DNA of 53,173 nt. Source: Corynebacterium sp. Its GTDB lineage: Bacteria > Actinomycetota > Actinomycetes > Mycobacteriales > Mycobacteriaceae. Below are positions 1 to 53,173 of this stretch, one piece after another (positions within the stretch are counted from its first letter, which is position 1; each line of letters starts with the position of its first letter). Under the pieces are notes generated by a model. It did not search any database. It saw only the letters and a list, made by a program, of their open reading frames with translations, and was not told where the DNA came from. The stretch spans positions 14,710 through 67,882 of the forward strand of contig NZ_JAUNLS010000014.1 of the NCBI RefSeq assembly GCF_030532325.1, written 5' to 3'. A program made the position numbers and the translations under genes.

Positions 1-42
1 TGCCTGCGGCAGTGTGCGCTGTGCCTGCGGCAGTGTGAGCCG
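1..42. repeat. 21-bp tandem repeat in symporter tail
   Basis: Two consecutive copies of TGCCTGCGGCAGTGTGMGC plus two bases begin at base 1 and lie in frame with the symporter gene, coding for an Ala-His-Thr-Ala-Ala-Gly-Thr heptad. The array may continue beyond the left edge. Confidence 0.7.
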
Positions 43-1642
43 CGCCAGACGCGGCAGCGGCGCCCGCCGCCAGCGGGTTCGGGGTGCCAGCGGGGCGGCC
101 GCCGCGGGGCACGCCGTAATCGGAGGTCTCCAGGCCGTCAAGGTAGTGCTTGCCGCCGAAGGGCACCATCGGCATGATGAAGCTGGCCAGCAGGATAAGG
201 CCCATCACGCTCCAGCCGAAGAGGCCGATCTGCGTTGCGGAGTAGCCCTCGTAGCCCTCGCGGACGATGGTGACAATCTCATTGACCAGGAAGTAGACCA
301 GCAGCGCCGGGGTGGCCACGAAGGTGAGGATCTGCCAGACGGGGCCCACGCGCAGGGAAGAAATCGCGTTGAGGTGCTGCTCGATCTCGCGGCGGCGGCC
401 GGTGACCCAGCCCACCACGACGAGCGCGCAGATGGCGCCAAAGACGATGCCGATGTTGTTGGTGAACTTGTCCATGATGTCCAGGGTGACCAGGCCGGAG
501 GAGGTGGCAAAGAGCAGGCAAGAGACCACGGCCATGATGCCGCCGGTGCCCAGCGCGGAGGCCTTGCGGGAGATACCGAACTTATCGGCCACGGCGGAGA
601 CCACGACCTCCATGATGGAAATCAGCGAGGTCACACCCGCCAGGAAGAGGGAGCCGAAGAAGAGGATGCCGAAGAGCCCGCCCAGCGGCATGAGGTTGAT
701 GATGGTGGGGAAGGCGATAAACGCCAGGCCGATGCCTGAGGAGACGACCTCGTCCACGGCCACGCCCTGCTGGGCGGCCATGTAGCCCAGGGTGGCGAAG
801 ACGCCGATGCCGGCGAGGACCTCGAAGGAGGAGTTAGCAAAGGCGGTGACCAGGCCGGTGTTGGTGAGGTTGGTGCGCGGCTTGAGGTAGGAGGCGTAGG
901 TGATCATGATGCCGAAGCCCACGGAGAGGGAGAAGAATATCTGGCCGTAGGCGGCGATCCACACGCTCGGGCTCTTGAGCACCGACCAGTCCGGGGTAAA
1001 GAAGGCGTTGAGGCCGTCGACGGAGCCGTCCAGGAAGAGCGCACGGACGACGAGGATGATGAACATCACGGCCAGCACGGGCAGGAAGATGGAGGTCAGC
1101 TTGCCGATACCCTTATTGATGTCCGTGGCCAGCGTGAGGATGCACACGATCCACACCGCGATCATGGTGATGAGGATGGGCCAGACAAAGTGGGCGGAGT
1201 AGGTGGCCGAGGAATCAGACTGGAGGAAGGTCTCGCCGAAGTAGGTGCCGGGATCATCGCCCCAGGCCAGGTTGACGGACTTGATGGTGTAGAGCGCCGA
1301 CCACGCGATGATGGCCGCGTAGTAGATGGCGATGAAGAAGTTCACGCCGGCCTTGAACCAGCCGATGCCCTCCCAGCGCCTATCGATGCGGCGGAAGGCC
1401 AGCGGGGCGGAGCCGCGGAAACGGTGGCCGATGGCGAGGTCGAACCACAGGATCGGGATGCCCGCGGTGAGCAGGGCCACGATGTAGGGAACGAGGAAGG
1501 CGCCGCCGCCGTTGTCGTAGGCGACGTAGGGGAAGCGCCAAATGTTGCCCAGGCCGACGGCGGAGCCGATGGCGGCCATGAGGAACACGAAGCGCGTGTT
1601 GAAGGTATCGCGGGTGGAGCGAATAGTCCTGTGTTCGGTCAT
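1..1642 (-). CDS. Neurotransmitter:sodium symporter family transporter (3' end outside window)
   Basis: Na+-coupled uptake of an amino acid or amine across the cytoplasmic membrane; the substrate cannot be read from sequence. The protein starts MTEHRTIRSTRDTFNTRFVF from the ATG at 1642-1640 and carries the family signature AIGSAVGLGNIWRFPYVAYD near residues 24-43, followed by about twelve hydrophobic segments. The frame stays open to base 1, giving about 547 codons, so nearly the whole family length of roughly 500-550 residues is present and only the tail is missing. The visible tail is Gly/Ala-rich and ends in a repeated AHTAAGT heptad encoded by a 21-bp tandem repeat at bases 1-42. The upstream region on this strand runs to about 1810. 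Confidence 0.9.
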   Translation of the reverse strand, partial: MTEHRTIRSTRDTFNTRFVFLMAAIGSAVGLGNIWRFPYVAYDNGGGAFLVPYIVALLTAGIPILWFDLAIGHRFRGSAPLAFRRIDRRWEGIGWFKAGVNFFIAIYYAAIIAWSALYTIKSVNLAWGDDPGTYFGETFLQSDSSATYSAHFVWPILITMIAVWIVCILTLATDINKGIGKLTSIFLPVLAVMFIILVVRALFLDGSVDGLNAFFTPDWSVLKSPSVWIAAYGQIFFSLSVGFGIMITYASYLKPRTNLTNTGLVTAFANSSFEVLAGIGVFATLGYMAAQQGVAVDEVVSSGIGLAFIAFPTIINLMPLGGLFGILFFGSLFLAGVTSLISIMEVVVSAVADKFGISRKASALGTGGIMAVVSCLLFATSSGLVTLDIMDKFTNNIGIVFGAICALVVVGWVTGRRREIEQHLNAISSLRVGPVWQILTFVATPALLVYFLVNEIVTIVREGYEGYSATQIGLFGWSVMGLILLASFIMPMVPFGGKHYLDGLETSDYGVPRGGRPAGTPNPLAAGAAAASGAAHTAAGTAHTAAG

Positions 1643-2018
1643 GAGAAGCACCTTTGAATCGGTAGAAGGCCGCGCTCAGGCGGCCAAACCCAGTGAGAAA
1701 ACCCGTTCCGATATATGAGATAGAGCATCTCTCTTCGCGGGAAACGCCACGCCAGAGGCGTTGCTTGAGACCTAACTTTAGACTATCTACTGACCTATAG
1801 GTAGTGGTTTGAATGCTTTTCTTTCCCAGCAGCCACACAGATCGCCCAATGAAACCCGGTGCTAAAAATCCGGCCATAGCAAAAAACTCACTATTTTGCC
1901 CGGAAATGCCGCAAAATGTAGACGAAAGTACACAGTTCCTCATTTCGCGAAGAAATTCCCATCAAAGAGAATTAATCTACACAGGGTCAGCAGTTACCTA
2001 CTTTTAATAAGGAGATTC
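1643..2018. promoter_or_regulatory. Divergent intergenic region with palindrome and shared dyad motif
   Basis: This region separates the symporter (minus) from a secreted protein gene (plus). It holds a 10-bp perfect palindrome ACCTATAGGT at 1793-1802, partly extended to CTACTG/GTAGTGG arms, which is a candidate operator for the symporter. A small hairpin AACGCC/GGCGTT lies at about 1743-1763. The 17-bp motif TGTAGACGAAAGTACAC at 1917-1933 also occurs upstream of the two small peptide genes near 38 kb. No gene is seen here. Confidence 0.5.
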
Positions 2019-2657
2019 ATGCGCTATCATTTTGCCCCCCTCAGAAGAGCAGCGGTAGCATCTGCTTCGGTTTTTACCGCCGCCGCTCTGTTCTCGCCCA
2101 CAGCTAACGCCGCATCCGAGGCGCCCACACCCATCCAGCCCGTCTCTGTGTCGCCAAGCCTGACAGCCAAGGCCGAAAAATACATTTCAATCGACAATGA
2201 GCGATTCAAACTGGAGCCAGAGGCTAAGGGCAAGCTCTCGAAAGGTGAAACACAACGAGTGGAGTCCGCACTAGCCGCAACAAATCATTTGATCGAAAGC
2301 GCAGAGCAGAATGGAACCTTTGAGATGGAGGTTTCTGACGACGTAATTACCTTCTACGAAGGAGGAGAATCCTTTACTCCCTATTCGACCGAATTCCATG
2401 AAGGTCGCACCGGAATCGAGTTTCATGGCACCTATGTCACCGTGCTGATGTCGAAAACTCTAATCAATGGTGTTGGCAGCACCGCAACAGTTGCCGGCAT
2501 CTGGATTCCGATACCGGTCCTCCGAGAAGCTGTCGCCACTTTGGGCGTTGCATACGGTCAGTGTCCAGGGGGAATTGCCATGGACTTTGATGCCGTGTCA
2601 CTCATCGGTCACCACTTTTCTGGCACGGCGATTCCACGGTCAGTCCGCTTCCAATAG
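2019..2657 (+). CDS. Secreted protein of unknown function
   Basis: I do not recognise the family. The start ATG at 2019 is chosen because TAAGGAG lies at 2008-2014 with good spacing; a longer frame upstream has no ribosome site. The 212-residue product begins MRYHFAPLRRAAVASASVFT, with a basic n-region, a hydrophobic stretch and a likely signal peptidase site after ANA (about residue 33). The mature part is acidic and polar, followed by a hydrophobic Gly-rich stretch (about 150-185, around AGIWIPIPVLREAVATLGVA) that could insert in a membrane. GC content is lower than in the neighbours, which hints at recent acquisition. The dyad motif at 1917-1933 suggests shared control with the peptides near 38 kb. 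Confidence 0.75.
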   Translation: MRYHFAPLRRAAVASASVFTAAALFSPTANAASEAPTPIQPVSVSPSLTAKAEKYISIDNERFKLEPEAKGKLSKGETQRVESALAATNHLIESAEQNGTFEMEVSDDVITFYEGGESFTPYSTEFHEGRTGIEFHGTYVTVLMSKTLINGVGSTATVAGIWIPIPVLREAVATLGVAYGQCPGGIAMDFDAVSLIGHHFSGTAIPRSVRFQ

Positions 2658-2768
2658 CGACCAAAGGCCCCTACCTGTCCGCATGAGAAGATAGCCAATG
2701 GCTAGCGATCATTTGGAGGCAGGTAGAGGCTCACCGCCACATAAAGTACTGAAACCGAAGGAGCCCCA

Positions 2769-2909
2769 ATGCTCAAGAAGATCCTCGCCACCATCGCCGC
2801 CGTCGCAATGCTCCTGGCAAACGTTTGGGGATGGCCTACATGGACAACTGCTATCTTTGGCCTGATCGTCATAGGCCTCGTGTTTTCACTCCGCGACAAC
2901 GATAAATAA
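2769..2909 (+). CDS. Small membrane protein, 46 aa
   Basis: A short ORF, MLKKILATIAAVAMLLANVW through to SLRDNDK, with a Lys-rich start, two hydrophobic stretches (about 5-19 and 26-40) separated by GWPTWTT, and a charged end. This is a typical two-segment membrane microprotein. It lies 111 bp after the secreted protein gene on the same strand and ends 11 bp before the convergent transporter gene. A partial inverted repeat, CTACCTG with CAGGTAG, lies in the gap upstream. No function can be named; no strong ribosome site is seen beyond the GGAG at 2760-2763. Confidence 0.6.
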   Translation: MLKKILATIAAVAMLLANVWGWPTWTTAIFGLIVIGLVFSLRDNDK

Positions 2910-2920
2910 TCAGAATCCTG

Positions 2921-4246
2921 CTAGACGTGGAGGTCACGGTCCTGGATTCCCTTCGGCACCATGAGCACGCCGATAAGGGAAACCAGGGAGATGACAATGG
3001 CATAGGCGGCCACAGCCATGGAAGTCTGGAACCTGCCAAAGAGCATCTCTGCAATCATGGGGGCAAAGGCGCCGCCGATGATAGAGCCGAAGGCGTAGCC
3101 GATGGACACACCGGACAGGCGCACGCGGATGGGGAACATCTCGGCGTAGAGCGCGGACTGCGGGCCGTAGGTGGCACCCAGGATGATGCCCAGCAGGCAC
3201 ACGGCCGCGCCGAAGATGTTGACGTTGCCGGAGTCCACGGCCAGGAAGACCGGGACAGAGTAGGCGGCGAGCACCACATACCCCAGGGCGAAGGTGCGCT
3301 TGCGGCCGAACTTATCGGAGAAGTGGCCAAAGTAGAGCGTGCCCAGGAACCAGCCCACCGAGGCCACCAGCGCCACGGCCAGCGCCTGCGGGCGGGTGTA
3401 ACCCACCACCTTGGTGCCGTAAGAGGTGAAGTAGGCGATGACAAAGTAGCCCACCGCGTTGTTGCCGGCGAAGATGAGCGCGCACTTAAACACGGTGCCA
3501 GCGTGCTCCTTGAAGAGCACGGCCAGCGGCGCGGAGGACTTCTCCTTGAGCTGCTCCATCTCCGCGAAGGCGGGGGACTCCTCCACCGCACGGCGGATGA
3601 GGTAGCCCAGCGCGATGAGAATCACGGAGGAGAGGAAGGGGATGCGCCAGCCCCAGGCCACGAACTGCTCAGGGGTGAGCACCGCGGAGAGCACGAGCAT
3701 GAAGATGGTGGCCAGGAACATACCCAGCGGCACGCCCACCTGCGGGAAGGCGCCGAAGAGTCCGCGGCGGCCGTGCGGGGCGTGCTCGACGGCGAGCATC
3801 GCCGCCCCGCCCCACTCGCCGCCGGCCGAGAGCCCCTGCAGGATGCGCAGGGCAACCAGGAGGATAGGAGCGGCCATGCCGATCGCGGCGTAGTTGGGGA
3901 GCAGGCCCATGAGCATCGTCGCCAAGCCCATGCCAATGAGCGTCATGACCAGCACCGGCTTGCGGCCCAGGCGGTCACCCAGGTGGCCGGCCAGGATGGC
4001 GCCGAGCGGGCGGAAGAGGAAGGAGATGCCCAGGGATGCCCACGAGATGATCTGCGCGAGGGATTCGCTCTCATTCGACACCGGATCGAAGTACTGCGTG
4101 GCAAAGATGAGGCCTGCGGCCTGGGCGTAGATGAAGAAATCGAACCATTCGATGGTGGTACCGACCATGGAGCCGGCCAGCACGCGCTTGTGCTCAGCAG
4201 TGATTCCAGGGGAGGGTTGGGATCGATCGGTGACTGGTGCAGACAT
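2921..4246 (-). CDS. MFS transporter, metabolite:H+ symporter (MHS) type, probably aromatic-acid uptake
   Basis: Proton-driven importer in the cytoplasmic membrane. The 441-residue product shows the MHS-type N-terminus GTTIEWFDFFIYAQAAG (about 29-45), the loop 2-3 motif GDRLGRKPVL (about 88-98), RILQGLSAGGEWGGA (about 133-147) and a second motif FGRKRTFALGY after the central loop, with about twelve membrane segments. It lies 108 bp downstream of paaK on the same strand, so it probably shares that transcript and imports phenylacetate or a related acid; this is inferred from position. Relatives transport shikimate, citrate, proline/betaine or aromatic acids, so the substrate is open. Confidence 0.85.
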   Translation of the reverse strand: MSAPVTDRSQPSPGITAEHKRVLAGSMVGTTIEWFDFFIYAQAAGLIFATQYFDPVSNESESLAQIISWASLGISFLFRPLGAILAGHLGDRLGRKPVLVMTLIGMGLATMLMGLLPNYAAIGMAAPILLVALRILQGLSAGGEWGGAAMLAVEHAPHGRRGLFGAFPQVGVPLGMFLATIFMLVLSAVLTPEQFVAWGWRIPFLSSVILIALGYLIRRAVEESPAFAEMEQLKEKSSAPLAVLFKEHAGTVFKCALIFAGNNAVGYFVIAYFTSYGTKVVGYTRPQALAVALVASVGWFLGTLYFGHFSDKFGRKRTFALGYVVLAAYSVPVFLAVDSGNVNIFGAAVCLLGIILGATYGPQSALYAEMFPIRVRLSGVSIGYAFGSIIGGAFAPMIAEMLFGRFQTSMAVAAYAIVISLVSLIGVLMVPKGIQDRDLHV

Positions 4247-4354
4247 AGGGCGAATCTTTCTCTATGGGTGCAGAAGCACAGTAAGGAATAGGGGATCAGA
4301 TGAGGTTAGGGGGACATGAAGGGGGATGAGAGGAATAGGGGTGGTGCGGGCGGC

Positions 4355-5665
4355 TTACTTATCGCGGTTGTCCACGATGCGCTTGGCCTTGCCCTCACCG
4401 GACTCGACGTGATCGCGGATGTCGACGGCGACGGTGACGCCGATGCGCTCCTTGATCTGCTTCTTCAGCCAAGCGGCGGAGGTGTCGATTTCCTCGGTGG
4501 TGGCGTCCGGCTTGTGCTCCACCAGCAGGGTGAGGTGGTCCATGCGGCCGCGCTTGGAGAGCACGCACTGGTAGCGGGGGCGCAGGTTGTGATCCTCGGT
4601 GATGATCTCCTCGAACTGGCTGGGGAAGCAGTTCACGCCGCGCAGGATGATCATGTCATCATTGCGGGCGGAGATGCGGTCGATGCGGCGCATCGAGCGG
4701 GCAGTGCCCGGCAGCAGGCGGGTGATGTCGTGGGTGCGGTAGCGGATGATCGGGAAGGCCTCCTTGGTCAGGGAGGAGATGACCAGCTCGCCGTACTCGC
4801 CGTCCGGGACGGGCTGCAGGGTATCGGGGTCGATGATCTCCGGGTAGAAGTGATCCTCCCAGACAGTGAGGCCGTCCTTGGTCTCCACGCACTCCTGGGC
4901 CACGCCGGGGCCCATGACCTCGGAGAGGCCGTAGATGTCGGTGGCGGTGATGCCGAAGCCCTCTTCGAGCTCGCGGCGCATGCCCTCGCTCCAGGGCTCG
5001 GCGCCGAAGACGCCGGCGCGCAGGGAGGTCTCGCGCGGGTCGAGGCCCTCCTTGCGCATGCGGTCGAGCAGGTTGAGCACGTAGGACGGGGTGCCCAGGA
5101 TGGCGTCCGGCTGGAAGTCCTGCATGATCTGGATCTGGCGCTCGGTCTGGCCGCCGGAGGTGGGGATGGCGGTAGCACCCAGGGCCTCCACGCCGTAGTG
5201 GGCGCCGAGGCCGCCGGTGAAGAGGCCATAGCCGAAGGTGATCTGGACCTTGTCGCTGGGGCGCAGGCCGCCGGCGCGCAGGGAGCGGGCGACGAGCTCG
5301 GCCCAGATCTTCACGTCATTCTGGGTGTAGCCCACCACGGTGGGGCGGCCGGTGGTGCCGGAGGAGGCGTGGATGCGCGAGATCTGGTTCTGACCCACGG
5401 CGAACATGCCAAAGGGGTACTCGGAGCGCAGGGTCTCCTTGTCGGTGAAGGGGAAGTTGGCAAAGTCTGCCAGTTCCTTGAAGTCATCCGGGTGGACACC
5501 CTTGGCGTCGAATGCGCGGCGGTAGTGGGGAACGTTGTAGTACGCGTGGCGCAGCTCGTTCTTGGCGCGCTGCGTCTGCAGGGCGATGATCTCGTCGCGG
5601 GAAGCGTATTCGATTCCCATCTGGGGGCCGAGGTGGTCGGAGAAAATGTCAAACGTTGCGGTCAC
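4355..5665 (-). CDS. paaK: Phenylacetate-CoA ligase PaaK
   Basis: Activates phenylacetate with ATP and CoA to phenylacetyl-CoA, the first Paa step, in the cytoplasm. The GTG at 5665 is chosen: it follows GAAAGG by about nine bases and gives 436 residues, the usual PaaK length; the frame extends upstream without a ribosome site. Visible adenylate-forming motifs are IHASSGTTGRPTVVGYTQND (about 91-110), TDIYGLSEVMGPG (about 238-250), GELVISSLTKEAFPIIRYRT (about 298-317) and the C-terminal SGEGKAKRIVDNR hinge end. A promoter and PaaR-type operator lie at 5788-5849. The MHS transporter follows on the same strand. Confidence 0.95.
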   Translation of the reverse strand: MTATFDIFSDHLGPQMGIEYASRDEIIALQTQRAKNELRHAYYNVPHYRRAFDAKGVHPDDFKELADFANFPFTDKETLRSEYPFGMFAVGQNQISRIHASSGTTGRPTVVGYTQNDVKIWAELVARSLRAGGLRPSDKVQITFGYGLFTGGLGAHYGVEALGATAIPTSGGQTERQIQIMQDFQPDAILGTPSYVLNLLDRMRKEGLDPRETSLRAGVFGAEPWSEGMRRELEEGFGITATDIYGLSEVMGPGVAQECVETKDGLTVWEDHFYPEIIDPDTLQPVPDGEYGELVISSLTKEAFPIIRYRTHDITRLLPGTARSMRRIDRISARNDDMIILRGVNCFPSQFEEIITEDHNLRPRYQCVLSKRGRMDHLTLLVEHKPDATTEEIDTSAAWLKKQIKERIGVTVAVDIRDHVESGEGKAKRIVDNRDK

Positions 5666-5787
5666 GTCTACTTGCCTTTCGGTTCGGGGGACTGTTGAAG
5701 GTCCACACCCTTGTGTCCCTCGAAAGTGCTGTACGGAACTGTTAGCTAGTGTCAACGCGAGCCGGTCTGGGCCGCCTCGCGTTACTG

Positions 5788-5849
5788 ACTTACCAGTCGT
5801 TCAGGTAAGCCTTGTGACGTACAATACAGACCACCCTAGTGATGGACAA
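5788..5849 (-). promoter_or_regulatory. paaK promoter with PaaR-like operator
   Basis: On the minus strand TTGTCC (5849-5844) and TATTGT (5826-5821) are separated by exactly 17 bp. Just downstream, 5788-5809 on the plus strand reads ACTTACC-AGTCGTT-CAGGTAAG. It matches the half-site pattern ACTNACC...C(A/G)G(T) shared by the sites before paaA and paaZ. The operator covers the expected transcription start, which fits repression. As I recall, the C. glutamicum PaaR motif has the same spacing. Confidence 0.7.
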
Positions 5850-5973
5850 CACATCTTCGGAACTTTTTTGAAGCAAAGCACACTTTCCACCCGCAACGCC
5901 ATAGGTCACCCACCCCCATTACCCCCACCGGCAGAGCTCCCCCGAGCGCCCGTCCAACACCCCCTTCAGGCAC

Positions 5974-6597
5974 CTAACGCGCCGAGTCAATACCGGAGAA
6001 GATGACGCTCTCCACCCCGGAGGCCACCTCCTGCGGGCCCAGGCGCCCGCCCGGCTCGTACCAGTCGGAGATCGAGTTGATCGTGCCGAAGATCATGCGT
6101 GTCAGCAGCGAGGCATCCAGATCCGCACGGATGGAACCATCCTCCTGAGCAGCGCGAATGAAGGCCGAGACCGCGCGGGTGAGCTCGCGGCGACGCTCCA
6201 GCGCGCGCAGCTCCACATCCGAGTTCCCGCGCAGGCGCAGCAGCAGCGCCACCGACTTCGGGTCCGCGCACAGCACCTCGATGGAGCCCCGCAGCAGCCC
6301 GCGGATCTTTTCCGCCGGCGCGATCTCCGCGGCCTGCATCTCCTCCACCACGGCCTCCAGTTTGCCCAGCGCCTGGACCACCGTCAGCTCCAGAATCTCC
6401 TCCTTGGAGGAGATGTGGTGGTAGAGCGCAGACTTGGAAATCCCCAGCTCGCTGGCCACATGCCCCATGCTGGTGGCGTCGTAGCCCCGGGCGGTGAAGG
6501 CTTTCACGGCCACGCGAATGACATCCTCGCGGGAATATCCCGGGCGGCCCCGGCTCACTGAATTCACGGCACTTTTCTGTTCACTCACGCAAACCAT
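5974..6597 (-). CDS. paaR: TetR-family regulator, likely PaaR
   Basis: Probable repressor of the paa genes, released by phenylacetyl-CoA (inferred from the PaaR family). The N-terminal TetR helix-turn-helix reads YDATSMGHVASELGISKSAL followed by YHHISSKEEIL, about residues 39-70; the rest is a helical ligand domain ending SGIDSAR. Length is 207 residues from the ATG at 6597. A GTG at 6588 is a possible later start, since neither start has a clear ribosome site. It lies upstream of paaK on the same strand and divergent from the paaI-type gene. Three PaaR-like operators in the window support the name. Confidence 0.8.
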   Translation of the reverse strand: MVCVSEQKSAVNSVSRGRPGYSREDVIRVAVKAFTARGYDATSMGHVASELGISKSALYHHISSKEEILELTVVQALGKLEAVVEEMQAAEIAPAEKIRGLLRGSIEVLCADPKSVALLLRLRGNSDVELRALERRRELTRAVSAFIRAAQEDGSIRADLDASLLTRMIFGTINSISDWYEPGGRLGPQEVASGVESVIFSGIDSAR

Positions 6598-6683
6598 TCA
6601 AGCAGAGCCCGCCGCGGACCGTTAGACTGTGTGCTCACCACACCCTTGTTCCCTCGGGCGCCCCGCGGAATTGCACCTTCGGA

Positions 6684-6700
6684 CATCTCGACGATGTCTT
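6684..6700. promoter_or_regulatory. Small dyad between paaR and paaI
   Basis: GACATC-TCGAC-GATGTC is a perfect 6-bp inverted repeat with a 5-base centre, about 30 bp upstream of the paaI start. It could be an operator for this divergent region, which lacks a recognisable PaaR box. Confidence 0.35.
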
Positions 6701-6729
6701 AACAATTCCCCTGCAAGGAGCACTCCCCC

Positions 6730-7197
6730 ATGAGCACCGAGAACCAGAACCCCGCCCACCAGATCCTCGCACCCGGCGTGGCCGAGGGCCCCGAGTTTGC
6801 CCACGTGCGCGAGATGTTCGCCGGCGATAACGCCACCGCGGCCATCGGCGCCACCGTTACCAAGCTGGAGGTGGGCCACTGCGAGGGCCACTTCACCGTG
6901 GAGTCCTACATGTGCAACGGCCACGGTACCGCCCAGGGCGGCTACCTCTACATGTTCGCCGATTCCATCTTCGCCGGCGCCTGCAACGCCGCGGGCGAAG
7001 TGGCCGTGGCCGCCTACAACTCCATCCACTACATCGCCCCGGCCTTTGCCGGCGACGTGGTCGACGCCGTGGGCATCACCCGCCAGACCTGGGGGCGCAA
7101 CGGCGTGGTGGACGTCGCACTGAGCGTGAAGGGCAAGCCGATTGCCGAGTTCCGGGGCACCTTCCGCGTCATCCCCGCCAAGCCGGCCTCCAAGTAG
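6730..7197 (+). CDS. paaI: PaaI-type hotdog thioesterase
   Basis: Acyl-CoA thioesterase that in other Paa clusters frees CoA from dead-end ring-hydroxylated phenylacetyl-CoA intermediates. The 155-residue product has the single hotdog fold with the active-site region GHGTAQGGYLYMFADSIFAG (about residues 63-82), the PaaI version of the HGG...D motif, and the strand VAAYNSIHYIAPAFAGDVVD. The start is supported by GCAAGGAGC about 11 bases upstream. It stands between paaR (divergent) and the paaA promoter, with a 174-bp gap to paaA, so it is probably transcribed separately from the epoxidase operon. Confidence 0.88.
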   Translation: MSTENQNPAHQILAPGVAEGPEFAHVREMFAGDNATAAIGATVTKLEVGHCEGHFTVESYMCNGHGTAQGGYLYMFADSIFAGACNAAGEVAVAAYNSIHYIAPAFAGDVVDAVGITRQTWGRNGVVDVALSVKGKPIAEFRGTFRVIPAKPASK

Positions 7198-7284
7198 CGC
7201 CAAGGACACAGCTCCAAAAGCGCAGCACCAAGAACGCAGCGCCACACAGAGCACCCAGAAATAGGTTGCAGGTCACACATACTA

Positions 7285-7332
7285 TTGACATAGGTCACAC
7301 TCGCCCATATACTGACCAACCATTCAGTAAGT
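7285..7332 (+). promoter_or_regulatory. paaA promoter with PaaR-like operator
   Basis: TTGACA at 7285-7290 and TATACT at 7308-7313 are separated by exactly 17 bp, a near-consensus sigma-A promoter. The 22-bp element at 7311-7332 (ACTGACC-AACCATTC-AGTAAGT) overlaps the -10 and start point. It fits the pattern ACT-N-ACC-N8-(G/A)GT-N-AGT, an imperfect palindrome. The predicted leader is about 50 nt with GAGAGGG at 7354-7360. Confidence 0.85.
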
Positions 7333-7371
7333 ACTGTTTCCCAATCCCCAGCAGAGAGGGCCTTCACCCCC

Positions 7372-8358
7372 ATGACTTCATCCGACGCCACCCTGGCCGC
7401 CGTCCCGCCAGAAGATGAGGCGCAGGCTCAGCAGCACTTCGATGAGCTCATCGCGGAAGACTCCCGCATCGAGCCCACCGATTGGATGCCCGCCGCCTAC
7501 CGCAAGACCCTGACCCGCCAGATCTCCCAGCACGCCCACTCCGAAATCATCGGCATGCAGCCGGAGGCCAACTGGATCACCCGCGCCCCCTCCCTCAAGC
7601 GCAAGGCCATCCTCATGGCCAAGGTGCAGGACGAGGCCGGCCACGGACTCTACCTCTACTCCGCCGCCGAGACCCTGGGCACCCCGCGCGACGAGCTGGT
7701 CCAGCAGCTGCTCGACGGCACCGCGAAGTACTCCTCCATCTTCAACTACCCGGCGCGCACCTGGGCGGACATCGGAGCCATCGGCTGGCTTGTCGACGGC
7801 GCCGCGATCTGCAACCAGGTCCCCCTCTGCCGTGCCTCCTACGCGCCCTATGGCCGCGCCATGGTGCGCATCTGCAAGGAGGAGTCCTTCCACCAGCGCC
7901 AGGGCTGGGAGATCCTCTACGAGCTCTCCCACGGCACCGCCGAGCAGAAGCAGATGGCCCAGGAAGCCATCAACCGCTTCTACGGCCCGGCCCTGCAGAT
8001 GTTCGGCCCGCCGGACGCCGACTCCCCGCACTCCAAGCAGTCCATGGAGTGGAAGATCAAGCGCTTCTCCAACGACGAACTGCGCCAGCGCTTCGTCGAC
8101 ATGATCGTCCCCCAGGCCGAGGCACTCGGCCTGCACTTCGAGGACCCGGACCTCAAGTGGAACGAGGAGCGCGGCCACTACGACTTTGGTGAGCTGGACT
8201 GGGCTGAGTTCAAGTCCGTTATCAAGGGCGAGGGACCGTGCAACGTGCAGCGCATGCAGAGGCGTCGCCAAGCAGATGCGGACGGCGCCTGGGTGCGCGA
8301 GGCCGCTGCTGCCTACGCCGAGAAGCATCACTCCATCGACTCCAAGCTGACCGCCTAA
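7372..8358 (+). CDS. paaA: Ring-1,2-phenylacetyl-CoA epoxidase subunit PaaA
   Basis: Catalytic di-iron subunit of the multicomponent monooxygenase that makes ring-1,2-epoxyphenylacetyl-CoA. The 328-residue length is typical. Ferritin-like helices carry ligand motifs such as [20 protein letters not shown] (about residues 44-63), [17 protein letters not shown] (about 84-100) and [20 protein letters not shown] (about 168-187), with E-x-x-H spacing. The C-terminal region [20 protein letters not shown] is also family-typical. It is first in paaABCDE and sits 52 bases after the predicted transcription start; PaaR control is indicated by the overlapping operator. Confidence 0.96.
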
Positions 8359-8384
8359 ACCCCGCTTTCAAGAAAGGCACGCAC

Positions 8385-8672
8385 ATGTCTCAGAACAACT
8401 GGCCCATGTGGGAGGTCTTTGTCCGCTCCTCCCGCGGCCTCTCCCACGTTCACGCCGGATCCCTGCACGCCCCGGATGCCACCATGGCGCTGCGCAACGC
8501 GCGCGATCTCTACACCCGCCGCAACGAGGGAACCTCCGTGTGGGTTGTGCCCAGCGAGGCTATCTCCGCCTCCGACCCCGACTCCAAGGGCGGATTCTTC
8601 GAGTCCCCGCAGGGCAAGAGCTACCGCCACGCCACCTACTACGACAAGTCTGAAGGAGTGCCGCACCTGTGA
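8385..8672 (+). CDS. paaB: Phenylacetyl-CoA epoxidase subunit PaaB
   Basis: Small structural subunit that connects PaaAC units of the epoxidase. The 95-residue product starts MSQNNWPMWEVFVRSSRGLS and ends SEGVPHL, matching family length and the characteristic WEVFVR...H.HAGSLHAPD pattern; the segment FESPQGKSYRHATYYD is also typical. The start ATG 8385 follows AGAAAGG by about nine bases. It lies 26 bp after paaA, and its stop overlaps the paaC GTG start by four bases, indicating translational coupling. Confidence 0.95.
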   Translation: MSQNNWPMWEVFVRSSRGLSHVHAGSLHAPDATMALRNARDLYTRRNEGTSVWVVPSEAISASDPDSKGGFFESPQGKSYRHATYYDKSEGVPHL

Positions 8673-9505
8673 GTGGATTCGCTTCTGCCGACTCCGCGAC
8701 CAAGCAGTCGCAGGGAAACGGCATTACCGCAGAGGACATCGCCGCCTCCGGCGCCAAGGCCAGCGAGGACGTTGCTACTTACGCCATGATGCTGGGCGAC
8801 GACGCCCTCATCCTGGCCCAGCGCCTGGGCTGGTGGATCTCCCGCGCCCCGGAGATGGAAGAAGACATCGCCCTGGCCAACATCGCCCTCGATCTCATCG
8901 GCCACGCCCGCTTCCTGCTCACCTACGCGGGAACCGCCTGGGGCAAGACCGAGGATGACCTGGCCTACTTCCGCGACGAGGAGGAGTTCCGCTCCTGCCG
9001 CCTCGTGGAACAGGAAAACGGCGACTTTGGCCAAACCATCGCCCGCCAGCTGCTCTTCTCCTACTACCAGTACGGCCTCTACACCGCCCTGTTGGAGTCC
9101 ACGGACGAGACCCTGGCTGCGATCGCCGCCAAGGCCATCAAGGAGGTCGAGTACCACGTCGACCACGCCAACCAGTGGGTCCTGCGCCTGGGCCTGGGCA
9201 CCGAGGAGTCCAAGCGCCGCATCGAGGCCGGCCTGTACTACATGTGGCCCTACCTGGATGAGCTCTTTGAGGATCTACCCATCCACGAGAAGCTCGCCGC
9301 CGAGGGCATCGCCGTGGCGCCGTCGAGCCTGCGCGCGGCCTTCGACGAGCGCATCGCCTATGTGCTGGACAAAGCCGGCCTGGCCGTGCCCGAGGTCAAG
9401 CAGGCCCGCTCCGGCCAGCGCACCGGCCGCTTCTCCGAGTACCGCGGCTTCATCCTCGCCGAAATGCAATCGCTGGCCCGCCAGCACCCCGGCGCGACCT
9501 GGTAG
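8669..9505 (+). CDS. paaC: Phenylacetyl-CoA epoxidase subunit PaaC
   Basis: Non-catalytic ferritin-like partner of PaaA in the epoxidase core. The 278-residue product contains YAMMLGDDALILAQRLGWWI (about residues 33-52), DIALANIALDLIGHARFLLT (about 69-88) and KEVEYHVDHANQWVLRLGLG (about 154-173), all family-typical helices. It starts with GTG inside the paaB stop (GTGA overlap). It is followed by a 69-bp spacer with a 16-bp tandem repeat before paaD. Confidence 0.95.
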   Translation: MSGFASADSATKQSQGNGITAEDIAASGAKASEDVATYAMMLGDDALILAQRLGWWISRAPEMEEDIALANIALDLIGHARFLLTYAGTAWGKTEDDLAYFRDEEEFRSCRLVEQENGDFGQTIARQLLFSYYQYGLYTALLESTDETLAAIAAKAIKEVEYHVDHANQWVLRLGLGTEESKRRIEAGLYYMWPYLDELFEDLPIHEKLAAEGIAVAPSSLRAAFDERIAYVLDKAGLAVPEVKQARSGQRTGRFSEYRGFILAEMQSLARQHPGATW

Positions 9506-9516
9506 GCCGGGCTCAC

Positions 9517-9560
9517 GAGTCACAGCGCCACAGAGTCACAGCGCCACAGCGCCACAGAGT
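9517..9560 (+). repeat. 16-bp tandem repeat in paaC-paaD spacer
   Basis: GAGTCACAGCGCCACAG occurs at 9517-9533 and again at 9533-9549, followed by a partial copy CGCCACAGAGT to 9560. The repeat has almost no T and directly precedes the AAGGAG of paaD. Similar CA-rich, T-poor spacers sit before paaA, paaJ and paaH. Confidence 0.75.
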
Positions 9561-9574
9561 TAAGGAGAGCACCC

Positions 9575-10114
9575 GTGTCCATCACCGATAAGTCCCACCC
9601 GTTGCGGCCCGCCGAGGCTGCCGACGCCCACGTGTGGGACATCGCCGCGGAGGTCCCGGATCCTGAGATCCCCGTCATCTCCATCGCTGATCTGGGCATT
9701 TTGCGGGGTGCCCGCCTGGACGGCTCCACCGCCGTGGTGACGATTACTCCCACCTACTCCGGCTGCCCGGCCATGGAGCACATCACCACCGACGTCACCC
9801 GCGCCCTGGAGGCCGCCGGTTACGAGGAGGTGCGGGTGGACCTGGTGCTCTCCCCGGCGTGGACCACGGACTGGATGACGGAGCTGGGCCGCCAGAAGCT
9901 CAAGGACTACGGCATCGCCCCGCCCACCGGCACCACGCGCGCCACGCCCGAGGGCCCCATCCCGCTGACTCTGGCCCCGCCGCCGGCCATCGAATGCCCC
10001 CACTGCGGCTCCCGCCGCACCCGTAAGCTTGCCCAATTTGGTTCCACCTCCTGCAAGGCTTTGTACAACTGCGAGGACTGCCTGGAACCCTTCGACTACT
10101 TCAAGGTGCACTAA
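9575..10114 (+). CDS. paaD: Phenylacetyl-CoA epoxidase assembly/maturation subunit PaaD
   Basis: DUF59/MIP18-type protein linked to metal-centre assembly of the epoxidase. The N-terminal part contains VPDPEIPVISIADLGIL (about 27-43) and a conserved Cys in YSGCPAMEHITTDV (about 62-75), as in the SUF-associated family. The C-terminal tail has two CxxC pairs, CPHCG (about 145-149) and CEDC (about 169-172), likely binding metal. GTG 9575 is the start because TTAAGGAG lies eight bases upstream; length is 179 aa. Its TAA shares one base with the paaE ATG. Confidence 0.93.
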   Translation: MSITDKSHPLRPAEAADAHVWDIAAEVPDPEIPVISIADLGILRGARLDGSTAVVTITPTYSGCPAMEHITTDVTRALEAAGYEEVRVDLVLSPAWTTDWMTELGRQKLKDYGIAPPTGTTRATPEGPIPLTLAPPPAIECPHCGSRRTRKLAQFGSTSCKALYNCEDCLEPFDYFKVH

Positions 10115-11310
10115 TGACCGCCCCACAAACCACTACCACAGATTCCAACACCGCAGAGTCCACCACCGCTCCCGCTAAGAAGAAGGCCACGTTCAACACC
10201 CTGACGGTCTCCGCGGTGCGCAAGCTGACTGACGACGCCGTCGAGGTCTCCTTCGCCGTGCCCGCCGAGCTGCAGGCCGATTATGACTACGTCCCCGGCC
10301 AGTACGTGGCCCTGCGCGCCACCATTGACGGCCAGGAGCTGCGGCGCTCCTATTCCATCTGCGACGTGCCGCGCGACGGCGTGATCCGCGTGGCCATCAA
10401 GCGCGACCGCGGCGGCATCTTCTCCACTTGGGCCAACGACACCCTCGAGCCGGGCCAGACCATCGACGTGATGAACCCGCAGGGTGCCTTCGTGTCCAAG
10501 ACCCACGTCACCGGCCTCAACAACCCGGAGGCCGTGCGCGAGGAGATTGAGAAGCTGGAGAACCCACACCTGGTGGCCATCGCCGCCGGCTCCGGCATCA
10601 CGCCGATTATGGCGATTGCCCAGACCATCCTCAGCGAGTCCCCGGACACCACCTTCGAGCTCATCTTTGCCAACAAGGGCGGCGGGGACGTCATGTTCGC
10701 CGAGGAAATCGGCGACCTCAAGGACAAGTACCCCACCCGCTTTGCGGTCCACCACGTGCTCTCCCGCGAGCAGCGCGTCAACCCGCTCTTCTCCGGCCGC
10801 ATCGACGCCGAGAAGCTGCAGACCCTACTGGATAACGTGGTGCGCAGCGAGGATGTGGACGAGTGGTTCCTGTGTGGCCCCTTCGAGCTGGTTCAGCTCA
10901 TCCGTGACGAGTTGCGCGAGCGCGAGGTGGGCGAGGACAAGGTTCGCTACGAGCTCTTCACCACCGGCAAGCCCACCGGTAACCAGGCCCAGGCCGGCCG
11001 CCACGTGGAGGCAGATCCGGAGGGTGACAACGTCTCCATCAACTTCCAGCTCGACGGCCTCTCCGGCTCGGTGGAGTCCCCCGTCTCCGCCAACGAGTCC
11101 CTGCTCAACGCGGCCCTGCGCGTGCGCTCCGACGTCCCCTTTGCCTGCGCCGGCGGCGTGTGCGGCACCTGCCGCGCCAAGCTGGTGGAGGGCGAAGTAG
11201 AGATGGATGAGAACTACGCCCTGGAAGCCGAGGAAGTCGAGGCCGGCTACATCCTGACCTGCCAGTCCCACCCGAAAACCCCGAAGATCATCCTCGATTT
11301 CGACGTTTAA
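10114..11310 (+). CDS. paaE: Phenylacetyl-CoA epoxidase reductase PaaE
   Basis: NAD(P)H-dependent reductase passing electrons to PaaA. Domain order is an FAD-binding barrel with RSYSICDVPRDGVIRVAIKR (about residues 73-92), a nucleotide-binding domain with AAGSGITPIMAIAQTIL (about 155-171), and a C-terminal plant-type [2Fe-2S] domain with CAGGVCGTCRAKLVEGEVEM (about 346-365) and a distant fourth Cys in YILTCQSHP (about 382). All four cluster cysteines are present. The length of 398 is slightly above the usual ~360 because of a Thr/Ala/Lys-rich N-terminal extension. Confidence 0.96.
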   Translation: MTAPQTTTTDSNTAESTTAPAKKKATFNTLTVSAVRKLTDDAVEVSFAVPAELQADYDYVPGQYVALRATIDGQELRRSYSICDVPRDGVIRVAIKRDRGGIFSTWANDTLEPGQTIDVMNPQGAFVSKTHVTGLNNPEAVREEIEKLENPHLVAIAAGSGITPIMAIAQTILSESPDTTFELIFANKGGGDVMFAEEIGDLKDKYPTRFAVHHVLSREQRVNPLFSGRIDAEKLQTLLDNVVRSEDVDEWFLCGPFELVQLIRDELREREVGEDKVRYELFTTGKPTGNQAQAGRHVEADPEGDNVSINFQLDGLSGSVESPVSANESLLNAALRVRSDVPFACAGGVCGTCRAKLVEGEVEMDENYALEAEEVEAGYILTCQSHPKTPKIILDFDV

Positions 11311-11352
11311 GTACCCAGCACCCCGACGCCTAGGCAAAGGAGCACCACCGAC

Positions 11353-12129
11353 ATGATCGATCTGCACATCAACGCCGAGACCGGCGTGGCAGAACTGGTC
11401 CTCAACAATCCCGCAACGCTCAACTCCCTGGCGGAGGAGGACCTCGCCGAGCTTTCCAGCGCCCTCGACTCCGCCGCCGCGGCCGAACCCCGCGCGCTCA
11501 TCCTGCGCGGTGAGGGCAAGGGCTTTAGCGCCGGGCGCAACATCAAGGGCCTCAACCCCCGGGAGGATGACGCCACCGCCTACCTGGCTGGCGTGGTCAC
11601 CCCGGTGCTCAAGAAGATTGATAACTTCCCGGCGCCGACCTTCGCCTCCGTGCACGGCGCGTGCCTGGGCGTGGGCCTGGGCCTGGCGCTGGCCTGCGAC
11701 GTGGTCTACGTGGCAGAGAACGCCAAGTTCGGCTCCCCCTTTGCCAACCTGGGCGCCACCCTGGATTCCGGCGGGCACTCGCTCTTTGTTGAGCGCCTGG
11801 GCACCCACCGGGCGATGGATCTCATCATCACCGGCGAGTTCATCTCTGGGGCTGAGGCGGTGGCTTCGGGGCTCTTCTCCCGCGCGCTGCCGGCCGAGGA
11901 GCTGCTGGAGTTCACCCGGGACAAGGCCCGGCGTGCAGCGCAGGGCGCCACCCAGGCCTTCCTGGCCAGCCGCGCGCTGGTCCACGATATCCGCGATAAC
12001 GGCACCGGCCTGTGGGACAGCGTGGAGCAGGAGAACATTGCCCAGGGCACGCTCTGCGATACCGAGGACTACTACGAGGGCTTTGCCGCCTTCAACGAGA
12101 AGCGCCCACCAGTCTTCCGCGGCAAGTAA
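11353..12129 (+). CDS. paaG: 1,2-epoxyphenylacetyl-CoA isomerase PaaG (crotonase family)
   Basis: Converts the ring epoxide to oxepin-CoA and later isomerises a double bond during beta-oxidation of the opened chain. The 258-residue crotonase has oxyanion-hole regions GKGFSAGRNIKGL (about 55-67) and ASVHGACLGVGLGLALACDV (about 98-117). LGATLDSGGHSL (about 134-145) places the Asp expected for the PaaG group, and the C-terminus AFNEKRPPVFRGK is typical. AAAGGAG lies 9 bases before the ATG. It follows paaE after 42 bp. Confidence 0.88.
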   Translation: MIDLHINAETGVAELVLNNPATLNSLAEEDLAELSSALDSAAAAEPRALILRGEGKGFSAGRNIKGLNPREDDATAYLAGVVTPVLKKIDNFPAPTFASVHGACLGVGLGLALACDVVYVAENAKFGSPFANLGATLDSGGHSLFVERLGTHRAMDLIITGEFISGAEAVASGLFSRALPAEELLEFTRDKARRAAQGATQAFLASRALVHDIRDNGTGLWDSVEQENIAQGTLCDTEDYYEGFAAFNEKRPPVFRGK

Positions 12130-12205
12130 ACGCCGGTTCCCACAACCACCGCCACAGCGCCAAGAGCACAGCACAGAACGAAGCACAGAAAGCAGAAGGA
12201 AACCC

Positions 12206-13402
12206 ATGACTGCATACCTGGTATCCGGATTCCGCACCCCCGTGGGCCGCTACGGCGGCGCGCTGTCCTCGGTGCGCCCCGATGATCTCATCGCCACCGC
12301 CATCAAGAAGACCGTCGGGGAGGCCGGGCTGGATCCGGCCGCGGTGGATGAGGTCATCATCGGCAACGCCAACGGCGCCGGCGAGGAAAACCGCAACGTC
12401 GCCCGCATGGCCTGGCTGCTGGCCGGCTTCCCGGACACCGTTCCGGGTATTACCGTCAACCGCCTGTGTGCCTCCGGCATGTCCTCCATTGCCCTGGCCA
12501 CCGCCCTGGTGGAATCCGGCCAGGCCGATATCGTGGTCGCCGGCGGCGTGGAGTCCATGTCCCGCGCGCCCTGGGTCATGGAAAAGCCCGCCAAGCCCTT
12601 TGCCAAGCCCGGCGCGGTTTTTGACACCTCCATCGGCTGGCGCTTTGCCAACCCCAAGTTCACCGAGCAGGAGAAGATGACCTACTCCATGCCGGAAACC
12701 GCCGAGGAAGTGGCCAACGTTTTTGGCATTACCCGCGAGGAGGCCGATTCCTTCGCGGTGCGTTCCCAAAAGCGCGCGCTGGCCGCCATCGAGGCCGGCA
12801 AGTTCGCCCGCGAGATCGTCCCCGTGGAGGTCACCGACCGCAAGGGCAACGTCACCGTGGTGGATACGGACGAGGGCCCGCGCCCCGGCACCACCATGGA
12901 GGTCCTGGCCAAGCTGCGCCCGGTGACCTCCCTGGGCGAGGTGACCACGGCGGGCAATGCTTCCTCGCTCAACGACGGCGCTTCCTGCATCATCGTTGCC
13001 TCCGAGGAGGCCCTGGAGAAGCACGGCCTCACGGCGCGTGCCCGCGTAGTGGCCAACTCCGCACGCGGCGTTAAGCCGGAGATCATGGGCACCGGCCCCA
13101 TCCCGGCCACTCGCCAGGTGCTCGAGCGCGCCGGCTGGGAGCTGGACAGCGTGGACGCCATCGAGCTCAACGAGGCCTTTGCCACCCAGTCCATCGCCTG
13201 CATCCGCGAGCTCGGCCTGGACGAGGAGAAGGTCAACACCTGGGGCGGCGCCATCGCCCTGGGCCACCCGCTGGGCTCCTCCGGCTCGCGCATCACGCTC
13301 ACGCTGCTCAACCGCCTGGAGACGGATAACCTCAGCCGCGGCATCGCCACCATGTGCGTGGGCGTGGGCCAAGGCACCGCGATTGCGATTGAGAGGGTCT
13401 AA
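12206..13402 (+). CDS. paaJ: 3-oxoadipyl-CoA / 3-oxo-5,6-dehydrosuberyl-CoA thiolase PaaJ
   Basis: Thiolytic cleavage steps at the end of the pathway, yielding acetyl-CoA and then succinyl-CoA. The ATG 12206 has AGAAGGA upstream; the open frame extends much further back but overlaps paaG and lacks support. Length 398 aa. Catalytic Cys lies in TVNRLCASGMSSIALATALV (about 85-104), His in ELNEAFATQSIACIRE (about 323-338) and GGAIALGHPLGSSGSR (about 349-364), and the second Cys in ATMCVGVGQGTAIAIERV at the C-terminus. Its stop abuts the next gene's start codon. Confidence 0.93.
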   Translation: MTAYLVSGFRTPVGRYGGALSSVRPDDLIATAIKKTVGEAGLDPAAVDEVIIGNANGAGEENRNVARMAWLLAGFPDTVPGITVNRLCASGMSSIALATALVESGQADIVVAGGVESMSRAPWVMEKPAKPFAKPGAVFDTSIGWRFANPKFTEQEKMTYSMPETAEEVANVFGITREEADSFAVRSQKRALAAIEAGKFAREIVPVEVTDRKGNVTVVDTDEGPRPGTTMEVLAKLRPVTSLGEVTTAGNASSLNDGASCIIVASEEALEKHGLTARARVVANSARGVKPEIMGTGPIPATRQVLERAGWELDSVDAIELNEAFATQSIACIRELGLDEEKVNTWGGAIALGHPLGSSGSRITLTLLNRLETDNLSRGIATMCVGVGQGTAIAIERV

Positions 13403-14182
13403 ATGACAGCACAGAACGAATCCCAGGCTCAAGCCATCGAGCTCATCGAGCGCGGCGAGGTGCTCATTGCCAAGCTCAACCGCCCGGCGGTGCGCAACGC
13501 CATTGACGAGCAGATGGTCTCCGAGCTGCACGATCTCTGCGCTCGGCTGGAGCGCGAGCCGCGAATTCTTGTCATTACCGGTACCACGGTGGAGACCTCC
13601 AAGGGCCCGCGCGGCATCTTCGCCTCCGGCGCGGACATTGCCCAGCTGCGTGAGCGCCGGCGTGACGTCGCCCTACGCGGCATCAACTCCGGCATCTTCC
13701 ACCGCATTGCTCAGCTGCCCTCGCCGGTGATCGCCGCCATCGACGGCTACGCCCTAGGCGGCGGGCTGGAGCTGGCCCTGGCCGCAGACTTCCGCGTGGC
13801 CACCCAGTACGCCAAGTTCGGCCAGCCGGAGGCAGGGCTGGGCATCGCCGCTGCCGCCGGGGCCACCTGGCGCCTCAAGGAGTGCGTGGGCACCCCGCTG
13901 GCCAAGGAGATCCTGCTGGCCGGGCGCATCCTTAACGGTGAGGAAGCACTGGCTCATCACCTGGTGAGCGAGCTGCACGAGCCCGACGCCCTCCTGGAGG
14001 GCGCGGTGGCCCTGGCCGAGCGCATTGCCCAGCAGGATCCGCTGGCAGTGCGCCTGACCAAGCAGCTCATCGATATGCCTGCCGCCGCCCACCCGGCGGT
14101 GGATAACATCGCGCAGGCCGTGCTCTTTGAGTCCCCGGCCAAGTTCGACCGCATGCAGGCCTTCCTGGACCGCAAGAAATAG
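13403..14182 (+). CDS. paaF: Enoyl-CoA hydratase, PaaF-like
   Basis: Hydrates 2,3-dehydroadipyl-CoA in the beta-oxidation part of the pathway. The 259-residue crotonase shows RPAVRNAIDEQMVSELHDLC (about residues 26-45), GIFASGADIAQLRERRRDV (about 71-89), AIDGYALGGGLELALAADFR (about 113-132) and GQPEAGLGIAAAAGATWRLK (about 141-160). It starts directly after the paaJ stop with no spacer, so it is translationally coupled. The Gly-rich loop has AAAAGATW where PaaF of E. coli has PGAGGT, a mild deviation, so the assignment rests partly on the cluster. Confidence 0.85.
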   Translation: MTAQNESQAQAIELIERGEVLIAKLNRPAVRNAIDEQMVSELHDLCARLEREPRILVITGTTVETSKGPRGIFASGADIAQLRERRRDVALRGINSGIFHRIAQLPSPVIAAIDGYALGGGLELALAADFRVATQYAKFGQPEAGLGIAAAAGATWRLKECVGTPLAKEILLAGRILNGEEALAHHLVSELHEPDALLEGAVALAERIAQQDPLAVRLTKQLIDMPAAAHPAVDNIAQAVLFESPAKFDRMQAFLDRKK

Positions 14183-14233
14183 AACCACACTCACAGCACC
14201 AAGCACTGACAGCATCACAAGGAGAACACCCAC

Positions 14234-15072
14234 ATGACCTCAGCACTGCAGGTACCTGCCAAGGTCGGCGTCCTCGGCGGCGGCCGCATGGGCGCGGGCA
14301 TCGCACACGCCTTCCTCGCCTCCGGCGCCACCGTGACCGTAGTGGACATCAACGACGACGCCGTGGCTGCCGCCCGCGAGCGCGTGCACAAGGCCATCCG
14401 CGGCTCGTTGGATCGCGGTGCGGAGGGCACCTTCGAGTCCTGGGACGAGCGCCTGAGCTTTGCCACGAACGCCTCCGCCTTCGCCGGTGCCGAGCTGGTG
14501 GTCGAGGCCGTTCCGGAGTCCATGGATCTCAAGGTCAACGCCTTCCGCTCCATCGCCGAGGCCGCTCCGGAGGCCATCGTGGCCACCAATACCTCCTCGC
14601 TGTCTGTCTCCCAGCTGGCGGAGTCCATTCCCAACGACGTCATCGGCCTGCACTTTTTCAACCCGGTTCCGGCCTCCAAGCTGGTGGAGGTCGTGGTGGC
14701 GGAGTCCACCCCGGATGCGCTGGTGGATACCGCCAAGGGCTGGGTCGAGGGCCTGGGCAAGACCGCCGTGGTGGTCAAGGACGCCCCGGGCTTTGCCTCC
14801 TCCCGCCTGGGTGTGGCCATCGCCCTGGAGGCCATCCGCATGGTGGAAGAAGGCGTGGCCTCCCCGCGCGACATCGACAACGCCATGGTGCTGGGCTACA
14901 AGTTCCCCATCGGCCCGCTGGAGCTCACCGACATCGTGGGCCTCGATGTGCGCTTGGGCATCGCGGAGTACCTGGAATCCCAGCTGGGCGAGCGCTTTGC
15001 CCCGCCGCAGCTCATGCGCGATATGGTTGCCCGCGGCGAGCTGGGCCGCAAGTCCGGCAAGGGCTTCTACGA

Positions 15073-15085
<13 letters not shown>
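14234..15085 (+). CDS. paaH: 3-hydroxyadipyl-CoA dehydrogenase PaaH
   Basis: NAD-dependent oxidation of 3-hydroxyadipyl-CoA. Length 283 aa. The N-terminal Rossmann motif is VGVLGGGRMGAGIAHAFLAS (about residues 11-30), with the catalytic HFFNPVPASKLVEVV region (about 138-152) and KDAPGFASSRLGVAIALEAI (about 179-198). The C-terminal helix domain ends GKKSGKGFYDYSE-like. ACAAGGAG precedes the ATG. It is the last gene of the paa run, and its final 13 bases overlap the convergent end of kdpE. Confidence 0.93.
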
Positions 15086-15841
<756 letters not shown>

Positions 15842-15849
<8 letters not shown>

Positions 15850-18517
15850 TGTCTTCGTTCTTCCTCTCCCGGTTGGTTCTCGCCCGGTGGTCATCTCCGC
15901 GCTGCGGCGCGTGCGCTGTCGCTGCATCCGATGCCGGGAGGCTCAAGATAAAGGTGGCGCCCGGGGTGGCCTCCACCGTGATGCTACCGCCCATGGCCTC
16001 CACGAAGCCGTGCACAACGGATAGGCCCAGGCCCACGCCGTTGTCATTGCTCGTATCCCCCAGGCGCTGGAAGGCCTGGAAGAGCTCCTCGCGCTTATCG
16101 GCCGGGATGCCCGGCCCCTCGTCGGAGACGGCTAGCTCCACGCGCTCGCCGCTGAGCGCCGCGCTGAGCGTGACCTCCCCCTCCGGCGCGTAGCGCAGGG
16201 CGTTATCAAAGAGGTTGGCCAGCACGCGCTCCATGAGCGTGTTGTCAGCGCAGCAGCTTATCCCACGCAGGCTGGGATCCAGCCGGATGCGGCCGATTTC
16301 CTCCGGGCTGTGTCCGAAGGCGCAGGAGGCAATGGCCCGGTTGGCCACCTCCGAGATGTCCACGGTCTCCCGGCGCGCGGTGATGGCCCCGGCGCTCAGG
16401 CGCGAGTAGTCCAGCAGGTTGGTCACCAGTCCGGTGAGCTCCTCAATGCTGGCGGCGGTCTCCGCCAGGAGCATCTCCTGATCCTCCGGGCTGAACTCGA
16501 TCTCCTTGTTGCGCAGGGAGGAGACCGCCAGCTTCGCGGTGGCCAGCGGGGTGCGCAGATCGTGGCTCACACTGGAGAGCAGCGCGCGGCGCAGCTCGTC
16601 GGCGGCGGCGATGGCCCCGGCGCGGGCGGCCTCAGCGGCCAGGCGCTCGCGGCGCACAATGCCCGCCAGGTAGCCGGCGACCACCGCCACCAGGCCGCGA
16701 TCCCGCGCGGAGAGGGCTGGGCCCTCGAGGACCAGCTGCACGGTGGCATCTTCGCTGGCCACGACGGTCTCCACCACCTTCTTTCTGGTGGCGTTCACTG
16801 GTGCTTTGTTTTCTGTTGCGTTGCCCTCGGCGCCGTGCTGGCTCGCGCCGGTGCCCCAGGAGGCCAGGAGGATCCCGTCGGCGTCGTAAAGCTCAGCCTT
16901 GTAGCAGCTGAAGGCCTCCCCCACCTTGCGCATGACAGTATCGGTGGGCGAGGAATCGGCGCGGCGGTTAAGCGCGGCGCGGGAAAACACGGTGAGCAGC
17001 TCGGCGTCGCGGGCGGCGATAGAGGCGTTGCGGCGCTCGATCTTGGCCCGGCGCACCAGAATGCCCACCGCCAGGGCGATGGCCACCATGACCACCAGCA
17101 CAATGGCGTTGGCCGGCTCAGCGATGTCGAAGGTGTGCAGTGGCTCAGTAAAGAACCAGTTCACCGCCAGCCCGGAGGCCACCGCCACCGCCACCGCGGG
17201 CCACAGGCCGCCGAAGAGGCTGACCAGGAGGATGAGCGCGAAGTAGAAGGCGGAGGTGGTTCCGGTGCCCAGGTGCGGGCCGTCCATCTCCATGAGGAAG
17301 GCAGTCACGCCCACAAAGCCCAGGGCGGAGCCGCCCCAGGCCAGAGCGCGCTGCGGCAGCGGCCGGAAGGGGTGCAGCAGCTGGGAGAAGGGCAGGGGCT
17401 TATCCGGCGGGAGGTTGACAATGTGGCAGTCGATCTTGCCGGAGTCACGCAGCACGACCTCAGCCACCGTGCCGTGCCAGTGCAGCCCACAGCGGCGGCG
17501 CGGGGAGACACCGAGCACCAGCTGGGTGGCGTTGACGCTGCGCGCGAAGTTGAGTAGGGCCTCCGGCACGGAATCACCGGTGACCTGGTGCAGGCGCGCG
17601 CCCACGTCCTGGGCCAGGGCCTGCAGTTTGGCCAGCTGCTGGGCAGAGCCGGCCACCGAGGAGGAGCCGGAGGCAAAGGAATCACCAAAAACCACGTGCA
17701 CCACGTGCAGCTCGGCGGAGGACTTGGTGGCGATGCGCCGGCCGCGGCGGATGAGCAGCTCGGCGTGGGCCACGTTCTGGATGGCCACCACCACGCGCTC
17801 GCGAGCCTCCCAGGTATCGGTGATTTCCTGCTCCACGCGGTAGGTGATGAGCGCCTCATCCACCTGATCCGCCAGCCACAGCAGGGCCAGCTCGCGCAGG
17901 GCGGTGAGGTTGCCCACCCGGAAGTAGTTGCCCAGCGCCGGACCGATGCGCTCCTCGCGGTAAACCTGCCCGTCGGACAGCCGGGTGCGCAGCAGCTGCG
18001 GGGAGACGTCCACCAGCTCGATCTCCTCGGCGGCGCGGACCACCTCATCGGGCACCGTCTCCTGTGGTGCTATGCCGGTGATCTGCTTGATCACGTCGTT
18101 GAGGCTCTCCAGGTGCTGGATGTTGAGGGTGGAGATGACGTCGATGCCGGCATCCAGGATCTCCTCTACGTCCTCCCAGCGCTTGGCATGTTCTTCATCG
18201 CGCGGGTTGGAGTGGGCGAACTCATCCACCAGCACAATCTGCGGGCGGCGCGCGATCACCGCGGCGGTGTCGAGCTCCCCTGCCGCCATGCCGGGCACGG
18301 GGCGTCGAGGGATGACCTCCAGACCCTCACACAGGGTGCGGGTGTACTCGCGGCCGTGATCCTCCACGATGCCCACCACCACGTCCTTGCCGGCGCGCGC
18401 CAGGTTGTGCGCCTCCCCCAGCATGGCGCAGGTCTTGCCCGCGCCCGGCGCAGCACCCAGGTAGATCTTCAGGCTGCCGCGCTTGGAGCGTGGGGTGGGC
18501 GGGGTCTTCTCACTCAT
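15842..18517 (-). CDS. kdpD: KdpD sensor histidine kinase
   Basis: Membrane sensor of potassium limitation. Length 891 aa, as in the family. The N-terminal KdpD domain carries a Walker-type loop LGAAPGAGKTCAMLGEA (about residues 20-36) and VDEFAHSNP. A Usp-like domain follows (about 245-370, ending GTVAEVVLRDSGKIDCHIVN). Four membrane helices lie at about 395-495, then a GAF-like linker. The phosphoacceptor His is in LLSSVSHDLRTPLATAKLAV (about 660-680), and the ATPase domain contains LFDNALRYAPEGE and DEGPGIPADKREELFQAFQR. Start ATG 18517. The end overlaps kdpE; kdpC is 12 bp upstream. Confidence 0.95.
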
Positions 18518-18529
18518 GGGTTACTCATT

Positions 18530-19081
18530 TTAGGCGCAGGGCGTTGGCGTGGGCAGGGACATATTGAGCGTGGTGACGTTCACCGCGTCCTGGCCCAGGA
18601 AGCCCAGGCTGGCGTGCTCGGTGTTCTCCGCAATGAGCTGGCGCACCTCCTCGACGCTGATGCCCTGCTCGCGGGCCACGCGCGGGGCCTGCAGCTCGGC
18701 GTAGGCGGGGCTGATGCCGGAGTCCACGCCGGAGCCGGAGCCGGTGAGGGCGTCGGCAGGCACGGCCTCGGGGCTAACCCCCTCGCGCTGGGCAATCTCT
18801 CCCCGGCGCTGGTGGATGGCCTTTTCCAGCTCGGAGCTGGAGGCGCCGTAGTTGCTCATGCCCTCGGCGCGGGCGAAGAAGTAGGGGCCCTCGGTGAGCC
18901 CGTCCTGGATCTGGGTGGAGCCCACGAGGCACTCGCCGTTGTGGATGAGGTTGCCGTCGGCGGAATCCGCCGTGGCGCGGGATACCCCCCAGATGGCCAC
19001 CGGGTAGAGCAGGCCCAGCGCCAGGGTGCACAGCAGCACGGCGACGAAGCCGGCGGCGAGGTTTCGCATGTAGACGCGCAT
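18530..19081 (-). CDS. kdpC: Potassium-transporting ATPase subunit KdpC
   Basis: Single-span inner-membrane subunit that stabilises the KdpFABC complex. The 183-residue product has one N-terminal membrane helix (about 8-30, AAGFVAVLLCTLALGLLYPV) and the conserved segments GSTQIQDGLTEGPYFFARAE, DSGISPAYAELQAPRVARE and NEHASLGFLGQDAVNVTTLN-like near the end. It lies 84 bp after kdpB; that gap contains CTTCTGTTGGTSTCTTCTG-type short repeats (19110-19160) but no separate gene. Confidence 0.95.
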   Translation of the reverse strand: MRVYMRNLAAGFVAVLLCTLALGLLYPVAIWGVSRATADSADGNLIHNGECLVGSTQIQDGLTEGPYFFARAEGMSNYGASSSELEKAIHQRRGEIAQREGVSPEAVPADALTGSGSGVDSGISPAYAELQAPRVAREQGISVEEVRQLIAENTEHASLGFLGQDAVNVTTLNMSLPTPTPCA

Positions 19082-19165
19082 TGTTCTTTCCTTTGAGTCC
19101 TTGACTGTCTTCTGTTGGTCTCTTCTGTTGGTGTCTTCTGCTGGTTTTCTTCTGTCTGGGTCTGC

Positions 19166-21249
<2,084 letters not shown>

Positions 21250-21253
<4 letters not shown>

Positions 21254-22965
21254 GATAGTGCCTCCGAGATCGGACCCAAGGTCAGGACGGGGAAGAAGGT
21301 CAGTGCGGCGACAAGCAGGATGACGCCGATGGTAAGCAGCGCGAAGGTCACGCCGGACGTCGGCAAGCTGCCCGCGGTGGTGGCCTGCCGGCGCTGGCCC
21401 GCCAGGCTACCGGCCAGGTAAAGGGCAAAGACGATGGGCAGGAAGCGGCCCAGCAGCATGGCGATGCCCAGGGAGATCTGCCACCAAGGCTCGGTGACGG
21501 TCAGGCCGGCGAAGGCGGAGCCGTTGTTGTTGGCCGCGGAGGTAAAGGCGTAGAGCACTTCGGAGAGGGCGTGGGCGTTATCCGCCGTGCCCGGCGCGCC
21601 GAAGTTGGTTGCTGAGGCCTCCACCAGCTTGTTCTGCGCCACCGAGGCGCCCACGCCCACCAGCACGAGCACCGGCATGATGAGGATGTAGAGGCTGACC
21701 GCGGAGATCTCCTTGCGGCCGATCTTGTTGCCCATGAACTCCGGGGTACGCCCCACGAGCAGTCCGCCAATGAACACCGAGAGGATGGCCACGATGAGCA
21801 GGCCGTAGAGGCCGGTGCCCACGCCGCCCGGGGCGATCTCACCGAGCAGCATGTTGAGGATGAGCAGGCCACCGCCCAGCGGGGAGTAGCTATCGTGCAT
21901 CGAGTCCACCGCGCCCGTGGAGGTACCCGTGGTGGAGACGGCGAAGAGGGCGGAGGCGTTGATGCCAAAGCGCTGCTCGATGCCCTCCATGTTGGCGCCG
22001 GCCGCGGTGGCCGCCCCGCCCACCAGGGTGTTCTGTGCCCAAGTGACGAGGATGACCATGATGGTCCAGATGCCGCCGGCCACGCCGAGCAGCGTCCAGG
22101 CCTGCTTGTGGTTGTTGAGCATCACGCCGTAGGTGCGGATGAAGCAGAAGGAGATGACCAGCAGGGAGAAGATCTCCACGAGGTTGGTGAAGCCGGTGGG
22201 GTTCTCAAAGGGGTGCGCGGAGTTGGCACCGAAGATGCCGCCGCCGTTGGTGCCCAGCAGCTTGATGGCCTCCTGGCTGGCCACGGGCGCGCGGGAAATA
22301 TCCACGCCGTGGGCGCTGACCAGGTTGGAGCCGAAGGTCTGCATGGTGCCGCCGAAGACGAGCACGAGGGAGATGACCACGGACAGGGGCAGTAGGATGC
22401 GCACCAGGCTGCGGGTGAGATCCACCCAGAAGTTACCGATGAGGCTCTGGCCGGACTCGGTGGCCAGCTTGTCGCGGCCGTAGCCCAGGTGGCCGATGCC
22501 GCGGATGAGGGCTACGGCCACGGACATGCCCACGGCGGCGGAGGCGAAGTTCTGCACCGTCAGGCCCAGCATCTGGGTGGCGTTGGTCAGCGCTTCCTCA
22601 CCGGAGTAGGACTGCCAGTTGGTGTTGGAGGTAAAGGAGGCCGCGGTGTTGAAGGCCATCCACGGCTCGACGGCCTCCTCGCGGGCGTTGCCGAAGCTGG
22701 GCAGCACCGTCTGCAGGCGCTGGATGGCATAGAGCACCAGCACGGAGGCCACGCTGAAGCCGAGCAGCGCGCGGGTGTAATTCTTGGAGTTGTGCCCGCG
22801 GTTCGGGTCCACGCGCAGCACGGTGTAGACGGCCTTTTCTACGGCCCAGTCTTTATCTGAAGTGTAGCTGCGGGCCATCCAGTTGCCGAGGGGGACGAAG
22901 GCAATGGCCAGCAGGGCGACGAGAGCAAGATACTGTGGCGCCGCCGCCACGATGGCCGCCATCAT
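21250..22965 (-). CDS. kdpA: Potassium-transporting ATPase potassium-binding subunit KdpA
   Basis: Channel-like subunit that selects potassium. Length 571 aa with about ten membrane segments and the repeated selectivity-loop regions: [20 protein letters not shown] (about residues 108-127), [20 protein letters not shown] (about 236-255), [20 protein letters not shown] (about 342-361) and [15 protein letters not shown] (about 477-491). Its ATG overlaps the kdpF stop in ATGA. Order kdpF-A-B-C-D-E on one strand indicates a single operon. Confidence 0.96.
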
Positions 22966-23057
22966 GCGAAGCGCTCCGGGTCAATGAGAGAGATGACAAG
23001 GTAGATCACCAGCGCCGCCACGATGACGAGGCCGATGACTGCTGTGGTGGTGGACAT
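22962..23057 (-). CDS. kdpF: KdpF small subunit, 31 aa
   Basis: Stabilising single-span peptide of the Kdp complex. It reads MSTTTAVIGLVIVAALVIYL then [11 protein letters not shown], with one membrane helix (about 6-25) and the family-typical PERF end. The stop overlaps the kdpA start by four bases. Too short for most gene callers but well supported by position, length and ending. Confidence 0.9.
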   Translation of the reverse strand: MSTTTAVIGLVIVAALVIYLVISLIDPERFA

Positions 23058-23059
23058 GG

Positions 23060-23146
23060 TTACGCGTCACCACCCATGACTTCATTGACGGCGGAGGGAA
23101 TGCCGAGAGTGAGAAGCACGACCACAATGACAACTACGTCCAACAT
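23060..23146 (-). CDS. 28-aa membrane leader peptide upstream of kdpF
   Basis: An ORF from ATG 23146 reads MLDVVVIVVVLLTLGIPSAV then NEVMGGDA and ends two bases before the kdpF start. AAAGGGGG lies about nine bases upstream of its ATG. The N-terminal 18 residues are strongly hydrophobic, so it is probably a membrane microprotein or a translated leader of the kdp mRNA. I know of no named family member; its stop being only 2 bp from kdpF suggests translational coupling. Confidence 0.55.
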   Translation of the reverse strand: MLDVVVIVVVLLTLGIPSAVNEVMGGDA

Positions 23147-23179
23147 GTGGGTGAGACCCCCTTTTAACGTGAATAAAAC

Positions 23180-23240
23180 GGAAGCTGTGCCACGGTGCTC
23201 GCGCACCGGGCGCCGGTGTGAGCAACACCTGCCGTGTTAA
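23180..23240 (-). promoter_or_regulatory. kdp leader hairpins
   Basis: The region 5' of the leader ORF contains nested inverted repeats: GGTGC/GCACC around 23194-23207, GGTGT/ACACC around 23214-23230, and outer CACGG/CCGTG arms (23192 and 23232). They would form in the kdp leader RNA if transcription starts near 23240. A TAACTT candidate -10 sits at 23246-23241. The region is too short to fit the c-di-AMP riboswitch I know from other kdp operons. Confidence 0.35.
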
Positions 23241-23284
23241 AAGTTAGGTCTGCGAAGTGCCTGGGCTACTCGTTCTTTGCGGCA

Positions 23285-23323
23285 TCTTTACACCCGCGCA
23301 CGGAATCTTTACGCCTTCTTTAC
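23285..23323 (-). promoter_or_regulatory. Three phased KdpE-type boxes upstream of kdp
   Basis: GTAAAGA on the minus strand (TCTTTAC on plus) occurs at 23285-23291, 23306-23312 and 23317-23323, giving centre spacings of 21 and 11 bp. Direct repeats in helical phase upstream of the promoter are the usual target of OmpR/KdpE-class activators. They lie about 140-180 bp upstream of the leader ORF start and about 40 bp above the candidate -10. Confidence 0.6.
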
Positions 23324-23376
23324 ACCACCCTGTTTCTGGCGGATCCGCGACGGCGCGCGGCTCCATGAGCGCTGTA

Positions 23377-23784
23377 CTAACGCTCCACGAGGGCGTTGGT
23401 GATGCGGGCCGTGCACAGCCTCGTGCCGGCCTCGTCGGTGATCACGATCTCGTGGCTGCACAGGGTTTTGCCCAGCTTGATGGCCGTGGCGGTGGCAGTA
23501 ACCAGGCCCGCGCGCCCGGAGGCGTGGTGGGTGGCGTTGATGTCCACCCCGACGGCCACTTTTCCCAGCGTGGAGGCGTGGATGACGGCCGCCCAGCTGC
23601 CCACGGCCTCGGCCAGGCAGGCCATGGCCCCGCCGTGCAGCAGGCCGAAGGACTGGGTGTTGCCCTCCACGGGCATGGTGGCCACCACGCGCTCGGCGGA
23701 TTCCTCGATGACCTGCACGCCCATCTTCTTATCCAACTCCCCCAGCTGGATGCTCCACACCTCGGGTTGCGTTGCCTCTTCCAT
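23377..23784 (-). CDS. Hotdog-fold acyl-CoA thioesterase
   Basis: Single hotdog-domain thioesterase of 135 aa, with the active-site stretch NTQSFGLLHGGAMACLAEAV (about residues 42-61) and VGVDINATHHASGRAGLVTA (about 77-96). It resembles the YdiI/EntH/PaaI group. The start ATG has GGAGG five bases upstream. It is divergent from paaZ across 97 bp that hold a PaaR-like operator, so it could be a second Paa-linked thioesterase. A menaquinone-type DHNA-CoA hydrolase is an alternative that sequence alone does not exclude. Confidence 0.85.
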   Translation of the reverse strand: MEEATQPEVWSIQLGELDKKMGVQVIEESAERVVATMPVEGNTQSFGLLHGGAMACLAEAVGSWAAVIHASTLGKVAVGVDINATHHASGRAGLVTATATAIKLGKTLCSHEIVITDEAGTRLCTARITNALVER

Positions 23785-23841
23785 TGTCGCCTCCGCTTCT
23801 TTCCTCTAGAAATGTGACGCAGACTATACTAGCCTGTATTT

Positions 23842-23863
23842 ACTGACCAACCGTTCAGCAACG
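23842..23863 (+). promoter_or_regulatory. PaaR-like operator before paaZ
   Basis: ACTGACC-AACCGTTC-AGCAACG matches the first 17 positions of the paaA site with one change and lies 19-40 bp upstream of the paaZ ATG. A candidate -10 TATACT is at 23825-23830 without a good -35. GAAAGG at 23867-23872 is the ribosome site. The operator could also serve the divergent thioesterase gene. Confidence 0.65.
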
Positions 23864-23881
23864 TGCGAAAGGTAACACCCT

Positions 23882-25942
23882 ATGACCGACGCCCTCGTCC
23901 CCAGCTACCTCTCCGGCCAGTGGGTCACTCCCGAGAACCCTACCCGCGTAACCGAGGTCCACGATTCCTCCACCGGCGAGCTCGTAGCCCTAGTCAGCGC
24001 TGAGGGCCTCGACATCGCCGGCGCCATCGACTACGCCCGCACCACCGGGCGCGCAGGGCTACAAGAGCTCACCTTCCACGAGCGCGCCCTCAAGCTCAAG
24101 CAGCTGGCCCTCTACCTGCAGGATCACCGCGATGAACTCAACCAGCTGGCGCATAAGGCCGGCGCCAACAAGCGCGATAACTTCGTCGACGTCGACGGCG
24201 GCATCTCCACCATGTTCACCTTCTCCTCCAAGGGCCGCCGCGAGATGCCCAATGCCACCGTCATGCCCGACGGCGAACCGGAGGTCTTTGCCAAGGACGG
24301 CTCCTTCCTCGGCCGCCACATCTACACCTCCATCCCCGGCGTGGCCGTGCAGATCAACGCCTTCAACTTCCCGGTGTGGGGCATGCTGGAGAAGTTCGCC
24401 CCGGCCTTCATCGCCGGCGTGCCGTCCATCGTCAAGCCCGCCACCCCCACCGGCTACGTCACCGAGGCCTGCGTGCGCCTCATGATTGACTCCGGCATCC
24501 TGCCCGAGGGCAGCCTCCAGCTCATCTCCGGCTCCGCCCGCGACCTGCTGGATTACCTGGACTACCGCGATCACGTAACCTTCACCGGCTCGGCGGCCAC
24601 CGCCCACGCGCTGCGCAACCACCGCAACGTCATCGAGGGTGGTGTGCAGTTCAGCTCCGAGGCAGACTCCCTCAACGCCGCCATCCTGGGCACGGACGTC
24701 ACCGAGGACTCCCCCGAGTTCGAGGCCTTTGTCAAGGCCGTCTTCAACGAGATGACCTCCAAGGCCGGCCAGAAGTGCACCGCCATCCGCCGCGCAATCG
24801 TTCCCAACCAGCTCGTGGAGCCCGCCATCGCCGCCCTCTCCGCGCGTCTGAAGGACAAGGTGGTCGTGGGCGATCCACGCGATGAGAACGCCACCATGGG
24901 CCCGCTGGTCTCGGTGGACCAGCGCAAGGACGTCGCGGAGGCAGTTGAGAAGCTCAAGGCCGCCGGCGGCGAGGTGGTCTACGGCGGCGAGGAGCTCGAG
25001 GGTGCCTTCTTCTCCCCCACCATCCTGCGCTTTGCCGATAACCGCGCGGAGGCCGTCCACTCCACCGAGGCCTTCGGCCCCGTGGTCTCCTTCCTGGGCT
25101 ACGACTCCCCCGCTGAGGCCGTTGAGCTCGCCGCCCTGGGCGCTGGCTCCCTCGTGGCCTCCGTCATCACCCACGACGGCGACCTCGCCCGCGACTACGC
25201 CCTGGGCATCGCCGCCCACCACGGCCGCCTCCACTTCCTGGACCGCGACGACGCCAAGACCTCCACCGGCCACGGCTCTCCCCTGCCCCACCTGGTGCAC
25301 GGCGGCCCGGGCCGCGCCGGCGGTGGTGAGGAGCTCGGCGGCGTGCGTGGCATCAAGCACTACATGCAGCGCACCGCCGTGCAAGGCACCCCGGATCACC
25401 TCACCGCCATCATCGGCCAGTGGCACCGCGGCGCCGCCGTACAGCGCGTCACCCGCGCCGATGTTGAAGCCGGCCGCGGCACCCACCCCTTCCGCAAGGA
25501 CCTAGCAACCCTGCGCATTGGTGATCAATTCGCCTCCGAGCTACGCAAGGTCTCGCTGGAGGACATCACCGCCTTTGCCAACACCACCGGGGATACCTTC
25601 TACGCGCACACCGATGAGGAGGCCGCCACGGCCAACCCCTTCTTCCCCCGCCGCGTGGCCCACGGCTACCTGCTGGTCTCCTGGGCCGCGGGCCTGTTCG
25701 TGGAACCCGCCCCGGGCCCGGTGCTGGCCAACTACGGCCTGGAGAACCTGCGCTTTATCACCCCGGTGACCTACGATGACTCCATCCGCGTGGAGCTCAC
25801 CGCCAAGCGCATCACCCCGCGCGTGACGGATGATTACGGCGAGGTCTGCTGGGATGCCGTGCTCTACAACCAGAACGATGAGATTGTGGCGACCTATGAC
25901 GTGCTCACCCTCGTGGAGAAGGTCAACACCACCTACGCCTAA
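23882..25942 (+). CDS. paaZ: Bifunctional oxepin-CoA hydrolase / semialdehyde dehydrogenase PaaZ
   Basis: Opens the oxepin-CoA ring and oxidises the resulting aldehyde to 3-oxo-5,6-dehydrosuberyl-CoA. Length 686 aa. The N-terminal aldehyde dehydrogenase domain (about 1-520) has [20 protein letters not shown] (about 154-173) and the catalytic Cys in [20 protein letters not shown] (about 291-310). The C-terminal MaoC-like hydratase (about 540-686) has [18 protein letters not shown] with the catalytic Asp/His pair and [20 protein letters not shown]. It is separated from the rest of the paa genes by kdp. The last 28 bp of the gene region are duplicated at 28329. Confidence 0.96.
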
Positions 25943-25943
25943 C
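25916..25943 (+). repeat. 28-bp direct repeat, left copy (paaZ 3' end)
   Basis: This segment begins GAGAAGGTCAAC, ends ACGCCTAAC, and includes the last codons and stop of paaZ. An identical 28-bp copy is at 28329-28356. The two bound a 2.4-kb segment with a single gene, resembling the duplicated core left when an element integrates at the 3' end of a gene and restores it. Confidence 0.8.
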
Positions 25944-25987
25944 TCAAGCACACCGCTGCATCCCCGGGCTTCCGGCCACGTTTCTCA

Positions 25988-26063
25988 AGAGCTCGGCGGC
26001 ATCGTCCGAGCTCTACTTGATTCCTAATCGCATTAAGGCCCAACACACACCAGGCTGTTGGGC
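25988..26063 (+). terminator. Hairpins downstream of paaZ
   Basis: Two strong inverted repeats follow paaZ: AGAGCTCGG/CCGAGCTCT at 25988-26014 (9-bp stem, extended by flanking TCAAG/CTTGA) and GCCCAACA/TGTTGGGC at 26038-26063 (8-bp stem). Neither is followed by a real U-run, so their role as terminators is plausible but not certain; they lie inside the inserted segment. Confidence 0.45.
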
Positions 26064-26114
26064 GATGCGACCTAGTTGTGTTTGCCATGAGTTGTTGTTC
26101 GTAGGCCACGGCAG

Positions 26115-26286
26115 CTCAAAACAACTGTAAACAACTCTGAAACAACTCCGATCAACTATCGTGAGCTGCGCCGATACCACCATCGAGCACGCATCTCTTC
26201 TCTTTTCTCGCTACGTAGTTGTTGCGGAGTTGTTTCAGAGTTGTTTTTTCGTCGCATCCACAACAGAAAAACAACTTCCTGGGAAA
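26115..26286 (+). repeat. ~170-bp direct repeat, left copy, with 11-bp iterons and 22-bp inverted repeat
   Basis: Nearly identical to 28080-28251: the first ~98 bases are the same, then about ten differences accumulate. Inside it, AAACAACT units recur every 11 bp from about 26118 to 26150, and the reverse AGTTGTTT units recur every 11 bp from about 26215 to 26250. The arms at 26129-26150 and 26225-26246 form a perfect 22-bp inverted repeat spaced by about 74 bp. It ends at the start of the AlbA_2 gene, whose -10 TACAAT (26290-26295) lies just beyond. Confidence 0.85.
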
Positions 26287-26301
26287 ATGTACAATGTCCC
26301 C

Positions 26302-28035
26302 ATGCCCTCAGGAATGGATCTCTTACCCACCCACGTATGTGACGCCCTCGACGCTATTTGGAAGGGCGAAAATGCCGATGCTGTCGAATCTGAGGTTTTG
26401 GAGTTCAAAGAGGATCCTGCCGCGTTGCCCGATGAAAAGCGTCGGGGCGGTAATCCCGAAGCGGCCATTATCGAGAAGCTCATCGATGAGTCAGTGTGCC
26501 TTGCAAACGGAGACAGTAGTTCGGGGCATATCATCCTCGGCGTCAGCGACAAGGTGGGCGGCCCCGAGGGATTTAGCGGGACTTCGATGGATCCGCAATC
26601 TATCGAAAAGAAGATTTTCAACGGAACCAAACCGAACCTGCGAGTCGAGGCCACTGAGATTGAGTTTCATGGCACTCGTCTCATTGTAATTCGTGTCCCG
26701 GAGGCATTGACTTTCTACCAACGAACCAGAGGCCAAGCCTCGCGCAGAGTAGGCACGTCGTGCGAGCCCGTATCCGAAGAGACCCGACGGGCGATTGCCT
26801 TGGCCAGGGCAAACCCTGACTATTCCAACACACTTTCCACCCGCAGCGTAGAAGACATCGACCTTCTTTCGCTCGCCGAAGCACGCCGCCTTTTGCAAGT
26901 AAAGCGCAATACGTCCGGTGAAAACGCTCACGTACCTGAAACCACATTGGGACTATTGCGCGAACTAGGACTTCTCGACGAAAGCGGCAGGCTCAAACGC
27001 GCGGGCGAAATCTTGCTACTGCCGAATGAGCAGCCACACGTCAGTATCCGCCACTTATGGCGTTCGATGATCGGTGCGGCCCCAAAGGTCACTGAGATTT
27101 CCGCACCTCTGATTGAAGCTCTCCCCCAGATACTGCGACTCGTTTCCGAGCGCGGCGGCCAAGAAATCGAGCGTATTCAGCTCGACAACGGCCAGGAATC
27201 CGCCGTCCCGCGATTCCCTGGTCAAGCTGTTGATGAAGCGATTACTAACGCTGTCATTCACCGTGATTGGCAGCTCACACGCCCCATCGTCATCGAGCAA
27301 TCTCCACGAACTCTAAAAATCTTTTCACCCGGATCCCTTCCATATGGGGTCAAAGCAAGCAAGCTTCTTACTACCCCATCGATACCGCGCAACGGGCGCT
27401 TAATGGCATGTATGCGCATGCTGGGGCTGGCCGAGGAGTCCTCCCGAGGCTTCGACCGTATGTGGGCAGCCATGCTACGTACTGGCCGTGAGGTGCCCCA
27501 GGTCACCGCAGAGGAAACCTACGTGGAAGTCGTCATGTCCGCTGGCACACCAGATGCAGATTTTGTGCGGTCACTCCAGCACCTAGAGGAGGCAAAAGGG
27601 CACGATGCAATCTCAAACCTGACTACTCTCATTGTGCTGTGGCACCTATGGCACGCCCCGCTTATCACTTTTGGCCAAGTGAAGGAAAAGACCCATTCCT
27701 CCGACATTGAATCCGAGGAACTGATGAACGAACTGGAAGAGCTCGACATCATCACACGCGTTCGGGATGCAAACGAATGGGTCCTCAGCGATTTCAGCCG
27801 AAAGGCCATGGGCAAAGACGCCGCCGGAGAGCTGGCTACCATCAGCGTCCAGGAGTGGATTGAGGAACGCCTGAGAGCCGGCGAAAAACTGGTAACCACT
27901 GATCTAGCAGAAGAAACTGGTCTTGAGCGTCGCGAAGTTACTAATGTCCTCCGCCACCTCCGTACCTTGGGTCGCGCAATTATTGATCCTGATGGCCCGC
28001 AGCGCGGTCCTCGCACACGGTGGATTGCGCCTTAG
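26302..28035 (+). CDS. AlbA_2 / GHKL-ATPase domain protein (COG2865-like)
   Basis: Predicted DNA- or RNA-binding regulator of the family that joins an AlbA_2 (Schlafen-like) domain to a GHKL-type ATPase fold. ESEVLEFKEDPAALPDEKRR (about residues 28-47) and SSGHIILGVSDKVGGPEGF (about 73-91) are AlbA_2 hallmarks. GQAVDEAITNAVIHRDW (about 308-324) is the GHKL N-box-like motif, and a winged-helix-like C-terminus follows (about 520-560, LAEETGLERREVTNVLRHLR). I prefer ATG 26302: TACAAT at 26290-26295 sits 6 bases before it, so the mRNA may be leaderless; ATG 26287 is an alternative. GC is lower than in the paa genes. It is alone between two long direct repeats, suggesting self-regulation or a mobile cassette. 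Confidence 0.85.
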   Translation: MPSGMDLLPTHVCDALDAIWKGENADAVESEVLEFKEDPAALPDEKRRGGNPEAAIIEKLIDESVCLANGDSSSGHIILGVSDKVGGPEGFSGTSMDPQSIEKKIFNGTKPNLRVEATEIEFHGTRLIVIRVPEALTFYQRTRGQASRRVGTSCEPVSEETRRAIALARANPDYSNTLSTRSVEDIDLLSLAEARRLLQVKRNTSGENAHVPETTLGLLRELGLLDESGRLKRAGEILLLPNEQPHVSIRHLWRSMIGAAPKVTEISAPLIEALPQILRLVSERGGQEIERIQLDNGQESAVPRFPGQAVDEAITNAVIHRDWQLTRPIVIEQSPRTLKIFSPGSLPYGVKASKLLTTPSIPRNGRLMACMRMLGLAEESSRGFDRMWAAMLRTGREVPQVTAEETYVEVVMSAGTPDADFVRSLQHLEEAKGHDAISNLTTLIVLWHLWHAPLITFGQVKEKTHSSDIESEELMNELEELDIITRVRDANEWVLSDFSRKAMGKDAAGELATISVQEWIEERLRAGEKLVTTDLAEETGLERREVTNVLRHLRTLGRAIIDPDGPQRGPRTRWIAP

Positions 28036-28079
28036 TGCACACTGCCGAGTGGACCATTAGCCGACACGACCCATCACAA

Positions 28080-28251
28080 CTCAAAACAACTGTAAACAAC
28101 TCTGAAACAACTCCGATCAACTATCGTGAGCTGCGCCGATACCACCATCGAGCACGCATCTCTTCTCTTTTCTCGCTACATAATTGTTGCGGAGTTGTTT
28201 CAGAGTTGTTTTTCGTCGCAGCCACAACAGAAATCAACTCCCTGGGGAAAT
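28080..28251 (+). repeat. ~170-bp direct repeat, right copy
   Basis: Second copy of the 26115-26286 repeat, including the 11-bp AAACAACT iterons and the perfect 22-bp inverted repeat. Differences from the left copy include ATAATTG for GTAGTTG (around 28180) and one fewer T in the T-run. It is followed by ATGACAATGCC and an early stop, so no AlbA_2 gene follows here. The layout suggests a tandem duplication that lost its second gene, or a control element needed on both sides. Confidence 0.85.
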
Positions 28252-28328
28252 ACCAATGACAATGCCAATCAGCTAGCCTGCTCGATTAAGTTCTTCCCCT
28301 CGGTCAGCTCGCCGGCCCCATCCACACA

Positions 28329-28356
28329 GAGAAGGTCAACACCACCTACGCCTAAC
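28329..28356 (+). repeat. 28-bp direct repeat, right copy
   Basis: Exact copy of 25916-25943 (the end of paaZ). It lies 77 bp after the right long repeat and shortly before an SGNH-hydrolase remnant. Only these 28 bases of paaZ are present, so it looks like an att-type or recombination scar rather than a gene duplication. Confidence 0.8.
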
Positions 28357-28440
28357 CTCTGGAATACCCCGGTAGCTCAGTGCTGGTAGCTTCTCTGGCA
28401 TGCACACACATGGCAAGAATCTAATTAAAGTGACAAACCC

Positions 28441-28725
28441 AGCCTCGCTCTTCCGGGCGCCATTGACGTCGAGCAATTAGATGATGGCTGGCTCTTTCAC
28501 CGCCTGCCCGAGTGGGCCCGCCGCCAATGCGATGACCCACAATTAGCCACGGTGGAAACCCAGCCCAGTGGTGTTCGGCTCGTGTCCTCACCCACGCCAC
28601 CGTCATCGAACTAACGCTTCAGCGCACGCGAGACAGCATCCGCGGCATGCCGCTGCGCCCCGACGGCGTACTCGACATCGTCGTTGATGACGAGCTGCAC
28701 GAGCACAACACCATGACGGGCGGAC
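28441..28725 (+). pseudogene. SGNH-hydrolase N-terminal remnant, frameshifted and truncated
   Basis: Translation from 28441 gives PSLALPGAIDVEQLDDGWLF, HRLPEWARRQCDDPQLATVE and TQPSGVRLV, then goes out of frame near 28590. It resumes in another frame as HATVIELTLQRTRDSIRGMP, LRPDGVLDIVVDDELHEHNT. From memory this matches the N-terminal beta domain of actinobacterial GDSL/SGNH esterases. The catalytic domain (about 250 residues) is absent; the following gene begins at 28780. There is no start codon in the remaining part, so it is a dead fragment. Confidence 0.65.
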
Positions 28726-28779
28726 GCTCTAGGCCCAGCGCGGCAGCGTGCCGGTGTGATTTTCCGTATTCTTTCTTTC

Positions 28780-30456
28780 ATGAGCAAAACTGACCCCATC
28801 ATCATCGTCGGCACCGGCCTGGCCGGCCTCGTTGCGGGCTACGAGGCGCACAAGGGCGGCAAGCACGTCATCTTCCTCGAGCAGGAAAACCGCGCCAACC
28901 TGGGCGGCCAGGCCTTCTGGTCCCTCGGCGGGTTGTTTTACGTGGACTCGCCCGAGCAGAAGATGATGCGGGTCAAGGACTCCGAGGAGCTGGCCTGGCG
29001 GGACTGGGCCAACTCCGCCGACTACGACGATCCCACCGATCCCTCCTCCCACGACTACTGGCCGCAGCGATGGGGCCGCGAGTACGTGCGCTTTGCCGCC
29101 CAGGAAAAGCGCACGTACTTGAAGTCACTCGGGCTCAACGTGCTGCCCACCATCGGCTGGGCCGAGCGCGGCTCCGGAGACGCCTCCGGGCACGGCAACT
29201 CCGTTCCCCGCTTCCACCTGACCTGGGGCACTGGCCCGGAGGTGGTGCGCGTCTTCCGCGAGCCGCTTCTTAAAGCCGAGCAGCACGGCGAGGTGGAGTT
29301 CCACTTCCGCCACCGCGTGGACTCGCTCATCACCGAAGGCCAGCGCGTCGTCGGCGTGCGCGGCAGCGTGCTCGCCCCCACCGACGCTGAGCGTGGCGTG
29401 GCCAGCAACCGGGACGTCGTCAAGCATTTTGAGCTGCGCGGGGCGGCGGTGATCATCGCCACCGGCGGCATCGGCGGCAACCTGGAGAAGGTCCGTGAGA
29501 TGTGGCCGCAGGAGCGCTGGGGTGAGTGCCCCGAGGAACTGGTGCAGGGAGTGCCCGCGCATGTCGACGGCCGCGGCATCGACATCGCCCACGCCGCCGG
29601 CGCCACCCTGGTCAATACTGACCGCATGTGGCACTACCCGGAGGGAATGAGCAACTGGAACAGCATCTGGCCGCAGCACGGCATCCGCATCATCCCCGGG
29701 CCCTCCTCCCTGTGGCTCGATGCCGAGGGCAAGCGGCTTCCCACCAACCTCTTCCCCGGTTCCGACAACCTGGCCGCGCTCGCCCACATCGGGCGCACCG
29801 GCCACGGCTACTCGTGGTTCGTGCTCAACCAGGCCATCGCCGATAAGGAATTCATCTTCTCCGGCTCGGAGCAGAACCCGGATCTCACCGATAAGGAGTT
29901 CACAAAGCTGCTGGGCAAGGTGGGCCCCGGCACCCACGTGGCGGTCAAGGCCTTCATGGACAACGGCATCGACTGGGTGGTGGAGGACTCCCTGGACTCC
30001 TTGGTCGCGAGCATGAACCGCATCAGCCCGCAGGGCGCGCCCGCCATCGACGCCGCCCAGCTGCGCGCCCTCATCGAGGACCGCGATTCCCAGCTGGACA
30101 ATCCCTTCTCCAAGGACGCGCAGGTCAACTACATCCGCATCGCCCGCGGCTTCCTCGGCGATAAACTCGTGCGCTGCGCCGCCCCGCACAAGCTGCTCGA
30201 TCCCTCCAAGGGCCCGCTCATCGCGGTGCGCCTGAAGGTGCTCACCCGCAAAACCCTCGGCGGTATCCAGACCAACCTCGCCGGTCAGTGCCTGAACCCC
30301 GACGGCACAGTGCTGCCCGGGCTCTACGCCTGCGGCGAGGCCGCCGGATTCGGCGGCGGTGGCATGCATGGCAAGAACGCGCTGGAGGGAACCTTCCTGG
30401 GCGGATGCATCCACTCCGGCAAGCGGGTGGGCGAGGCACTCGCCGCGCAGCGCTAG
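28780..30456 (+). CDS. FAD-binding dehydrogenase (fumarate reductase / KstD superfamily)
   Basis: Cytoplasmic flavoprotein oxidoreductase with unknown substrate. The 558-residue product starts with the FAD-binding motif IIIVGTGLAGLVAGYEAHKG (about residues 7-26) and EQENRANLGGQAFWSLGGLF (about 34-53). It ends with the FAD motif LYACGEAAGFGGGGMHGKNA then LEGTFLGGCIHSGK, typical of the family. The start ATG 28780 is preceded by TATTCT at 28767-28772, 7 bases before, so a leaderless mRNA is likely; no ribosome site is seen. Relatives act as ketosteroid dehydrogenases or fumarate reductase-like enzymes, and the context does not decide between them. Confidence 0.85.
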   Translation: MSKTDPIIIVGTGLAGLVAGYEAHKGGKHVIFLEQENRANLGGQAFWSLGGLFYVDSPEQKMMRVKDSEELAWRDWANSADYDDPTDPSSHDYWPQRWGREYVRFAAQEKRTYLKSLGLNVLPTIGWAERGSGDASGHGNSVPRFHLTWGTGPEVVRVFREPLLKAEQHGEVEFHFRHRVDSLITEGQRVVGVRGSVLAPTDAERGVASNRDVVKHFELRGAAVIIATGGIGGNLEKVREMWPQERWGECPEELVQGVPAHVDGRGIDIAHAAGATLVNTDRMWHYPEGMSNWNSIWPQHGIRIIPGPSSLWLDAEGKRLPTNLFPGSDNLAALAHIGRTGHGYSWFVLNQAIADKEFIFSGSEQNPDLTDKEFTKLLGKVGPGTHVAVKAFMDNGIDWVVEDSLDSLVASMNRISPQGAPAIDAAQLRALIEDRDSQLDNPFSKDAQVNYIRIARGFLGDKLVRCAAPHKLLDPSKGPLIAVRLKVLTRKTLGGIQTNLAGQCLNPDGTVLPGLYACGEAAGFGGGGMHGKNALEGTFLGGCIHSGKRVGEALAAQR

Positions 30457-30485
30457 GGCCCGCTTCCTCCCTACACTGGTAGACC

Positions 30486-31115
30486 ATGGACGCGCTTCTT
30501 TCTGCCTTTGATTTTCTGGACCTGCCCGATCTCCTTGAACACACCGAGCCGGCCGAGGTCCCCACGCCGGGCTTCGACGAGGCCCGCTACCTGCGCGAGG
30601 GCCAGGCCGCGGTGACCGCGCTGAGCGCCGAGGGCCGGTGGAGCGCCATCCCCTCCTTCCACGAGCTCTCCGTCGAGTGCACCCTCTACCGCGCCACGCC
30701 CTACATGGCTGTGCTCGAGGGCGAGTCCTGGCGCTTCGCCGCGCTTGCCGACGCCCCCTTTGCCCTCCCCGGCGCGAACCCCGCCGGCGGCGAGCGGGTG
30801 CGCGCCACGGTCTCCCCCGCGTTCGTGCTGCTCAGCGCGGAAGATGCCGGGGCCTCTCACGCTGCCGGCACCGAGAGCAGTCTCGTCGCCCCCACCACCG
30901 AGCGCTTCTACCGCAACTACCGCCCCAGCGAGCTCACCCCGCACGTGGAGATCACCGGCGAGGTCACCAGCGCCCAGCGGCGCGAGGGCACCGTCAGCGA
31001 GTACTGGGTGAACACCGTGGCCGGCTGGCCGGTCATCGCCCCGGAGGAGCTCAGCGGGCGGGTGCATGTGCGCACCGTCGCAGTGTGTGCCACCGGCTTC
31101 TGGGATAGCCTCTAA
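30486..31115 (+). CDS. Protein of unknown function, 209 aa
   Basis: I do not recognise the family. The product is acidic and soluble, with no signal peptide or membrane segment; notable stretches are FDEARYLREGQAAVTALSAE (about residues 30-49), VECTLYRATPYMAVLEGESW and TTERFYRNYRPSELTPHVEI. TACACT at 30472-30477 lies 8 bases before the ATG, so this mRNA too may be leaderless. It is 29 bp after the flavoprotein gene and its stop is 2 bp before the next gene, so 30486 and 31118 form a coupled pair. Confidence 0.75.
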   Translation: MDALLSAFDFLDLPDLLEHTEPAEVPTPGFDEARYLREGQAAVTALSAEGRWSAIPSFHELSVECTLYRATPYMAVLEGESWRFAALADAPFALPGANPAGGERVRATVSPAFVLLSAEDAGASHAAGTESSLVAPTTERFYRNYRPSELTPHVEITGEVTSAQRREGTVSEYWVNTVAGWPVIAPEELSGRVHVRTVAVCATGFWDSL

Positions 31116-31117
31116 CC

Positions 31118-32509
31118 ATGAATAGCGCGCATATCGTCAGCATCATGCTCGCCGAGCCCTACCTGGACGTCCAGCGCCGCGTGGCGGTGGCCGCGGACAC
31201 CACGGTGGGCGAGCTGATGATTGTCATTCACGCGAGTTTGGGTTTGGAGCCGGCCAGCCCGGGCAGAATCACCGTGGCTAATCAGACCTACTCCGTGCTC
31301 GAGCTCATCGATGAGCGCGCCAGCGATCTCTTCTTCAACGAGTTCACCTACCAGCCCTCGCAGACCCGCTGGCTCATCTCGGTGTGCGTGCTCTCGGAGA
31401 CCTCCGTCCCGATGGGTTTGCCCGCGCTTATCGACGCCACCGGGCCCGACCTCCTCCCCGCCCTCGGCTCCGCCTCCGAGATGCGCTCCGCGCTGGAGCA
31501 GGTGCGTAATCTCCTCTCCGGCCTGCCCGTACCGGAAGCGGACATGAAGCGGCTCATGCAGACCTTTCCCAACTACACCCTCGAGCAGGTGCGCGTGCGC
31601 CTGACCACCCATTACCCGCCGGCGATCGCCGCGCGCCTGGCGGAGATGGGCACCAAGCCTCCAAGCATGCCGGGTTTTTCGGAGCAGGAGGATTCCGACT
31701 CCCCCTCCCCCGCGGACACGGATCTGACCGATCTCTCCGAGGACCTGACAGATCTGCCCGAGGAATTCTTCGATCCCTTCGCCGACCTGGACGGTTTTCC
31801 CTCCGGGCCTGCGGGCGGTTTCTTCGACGGCCCCCGCCCGTGGAGAAGCTCGCGGATACCGGCGGTACCCGACATTGATGAGATGCGCGCGGAGATTTGG
31901 GAGGCCTACCCGGAGCTGCACGCGGATACCGAGCTACCCCCACTGGAGGAGAGCTCGGTGCACAGCATCTATGAGCGGCTGCGCACCTATCTCATGACCA
32001 TCGGTGACCACCCCACCCTGACGCAGGTGGGCTACATCAAGCCCGCCGCGGTGCGCGCGATTGTTGAGTCCTTCCCGCTGGACCGGTACAAGACCACCAA
32101 GAGTGAGAGCTACATCGAGCCCCTGCTCGCCCTGCGCGAATGCCTCAGGGACATCTCCTGGGTGGACTTCTCCAGATCCCAGATCTGGCTCACCTCGCGC
32201 GGCGTCCTGGCCATCGAGGACCCGCAGCGCGTAGTTGATGATCTCCTCATTTCCATCCCCTTCGCCTACGCCGATGACTGGGGGGTGCCCGCCGTGGGCT
32301 TCTACCTGGTGGATATGCTGCGCGGCGAAGCCACTCACCACTACCCCACGGCTCCCGACGTCCGCTTTACCCAGCAGCTTCTCTACGCCCTCGGCGTGGT
32401 CAAGGACGAGTTCGGCCGCGAGGGAATCACCCCCGGCTACGAGGGGGTCATCGCCGAGCTCATCCGGGGTCTGCGCACGGAACTCAACGAGGAGACCGAG
32501 GAGAACTAG
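31118..32509 (+). CDS. Unknown protein with pRiA4b ORF-3-like N-terminus
   Basis: Length 463 aa. The N-terminal strand-helix pattern VSIMLAEPYLDVQRRVAVAA then DTTVGELMIVIHASLGLEPA (about residues 7-46) resembles the plasmid pRiA4b ORF-3 / IS1096 TnpR-like domain, a weak match from memory. The middle (about 190-245) is Asp/Pro/Glu-rich and probably disordered, including DLTDLSEDLTDLPEEFFDPF. The C-terminal part (about 270-460) is helical. No catalytic motif is seen. It overlaps the convergent DUF2339 gene by 4 bp, sharing CTAG in both stop codons. Confidence 0.75.
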   Translation: MNSAHIVSIMLAEPYLDVQRRVAVAADTTVGELMIVIHASLGLEPASPGRITVANQTYSVLELIDERASDLFFNEFTYQPSQTRWLISVCVLSETSVPMGLPALIDATGPDLLPALGSASEMRSALEQVRNLLSGLPVPEADMKRLMQTFPNYTLEQVRVRLTTHYPPAIAARLAEMGTKPPSMPGFSEQEDSDSPSPADTDLTDLSEDLTDLPEEFFDPFADLDGFPSGPAGGFFDGPRPWRSSRIPAVPDIDEMRAEIWEAYPELHADTELPPLEESSVHSIYERLRTYLMTIGDHPTLTQVGYIKPAAVRAIVESFPLDRYKTTKSESYIEPLLALRECLRDISWVDFSRSQIWLTSRGVLAIEDPQRVVDDLLISIPFAYADDWGVPAVGFYLVDMLRGEATHHYPTAPDVRFTQQLLYALGVVKDEFGREGITPGYEGVIAELIRGLRTELNEETEEN

Positions 32510-34404
32510 TCCCTCGCCTCACCACCGGAGGCGCCGCTGGTGCGGCGCACCGCGATGGTGAGCAGCACGATGCCGCTGACCAGGAAGGCCAGGGCGCGGA
32601 AGATGCCGCTGGTGGCCGCGAGGTCAAAGAAGGTCAGCTTGGACACGGCCACCACGGCCAGCAGCACGCCGATCTTCGTACCGTGCGAGTAGCTGCTCAG
32701 CAGCAGGCGCGCGGCGAGCACCATCCACGCCACGGAGACTAGCGCGTGGGCGGCGAAGTAGGCGCTCATGAGCATGGCCTCGCTGCTGTAGCGCCCGAAG
32801 AGCCCGGCCACGAGGCCGACGACGGCCAGCATGCTCAGGTAGAGCGCAAAGATCACCGCCACGCCCACCCAGCGGCCGTCGCCGTTGCCGTAAATGCGCG
32901 AGCGCAGGAGCCAGGCCGCCACCAGCGCGCAGCCCAGGATGGGCGCCTGCGCTAGGGCAACGCTCTCCCCCGTCCCCATCGGCTCCAGCAGCGTGGCCAG
33001 GGCCAACGAGGAAGTCAGCATAATAACCGCGAAGCCCCAGGCCGCCTGCACCCAGAAGCGGCGCAGGTAGGGCAGCAAGGCCACGGCCGCGATGAAGAAG
33101 AGTAGGTTAAGACCCACCCAGGAGGCCAGGCGGAAGGGTTCCTTCGGTGCCTCCTCCGTCCAGCCCCAATAGGCATCCAGGGCGCAGAGGCTAAAGGCGA
33201 TGGGCGCCGCCGCCAGTGCGGTGCGGCCCACGATGTCATCCCAGGCCACCCCGGCAATCATGACGATGGCCGCCACGATGAGCCAGTACTCGAGGATGCT
33301 GCCGGCGCCCATCGCTGCCGCAACGAGCAAGACAATGGGCACCACGAAGCCGGTCATCATATCGCCGACGAGCTCCTCGCCCTCCCCGGCGCGCTGCTGA
33401 TCCTTGGCGACGTCCTCGATGTTGCCGTCCTGCTGGGGCTCCCGCACCGCCGGCATGAACACCACCAGGGCTGCCAGGCATACGGCCAGCAGGCTAGCCA
33501 CGAGGACCTGGAAGAGCGAGGGCAGAATGGGCTCCTCGGACACAAGGAAGGCAAGAACGGTGAGGAAGACCCCGCCCGCGCCGACCGCGCGGAGGTTCTC
33601 GTTGCTGCGCCACGTGTCATAGGCCACCGCCACCAGCGGCATGAGCAGGATGGGGGCGCTTCCGGACTCGGCAAAGAGCGGATAAAACAGGCCAAAGAAG
33701 AGCATGCCCGAGGCCAGCCACAGCTGAGTGGTGCTATGGAGTCCGCGCGGTTGCTTGTCCACGAAGAAGACAAAGGCGGCGTAGAACGCCGTGAGGAGCA
33801 GCGCGCCGAGCAGCGGCGGCCACCAGCCCAGCGTGACCACCACGATGTGCGTCGTGGTCATCATGGTCAACAGCGAGGTGACCAGGAGCGCAGTGGCGCC
33901 CGCTGGGTGGGCCTTGCCGCGGAAGGCTAGGACGCCACCGAAGAAGGCAGCGCCGGCCAGGTAGGCCAGCACCACGCGGCCCACCGGGCCCAGCAGCCCG
34001 GCCTGAATGGCCAGGCCCACGAGGAAGGCCACACCCACCAGTGTGATGATGCTTCCGCCCACGGCCACGAAGCCGATGAGTGTCTTCTCCGCGTCACGCG
34101 GCTGCTTCTTCGGCGCGGCCGGCGGCGGGGTGGGCCGCAGCGGAGGAAGCGGCGGCTGCGGGGCGTGCGTGCGCACCGGCTGGGCTGGCTGCGCTTGCTG
34201 AGTCGGCCGGGCTTGCTCGGCCGGCTGCACTTGTTCGGCCTGCCGGGCCTGCTCGGCCGGCTGGCTGATCGGCGGAACCGTGGCCATCGAAGGGGCGGAG
34301 GCGTGTCGCGCATAGGCCTCAAAGCGAACGCGAGCGTCATGCAACGCACGCTCAGCAATGTTTAGCCTGCGCAGTGCGTCGGCAAAGAGCTCGTCATTGT
34401 TCAT
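32506..34404 (-). CDS. DUF2339 polytopic membrane protein
   Basis: Length 632 aa. A short helical N-terminus (MNNDELFADALRRLNIAERA) is followed by a Pro/Gln/Ala-rich linker with repeated PAEQAR/QAEQ units (about residues 48-100), then about 17-18 hydrophobic segments. FVAVGGSIITLVGVAFLVGL (about 116-135) begins the membrane part, as in DUF2339 proteins. No function is established for the family to my knowledge. It lies 88 bp downstream of leuS (same strand) and converges with the gene ending at 32509. Confidence 0.8.
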   Translation of the reverse strand: MNNDELFADALRRLNIAERALHDARVRFEAYARHASAPSMATVPPISQPAEQARQAEQVQPAEQARPTQQAQPAQPVRTHAPQPPLPPLRPTPPPAAPKKQPRDAEKTLIGFVAVGGSIITLVGVAFLVGLAIQAGLLGPVGRVVLAYLAGAAFFGGVLAFRGKAHPAGATALLVTSLLTMMTTTHIVVVTLGWWPPLLGALLLTAFYAAFVFFVDKQPRGLHSTTQLWLASGMLFFGLFYPLFAESGSAPILLMPLVAVAYDTWRSNENLRAVGAGGVFLTVLAFLVSEEPILPSLFQVLVASLLAVCLAALVVFMPAVREPQQDGNIEDVAKDQQRAGEGEELVGDMMTGFVVPIVLLVAAAMGAGSILEYWLIVAAIVMIAGVAWDDIVGRTALAAAPIAFSLCALDAYWGWTEEAPKEPFRLASWVGLNLLFFIAAVALLPYLRRFWVQAAWGFAVIMLTSSLALATLLEPMGTGESVALAQAPILGCALVAAWLLRSRIYGNGDGRWVGVAVIFALYLSMLAVVGLVAGLFGRYSSEAMLMSAYFAAHALVSVAWMVLAARLLLSSYSHGTKIGVLLAVVAVSKLTFFDLAATSGIFRALAFLVSGIVLLTIAVRRTSGASGGEARD

Positions 34405-34492
34405 GACCTATGAATACCGTGAAACACGGCATCCTTCGACCGCAAAGGCCACTTTTTATCATTTCGATACCCAAAAAGATGGGTGAGGCTGA

Positions 34493-37351
<2,859 letters not shown>

Positions 37352-37451
37352 GCTTAGACAGTGTAGTAGGTGCCACGCTTGGCGACGCCCCACGCCCCGC
37401 CCTCTCACCTCGTGGAACGCCCAGGCGAATCAGCACTGTTCAATGGGCACA

Positions 37452-37862
37452 TCACGCCCGCACCAGCGTGGCACTGGCCAGCGGCATCGCTGCCAAGACA
37501 ACACAGCCGACCAGGCTCGCTGTCTGCGACAACGATCCGAACACCAGCGCCGGAACCACCAACACGGCAGCCACAACCGCGACCGCTGTCACGACACTTG
37601 CCACGCCGCTCTCTTCGAGGCTGTGCACCGGTTCATCCCGCGAACACGATCGGGATTCAGAGCGCACAGCCTTCCTCTTGGTCACCCACACGTGTACTAA
37701 GGAGGTCAACAATCCGATGGGCACGAGCCCCCAGTATGAAGCAAAGTGCAACTCTGCCGCCTCCGCATTAAGCGCAACTTCGCCCCCAAGAACAAGGGAG
37801 ACGACCAGTCCTACTACAGCGCTCATGACATAGGCCTTGTCTGGTTTGAGCAATCTATCCAT
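37452..37862 (-). CDS. Four-helix membrane protein of unknown function
   Basis: Length 136 aa, starting MDRLLKPDKAYVMSAVVGLV. Hydrophobic segments lie at about 12-27, 40-60, 84-105 and 113-132, with a polar charged loop (TKRKAVRSESRSCSRDEPVH) in the middle. The other frames over this stretch are less convincing. The start lies 6 bp after the stop of the small ORF 37869-38015 on the same strand, so the two may be an operon. I do not recognise the family. Confidence 0.6.
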   Translation of the reverse strand: MDRLLKPDKAYVMSAVVGLVVSLVLGGEVALNAEAAELHFASYWGLVPIGLLTSLVHVWVTKRKAVRSESRSCSRDEPVHSLEESGVASVVTAVAVVAAVLVVPALVFGSLSQTASLVGCVVLAAMPLASATLVRA

Positions 37863-37868
37863 CGCTTT

Positions 37869-38015
37869 CTACTTAGGCTCCGGTGCATTCAGGAAGGGAG
37901 CCAAATGCGCCGCACTAATGCCAATGACGGAAAGAGCGGCAGCAATTTTTTGGCGATACTTCCAAATCTGCTTTGCCACGGCTATGACTGCGTTGGATGT
38001 TAGGGGGATTCCCAC
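37869..38015 (-). CDS. Small membrane protein, 48 aa
   Basis: From GTG 38015 the frame reads MGIPLTSNAVIAVAKQIWKY, RQKIAAALSVIGISAAHLAP and FLNAPEPK. It has a basic amphipathic N-terminal half and one hydrophobic segment (about 24-42). Coding is supported by the sensible composition and by the tight 6-bp junction with the membrane protein downstream. The start is uncertain: no ribosome site is visible and no ATG is in frame. Confidence 0.45.
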   Translation of the reverse strand: MGIPLTSNAVIAVAKQIWKYRQKIAAALSVIGISAAHLAPFLNAPEPK

Positions 38016-38089
38016 GCAACATTGTCGTTGAGGCTATTGTTCGGGTCCTCTGCGAGCAACTCTTAGGGCCATTTTCCAGGCCAGCCGGG

Positions 38090-38106
38090 TGTGCACGAAA
38101 GTACAC
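38090..38106 (+). promoter_or_regulatory. Dyad motif upstream of first small peptide gene
   Basis: TGTGCACGAAAGTACAC, followed by GGATAAATTCTTT. The same motif with GGCAAAATTCTTT is at 38541-38557, and TGTAGACGAAAGTACAC is at 1917-1933. Consensus TGTRSACGAAAGTACAC with partial dyad TGTR/TACA. It lies about 170 bp upstream of the peptide start. Confidence 0.6.
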
Positions 38107-38278
38107 GGATAAATTCTTTGGCCGTGAATTTCAGGCCCACTTCCGGCGACAACGCATAATTGCCGCCATTTAATAGGCGGGGGGAGGTCTTTATTTAGAC
38201 GCTTTGCACGCTTTAACCTATGTTTGTTCGCTTCAAGAAAGCGAAAGACAAGGTACCCCAACCCCAAAGGAGAAAACA

Positions 38279-38425
38279 ATGTCCAGCGTCCTCGACCTTC
38301 TGTCCGCCCTCATCCACAACCTGCCGGGCCTCATCGACTCCATCGGCGAGCTGTCCTCCGCCAGCGGCGATGCCGGCTCCAGCGCCAAGGAGGGCGCTGA
38401 GGCTGCCGCCGACGCCGCTGCCTAA
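38279..38425 (+). CDS. Amphipathic porin-like small peptide 1 (48 aa)
   Basis: MSSVLDLLSALIHNLPGLID followed by SIGELSSASGDAGSSAKEGA and EAAADAAA. It has no signal peptide; residues 3-26 form an amphipathic helix and the tail is Ala-rich and acidic. Size and character resemble the PorA/PorH channel-forming peptides of the corynebacterial mycolate layer, and Ser residues could be O-mycoloylated; this is inferred by resemblance. AAAGGAG at 38266-38272 is the ribosome site. A strong terminator follows at 38477-38502. A delta-haemolysin-like secreted peptide is an alternative. Confidence 0.75.
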   Translation: MSSVLDLLSALIHNLPGLIDSIGELSSASGDAGSSAKEGAEAAADAAA

Positions 38426-38476
38426 GCAGCGAACCCAGCAGGCATAACCAAAGACTTTCCTCCCGCTTGTGAACCC

Positions 38477-38502
38477 GCCCCGCCATGTATGGCGGGGCTT
38501 TT
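38477..38502 (+). terminator. Intrinsic terminator after small peptide 1
   Basis: A perfect 9-bp stem GCCCCGCCA / TGGCGGGGC with loop TGTA is followed by TTTT (38499-38502). It isolates the first peptide gene from the second. Confidence 0.9.
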
Positions 38503-38540
38503 CACGTTCCCAGGCGCCGCTAAATGCCCAGGGGAGTGGG

Positions 38541-38557
38541 TGTGCACGAAAGTACAC
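38541..38557 (+). promoter_or_regulatory. Dyad motif upstream of second small peptide gene
   Basis: TGTGCACGAAAGTACAC, identical over all 17 bases to the copy at 38090-38106 and placed at almost the same distance (173 bp) from the start codon. Both upstream regions also share a TTAAYCTRTRKTTGTTCGC block about 50-65 bp before the start, which probably holds the -10. Confidence 0.6.
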
Positions 38558-38730
38558 GGCAAAATTCTTTATCGCGGTTTACGGCGGTCACTTCCTGCAG
38601 AAACGAGTAAATGACAGTTTCTTTAGGCCGGGGGTACCCCTTTTCACACCCGCTTTATCCACTTAATCTGTAGTTGTTCGCCGAAACGGGGCGAAGAAAG
38701 AAACCCACACCTACTCAAGGAGAAACTCAA

Positions 38731-38868
38731 ATGCTGACTGATATCTTCGATTTCATCGGTACCGTCGTCGAGTCCCTGCCGGGCATCATCGGTGCAATTG
38801 GTGACGCCGTCCACGGCACCGACGCCACCGACGCTGCCGAGGCTGCAGCCGACGCCGCTGCTAACTAA
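38731..38868 (+). CDS. Amphipathic porin-like small peptide 2 (45 aa)
   Basis: MLTDIFDFIGTVVESLPGII followed by GAIGDAVHGTDATDAAEAAA and DAAAN. It is a paralogue of peptide 1: same layout of amphipathic helix (about 3-26, with LPG in both) and Ala/Asp tail ending AEAAADAAA. No signal peptide. TCAAGGAG lies 8-15 bases before the ATG. Proposed mycolate-layer porin-type peptide; the two may form a hetero-oligomer as PorA and PorH do. A strong terminator follows. Confidence 0.75.
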   Translation: MLTDIFDFIGTVVESLPGIIGAIGDAVHGTDATDAAEAAADAAAN

Positions 38869-38915
38869 GCAGTTGGGGAGCCCCCTGACCTGAGGGAAGA
38901 GAATATGTGTCACCC

Positions 38916-38962
38916 AACGGTGCCGCTTAGTCCACAATGGGCTAGGCGGCATCGTTGTTTTT
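38916..38962 (+). terminator. Intrinsic terminator after small peptide 2
   Basis: A long stem, AACG-TGCCGC-TTAGTCC paired with GGGCTAG-GCGGCA-CGTT across loop ACAAT, is followed by GTTTTT. Nearly every base of the arms pairs. Confidence 0.88.
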
Positions 38963-39181
38963 AACCACAACTTTCGTAGGATGGTTGCAATTCGCTTTTC
39001 CTTATGAACTACCCTGTGGACGCAACCCGCATCCCCACGCAGTCACAGCGCCTCACGCAGTCGCACCCCGACACCAACCGGCACGCAAGACCAGCAGCCC
39101 ACCAGAACACCACACCGCACGGCCACCAGCGCAAACCCGCGACATGGCACCCGACTTGCCCGGTGTTCTAAGATGAGGCAA
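38963..39181 (+). other. Gene-free spacer, C/A-rich
   Basis: No convincing gene. The right half (39020-39150) is rich in CAC/CCA and poor in T, like the paa operon spacers. TAAGAT at 39169-39174 lies 7 bases before the ATG at 39182 and is the likely -10 of a leaderless transcript. Confidence 0.4.
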
Positions 39182-39631
39182 ATGAGTGCGGAGATTTATT
39201 CATTACCTACCACCCCGTTGATAGTCACTGAATACTGCGAGCAAGGCCCACGCCTGGCCTTGAGCCGCGAGACCAACATCCTGTCGCTATACCTGCCTGC
39301 CGTCTACCCCGAGTCCTACGAGGAGCTCGAGGAGCCCCGCTGGCTGGTCAAGTCCCACTTCATCGACCGTCCCCACAGCATCCGGGAATTCGATCCCGCC
39401 GAGCCGCTGCACGTGGGCATCCCCGGCCCCTTCACGCGTATTGAGGTCACACTCCGCGATGGCGACACCGAGCTCATCGGCCCCGTCACCTTCACCGGCA
39501 TCACCGAGAACACCCCGTTCATCGTCTATGACCGCACCACGCTCATCGCCCCGCAGGGCACTCTCGAGAGCGCCGAGACCTTAGGCATCTGGGCCGGCTG
39601 GGAGCTTGGCCCGCTGCCCGAGCGCGTGTAG
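39182..39631 (+). CDS. Unknown protein, possibly the N-terminal part of a split gene
   Basis: Length 149 aa from ATG 39182 (ATG 39173 is also in frame). It starts MSAEIYSLPTTPLIVTEYCE and is rich in beta-type sequence, including ILSLYLPAVYPESYEELEEP and TRIEVTLRDGDTELIGPVTF; it ends WAGWELGPLPERV. No signal or membrane segment. The stop TAG (39629-39631) is directly followed, in the same reading frame, by GTG and a 696-residue open frame. The two may be one gene interrupted by a single nonsense codon. Confidence 0.65.
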   Translation: MSAEIYSLPTTPLIVTEYCEQGPRLALSRETNILSLYLPAVYPESYEELEEPRWLVKSHFIDRPHSIREFDPAEPLHVGIPGPFTRIEVTLRDGDTELIGPVTFTGITENTPFIVYDRTTLIAPQGTLESAETLGIWAGWELGPLPERV

Positions 39632-41722
39632 GTGCCGCAGACGGAGCCGGTGGACGTCGTAAAGCACAGCGATTTCGAGTGGAACTTCGAGGTGGGAACC
39701 CTCCCCAACGCCCGCGGCCTCGACGGCGAGCCGATTTTCACGCACTCGCCGCAGGTCACGCTCATGGCGGAAGGGGAGTGGCGCCTCGATCTCACCTACG
39801 CACCGCTCGGCGGCGAGCAGGAGGAGATTTCTGAGCAGACCTTTGGCCAGGGCATCGCCGAGCCCTTCCCCAGCGATCTCTACGAGGATCCCTGGGTGGG
39901 CCGCTACAAGGTCTCGCTGCTGCACGAGGGCGAGCTTGTCGACGTCCGCTTCATCTCCCTCGCCGAAGGCCTCCACATGCGCTTCAACAACGAGGGTCCG
40001 CGCGGCACCGACTTCCGCTTCATCGACGCCCTGGGCAAGCACTCGCCCTTCAGCTACACCCTGGCCTCGCCGCCGAAGAAGCCCATCGCCCTGGAGAAGG
40101 GCATGCGCACCTTCGGGGAATCCGAAACCTCCCGCCGCGAGGTTGTGGCCAGCGACGCCGGCTACGAGCTGGAGTTCGACGTCATGCCCGAGGCCCTCTA
40201 CAGCCGCGTCAAGCTCATCGGGCTGGAGCCCACGCTGCACTCCGACAAGCCCACCATCCTGGCCGGCCAGCTGGACCAGGACGGCATGTTCAGCGTGCAC
40301 TCCCCGCGCCCGCTGCCGCTGGCCAAGTTCGTTACCATCGACGGCCGCCAGAAGATCAAGGAGCTCGCCCGCACCTCACGTACCACTCAGGCCCTGCGCA
40401 CACTCTCGGTGCCCAACGCGGCCTTAGTCGGCGCGGTGCGCAAGCAGCCCACTTCCGAGCTCTTCCTCATGTGGTCCACGATGACCTACGAGGACTACCT
40501 CGCAGGCCTTAGCCCCGAGGAGCGCTCCGCGCACGAGTCCCGCAACCTCGAGCGCCGCGTCATGGAGTACGAGGCCTCCGCCTCCACCAGCCTCATCTAC
40601 GCGGCGCTGGCCACCGTGCGCAAGTCCCCGCTGGCCGGCCGCGGCCAGATCCTGGGTAAGTCCATCGATATCGAACAGAACCTCGAGGAACCGGTTGACC
40701 TGCTGGGATGGGCCTGGCCCTTGGATCACCCCACCATGGAGGCGACCCCCCTTGAGCCCATCGAGGGCGGCTTTGCTTTCCCTGAGGAGCTGCGCGAGGA
40801 GGGTCCACTGCTTGTCGACGCCCGCGAGCACCAGGCCTCCTCCAACCTCGCCGCCCCGGCGCGCCCCTCGAGTGCGTCCATCGTAGTCAGCCCCGCCGAT
40901 GCCCAGCCCGCCCTGGCCTCCCCGGAGTGGAGCGCCCTGGAGCTGTGGAAGGCCTTCCGCGCCCTGCACGTCCTCTCCCAACGCAGCCCGAACCCAAAGC
41001 TGCAGGCGATGTTTGACAGCGTCATCGATCAGCTGCGCCGCCACCCGGAGACCGCCCTCGACGCCCTGGGTTCCTCCGGCGTCAGCGTGAACCAGCAGGC
41101 CCGCTCGCTGGCGCGCACCCGCCTCTTCCACACCCCGCTCGGCGGCGGAGAGGCCGAGGGCATCGCCGCCAGCGCCGAGTCCTACCCGCAGCTGCTGCTC
41201 AACCCCACAGCCAGCCCCAACCAGGAGCTGGCCACCACGGCCTCCACCGGCGCGGATCACCTCACCCGGCCCATGCTGCTGGCGGCTGCCACCATGCAAA
41301 GCCCCACTCCGGCGGTGGAGGATCTCATGAGCGAGAACGCCCGCATCGTGGCCCTGCGCGAGTGCTTTGCCAACAACGGGCCACTCGACGCCCTGGGCAC
41401 CGTGGAGAAGCTACGCAAGGACGCCACCGCGCTGGCCTCCCTGGTGCAAAACGCCGGGGTGGACATGTCCGTCAACCACACGCTCATCGCGCTGGGTGCT
41501 TTTGCCAGCGGCAACACCGCCGACGAGCTTCACGTGGCTGCCTGGCTGCCCTATATTTCCTACGCCTTCGCGCTGGCCTCGCGCGCGGCGGCCAACGATC
41601 TCATCATGGAAACGCCCCTGCTCAAGGAGGATATGCCCATGCTTGCCGACGTCATGCCGCTCGCCCCGCGCCTCTTCTTCTACGATCTCGTCACCGCGGA
41701 AACCCTGTTCCGGGAGCGCTAA
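39632..41722 (+). CDS. Large unknown protein, same frame as 39182-39631
   Basis: Length 696 aa if started at GTG 39632. I see no ribosome site before that GTG. The N-terminal part (1-270) looks beta-rich, continuing the style of the preceding ORF (FEVGTLPNARGLDGEPIFTH, EGEWRLDLTYAPLGGEQEEI). The C-terminal part (about 400-690) is helical, with ALELWKAFRALHVLSQRSPN and repeated Ala/Leu helices. No membrane segment, signal peptide or catalytic motif was recognised. Either it is expressed by coupling or readthrough, or the pair is a nonsense-mutated pseudogene. Confidence 0.6.
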   Translation: MPQTEPVDVVKHSDFEWNFEVGTLPNARGLDGEPIFTHSPQVTLMAEGEWRLDLTYAPLGGEQEEISEQTFGQGIAEPFPSDLYEDPWVGRYKVSLLHEGELVDVRFISLAEGLHMRFNNEGPRGTDFRFIDALGKHSPFSYTLASPPKKPIALEKGMRTFGESETSRREVVASDAGYELEFDVMPEALYSRVKLIGLEPTLHSDKPTILAGQLDQDGMFSVHSPRPLPLAKFVTIDGRQKIKELARTSRTTQALRTLSVPNAALVGAVRKQPTSELFLMWSTMTYEDYLAGLSPEERSAHESRNLERRVMEYEASASTSLIYAALATVRKSPLAGRGQILGKSIDIEQNLEEPVDLLGWAWPLDHPTMEATPLEPIEGGFAFPEELREEGPLLVDAREHQASSNLAAPARPSSASIVVSPADAQPALASPEWSALELWKAFRALHVLSQRSPNPKLQAMFDSVIDQLRRHPETALDALGSSGVSVNQQARSLARTRLFHTPLGGGEAEGIAASAESYPQLLLNPTASPNQELATTASTGADHLTRPMLLAAATMQSPTPAVEDLMSENARIVALRECFANNGPLDALGTVEKLRKDATALASLVQNAGVDMSVNHTLIALGAFASGNTADELHVAAWLPYISYAFALASRAAANDLIMETPLLKEDMPMLADVMPLAPRLFFYDLVTAETLFRER

Positions 41723-41736
41723 TCGTGTAAGAATCG

Positions 41737-42393
41737 ATGAGCATGAAGGTCATCTCCACCAACGTCGCCGTATCCCGCCCGGACCCGAGCCAGCGCTATG
41801 AGTACACGGGCATCGACAAGCAGCCGCGCGAGTTCATCGAGCTGGCCGTGCCCGGGCCCCACTACGGGGACGGCTCGGGCGTGGTGGGCGATGCCATCGG
41901 TGATCACAAGCACCACGGCGGCGCGGAGAAGGCCGTCTACGCCTACCCGCGCGAGGAGCTGGACTACTGGCAGGGCGAGCTCGGCCGCGAGCTGCGCAAC
42001 GGCGCCTTCGGGGAGAACCTCACCACGCAGGGAGTGGATCTCACAAAGCTGCTCATCAACCAGCGGCTGCACGTGGGCGAGGCCGTGTTGGAGGTCTCCA
42101 TCCCGCGCGAGCCCTGCGCCACCTTCGCGGCGTGGCTGGGGGAGAAGGGCTGGGTCAAGACCTTCACGCAGCGCGGGGATTGTGGCGCCTACCTGCGCAT
42201 CATCACCCCGGGAAGGATCAGCCCCGGTGACACGATTGAGCTGGTGGGCCGCCCGGAGCACGATGTCACCATGGGCATGGCCTTCCGCGCCAAGATGGGG
42301 GACATGGAGCTGGCCCGCCACGTGGTGGAGGTGGGCTGCCTGGCCCCCGTGCATCACGATAAGCTGGCCGCCCGCGTGGCGCGCACGCGCTAG
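41737..42393 (+). CDS. MOSC domain protein, YiiM-like
   Basis: Molybdenum-cofactor sulfurase C-terminal-type protein, likely handling sulfur or reducing N-hydroxylated compounds like YiiM. Length 218 aa from ATG 41737 (ATG 41743 is close by). Key segments are GDAIGDHKHHGGAEKAVYAY (about residues 50-69), NGAFGENLTTQGVDLTKLLI (about 88-107) and the conserved Cys in EVSIPREPCATFAAWLG (about 120-136), with RGDCGAYLRII after it. It starts 14 bp after the preceding gene and stands alone in function. Confidence 0.88.
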   Translation: MSMKVISTNVAVSRPDPSQRYEYTGIDKQPREFIELAVPGPHYGDGSGVVGDAIGDHKHHGGAEKAVYAYPREELDYWQGELGRELRNGAFGENLTTQGVDLTKLLINQRLHVGEAVLEVSIPREPCATFAAWLGEKGWVKTFTQRGDCGAYLRIITPGRISPGDTIELVGRPEHDVTMGMAFRAKMGDMELARHVVEVGCLAPVHHDKLAARVARTR

Positions 42394-42466
42394 CCGGCCT
42401 GCCACCCCCAATTGCGGTGTGAGCTTTTTCTTCTTTCACCCATAGCCTTTGCCTTATCTGTTTGAT

Positions 42467-42499
42467 GGTGACTAAGGGCGCGTGCATGCGCCAGTCACC
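42467..42499 (+). promoter_or_regulatory. Hairpin in asparaginase leader
   Basis: GGTGACT and AGTCACC form a perfect 7-bp outer stem, with GGCGC/GCGCC as a 5-bp inner stem around GTGCAT. It ends 10 bases before the AGAAAGG ribosome site at 42509-42515, so it could affect translation or mRNA stability, or be an operator. Confidence 0.5.
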
Positions 42500-42521
42500 G
42501 TATCTCGCAGAAAGGCTCACT

Positions 42522-43643
42522 ATGGCTTTCTCGTCTTTGAGCTCCACCCTGGGCTCCTCCTTCAACCGCCGCGGCTTCTTGGGCGGCGCCGTGCTCACCG
42601 CGGGCGCGGCCACGTTGGCGGCCTGCGCGCCGCAGAACCAGGCGGACTCACCGGCCACTTCCCAGGCAGCCGCCTCCACCACCGCCGCCCGCGGCACGGA
42701 CCGCTCCGCCGTTAAGGGGCACATTGTTGTTCTCTCCACGGGCGGCACGATTGCCAGCACCCACGATTCCTCCGGGGCCGTGGTGCCCACCGTGCGTGGC
42801 GATGAGCTGGTCCAGCCCGTCTACGAGCACTTTGACAAGGACAAGCTCACCCTTGAGGTCAAGGACATCGCGCAGCTGGATTCCTCCGCAATGACGCTGA
42901 AAGACACCGACACCATCCTGCGCAACGTCACCGAGGCACTCGCACGCCCCGAGGTCACCGGGGTTATTGTCACCCACGGCACGGACTCGATGGAGGAGTC
43001 CGCCATCGCCATCGACACCTTCATCGACGGTACGAAGCCCGTGGTACTCACCGGCGCGATGCGCCCCTTCGACGACGAAGACCCCGACGGCCCCGAGAAC
43101 CTCGCTCTGGCCATCGACACGGTGGCCGACCCAGCCAACGCCGGCAAAGGCGCGTTCATTGCCTTCAGTGGCTCGGTGCTGCGCGCCCGCGGCGCCTACA
43201 AGGCCCACACGGAGCAGGCTGATGGCTTTGCCACCAACAATCCCGCGGAGTTCACCCGCCCGGCGGCCCTGGACTACTCGCCCCTTGAGAAGGTGCGCGT
43301 GGACATCATCGCAGCCTACCCCGGCGCGCCCGGCGATCTCATCGAGAGCAGCCTCGACTCCGGCGCGCAGGGCATCGTCATTGAAGGCATGGGCGCGGGC
43401 AACATCGGCACCTCGCTTGCCGATGCCGCCATCTCCGCCGCCCGCACCGTGCCCGTCGTGCTGAGCACCCGCGTGGACGCCGGTCCCGTCTCCGGGGTCT
43501 ACGGCGGGGCCGGCGGCGGCGCCACGCTGGGGGAGAAGGGCATCATCAGCTCCGGGAACCTGCGCGCGGGGCAGTCCCGCATGCTGCTGGCCGCGGCCAT
43601 TGCCACCGGCACGGAGCCCAAGGAGCTCTTCCCGGCCGAATAA
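42522..43643 (+). CDS. L-asparaginase, Tat-exported lipoprotein
   Basis: Hydrolyses L-asparagine to aspartate and ammonia outside the membrane. ATG 42522 is chosen because GAAAGG lies six bases upstream and because it yields a proper export signal: NRRGFLGGAVLTAGAATLAAC (about residues 14-34) combines a twin-arginine motif with the lipobox LAAC. The mature enzyme has both asparaginase Thr motifs, VVLSTGGTIASTHDS (about 68-82) and VTGVIVTHGTDSMEESAIAI (about 145-164). Length 373 aa. It converges with the aldehyde dehydrogenase gene across 141 bp. Confidence 0.93.
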   Translation: MAFSSLSSTLGSSFNRRGFLGGAVLTAGAATLAACAPQNQADSPATSQAAASTTAARGTDRSAVKGHIVVLSTGGTIASTHDSSGAVVPTVRGDELVQPVYEHFDKDKLTLEVKDIAQLDSSAMTLKDTDTILRNVTEALARPEVTGVIVTHGTDSMEESAIAIDTFIDGTKPVVLTGAMRPFDDEDPDGPENLALAIDTVADPANAGKGAFIAFSGSVLRARGAYKAHTEQADGFATNNPAEFTRPAALDYSPLEKVRVDIIAAYPGAPGDLIESSLDSGAQGIVIEGMGAGNIGTSLADAAISAARTVPVVLSTRVDAGPVSGVYGGAGGGATLGEKGIISSGNLRAGQSRMLLAAAIATGTEPKELFPAE

Positions 43644-43672
43644 CGCCCGCCCGCGCCAAACGCACGACACCT

Positions 43673-43744
43673 CGCGGTACGTTTTGACGGGAAAGGCCCG
43701 AAAACTGGGCGGTTTTCCAGGCTTGCCCGCAAAAACGTACCGCG
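43673..43744. repeat. 72-bp imperfect palindrome between convergent genes
   Basis: The arms CGCGGTACGTTTT (43673-43685) and AAAACGTACCGCG (43732-43744) are perfectly complementary over 13 bp; inside, GAAAAC/GTTTTC forms another 6-bp stem. ACCGCGGAC recurs at 43740 and 43759. It could act as a bidirectional terminator (A/T stretches at the inner ends) or be a dispersed palindromic repeat. Confidence 0.7.
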
Positions 43745-43784
43745 GACACTCAAAGCGAACCGCGGACGCTGGGTGGCGAGGGGC

Positions 43785-45194
43785 TTAGCCGTTGATGATG
43801 TGCGGGTACGCCAGGCCCTTGAGACCCTCCACGCCGAACTCCACGCCGTAGCCGGAGGACTTGATGCCGCCGAAGGGCACGCGCGGGTCCACGGCGCCGT
43901 GCTGGTTAATCCAGGTGGTGCCGGCCTCCAGGCGGGCAGCCACCTCGAGTGCGCGCTCGCGGTTGGAAGACCACACGGAGGAGCCCAGGCCCACGTTGAG
44001 CTTGTTGGCCTCCTCGATGGCCCAGTCAAGGTCGGTGTACTTGATAATCGGCAGGGCCGGACCGAACTGCTCCTCCACCACCAGCGGGTTATCCGGGTCG
44101 ATGTCGGCCACCAGGGTGGCCGGGAAGAAGTAGCCCGGGGCGTCGTAGTCAGGCTCGCCGCCCAGCAGCACGCGAGCGCCGGAGTCCTTGGCTGCCTTGA
44201 CCAGGCGGTCAACGATGTCGAACTGCTGCTTGTTCTGCAGAGGGCCAAGCACGTTGTTTTCATCCAGGCCCACGCCCATCGGGGAGGCCTTGGCCACCTC
44301 GACCAGCGCGTTGCAGACATCCTCGTAGAGGGACTCGGGGACGTAGAGGCGCTTCATCGCGGCGCAGGTCTGGCCGGTGTTGATGAAGGCACCCCAGAAG
44401 AGGTCGCCGGCGATGTCGGCAGGGGAGGCGTCGTCAAGCACGATGCCCGCATCGTTGCCGCCGAGCTCGAGGGTGACGCGCTTGAGGGTCTCAGCGGAGG
44501 CCTCGGCGATCTTTTTGCCGGTGGGGGTGGAGCCGGTGAACATGATCTTGTCGATGTCCTCGTGAGCCGTGATGGCCGCACCCAGGGAGCCGTCACCGGT
44601 GACGATCTGCAGCAGGCCCTCCGGGAGCACCGTGTTGAGCACCTTGACCAGGCCCAGGACGGACAGCGGGGTGTACTCGGAGGGCTTGACCACGATGGCG
44701 TTGCCCATGCGCAGGGCCGGGGCGATCTGCCAGATGGTGATCATCATCGGCCAGTTCCACGGGCCAATCGCACCAACCACGCCAAGCGGGCGGTAGTTGA
44801 CGGTAGCGGTGATATCGGCGTCGACGGCAGTGTAGTTGGGGTGCTCGAAGGAGGCGGTGGCGCGCAGCCAGCCGGAGCAGGCCTCCACCTCGAAGCGGGC
44901 GTTGGGGCCGTTGAGCGGCTTGCCCTGCTCGCGGGAGAGCAGCTCCACGAGGGCCTCGGCGTGGGCCTCGACGGCGTCGGCGGCCTTGTTGAGGAGCTCG
45001 CAGCGTTCGGCGTCGCTCAGCGCAGCGAACTTCTTCTGGGCCGCACGGGCGCTCTCCACGGCGGCGTTGAGATCCTCGACGGTGTTCTGCGGCGCGGTGC
45101 CGAGGACCTCCTCGGTGGCCGGGTTACGCACTTCCTGACCCTGCTCAGCGGTGATGGCGGCCAGAAGGTCGGCGTAGGAAGCAAACTGAGTCAT
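43785..45194 (-). CDS. NAD-dependent aldehyde dehydrogenase
   Basis: Oxidises an aldehyde to the acid in the cytoplasm. Length 469 aa. The proton-abstracting Glu lies in LKRVTLELGGNDAGIVLDDA (about residues 236-255), the catalytic Cys in GAFINTGQTCAAMKRLYVPE (about 268-287), NAD-site PWNWPMM is at about 145, and the C-terminal VPFGGIKSSGYGVEFGVEGL is typical. It is divergent from an AraC/FeaR-like regulator and near an amine oxidase and APC permease, so the substrate may be the aldehyde from an amine such as phenylethylamine, tyramine or putrescine. The ATG has AAGGAG upstream. Confidence 0.9.
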   Translation of the reverse strand: MTQFASYADLLAAITAEQGQEVRNPATEEVLGTAPQNTVEDLNAAVESARAAQKKFAALSDAERCELLNKAADAVEAHAEALVELLSREQGKPLNGPNARFEVEACSGWLRATASFEHPNYTAVDADITATVNYRPLGVVGAIGPWNWPMMITIWQIAPALRMGNAIVVKPSEYTPLSVLGLVKVLNTVLPEGLLQIVTGDGSLGAAITAHEDIDKIMFTGSTPTGKKIAEASAETLKRVTLELGGNDAGIVLDDASPADIAGDLFWGAFINTGQTCAAMKRLYVPESLYEDVCNALVEVAKASPMGVGLDENNVLGPLQNKQQFDIVDRLVKAAKDSGARVLLGGEPDYDAPGYFFPATLVADIDPDNPLVVEEQFGPALPIIKYTDLDWAIEEANKLNVGLGSSVWSSNRERALEVAARLEAGTTWINQHGAVDPRVPFGGIKSSGYGVEFGVEGLKGLAYPHIING

Positions 45195-45254
45195 GTGTTC
45201 TCCTTGGTGGCGTGCCCACTGCGCGCATTGAGCGCGTGAGCTTCAACATTCATT

Positions 45255-45343
45255 GCGCACCATTGTTACTCGCGACACATTTTTAGTCTTGACTATCAGC
45301 GCACGGAAATTGTCAAAATGTGCGCTTGCTCTCAGGCTATGAT
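45255..45343 (+). promoter_or_regulatory. Divergent regulatory region of aldehyde dehydrogenase and AraC gene
   Basis: GCGCACCATTGTTAC (45255) and GCGCACGGAAATTGTCA (45299) are spaced 44 bp apart and look like direct half-sites of an AraC-family activator. GTGCGC on the opposite strand sits at 45320. TATGAT at 45338-45343 ends 6 bases before the AraC gene ATG, suggesting a leaderless transcript. Confidence 0.45.
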
Positions 45344-45349
45344 GCTTGC

Positions 45350-46273
45350 ATGCCCAAGTCTCCCCTCACCCATTTCGATATCGCCGCCTGGCGCGCTGCC
45401 TCCTCAGACGCCTTTGGCAAGCTCGAGGTCGATACCGAGGATCCGGGCAACTTTCACGCCAGCTTGGAATCCACGCAGGTAGGGGAGGTCTCGCTCTTCG
45501 ATATGCACACCTGCCCGCACACGGTGCGCCGGCGCGACATTTCGCCTGACGACGCCCCCTTTTGTAAACTCAGCCTCCAGCTCTCCGGCACCTCAACCAT
45601 GAGCCAGGACGGGCGCACCTGCGAGCTGCACCCCGGCGATCTGGCGCTCTACGTGACGCAGCGGCCCTACACCCTGTACTACCCGGTGGAGCAGCACACG
45701 CTCATCGTGCATTTCCCCCAGAATTTTGTGAACTTGAGCCCCGCGCAGATTAAGCAGCTCACGGCCAGCCCCGTGTCCAGCTCACACGGCCTGGGCAGGG
45801 TGGCTGTTCCGCTCTTTGAGCAGCTGGCCAACAACCTCGACGTGCTGGAGGGCCCGCACGCCAGAGCCCTGGTGCGCTCCGCGCTCAACATGCTGGTCTC
45901 CGTGCTCTCCTCGGAGATGGAAACAGACGCCACCTCCGCGAACCTGCTGTTCAACCAGGCCACGGCCTTCATTGAGAAGAACCTGGGGGATCCGGAGCTC
46001 TCACCAAAGATGATTGCCCAGGCACTCTTTGTCTCCGTGCGCCACCTGCACTCCCGTTTTGCGGAGCAGGGGCTATCCGTGGGCACCTACATCCGCACTC
46101 GGCGCCTGGACCGCATCCGCAGCGAGCTGGCTGATCCGCGCCACGCCAAGGAATCCGTCAGTCACATCGCCACGCGCTATGGGCTGCACGATCCCTCTCA
46201 CTTCTCCCGCGTGTTTAAGGCCGAGTACGGGCAAACCCCCAGTGCGTTCCGCGCTCACGTCCAGGAACCCTAG
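45350..46273 (+). CDS. AraC-family transcriptional regulator, FeaR-like
   Basis: Likely activator of the divergent aldehyde dehydrogenase. From ATG 45350 it is 307 aa; a longer GTG start at 45320 is less likely because a -10 element lies between. The N-terminal AraC_binding_2-type domain includes SLFDMHTCPHTVRRRDISPD and LSLQLSGTSTMSQDGRTCEL (about residues 45-95). The C-terminal domain has two HTHs, with KMIAQALFVSVRHLHSRFAE (about 220-239) and HIATRYGLHDPSHFSRVFKA then EYGQTPSAFRAH. The layout resembles FeaR, the regulator of phenylethylamine/tyramine oxidation; the inducer is not visible. Confidence 0.88.
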   Translation: MPKSPLTHFDIAAWRAASSDAFGKLEVDTEDPGNFHASLESTQVGEVSLFDMHTCPHTVRRRDISPDDAPFCKLSLQLSGTSTMSQDGRTCELHPGDLALYVTQRPYTLYYPVEQHTLIVHFPQNFVNLSPAQIKQLTASPVSSSHGLGRVAVPLFEQLANNLDVLEGPHARALVRSALNMLVSVLSSEMETDATSANLLFNQATAFIEKNLGDPELSPKMIAQALFVSVRHLHSRFAEQGLSVGTYIRTRRLDRIRSELADPRHAKESVSHIATRYGLHDPSHFSRVFKAEYGQTPSAFRAHVQEP

Positions 46274-46319
46274 GCGCTCATCGTCACGATCGTCGTTAAT
46301 ATGCCATAAACGTTATGCA

Positions 46320-47528
46320 TTAACGGTGTGCGATATCGGCTGCTCGCGGGGAACGCGCCACCGGAAGCCCCGAGGCCACCGCCGCGGCACCCAACGCCAG
46401 CGCCACCACCGTGGCGGCCAGCGCAGGATGCTCAGATAGCAGCGCAAAGAGGATCATGCCCAGCGGGGTGCCGGCAGTAAAGACCAACTGGTCCTTCGTC
46501 GCGAACTGGTGCACAAGGTCCGCGCTGCCCAGGGACTGGCCCAAAGAGTCCCACGCAATGCCTGAGGCCGTCATGAACAGGGACGCTGCCGCACCGCACA
46601 GCGCAATAAGGGCGAAGATAGGGGAGAAGGCCAAGGCCAGCAGCTGGCCTGCGAGCAGCACCAGCATGAGCGCTTGTAGCGTGCTGAAGCGCACCCTGTC
46701 GAGGGCCTTGAGCACCGTAGCGGCAGAACCCACCAGCGAGCCTGCCGCCAAGGCGGTGGCCATAAATCCCCACGTCTTCTCATCAAAGGAATTCATGATC
46801 CACGTTGGCCCAGCGCTACCCAAGAAGCCGTTGACCACCGCGGCTACTAGCCAGGTCCCCAAACCCACATTCACCCAACGCGGCAGGGCACCTGTGGGCT
46901 GCGCGGGCTTATCTGGGACGCCCTCGGATTCCACCTCCACTACCGGCGGTGTGGCACGCACGGACACAAAGGGCACAACGCACAGCATGGCCACGAGGAA
47001 GGTGGCGCCGTCAATGAGCAGGACACTGCGAAAGCCCAGGGTGAGCACGGCCGCGGTGCCGATGAGGGGCCCGGCGATGAAGAGGACATCGCCAAGCATG
47101 GACAGCGTGCCGTTGACGCGGGTGCGCTGTGCGTCACTAAACAGAGCGGCGAGCAAGCCAAAGCGCGCCGGCGTGAAGAACGCGGAAGCACAGCCATACA
47201 CGCAGCTAGAAACCGCAAAGGCGGCAATGGAATCACCGCGGGCCACCACCCAGGCCACTAGGCCCCACTGCGCCGCCACGCGCACCACGTCGCTGGCCAG
47301 CATCCACGTCACCGGGCGATTCGGCGGGGGCATCCTGCGCACCACCAGGGAGCTGAAAAAGCGGCCCGCCCACAGCGCGATGAGCACGGTGGTCAGGCCT
47401 CGTCCCGAGGGATCCACCCGGTGGGCCTGCAGGGCGAAGGCGATGGGGATGAGGCCATCGCCCAGCCCGGAGACCAGCGCGGCGGCGAAGACAAGGGAAA
47501 ATCTGGCTGTATAAGAAAGGTTCTGCAA
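46320..47528 (-). CDS. MFS transporter
   Basis: Twelve-helix transporter of 402 aa with unknown substrate, of the type often annotated as exporter. The start codon is TTG at 47528 with CGGAG six bases upstream. N-terminal FSLVFAAALVSGLGDGLIPI and the helix FTPARFGLLAALFSDAQRTR with VNGTLSMLGDVLFIAGPLIG (about 118-160) resemble the MFS_3/enterobactin-exporter-like group. It is 72 bp downstream of the amine oxidase gene on the same strand and may share its transcript, though its role there is unclear. Confidence 0.82.
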   Translation of the reverse strand: MQNLSYTARFSLVFAAALVSGLGDGLIPIAFALQAHRVDPSGRGLTTVLIALWAGRFFSSLVVRRMPPPNRPVTWMLASDVVRVAAQWGLVAWVVARGDSIAAFAVSSCVYGCASAFFTPARFGLLAALFSDAQRTRVNGTLSMLGDVLFIAGPLIGTAAVLTLGFRSVLLIDGATFLVAMLCVVPFVSVRATPPVVEVESEGVPDKPAQPTGALPRWVNVGLGTWLVAAVVNGFLGSAGPTWIMNSFDEKTWGFMATALAAGSLVGSAATVLKALDRVRFSTLQALMLVLLAGQLLALAFSPIFALIALCGAAASLFMTASGIAWDSLGQSLGSADLVHQFATKDQLVFTAGTPLGMILFALLSEHPALAATVVALALGAAAVASGLPVARSPRAADIAHR

Positions 47529-47600
47529 AAAACTCCGCGGGTGTGGTGTGTCACATCATGGAACGCTCTGTGACAAACTTACACCCTCAGCGGGGTGAGC

Positions 47601-48932
47601 TTAAGCACGCAGCTTCTCGATGACCTCCCGGGCCGTGGAAATTCCCGTCTCGATGGCGCCGTCCACCACCACGCCGCGCCAGCCGTTGGCCCAGTCCGCG
47701 CCGGCAAAGTGCAGGGAGGAATTGGACTCGCGGAAGAAGTGCCAGCCCTGCGTGAACTGCCCGCGGCGCAGCGTGGCCCAGGCCTGGCCGGAGTAGTCAT
47801 CAGCCACCCAGTCGTGCCCGGTCACGCCGACCACCTCAAGATCGGGGCGCCACTGATCAATGACCTTCTGGGCGTCCTCGATGGAGGTGAGATCGAACTT
47901 GTCATGATCAGAGCCGAAGGCCACGCAGATGGTGGTGTCATCGTCCTCGAAGTACTCCGAGCGCAGCACCGAGACGGTGGCCGGCTGCGGGGCGTAGCCA
48001 AAGATGTTGTGGTGGCCCTTGATCTTGATCCAGGCCTTGAAGCCGGTGGAATTCCACTTCTTCTCAATGGTGGACTGGGAGCCCACCGGCAGGGCGGGGG
48101 AGAACTCGATGTTGGCCAGGGCGCCGACGGGGACGGTGACGATGACGGCGTCGGCAGTCTCCGTGGAACCGTCGGAGTAGGTGATGGTGGCGGAGTCATC
48201 GTGGTGTTCGATCTTGGTCACCACGGTGTTGAGGCGGATCTCCCCGGTCAGGTCCCTGGCAATGTTGTTGTAGATGCCGCGCATGCCGTTGACCAGCTTG
48301 AAGCGCAGGGTCTGCTCATCCACCAAGCTCAGGCGGTGATCACACAGCGCCGCCCACTGCTTGACCATGAGGGAAGAACCGTTCTCCGGGTAGCCGATGT
48401 AGCCGGCGGACCAGTAGGCGTTGCACAGGTCCTTTTCCTCCTGGGTGAAGTCGCCCTCCTCCAGGATGTCGAGCACGCCGGCTTCGTCGGCAGCCAGGAA
48501 GGCCTCCTTGAGCTCCTCCGGTGCGCCGTAGGATTCGTCGAGAAGCAGCAGTGGCTTGTGCGGCTCCGGGAAGAACTCGCGGGAGTTCTCAAAAATCTTG
48601 GCCATGGGGCGGGCCAGCTTGGCGTCCATCTCCGCCTCGGTGCCGGACTTAAGCTCGTCCCCGGCGTACCAGTAGGCGGTATCAACAATGGGGGAGGCCA
48701 CGATGTCCTGACGGTAGCGGGTGATTTCGGCCCAGATGTGCGGCTGATGCCAGTGCACCCAGGTGGCGCCCAGCTCCAGCGGGCGGCCCAAGCGGTCATC
48801 GGTCCAGGCGCGGCCGCCGATACGGTCACGGGCCTCGACGATGTGGTAGTCGATACCCACGGTCTGCAGCTCGCGCGCGGCGGTCAGGCCCGCGAAACCA
48901 GCGCCAACGATGATGACGTGCTTGTTGCTCAT
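47601..48932 (-). CDS. Flavin-containing monoamine oxidase
   Basis: Oxidises a primary amine to an aldehyde with release of ammonia and H2O2. Length 443 aa from ATG 48932, where AAAGGAC is well placed; an in-frame extension upstream overlaps the permease and is rejected. FAD motif VIIVGAGFAGLTAARELQTV (about residues 6-25), EARDRIGGRAWTDDRLG (about 34-50), the GATWVHWHQPH substrate-side loop, and the C-terminal LHFAGADWANGWRGVVVDGA (about 410-429). It resembles putrescine oxidase/MAO-type enzymes. It directly follows the APC permease gene (19-bp gap), giving a permease-oxidase operon. Confidence 0.9.
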   Translation of the reverse strand: MSNKHVIIVGAGFAGLTAARELQTVGIDYHIVEARDRIGGRAWTDDRLGRPLELGATWVHWHQPHIWAEITRYRQDIVASPIVDTAYWYAGDELKSGTEAEMDAKLARPMAKIFENSREFFPEPHKPLLLLDESYGAPEELKEAFLAADEAGVLDILEEGDFTQEEKDLCNAYWSAGYIGYPENGSSLMVKQWAALCDHRLSLVDEQTLRFKLVNGMRGIYNNIARDLTGEIRLNTVVTKIEHHDDSATITYSDGSTETADAVIVTVPVGALANIEFSPALPVGSQSTIEKKWNSTGFKAWIKIKGHHNIFGYAPQPATVSVLRSEYFEDDDTTICVAFGSDHDKFDLTSIEDAQKVIDQWRPDLEVVGVTGHDWVADDYSGQAWATLRRGQFTQGWHFFRESNSSLHFAGADWANGWRGVVVDGAIETGISTAREVIEKLRA

Positions 48933-48951
48933 TGTGATGTCCTTTACGTTT

Positions 48952-50469
48952 CTAGATTTGGTCGAGGTTGGAATGAAGGCTGGTGTAGATCTCCGGGCGG
49001 CGGCGCTTGAGCCACTCGGCCCAGGCCAGGCCCAGCACGCCGGAGGCGATGATGATGCCGGGCATGACCCACACGAGGGCATCGGGGCCGGTATCCCCAA
49101 TCATGAGCGGGAAATTCACCATGACCAGCACAAAGACGGCGGCCAGGCCGATGGCGGCCACAATCGGGGCAATGAAGCGCACGAAGATGCCGCGCTGCCG
49201 TGCGGTGCGGTTGAGCCACACCATGATGGCGATGCTCACCACCGCGAGCAGGAAGACCAGCCCGAATGCGGCGGCGTTGGTCAGCCAGGTAAACAGCGTG
49301 AGCACGGGGAAGAGCTCGCCCATCTCACTGCCGCGGCCGGCCACGGCAAAGCCCACCACCACGACGAGCGCGATCACCGTCTGCGCTACCGAGCCGGCCA
49401 CCGGAGCCCCGCTTGACGACGCCCCCGCGAACACCCGCGGCAGCACCCGCGAGCGCCCCAGGGAGAAGAAGTAGCGGGCCGCGGCGTTGTGGAAGGCCAC
49501 GAGCGCGGCCAGCAGCGAGGTGATGAACAGGCAGTTGGCAATGTTCGCCGCCACCGAGGAGTACCCGCCCAGCCACACGAAGACCAGGTCAGGGCCCAGT
49601 TCCTGTGATTGGGCAAGGATGGTCGAGGGCCCCACGCCCTGCGCGAAGGCCCACGCAGAGAAGGCGTAGAAGAGCGCGATGACACCCACGGAGATGTAGG
49701 TGGCCTTGGGCACGGTACGCTCCGGATCACGGGCCTCCTCGGAGTAGATGGCTCCAGACTCGAAGCCCATGAAGGCCGCGATGCCGAAGGCCAGGACCAC
49801 GCCGATGCCGCCGGTGAAGAACTGATCCGGCTTGAGGGTCTCCGCGGTAATCCCCTCCGGGGCAACACCCAGGGAGAGCACGGAGACCGCCGCCACGACG
49901 ATGAACTCCAAGGCCACGAGGATGCCGAGCACCTTGGCGGAGAAGTCCACGTTGCGCACGCCCATGACGGCCACGAGCAGCCAGCCGCCCAGCGCGGCCA
50001 CCCACCAGGCGATGTGCGTGCCACACCAGCCGTTGATGAGGTTGGCCAGGGAGAAGCCGAAGATGCCGTAGAGGCCTACCTGCATCATGTTGTAGGAGAC
50101 CAGCGCGAGGATCGCTGCCGCGATGCCCTGGCGGTTGCCCAGCCCCTCCGAGACGTAGGCGTAGAAGGCGCCGGAGTTCTGGATCTGGGAGCTCATGATG
50201 CCATAGCCCACGGCGAAGAACACCAGGATGAGGCCGAGGACCAGGTAGCCCCACGGCACGCCGAGCAGCCCAGAGACCGCGAAGTTGGTGGGCACGCCGC
50301 CGGCCAGCACGGTCAGCGGGGCGGAGGCCGCGATGATCATGAAGACCAGCGATGCGGTGCCGAGGCGCCCGGCGCCCAGGCCAGCCTCGTGGTTGGTGGA
50401 AGCCTGGTGCCCAGGCTGTACGTTCTGTGCCGTTGAGGGTTCGGTGCGCGATGAAAGTTGGGACACCAT
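48952..50469 (-). CDS. APC-family amino acid/amine permease
   Basis: Imports an amine or amino acid, probably the substrate of the amine oxidase next door. ATG 50469 is chosen because AAGGAGG lies about eight bases upstream; length 505 aa. A polar N-terminus (about 1-35) is followed by 12 hydrophobic segments. ASAPLTVLAGGVPTNFAVSG (about residues 48-67) and AFGIAAFMGFESGAIYSEEA then RDPERTVPKATY (about 235-268) are APC hallmarks. Four 9-bp repeats lie 42-77 bp upstream. Confidence 0.9.
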   Translation of the reverse strand: MVSQLSSRTEPSTAQNVQPGHQASTNHEAGLGAGRLGTASLVFMIIAASAPLTVLAGGVPTNFAVSGLLGVPWGYLVLGLILVFFAVGYGIMSSQIQNSGAFYAYVSEGLGNRQGIAAAILALVSYNMMQVGLYGIFGFSLANLINGWCGTHIAWWVAALGGWLLVAVMGVRNVDFSAKVLGILVALEFIVVAAVSVLSLGVAPEGITAETLKPDQFFTGGIGVVLAFGIAAFMGFESGAIYSEEARDPERTVPKATYISVGVIALFYAFSAWAFAQGVGPSTILAQSQELGPDLVFVWLGGYSSVAANIANCLFITSLLAALVAFHNAAARYFFSLGRSRVLPRVFAGASSSGAPVAGSVAQTVIALVVVVGFAVAGRGSEMGELFPVLTLFTWLTNAAAFGLVFLLAVVSIAIMVWLNRTARQRGIFVRFIAPIVAAIGLAAVFVLVMVNFPLMIGDTGPDALVWVMPGIIIASGVLGLAWAEWLKRRRPEIYTSLHSNLDQI

Positions 50470-50510
50470 GACCACTCCTCCTTGCTGTGTATGTCGGCCC
50501 GGCACAGACA

Positions 50511-50546
50511 GAGAATGTATGGAATATAAGGAATGTAAGAAATACA
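50511..50546 (-). repeat. Four degenerate 9-bp tandem repeats upstream of the APC permease
   Basis: On the plus strand GAGAATGTA, TGGAATATA, AGGAATGTA and AGAAATACA follow one another with no gap (50511-50546). On the permease strand this gives T-rich units such as TACATTCCT and TATATTCCA, which may include the -10 or be a regulator-binding array. Confidence 0.5.
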
Positions 50547-50665
50547 GGAATCGGGACGAGAAAGAGATTCAGCCTGCGCCGGTGCGTGAGGAGTTATTGT
50601 GGCGCACCGCACACTGTAAGTCTTGTTTGTTTGTGCTCACGCTTTGACTGGGAGTGCGCTAGATC

Positions 50666-50836
50666 TCACTTTGAGTCATCTTGCTCCAGGATGAACGCCG
50701 CAGCCTTCTCGCCGATCATGACCGACGGCGCATTCGTGTTACCGGTGGGAACGAGGGGCATGATGGAGGCGTCGGCAATACGCAAGCCTTGCAGGCCGTA
50801 AACGCGAAGGTTATGGGGGTTGACCACGGACAATCT
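50666..50836 (-). pseudogene. C-terminal remnant of a GMC oxidoreductase (choline dehydrogenase-like)
   Basis: The frame ending at the TGA 50668-50666 reads [40 protein letters not shown] and [13 protein letters not shown], which is the conserved C-terminus of GMC flavoproteins such as choline dehydrogenase. Upstream a stop appears at 50837-50839 and the similarity ends about 50830, so the other ~90% of the gene is missing. The break coincides with a drop in GC content. Confidence 0.8.
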
Positions 50837-51073
50837 TTAGCAAACGACTTATCGCCCCCTACGACTCACGTAAAGGTGCTTACAAGCGTGCCCAAGCCGG
50901 AGAACTTGGCCATTCACTCGACGGAGGTATCAATCCCCTACGGGAATACTCTCCCGCTCGGCACAGTCCGTCTAGTTGCACCCGATACAGAGCTCTTCGA
51001 CGAGTTCGTAAATATCTCAATTGACTTAAGTGCAAGATCTTTCGATAGCTTTAAACCTTCTGGACACGGTTGA
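50813..51073 (+). other. Possible short ORF or gene remnant (86 codons)
   Basis: From ATG 50813 the frame reads [20 protein letters not shown] and continues through HSTEVSIPYGNTLPLGTVRL, VAPDTELFDEFVNISIDLSA to SFKPSGHG. The composition looks protein-like from about codon 15, but the first codons lie antisense to the GMC remnant and there is no ribosome site. It may be the tail of a lost gene fused at the junction. I do not recognise it. Confidence 0.3.
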
Positions 51074-51258
51074 GCATCGCCATGTAAAGAGGAGTCATTC
51101 ACAGTTGGCGGTTTTCTCCAACGGGCCAGCATGGTTACCTTTCGTCTGGTCAGGCTTGGAATTAGAAATACCGGACTTTGACTAACTAGACACAGGGGTT
51201 TCTCCGGAGGCTGCCTAAAAGCCCAAAAGACGCAGTCGCTACATTTAGAAACTTCTTG
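51074..51258. other. Gene-free spacer before the secreted protein gene
   Basis: No gene seen. AT content is higher than in the rest of the window. The promoter of the next gene begins at 51259. Confidence 0.4.
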
Positions 51259-51287
51259 TTGCCATTAGTTTCCTTTCGTGTTACAAA
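51259..51287 (+). promoter_or_regulatory. Promoter of a leaderless secreted-protein gene
   Basis: TTGCCA (51259-51264) and TACAAA (51282-51287) are separated by 17 bp, and the ATG at 51294 lies 7 bases beyond the -10. The predicted transcription start therefore coincides with the start codon, and no ribosome site is present. Confidence 0.65.
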
Positions 51288-51293
51288 TCAAGT

Positions 51294-52052
51294 ATGCGTT
51301 CCCTACTCGCTCTCCCGCTCTTAGCCAGCGGTTTGATTGCTTTAGCCCCCCTTCCAGCTTCGGCATCTCAGCCCCTTCCCCAGATAGCCCCGGTTCCAGA
51401 GGCTGATATTGACTATTCACCAGCTCGTCCAAGCTTTGACCCGCTCCACCTCTCTGACGTGACCACTTCAGAGGCGATCTCCCAAAATGATGAAACTGAT
51501 GCGCTCATCAATGGGGAATTGACATTTGAAGAATTTGATTCGCTACCCATTGAAGAGCAATTGTCAATTGCAAAAAACTTAGAGTTACGTACTCAGGACC
51601 GCTTTTTCTATGACCAATCGGACAATCTTCACTTTTTACGCGAGAAGGCGGCATGCGTGATCTTGCTGAATGTTGATAAGTGCCAAGATGGGAAAATAGC
51701 TGCAGATGACGCTGTACTTCAAACAATAGCCATTTACGGCAAGAATGGCGGTAGAGATGAACCCGACGCTTTCCGGCACTGCTACTGGAGTGCACTCATG
51801 ACTCTTCGGATTGATGAAAAAGCTGCCAAGATCATTGGAGATAATCATGAGAAGTACAGCGCCGAAAGGTACGAAGACTCACTGAAAGAAAAATACGAGG
51901 AAGAGATGGAAATGGATCTCTTCAACAACGCCCAAGGACGCAAAATTGGAAGTTCACTCAAACTTAATCCCTTAAAGGACCTTCGTGAACCATTAGCTTC
52001 AGCCGTCTGTCACGATTGGGCAGGAAGGGGAGTTCTAAAGACACTTGATTAA
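51294..52052 (+). CDS. Secreted protein with DUF6973-like C-terminal domain
   Basis: Length 252 aa. A signal peptide, MRSLLALPLLASGLIALAPL with cleavage likely after ASA (about residue 24), is followed by a Pro-rich stretch and an acidic helical region. The C-terminal part shows GGRDEPDAFRHCYWSALMTL (about 152-171) and MDLFNNAQGRKIGSSL (about 204-219). From memory this pattern (DAFRHxYWxALM...MDxxNNxxGR) is DUF6973, found in secreted proteins and toxin-like tails. GC is clearly lower than in the neighbours, suggesting transfer. A lipoprotein gene starts 16 bp downstream, so a secreted effector with its protector is one reading; no activity is proven. Confidence 0.8.
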   Translation: MRSLLALPLLASGLIALAPLPASASQPLPQIAPVPEADIDYSPARPSFDPLHLSDVTTSEAISQNDETDALINGELTFEEFDSLPIEEQLSIAKNLELRTQDRFFYDQSDNLHFLREKAACVILLNVDKCQDGKIAADDAVLQTIAIYGKNGGRDEPDAFRHCYWSALMTLRIDEKAAKIIGDNHEKYSAERYEDSLKEKYEEEMEMDLFNNAQGRKIGSSLKLNPLKDLREPLASAVCHDWAGRGVLKTLD

Positions 52053-52068
52053 TTCGCACATTGCGCCA

Positions 52069-52584
52069 ATGAAACTCGCCACCTGCACTCTTTTCATCGC
52101 TTCAGTTCTCGCGTGCACAAGCTGCGCCTCCCTAGGCCTCGAGTCAGGGCATTCACAGGCGTCCGCCGGCAAAGCCATGGAACGCGACTTATTTCGCACA
52201 CTCGCCGAAAACTACGAAGATAAGGGCGCGGAGAAACAAGACATTGACCTCCGCGATATCTACGGACCCGAGTTGAAACGCTTTGCGGTCCAATGCGACT
52301 ACGGCGTTCCCTCCATGACCGCACGTGATCTTGACGTTCCTGAGCCGGTGCTCACCCAGGCAGGCTTGCGGGATTTCAGCCAGGTCAACAATGAGACAAT
52401 CGCGGCCCTTATCCTTGACTTCGGCGAAGAGCACTATGAGATCACGGAGTGGGACTACCGATCAATTTTGTGGTGCCGCCCCTCGACTCATGGGTGGCAT
52501 GAGGACCTCACAGTGGAGTTCGGGTTGTGGGGTTACAGCGACAGGCGAGAAGCCCCTGTATTTCAGGCTCATCTCGGAGAATAG
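52069..52584 (+). CDS. Lipoprotein of unknown function, partner of the DUF6973-like protein
   Basis: From ATG 52069 the product is 171 aa and starts MKLATCTLFIASVLACTSCA, a lipoprotein signal with lipobox VLAC (Cys 16; Cys 19 is a second candidate). An in-frame TTG start 24 bp earlier is less likely. The mature part is acidic, with RDIYGPELKRFAVQCDYGVP (about 60-79), a region WDYRSILWCRPSTHGWHEDL (about 131-150) and two further Cys residues. I do not recognise a family. Membrane anchoring outside the cell and the 16-bp spacing to the secreted protein suggest the two interact. Confidence 0.75.
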   Translation: MKLATCTLFIASVLACTSCASLGLESGHSQASAGKAMERDLFRTLAENYEDKGAEKQDIDLRDIYGPELKRFAVQCDYGVPSMTARDLDVPEPVLTQAGLRDFSQVNNETIAALILDFGEEHYEITEWDYRSILWCRPSTHGWHEDLTVEFGLWGYSDRREAPVFQAHLGE

Positions 52585-52984
52585 GTCGCTACTGCGAGGA
52601 AGACCCAGATGTCCCGGTTCTCAGCGACCAACCCATGCGGTGGATGGTCCGCACTTTAGTTAGTTCTTCGTGCCAGGGCGTGGGCGCGCTCCGGCTTGCC
52701 GTTGGCCGGGCTGCGATGTCGCCAGCGGTAAATAGTGGGCCTGTTCTTTGGGTTTTCGGGGCACTGTTTACCGTTGCCGACATGCTCGTCCTGCGGGCTT
52801 TGCTGCGGCAGCCCGCCCGGCGGTGGAAGACGCCCTTAATGGTGGTGGGCTGAAAACGGAAACGTTCGATTCAGGCCCTGAAGGCATCTCTCTCCGCGCC
52901 TGCCGCAGCCTGCTGCGGCGCGCACCAAGCAGAAACACTAGGGCAGGGCAGTGGCGTGCAGGGCAGTGGTGTGAAAGAAAAGGG
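52585..52984. other. Stretch without a convincing gene
   Basis: A 72-codon frame at 52635-52853 contains a hydrophobic piece (VNSGPVLWVFGALFTVADML) but has no ribosome site or recognisable family; it may be the remnant of a membrane protein gene. At about 52945-52972 GCAGGGCAGTGGYGT occurs twice in tandem. Nothing else is supported. Confidence 0.35.
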
Positions 52985-53013
52985 GAGGGCCCGCCGGTGG
53001 TGGCGGGGCCCTC
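52985..53013 (-). terminator. Intrinsic terminator of the gabD-like gene
   Basis: On the minus strand GAGGGCCCCGCC pairs with GGCGGGCCCTC around ACCACC (one bulge) and is followed by CCCCTTTTCTTTC. It lies 33 bp after the stop codon of the right-edge gene. Confidence 0.75.
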
Positions 53014-53045
53014 GGGGTTTAAAACGCGGTTGAGGCGTTGGTGAT

Positions 53046-53173
53046 TTATGCGTTGGCGTAAGGGTCTCGGATACCGAAGTACTGCAAGGACGTGTATTCC
53101 TCAATACCCTCGGCGCCACCCTCGCGGCCCATACCAGACTGCTTGACACCACCAAACGGGGCAGCAGCATTAG
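53046..53173 (-). CDS. gabD: Succinate-semialdehyde dehydrogenase C-terminus (partial, runs off right edge)
   Basis: The last 41 residues are visible: [20 protein letters not shown] then [20 protein letters not shown] and [17 protein letters not shown] is the C-terminal signature of GabD-type aldehyde dehydrogenases, and [13 protein letters not shown] is typical of the succinate-semialdehyde group. The rest lies beyond base 53173. If the nearby amine oxidase makes GABA from putrescine, this enzyme could finish that route to succinate; that link is inferred. Confidence 0.8.

Follow-up and report, generated by a model that had tools for sequence, protein, structure and literature searches.

LTR elements are bounded by promoter-bearing long direct terminal repeats, which are near-identical at insertion and leave a solo LTR after recombination. 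Integron cassettes combine a single gene with a structured site, attC, and loss of the gene together with one site leaves one site in place. RAYT genes, in turn, are flanked by REP sequences. Proteins of the COG2865 type, with AlbA_2 and HATPase_c_4 domains and a solved relative (3LMM), have the same domain make-up as the protein studied here; no report of repeats flanking genes of this family was found among the titles and abstract openings listed, few of them from subscription journals. We analysed such a gene in a 53,173-nt stretch of Corynebacterium sp. DNA (the window; contig NZ_JAUNLS010000014.1), where it stands between two long direct repeats. Boxes of this layout at other places, together with single leftover copies in relatives, suggest a kind of small mobile element that we have not found described.

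The gene and its twin repeats

The upstream repeat (U, 26112-26288, forward strand) and the downstream repeat (D, 28077-28251, forward strand) are in direct orientation, about 175 bp long and 94.9% identical over 177 columns of a gapped alignment. A repeat search returned an ungapped match of 137 nt at 98% (26112-26248 against 28077-28213) with a 25-nt continuation. The initial annotation, which had described near-identical direct repeats framing a single AlbA_2/GHKL gene, is confirmed by this alignment. Only one gene lies between U and D (26302-28035, forward strand, 577 aa), with a G+C content of 0.557 against 0.643 for the window, and a search of the 33 contigs of the host genome revealed no copy of the repeat beyond these two.

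The protein contains SLFN_AlbA_2 (residues 29-157, E = 9.6e-15) and HATPase_c_4 (residues 329-412, E = 3.7e-12) domains, both above the curated Pfam cut-off, and thus belongs to the AlbA_2/HATPase_c_4 (COG2865-type) proteins; it is also related to the solved chain 3lmm_A (E = 2.5e-28). The Schlafen-type motif ExxxxExK is present as E29-x4-E34-x-K36. In the form ExxxxE/DxK it is conserved in 40/41 and 20/21 proteins, D being commoner than E at position 34, and E312 and N316 of the GHKL N-box do not vary among the aligned sequences (two loci, besides ten that were truncated, duplicates or broken, were left out of the protein alignment). In SLFN14, ExxxxExK is reported to bind metal, to be required for RNA cleavage and to resemble a restriction-enzyme motif (PMC12215978). 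On sequence grounds the window protein is predicted to be a DNA-binding, nuclease-like ATPase.

Neither Pfam nor NCBIfam revealed a recombinase domain in the protein or a transposase by which an insertion sequence could be recognised, and no NCBIfam model matched it. The two Pfam domains were the only ones found and neither is a reverse transcriptase, as an LTR retroelement would have; nor does the single gene between the repeats encode the integrase domain of an integrase-type genomic island. The repeat had no match in phage and plasmid collections and the protein had partial matches alone, at ~25-35% identity, on which grounds a phage or plasmid origin was set aside. A PHROGs family named DNA helicase matches the protein (E = 1.1e-29), and matches in a defence library (pAgo, Aga) were confined to residues 292-411, approximately the GHKL region.

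Read from the left, the repeat comprises direct 11-bp iterons (of the AAACAACT type), the core TGAGCTGC (26162-26169 in U), about 50 bp and inverted iterons, which form perfect 22-nt arms; after a spacer come one last iteron in direct orientation and CCTGGG(G)AAAT (CCTGGGAAAAT in U). The arms of this inverted repeat lie at 26129-26150 and 26225-26246 in U (span 26129-26246), and at 28094-28115 and 28190-28211 in D (span 28094-28211). As a single strand U folds far more strongly than shuffled sequences (z = -8.4 for one strand and -10.0 for the other). Rfam matched nothing in 25800-28500, for which reason a known structured RNA was set aside.

Because TACAAT, a likely -10 box (26290-26295, forward strand), follows U, with the start codon 6 nt further on, U is very probably the promoter of the AlbA_2/GHKL gene and likely its operator region; the -10 box is missing from D. 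The same boundary appears elsewhere: in nine non-window loci that have the CTGGG box in both copies, mean identity between U and D is at least 0.67 at this box and the next few bases and drops to a background level of 0.11-0.22 at the -10 box. An aborted gene start had also been proposed after the right repeat. A short ORF (ATGACAATGCC...TAG) is indeed present there, but since the alignment of U and D ends upstream of it, there is no sign that it is the relic of a second gene start.

Recurrence in other genomes

Fifty loci were compared: the window, 46 loci picked by protein match from 201 genomes of the genus, and another three taken from a genome collection. A box was scored where one copy of a direct repeat (E 1e-6) lay at most 350 nt before the gene and the other at most 450 nt behind it. 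One locus (G103b) was untestable; the 49 testable loci include the window, one genome entered twice (as G104 and as KPL1814) and that genome's near relative ACRPS. Flanking repeat pairs were found at 34/49 family loci compared with 3/165 control ORFs, these being the other long ORFs of the same loci as called by a crude ORF caller, so that the layout is more frequent in the family than expected by chance. Two of the three control ORFs with a box are themselves AlbA_2 genes, one an HATPase/AlbA_2 gene of another kind (G062) and one a distant paralog (G049); the third is an AAA ATPase (G008). Some of the 34 pairs are weak, such as those of 30 nt in G129 and 45 nt in G142, or that at 71% in G148. 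The ATPase gene of the G008 locus (L073:9811-11001, AAA_16, 396 aa) sits between 63-bp palindromic direct repeats at 98% and is perhaps another one-gene box, built on a different protein family.

D was not detected in 15/49 loci, 13 of which keep the inverted array of U, an array present in 43/50 loci and in 10/388 control windows. Where D was found, its matched part begins within the stop codon or directly behind it in 16 of the 34 loci. At L065, L086, L095 and L107 at least two repeat arrays lie in tandem upstream of the gene and a downstream copy was not detected. Iterons differ between subfamilies, part of which keep the form of the core: TGANC[TA]G[CGT] also occurs in the repeats of other AlbA_2 families, whose iterons are unrelated. 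It was found in U in 24/33 and 10/19 cases, against 141/1220 control windows (G069 was left out of this count), and in 0/6 of the paralog and class repeats.

Among distant paralogs (25-30% identity) a box with other iterons was present in 5/10, and in the subgroup at 39% identity repeats were present in 0/9 testable loci. A class-level protein search at E 1e-60 matched 4/394 genomes, the window's own among them; one of three loci outside the genus has a flanking repeat, and an Arcanobacterium locus also has one. AlbA_2 genes as a whole occur in 133/201 genomes of the genus and 39/149 of the phylum. When 40 further AlbA_2 (PF04326) genes of the genus were taken from the search list blind to their flanks, 19 had a box, two of them less clear (not adjacent in G052, 33 nt in G013). 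Phylum-wide, some flanking repeat was seen at 4/20 AlbA_2 genes, which are not counted as support since the three viewed do not share the same anatomy. One of the three holds a block that by eye resembles part of a tRNA gene; ARAGORN reported no tRNA gene there.

The initial annotation had allowed that the repeat might be a common dispersed sequence unlinked to AlbA_2 genes. A search of the 200 other genomes gave a different picture: matches occurred in 24, with an AlbA_2 gene no more than 150 nt away in 15, a gene relic alongside in 2 and no gene in 7. Of these last, 5 are solo repeats standing where a relative carries the gene, and the other 2 are partial remnants. A dispersed-repeat model was rejected, as U and D are the sole copies in the host genome and matches elsewhere are mostly tied to AlbA_2 genes or their sites.

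Occupied sites, empty sites and solo repeats

Unoccupied sites were found for five loci (G003, G026, G084, G069 and the window). At the window site, six relatives have the paaZ-like gene followed by the FAD gene across a short gap, without repeats. In the window itself the upstream aldehyde dehydrogenase/MaoC (paaZ-like) gene has its final 28 nt (25916-25943, forward strand) repeated outside D (28329-28356, forward strand), a possible target duplication that the initial annotation does not mention. Some 420 nt (28357-28780) separate the right copy from the FAD gene, the gap in the six relatives being much shorter, and a SGNH-hydrolase-like reading of 28581-28757 had no Pfam match.

The G003 unit is absent from G176, which is contiguous at this point but for ~18 nt of iteron-like sequence (L134) that could be either a footprint or a target; by eye, no such sequence is present at the site in G029 and G094, and G124 shows it in a few short stretches. 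Convergent genes that almost touch in G141 flank the G026 unit, and the two genes on either side of the G084 unit are separated by 28 nt in G056. The final 153 nt of the gene preceding the G069 unit recur on the far side of that unit, with the empty site in G158. The additional DNA at the window, G026 and G084 sites extends 20 to several hundred nt past the repeats. Target duplications measure 28 nt in the window and 153 nt in G069, with none clear at G003 or G026, and a regular duplication, sought in all 50 loci, was clear in few. No empty site was found for G008b, nor for G121 with its pair identical over 105 nt.

The upstream neighbour is oriented towards the unit in 24/34 loci, in 13 of them within 40 nt of it (crude gene calls). 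An EamA transporter gene identified by Pfam lies directly upstream of the repeat at L097:4883-5821, and an EamA-like gene, recognised by similarity or by eye, is upstream of a boxed or solo repeat in L101, L093, L113, L121, L125 and L046. Boxes also occur at differing points near leuS (L068, L082, L083, L087, L088, L096, L070, L110, L114 and window 34493-37408), making this neighbourhood a possible insertion hot spot.

U and its own D are reciprocal best matches in 15/34 loci, including the window. In 13/34 the best match of U is another U and that of D another D, and 11 of these 13 are at a site common to another genome; six loci fit neither pattern. Both patterns would be expected of copies that are made identical when inserted and afterwards diverge separately while inherited in place. 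Five genomes carry one full repeat, solo and without a gene, where a relative has its box, with the outer flanks of both U and D aligning to the two sides of the solo repeat: G121 (boxes in G158 and G179), G059 and G103 (box in G195), G140 (box in G033) and G063 (box in G128). The right-hand flank matches are short for G140 and G059, and from the core onward the solo repeats of G121 and G059 are closer to D. About two iterons replace the box of the G064 site in G100, and G192 has another partial array without a gene. Both repeats are kept around a decayed gene in G011 and G185. No two near-identical copies in one genome were present among the matches listed; the two copies in G103 (160 contigs) have upstream flanks that are 89% similar.

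Position on the chromosome was compared in 15 genomes whose main replicon carries both dnaA and the element. All 18 elements, which are not all independent because some are at a common site, lie within 0.134 of the chromosome length (13.4%) from dnaA. Sixteen are within 0.10, where the expected share is 0.2, and a seventeenth (G089) is at 0.1003. Among the best 150 of 212 matches to rve transposases in those genomes, 26 were within 0.10 (Mann-Whitney p = 1.8e-8), as were 13/26 other AlbA_2 genes among the matches listed. This origin-proximal bias would be a second clue to the behaviour of the element.

Competing readings and known systems

We regard the locus as probably (roughly 60%) a small one-gene mobile element, ordered repeat, AlbA_2/GHKL gene, repeat, in which the repeats would be the ends and the left one also operator and promoter. 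The comparisons show like units at different sites, some of them empty in relatives, with twin ends and with solo remnants at gene-free sites; from these we infer that the unit of repeat, gene and repeat is mobile. The AlbA_2 protein would bind the iterons and repress its own promoter at U. Recombination between the twin repeats would remove the gene and one repeat as a circle, the solo repeat staying behind, and a copy would re-enter at another place, usually close behind the end of a gene and not far from the replication origin, both ends becoming identical during re-entry.

That the AlbA_2 protein itself, which keeps the ExxxxE/DxK motif and a GHKL ATPase domain, and not host enzymes, cuts the DNA in the recombination step is a tentative suggestion, less likely than not. 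We are more doubtful still that AlbA_2 genes form a new class of DNA element, with a Schlafen-type nuclease and GHKL ATPase as recombinase, a shared core in long operator-like direct terminal repeats and targeting of origin-near gene ends. If AlbA_2 genes are the genes of single-gene elements, many vague annotations would have to be read differently, and an LTR-like DNA element in bacteria would add a new mode of gene movement.

One option offered by the initial annotation was that the repeat is needed on both sides, as ends, recombination sites or paired operators. Pair identity, solo repeats and empty sites give good support to ends. Paired operators are weakened because D so often goes undetected while the upstream inverted array is kept; for the same reason D would seem unneeded for the daily work of the gene, which fits a spent end. 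Several points count against a mobile element, however: solo repeats can also come from plain homologous deletion, the protein has no known recombinase or transposase domain, target duplications are inconsistent, the additional DNA reaches past the repeats at three sites, no genome among the matches listed has two near-identical copies, no empty site was found for G121 and G008b, the subgroup at 39% identity is without repeats, some pairs are weak, six loci fit neither best-match pattern and D is undetectable in those same 15 loci.

Alternatively, the gene could be cargo, and the unit be moved in trans by recombinases of the host, a phage or an island; the repeat, perhaps its TGA[GC]CTGC core, would be the attachment site and AlbA_2 only a regulator or defence payload. 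The left and right attachment sites of phages and ICEs share a core alone. The duplicated block is here mostly 90-175 bp, and the paralog and class repeats do not have the TGANC[TA]G[CGT] core, so we consider this explanation rather unlikely, even though the protein is without a recombinase domain and the core is enriched in U. Mobility is also reported for an E. coli island that has short direct repeats and no recombinase of its own (PMC5426353), which likewise favours a cargo gene.

In another reading the gene is a nuclease or defence gene of an ordinary kind that regulates itself through operator arrays; D would be a duplicated operator with a regulatory role such as looping or insulation, and the gene would merely spread with its neighbourhood by homologous recombination. 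This would agree with the likely promoter in U, the widespread inverted array, the resemblance of iterons and inverted repeats to protein-binding arrays and the retention of the unit over long divergence in genomes that share a site. It leaves distinct insertion sites, solo repeats and the identity of each repeat with its own partner unexplained, and D looks dispensable given how often it goes undetected beside a retained U array; we therefore judge it improbable. A collapsed tandem duplication of repeat and gene with the second gene deleted, the other origin offered by the initial annotation, has parallels in tandem gene pieces (a second partial copy in G196) and in the extra upstream arrays of several loci, but was set aside as very improbable because it would have to recur independently at many sites, each time with the copies breaking off at roughly one place ahead of the -10 box, and because the window alignment shows no second-gene start after D.

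Compared with described systems, the one-gene mobile element proposed here shares direct repeats, excision (inferred for the box) and the lack of a recombinase gene with the E. coli H47 genomic island, which is reported to be mobile (PMC5426353); the repeats of the island are short, whereas those of the box are long operator-like iteron blocks in several subfamilies. Like a RAYT gene, the boxed gene is a single-copy gene between its own palindromic repeats, but it has no HUH Y1 transposase domain and its repeat is undispersed in the genome. As in an integron cassette, there is a single gene, a structured site beginning at the stop codon and one site left behind; unlike a cassette, the box has its own promoter, scattered single units and no Rfam match in its region. 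Finally, although the box has neither reverse transcriptase nor integrase, carries one DNA-binding, nuclease-like ATPase gene and resides in a bacterial host, it resembles LTR elements in its promoter-bearing terminal repeats, in the identity of the pair at insertion and in its solo copies, which were found here.
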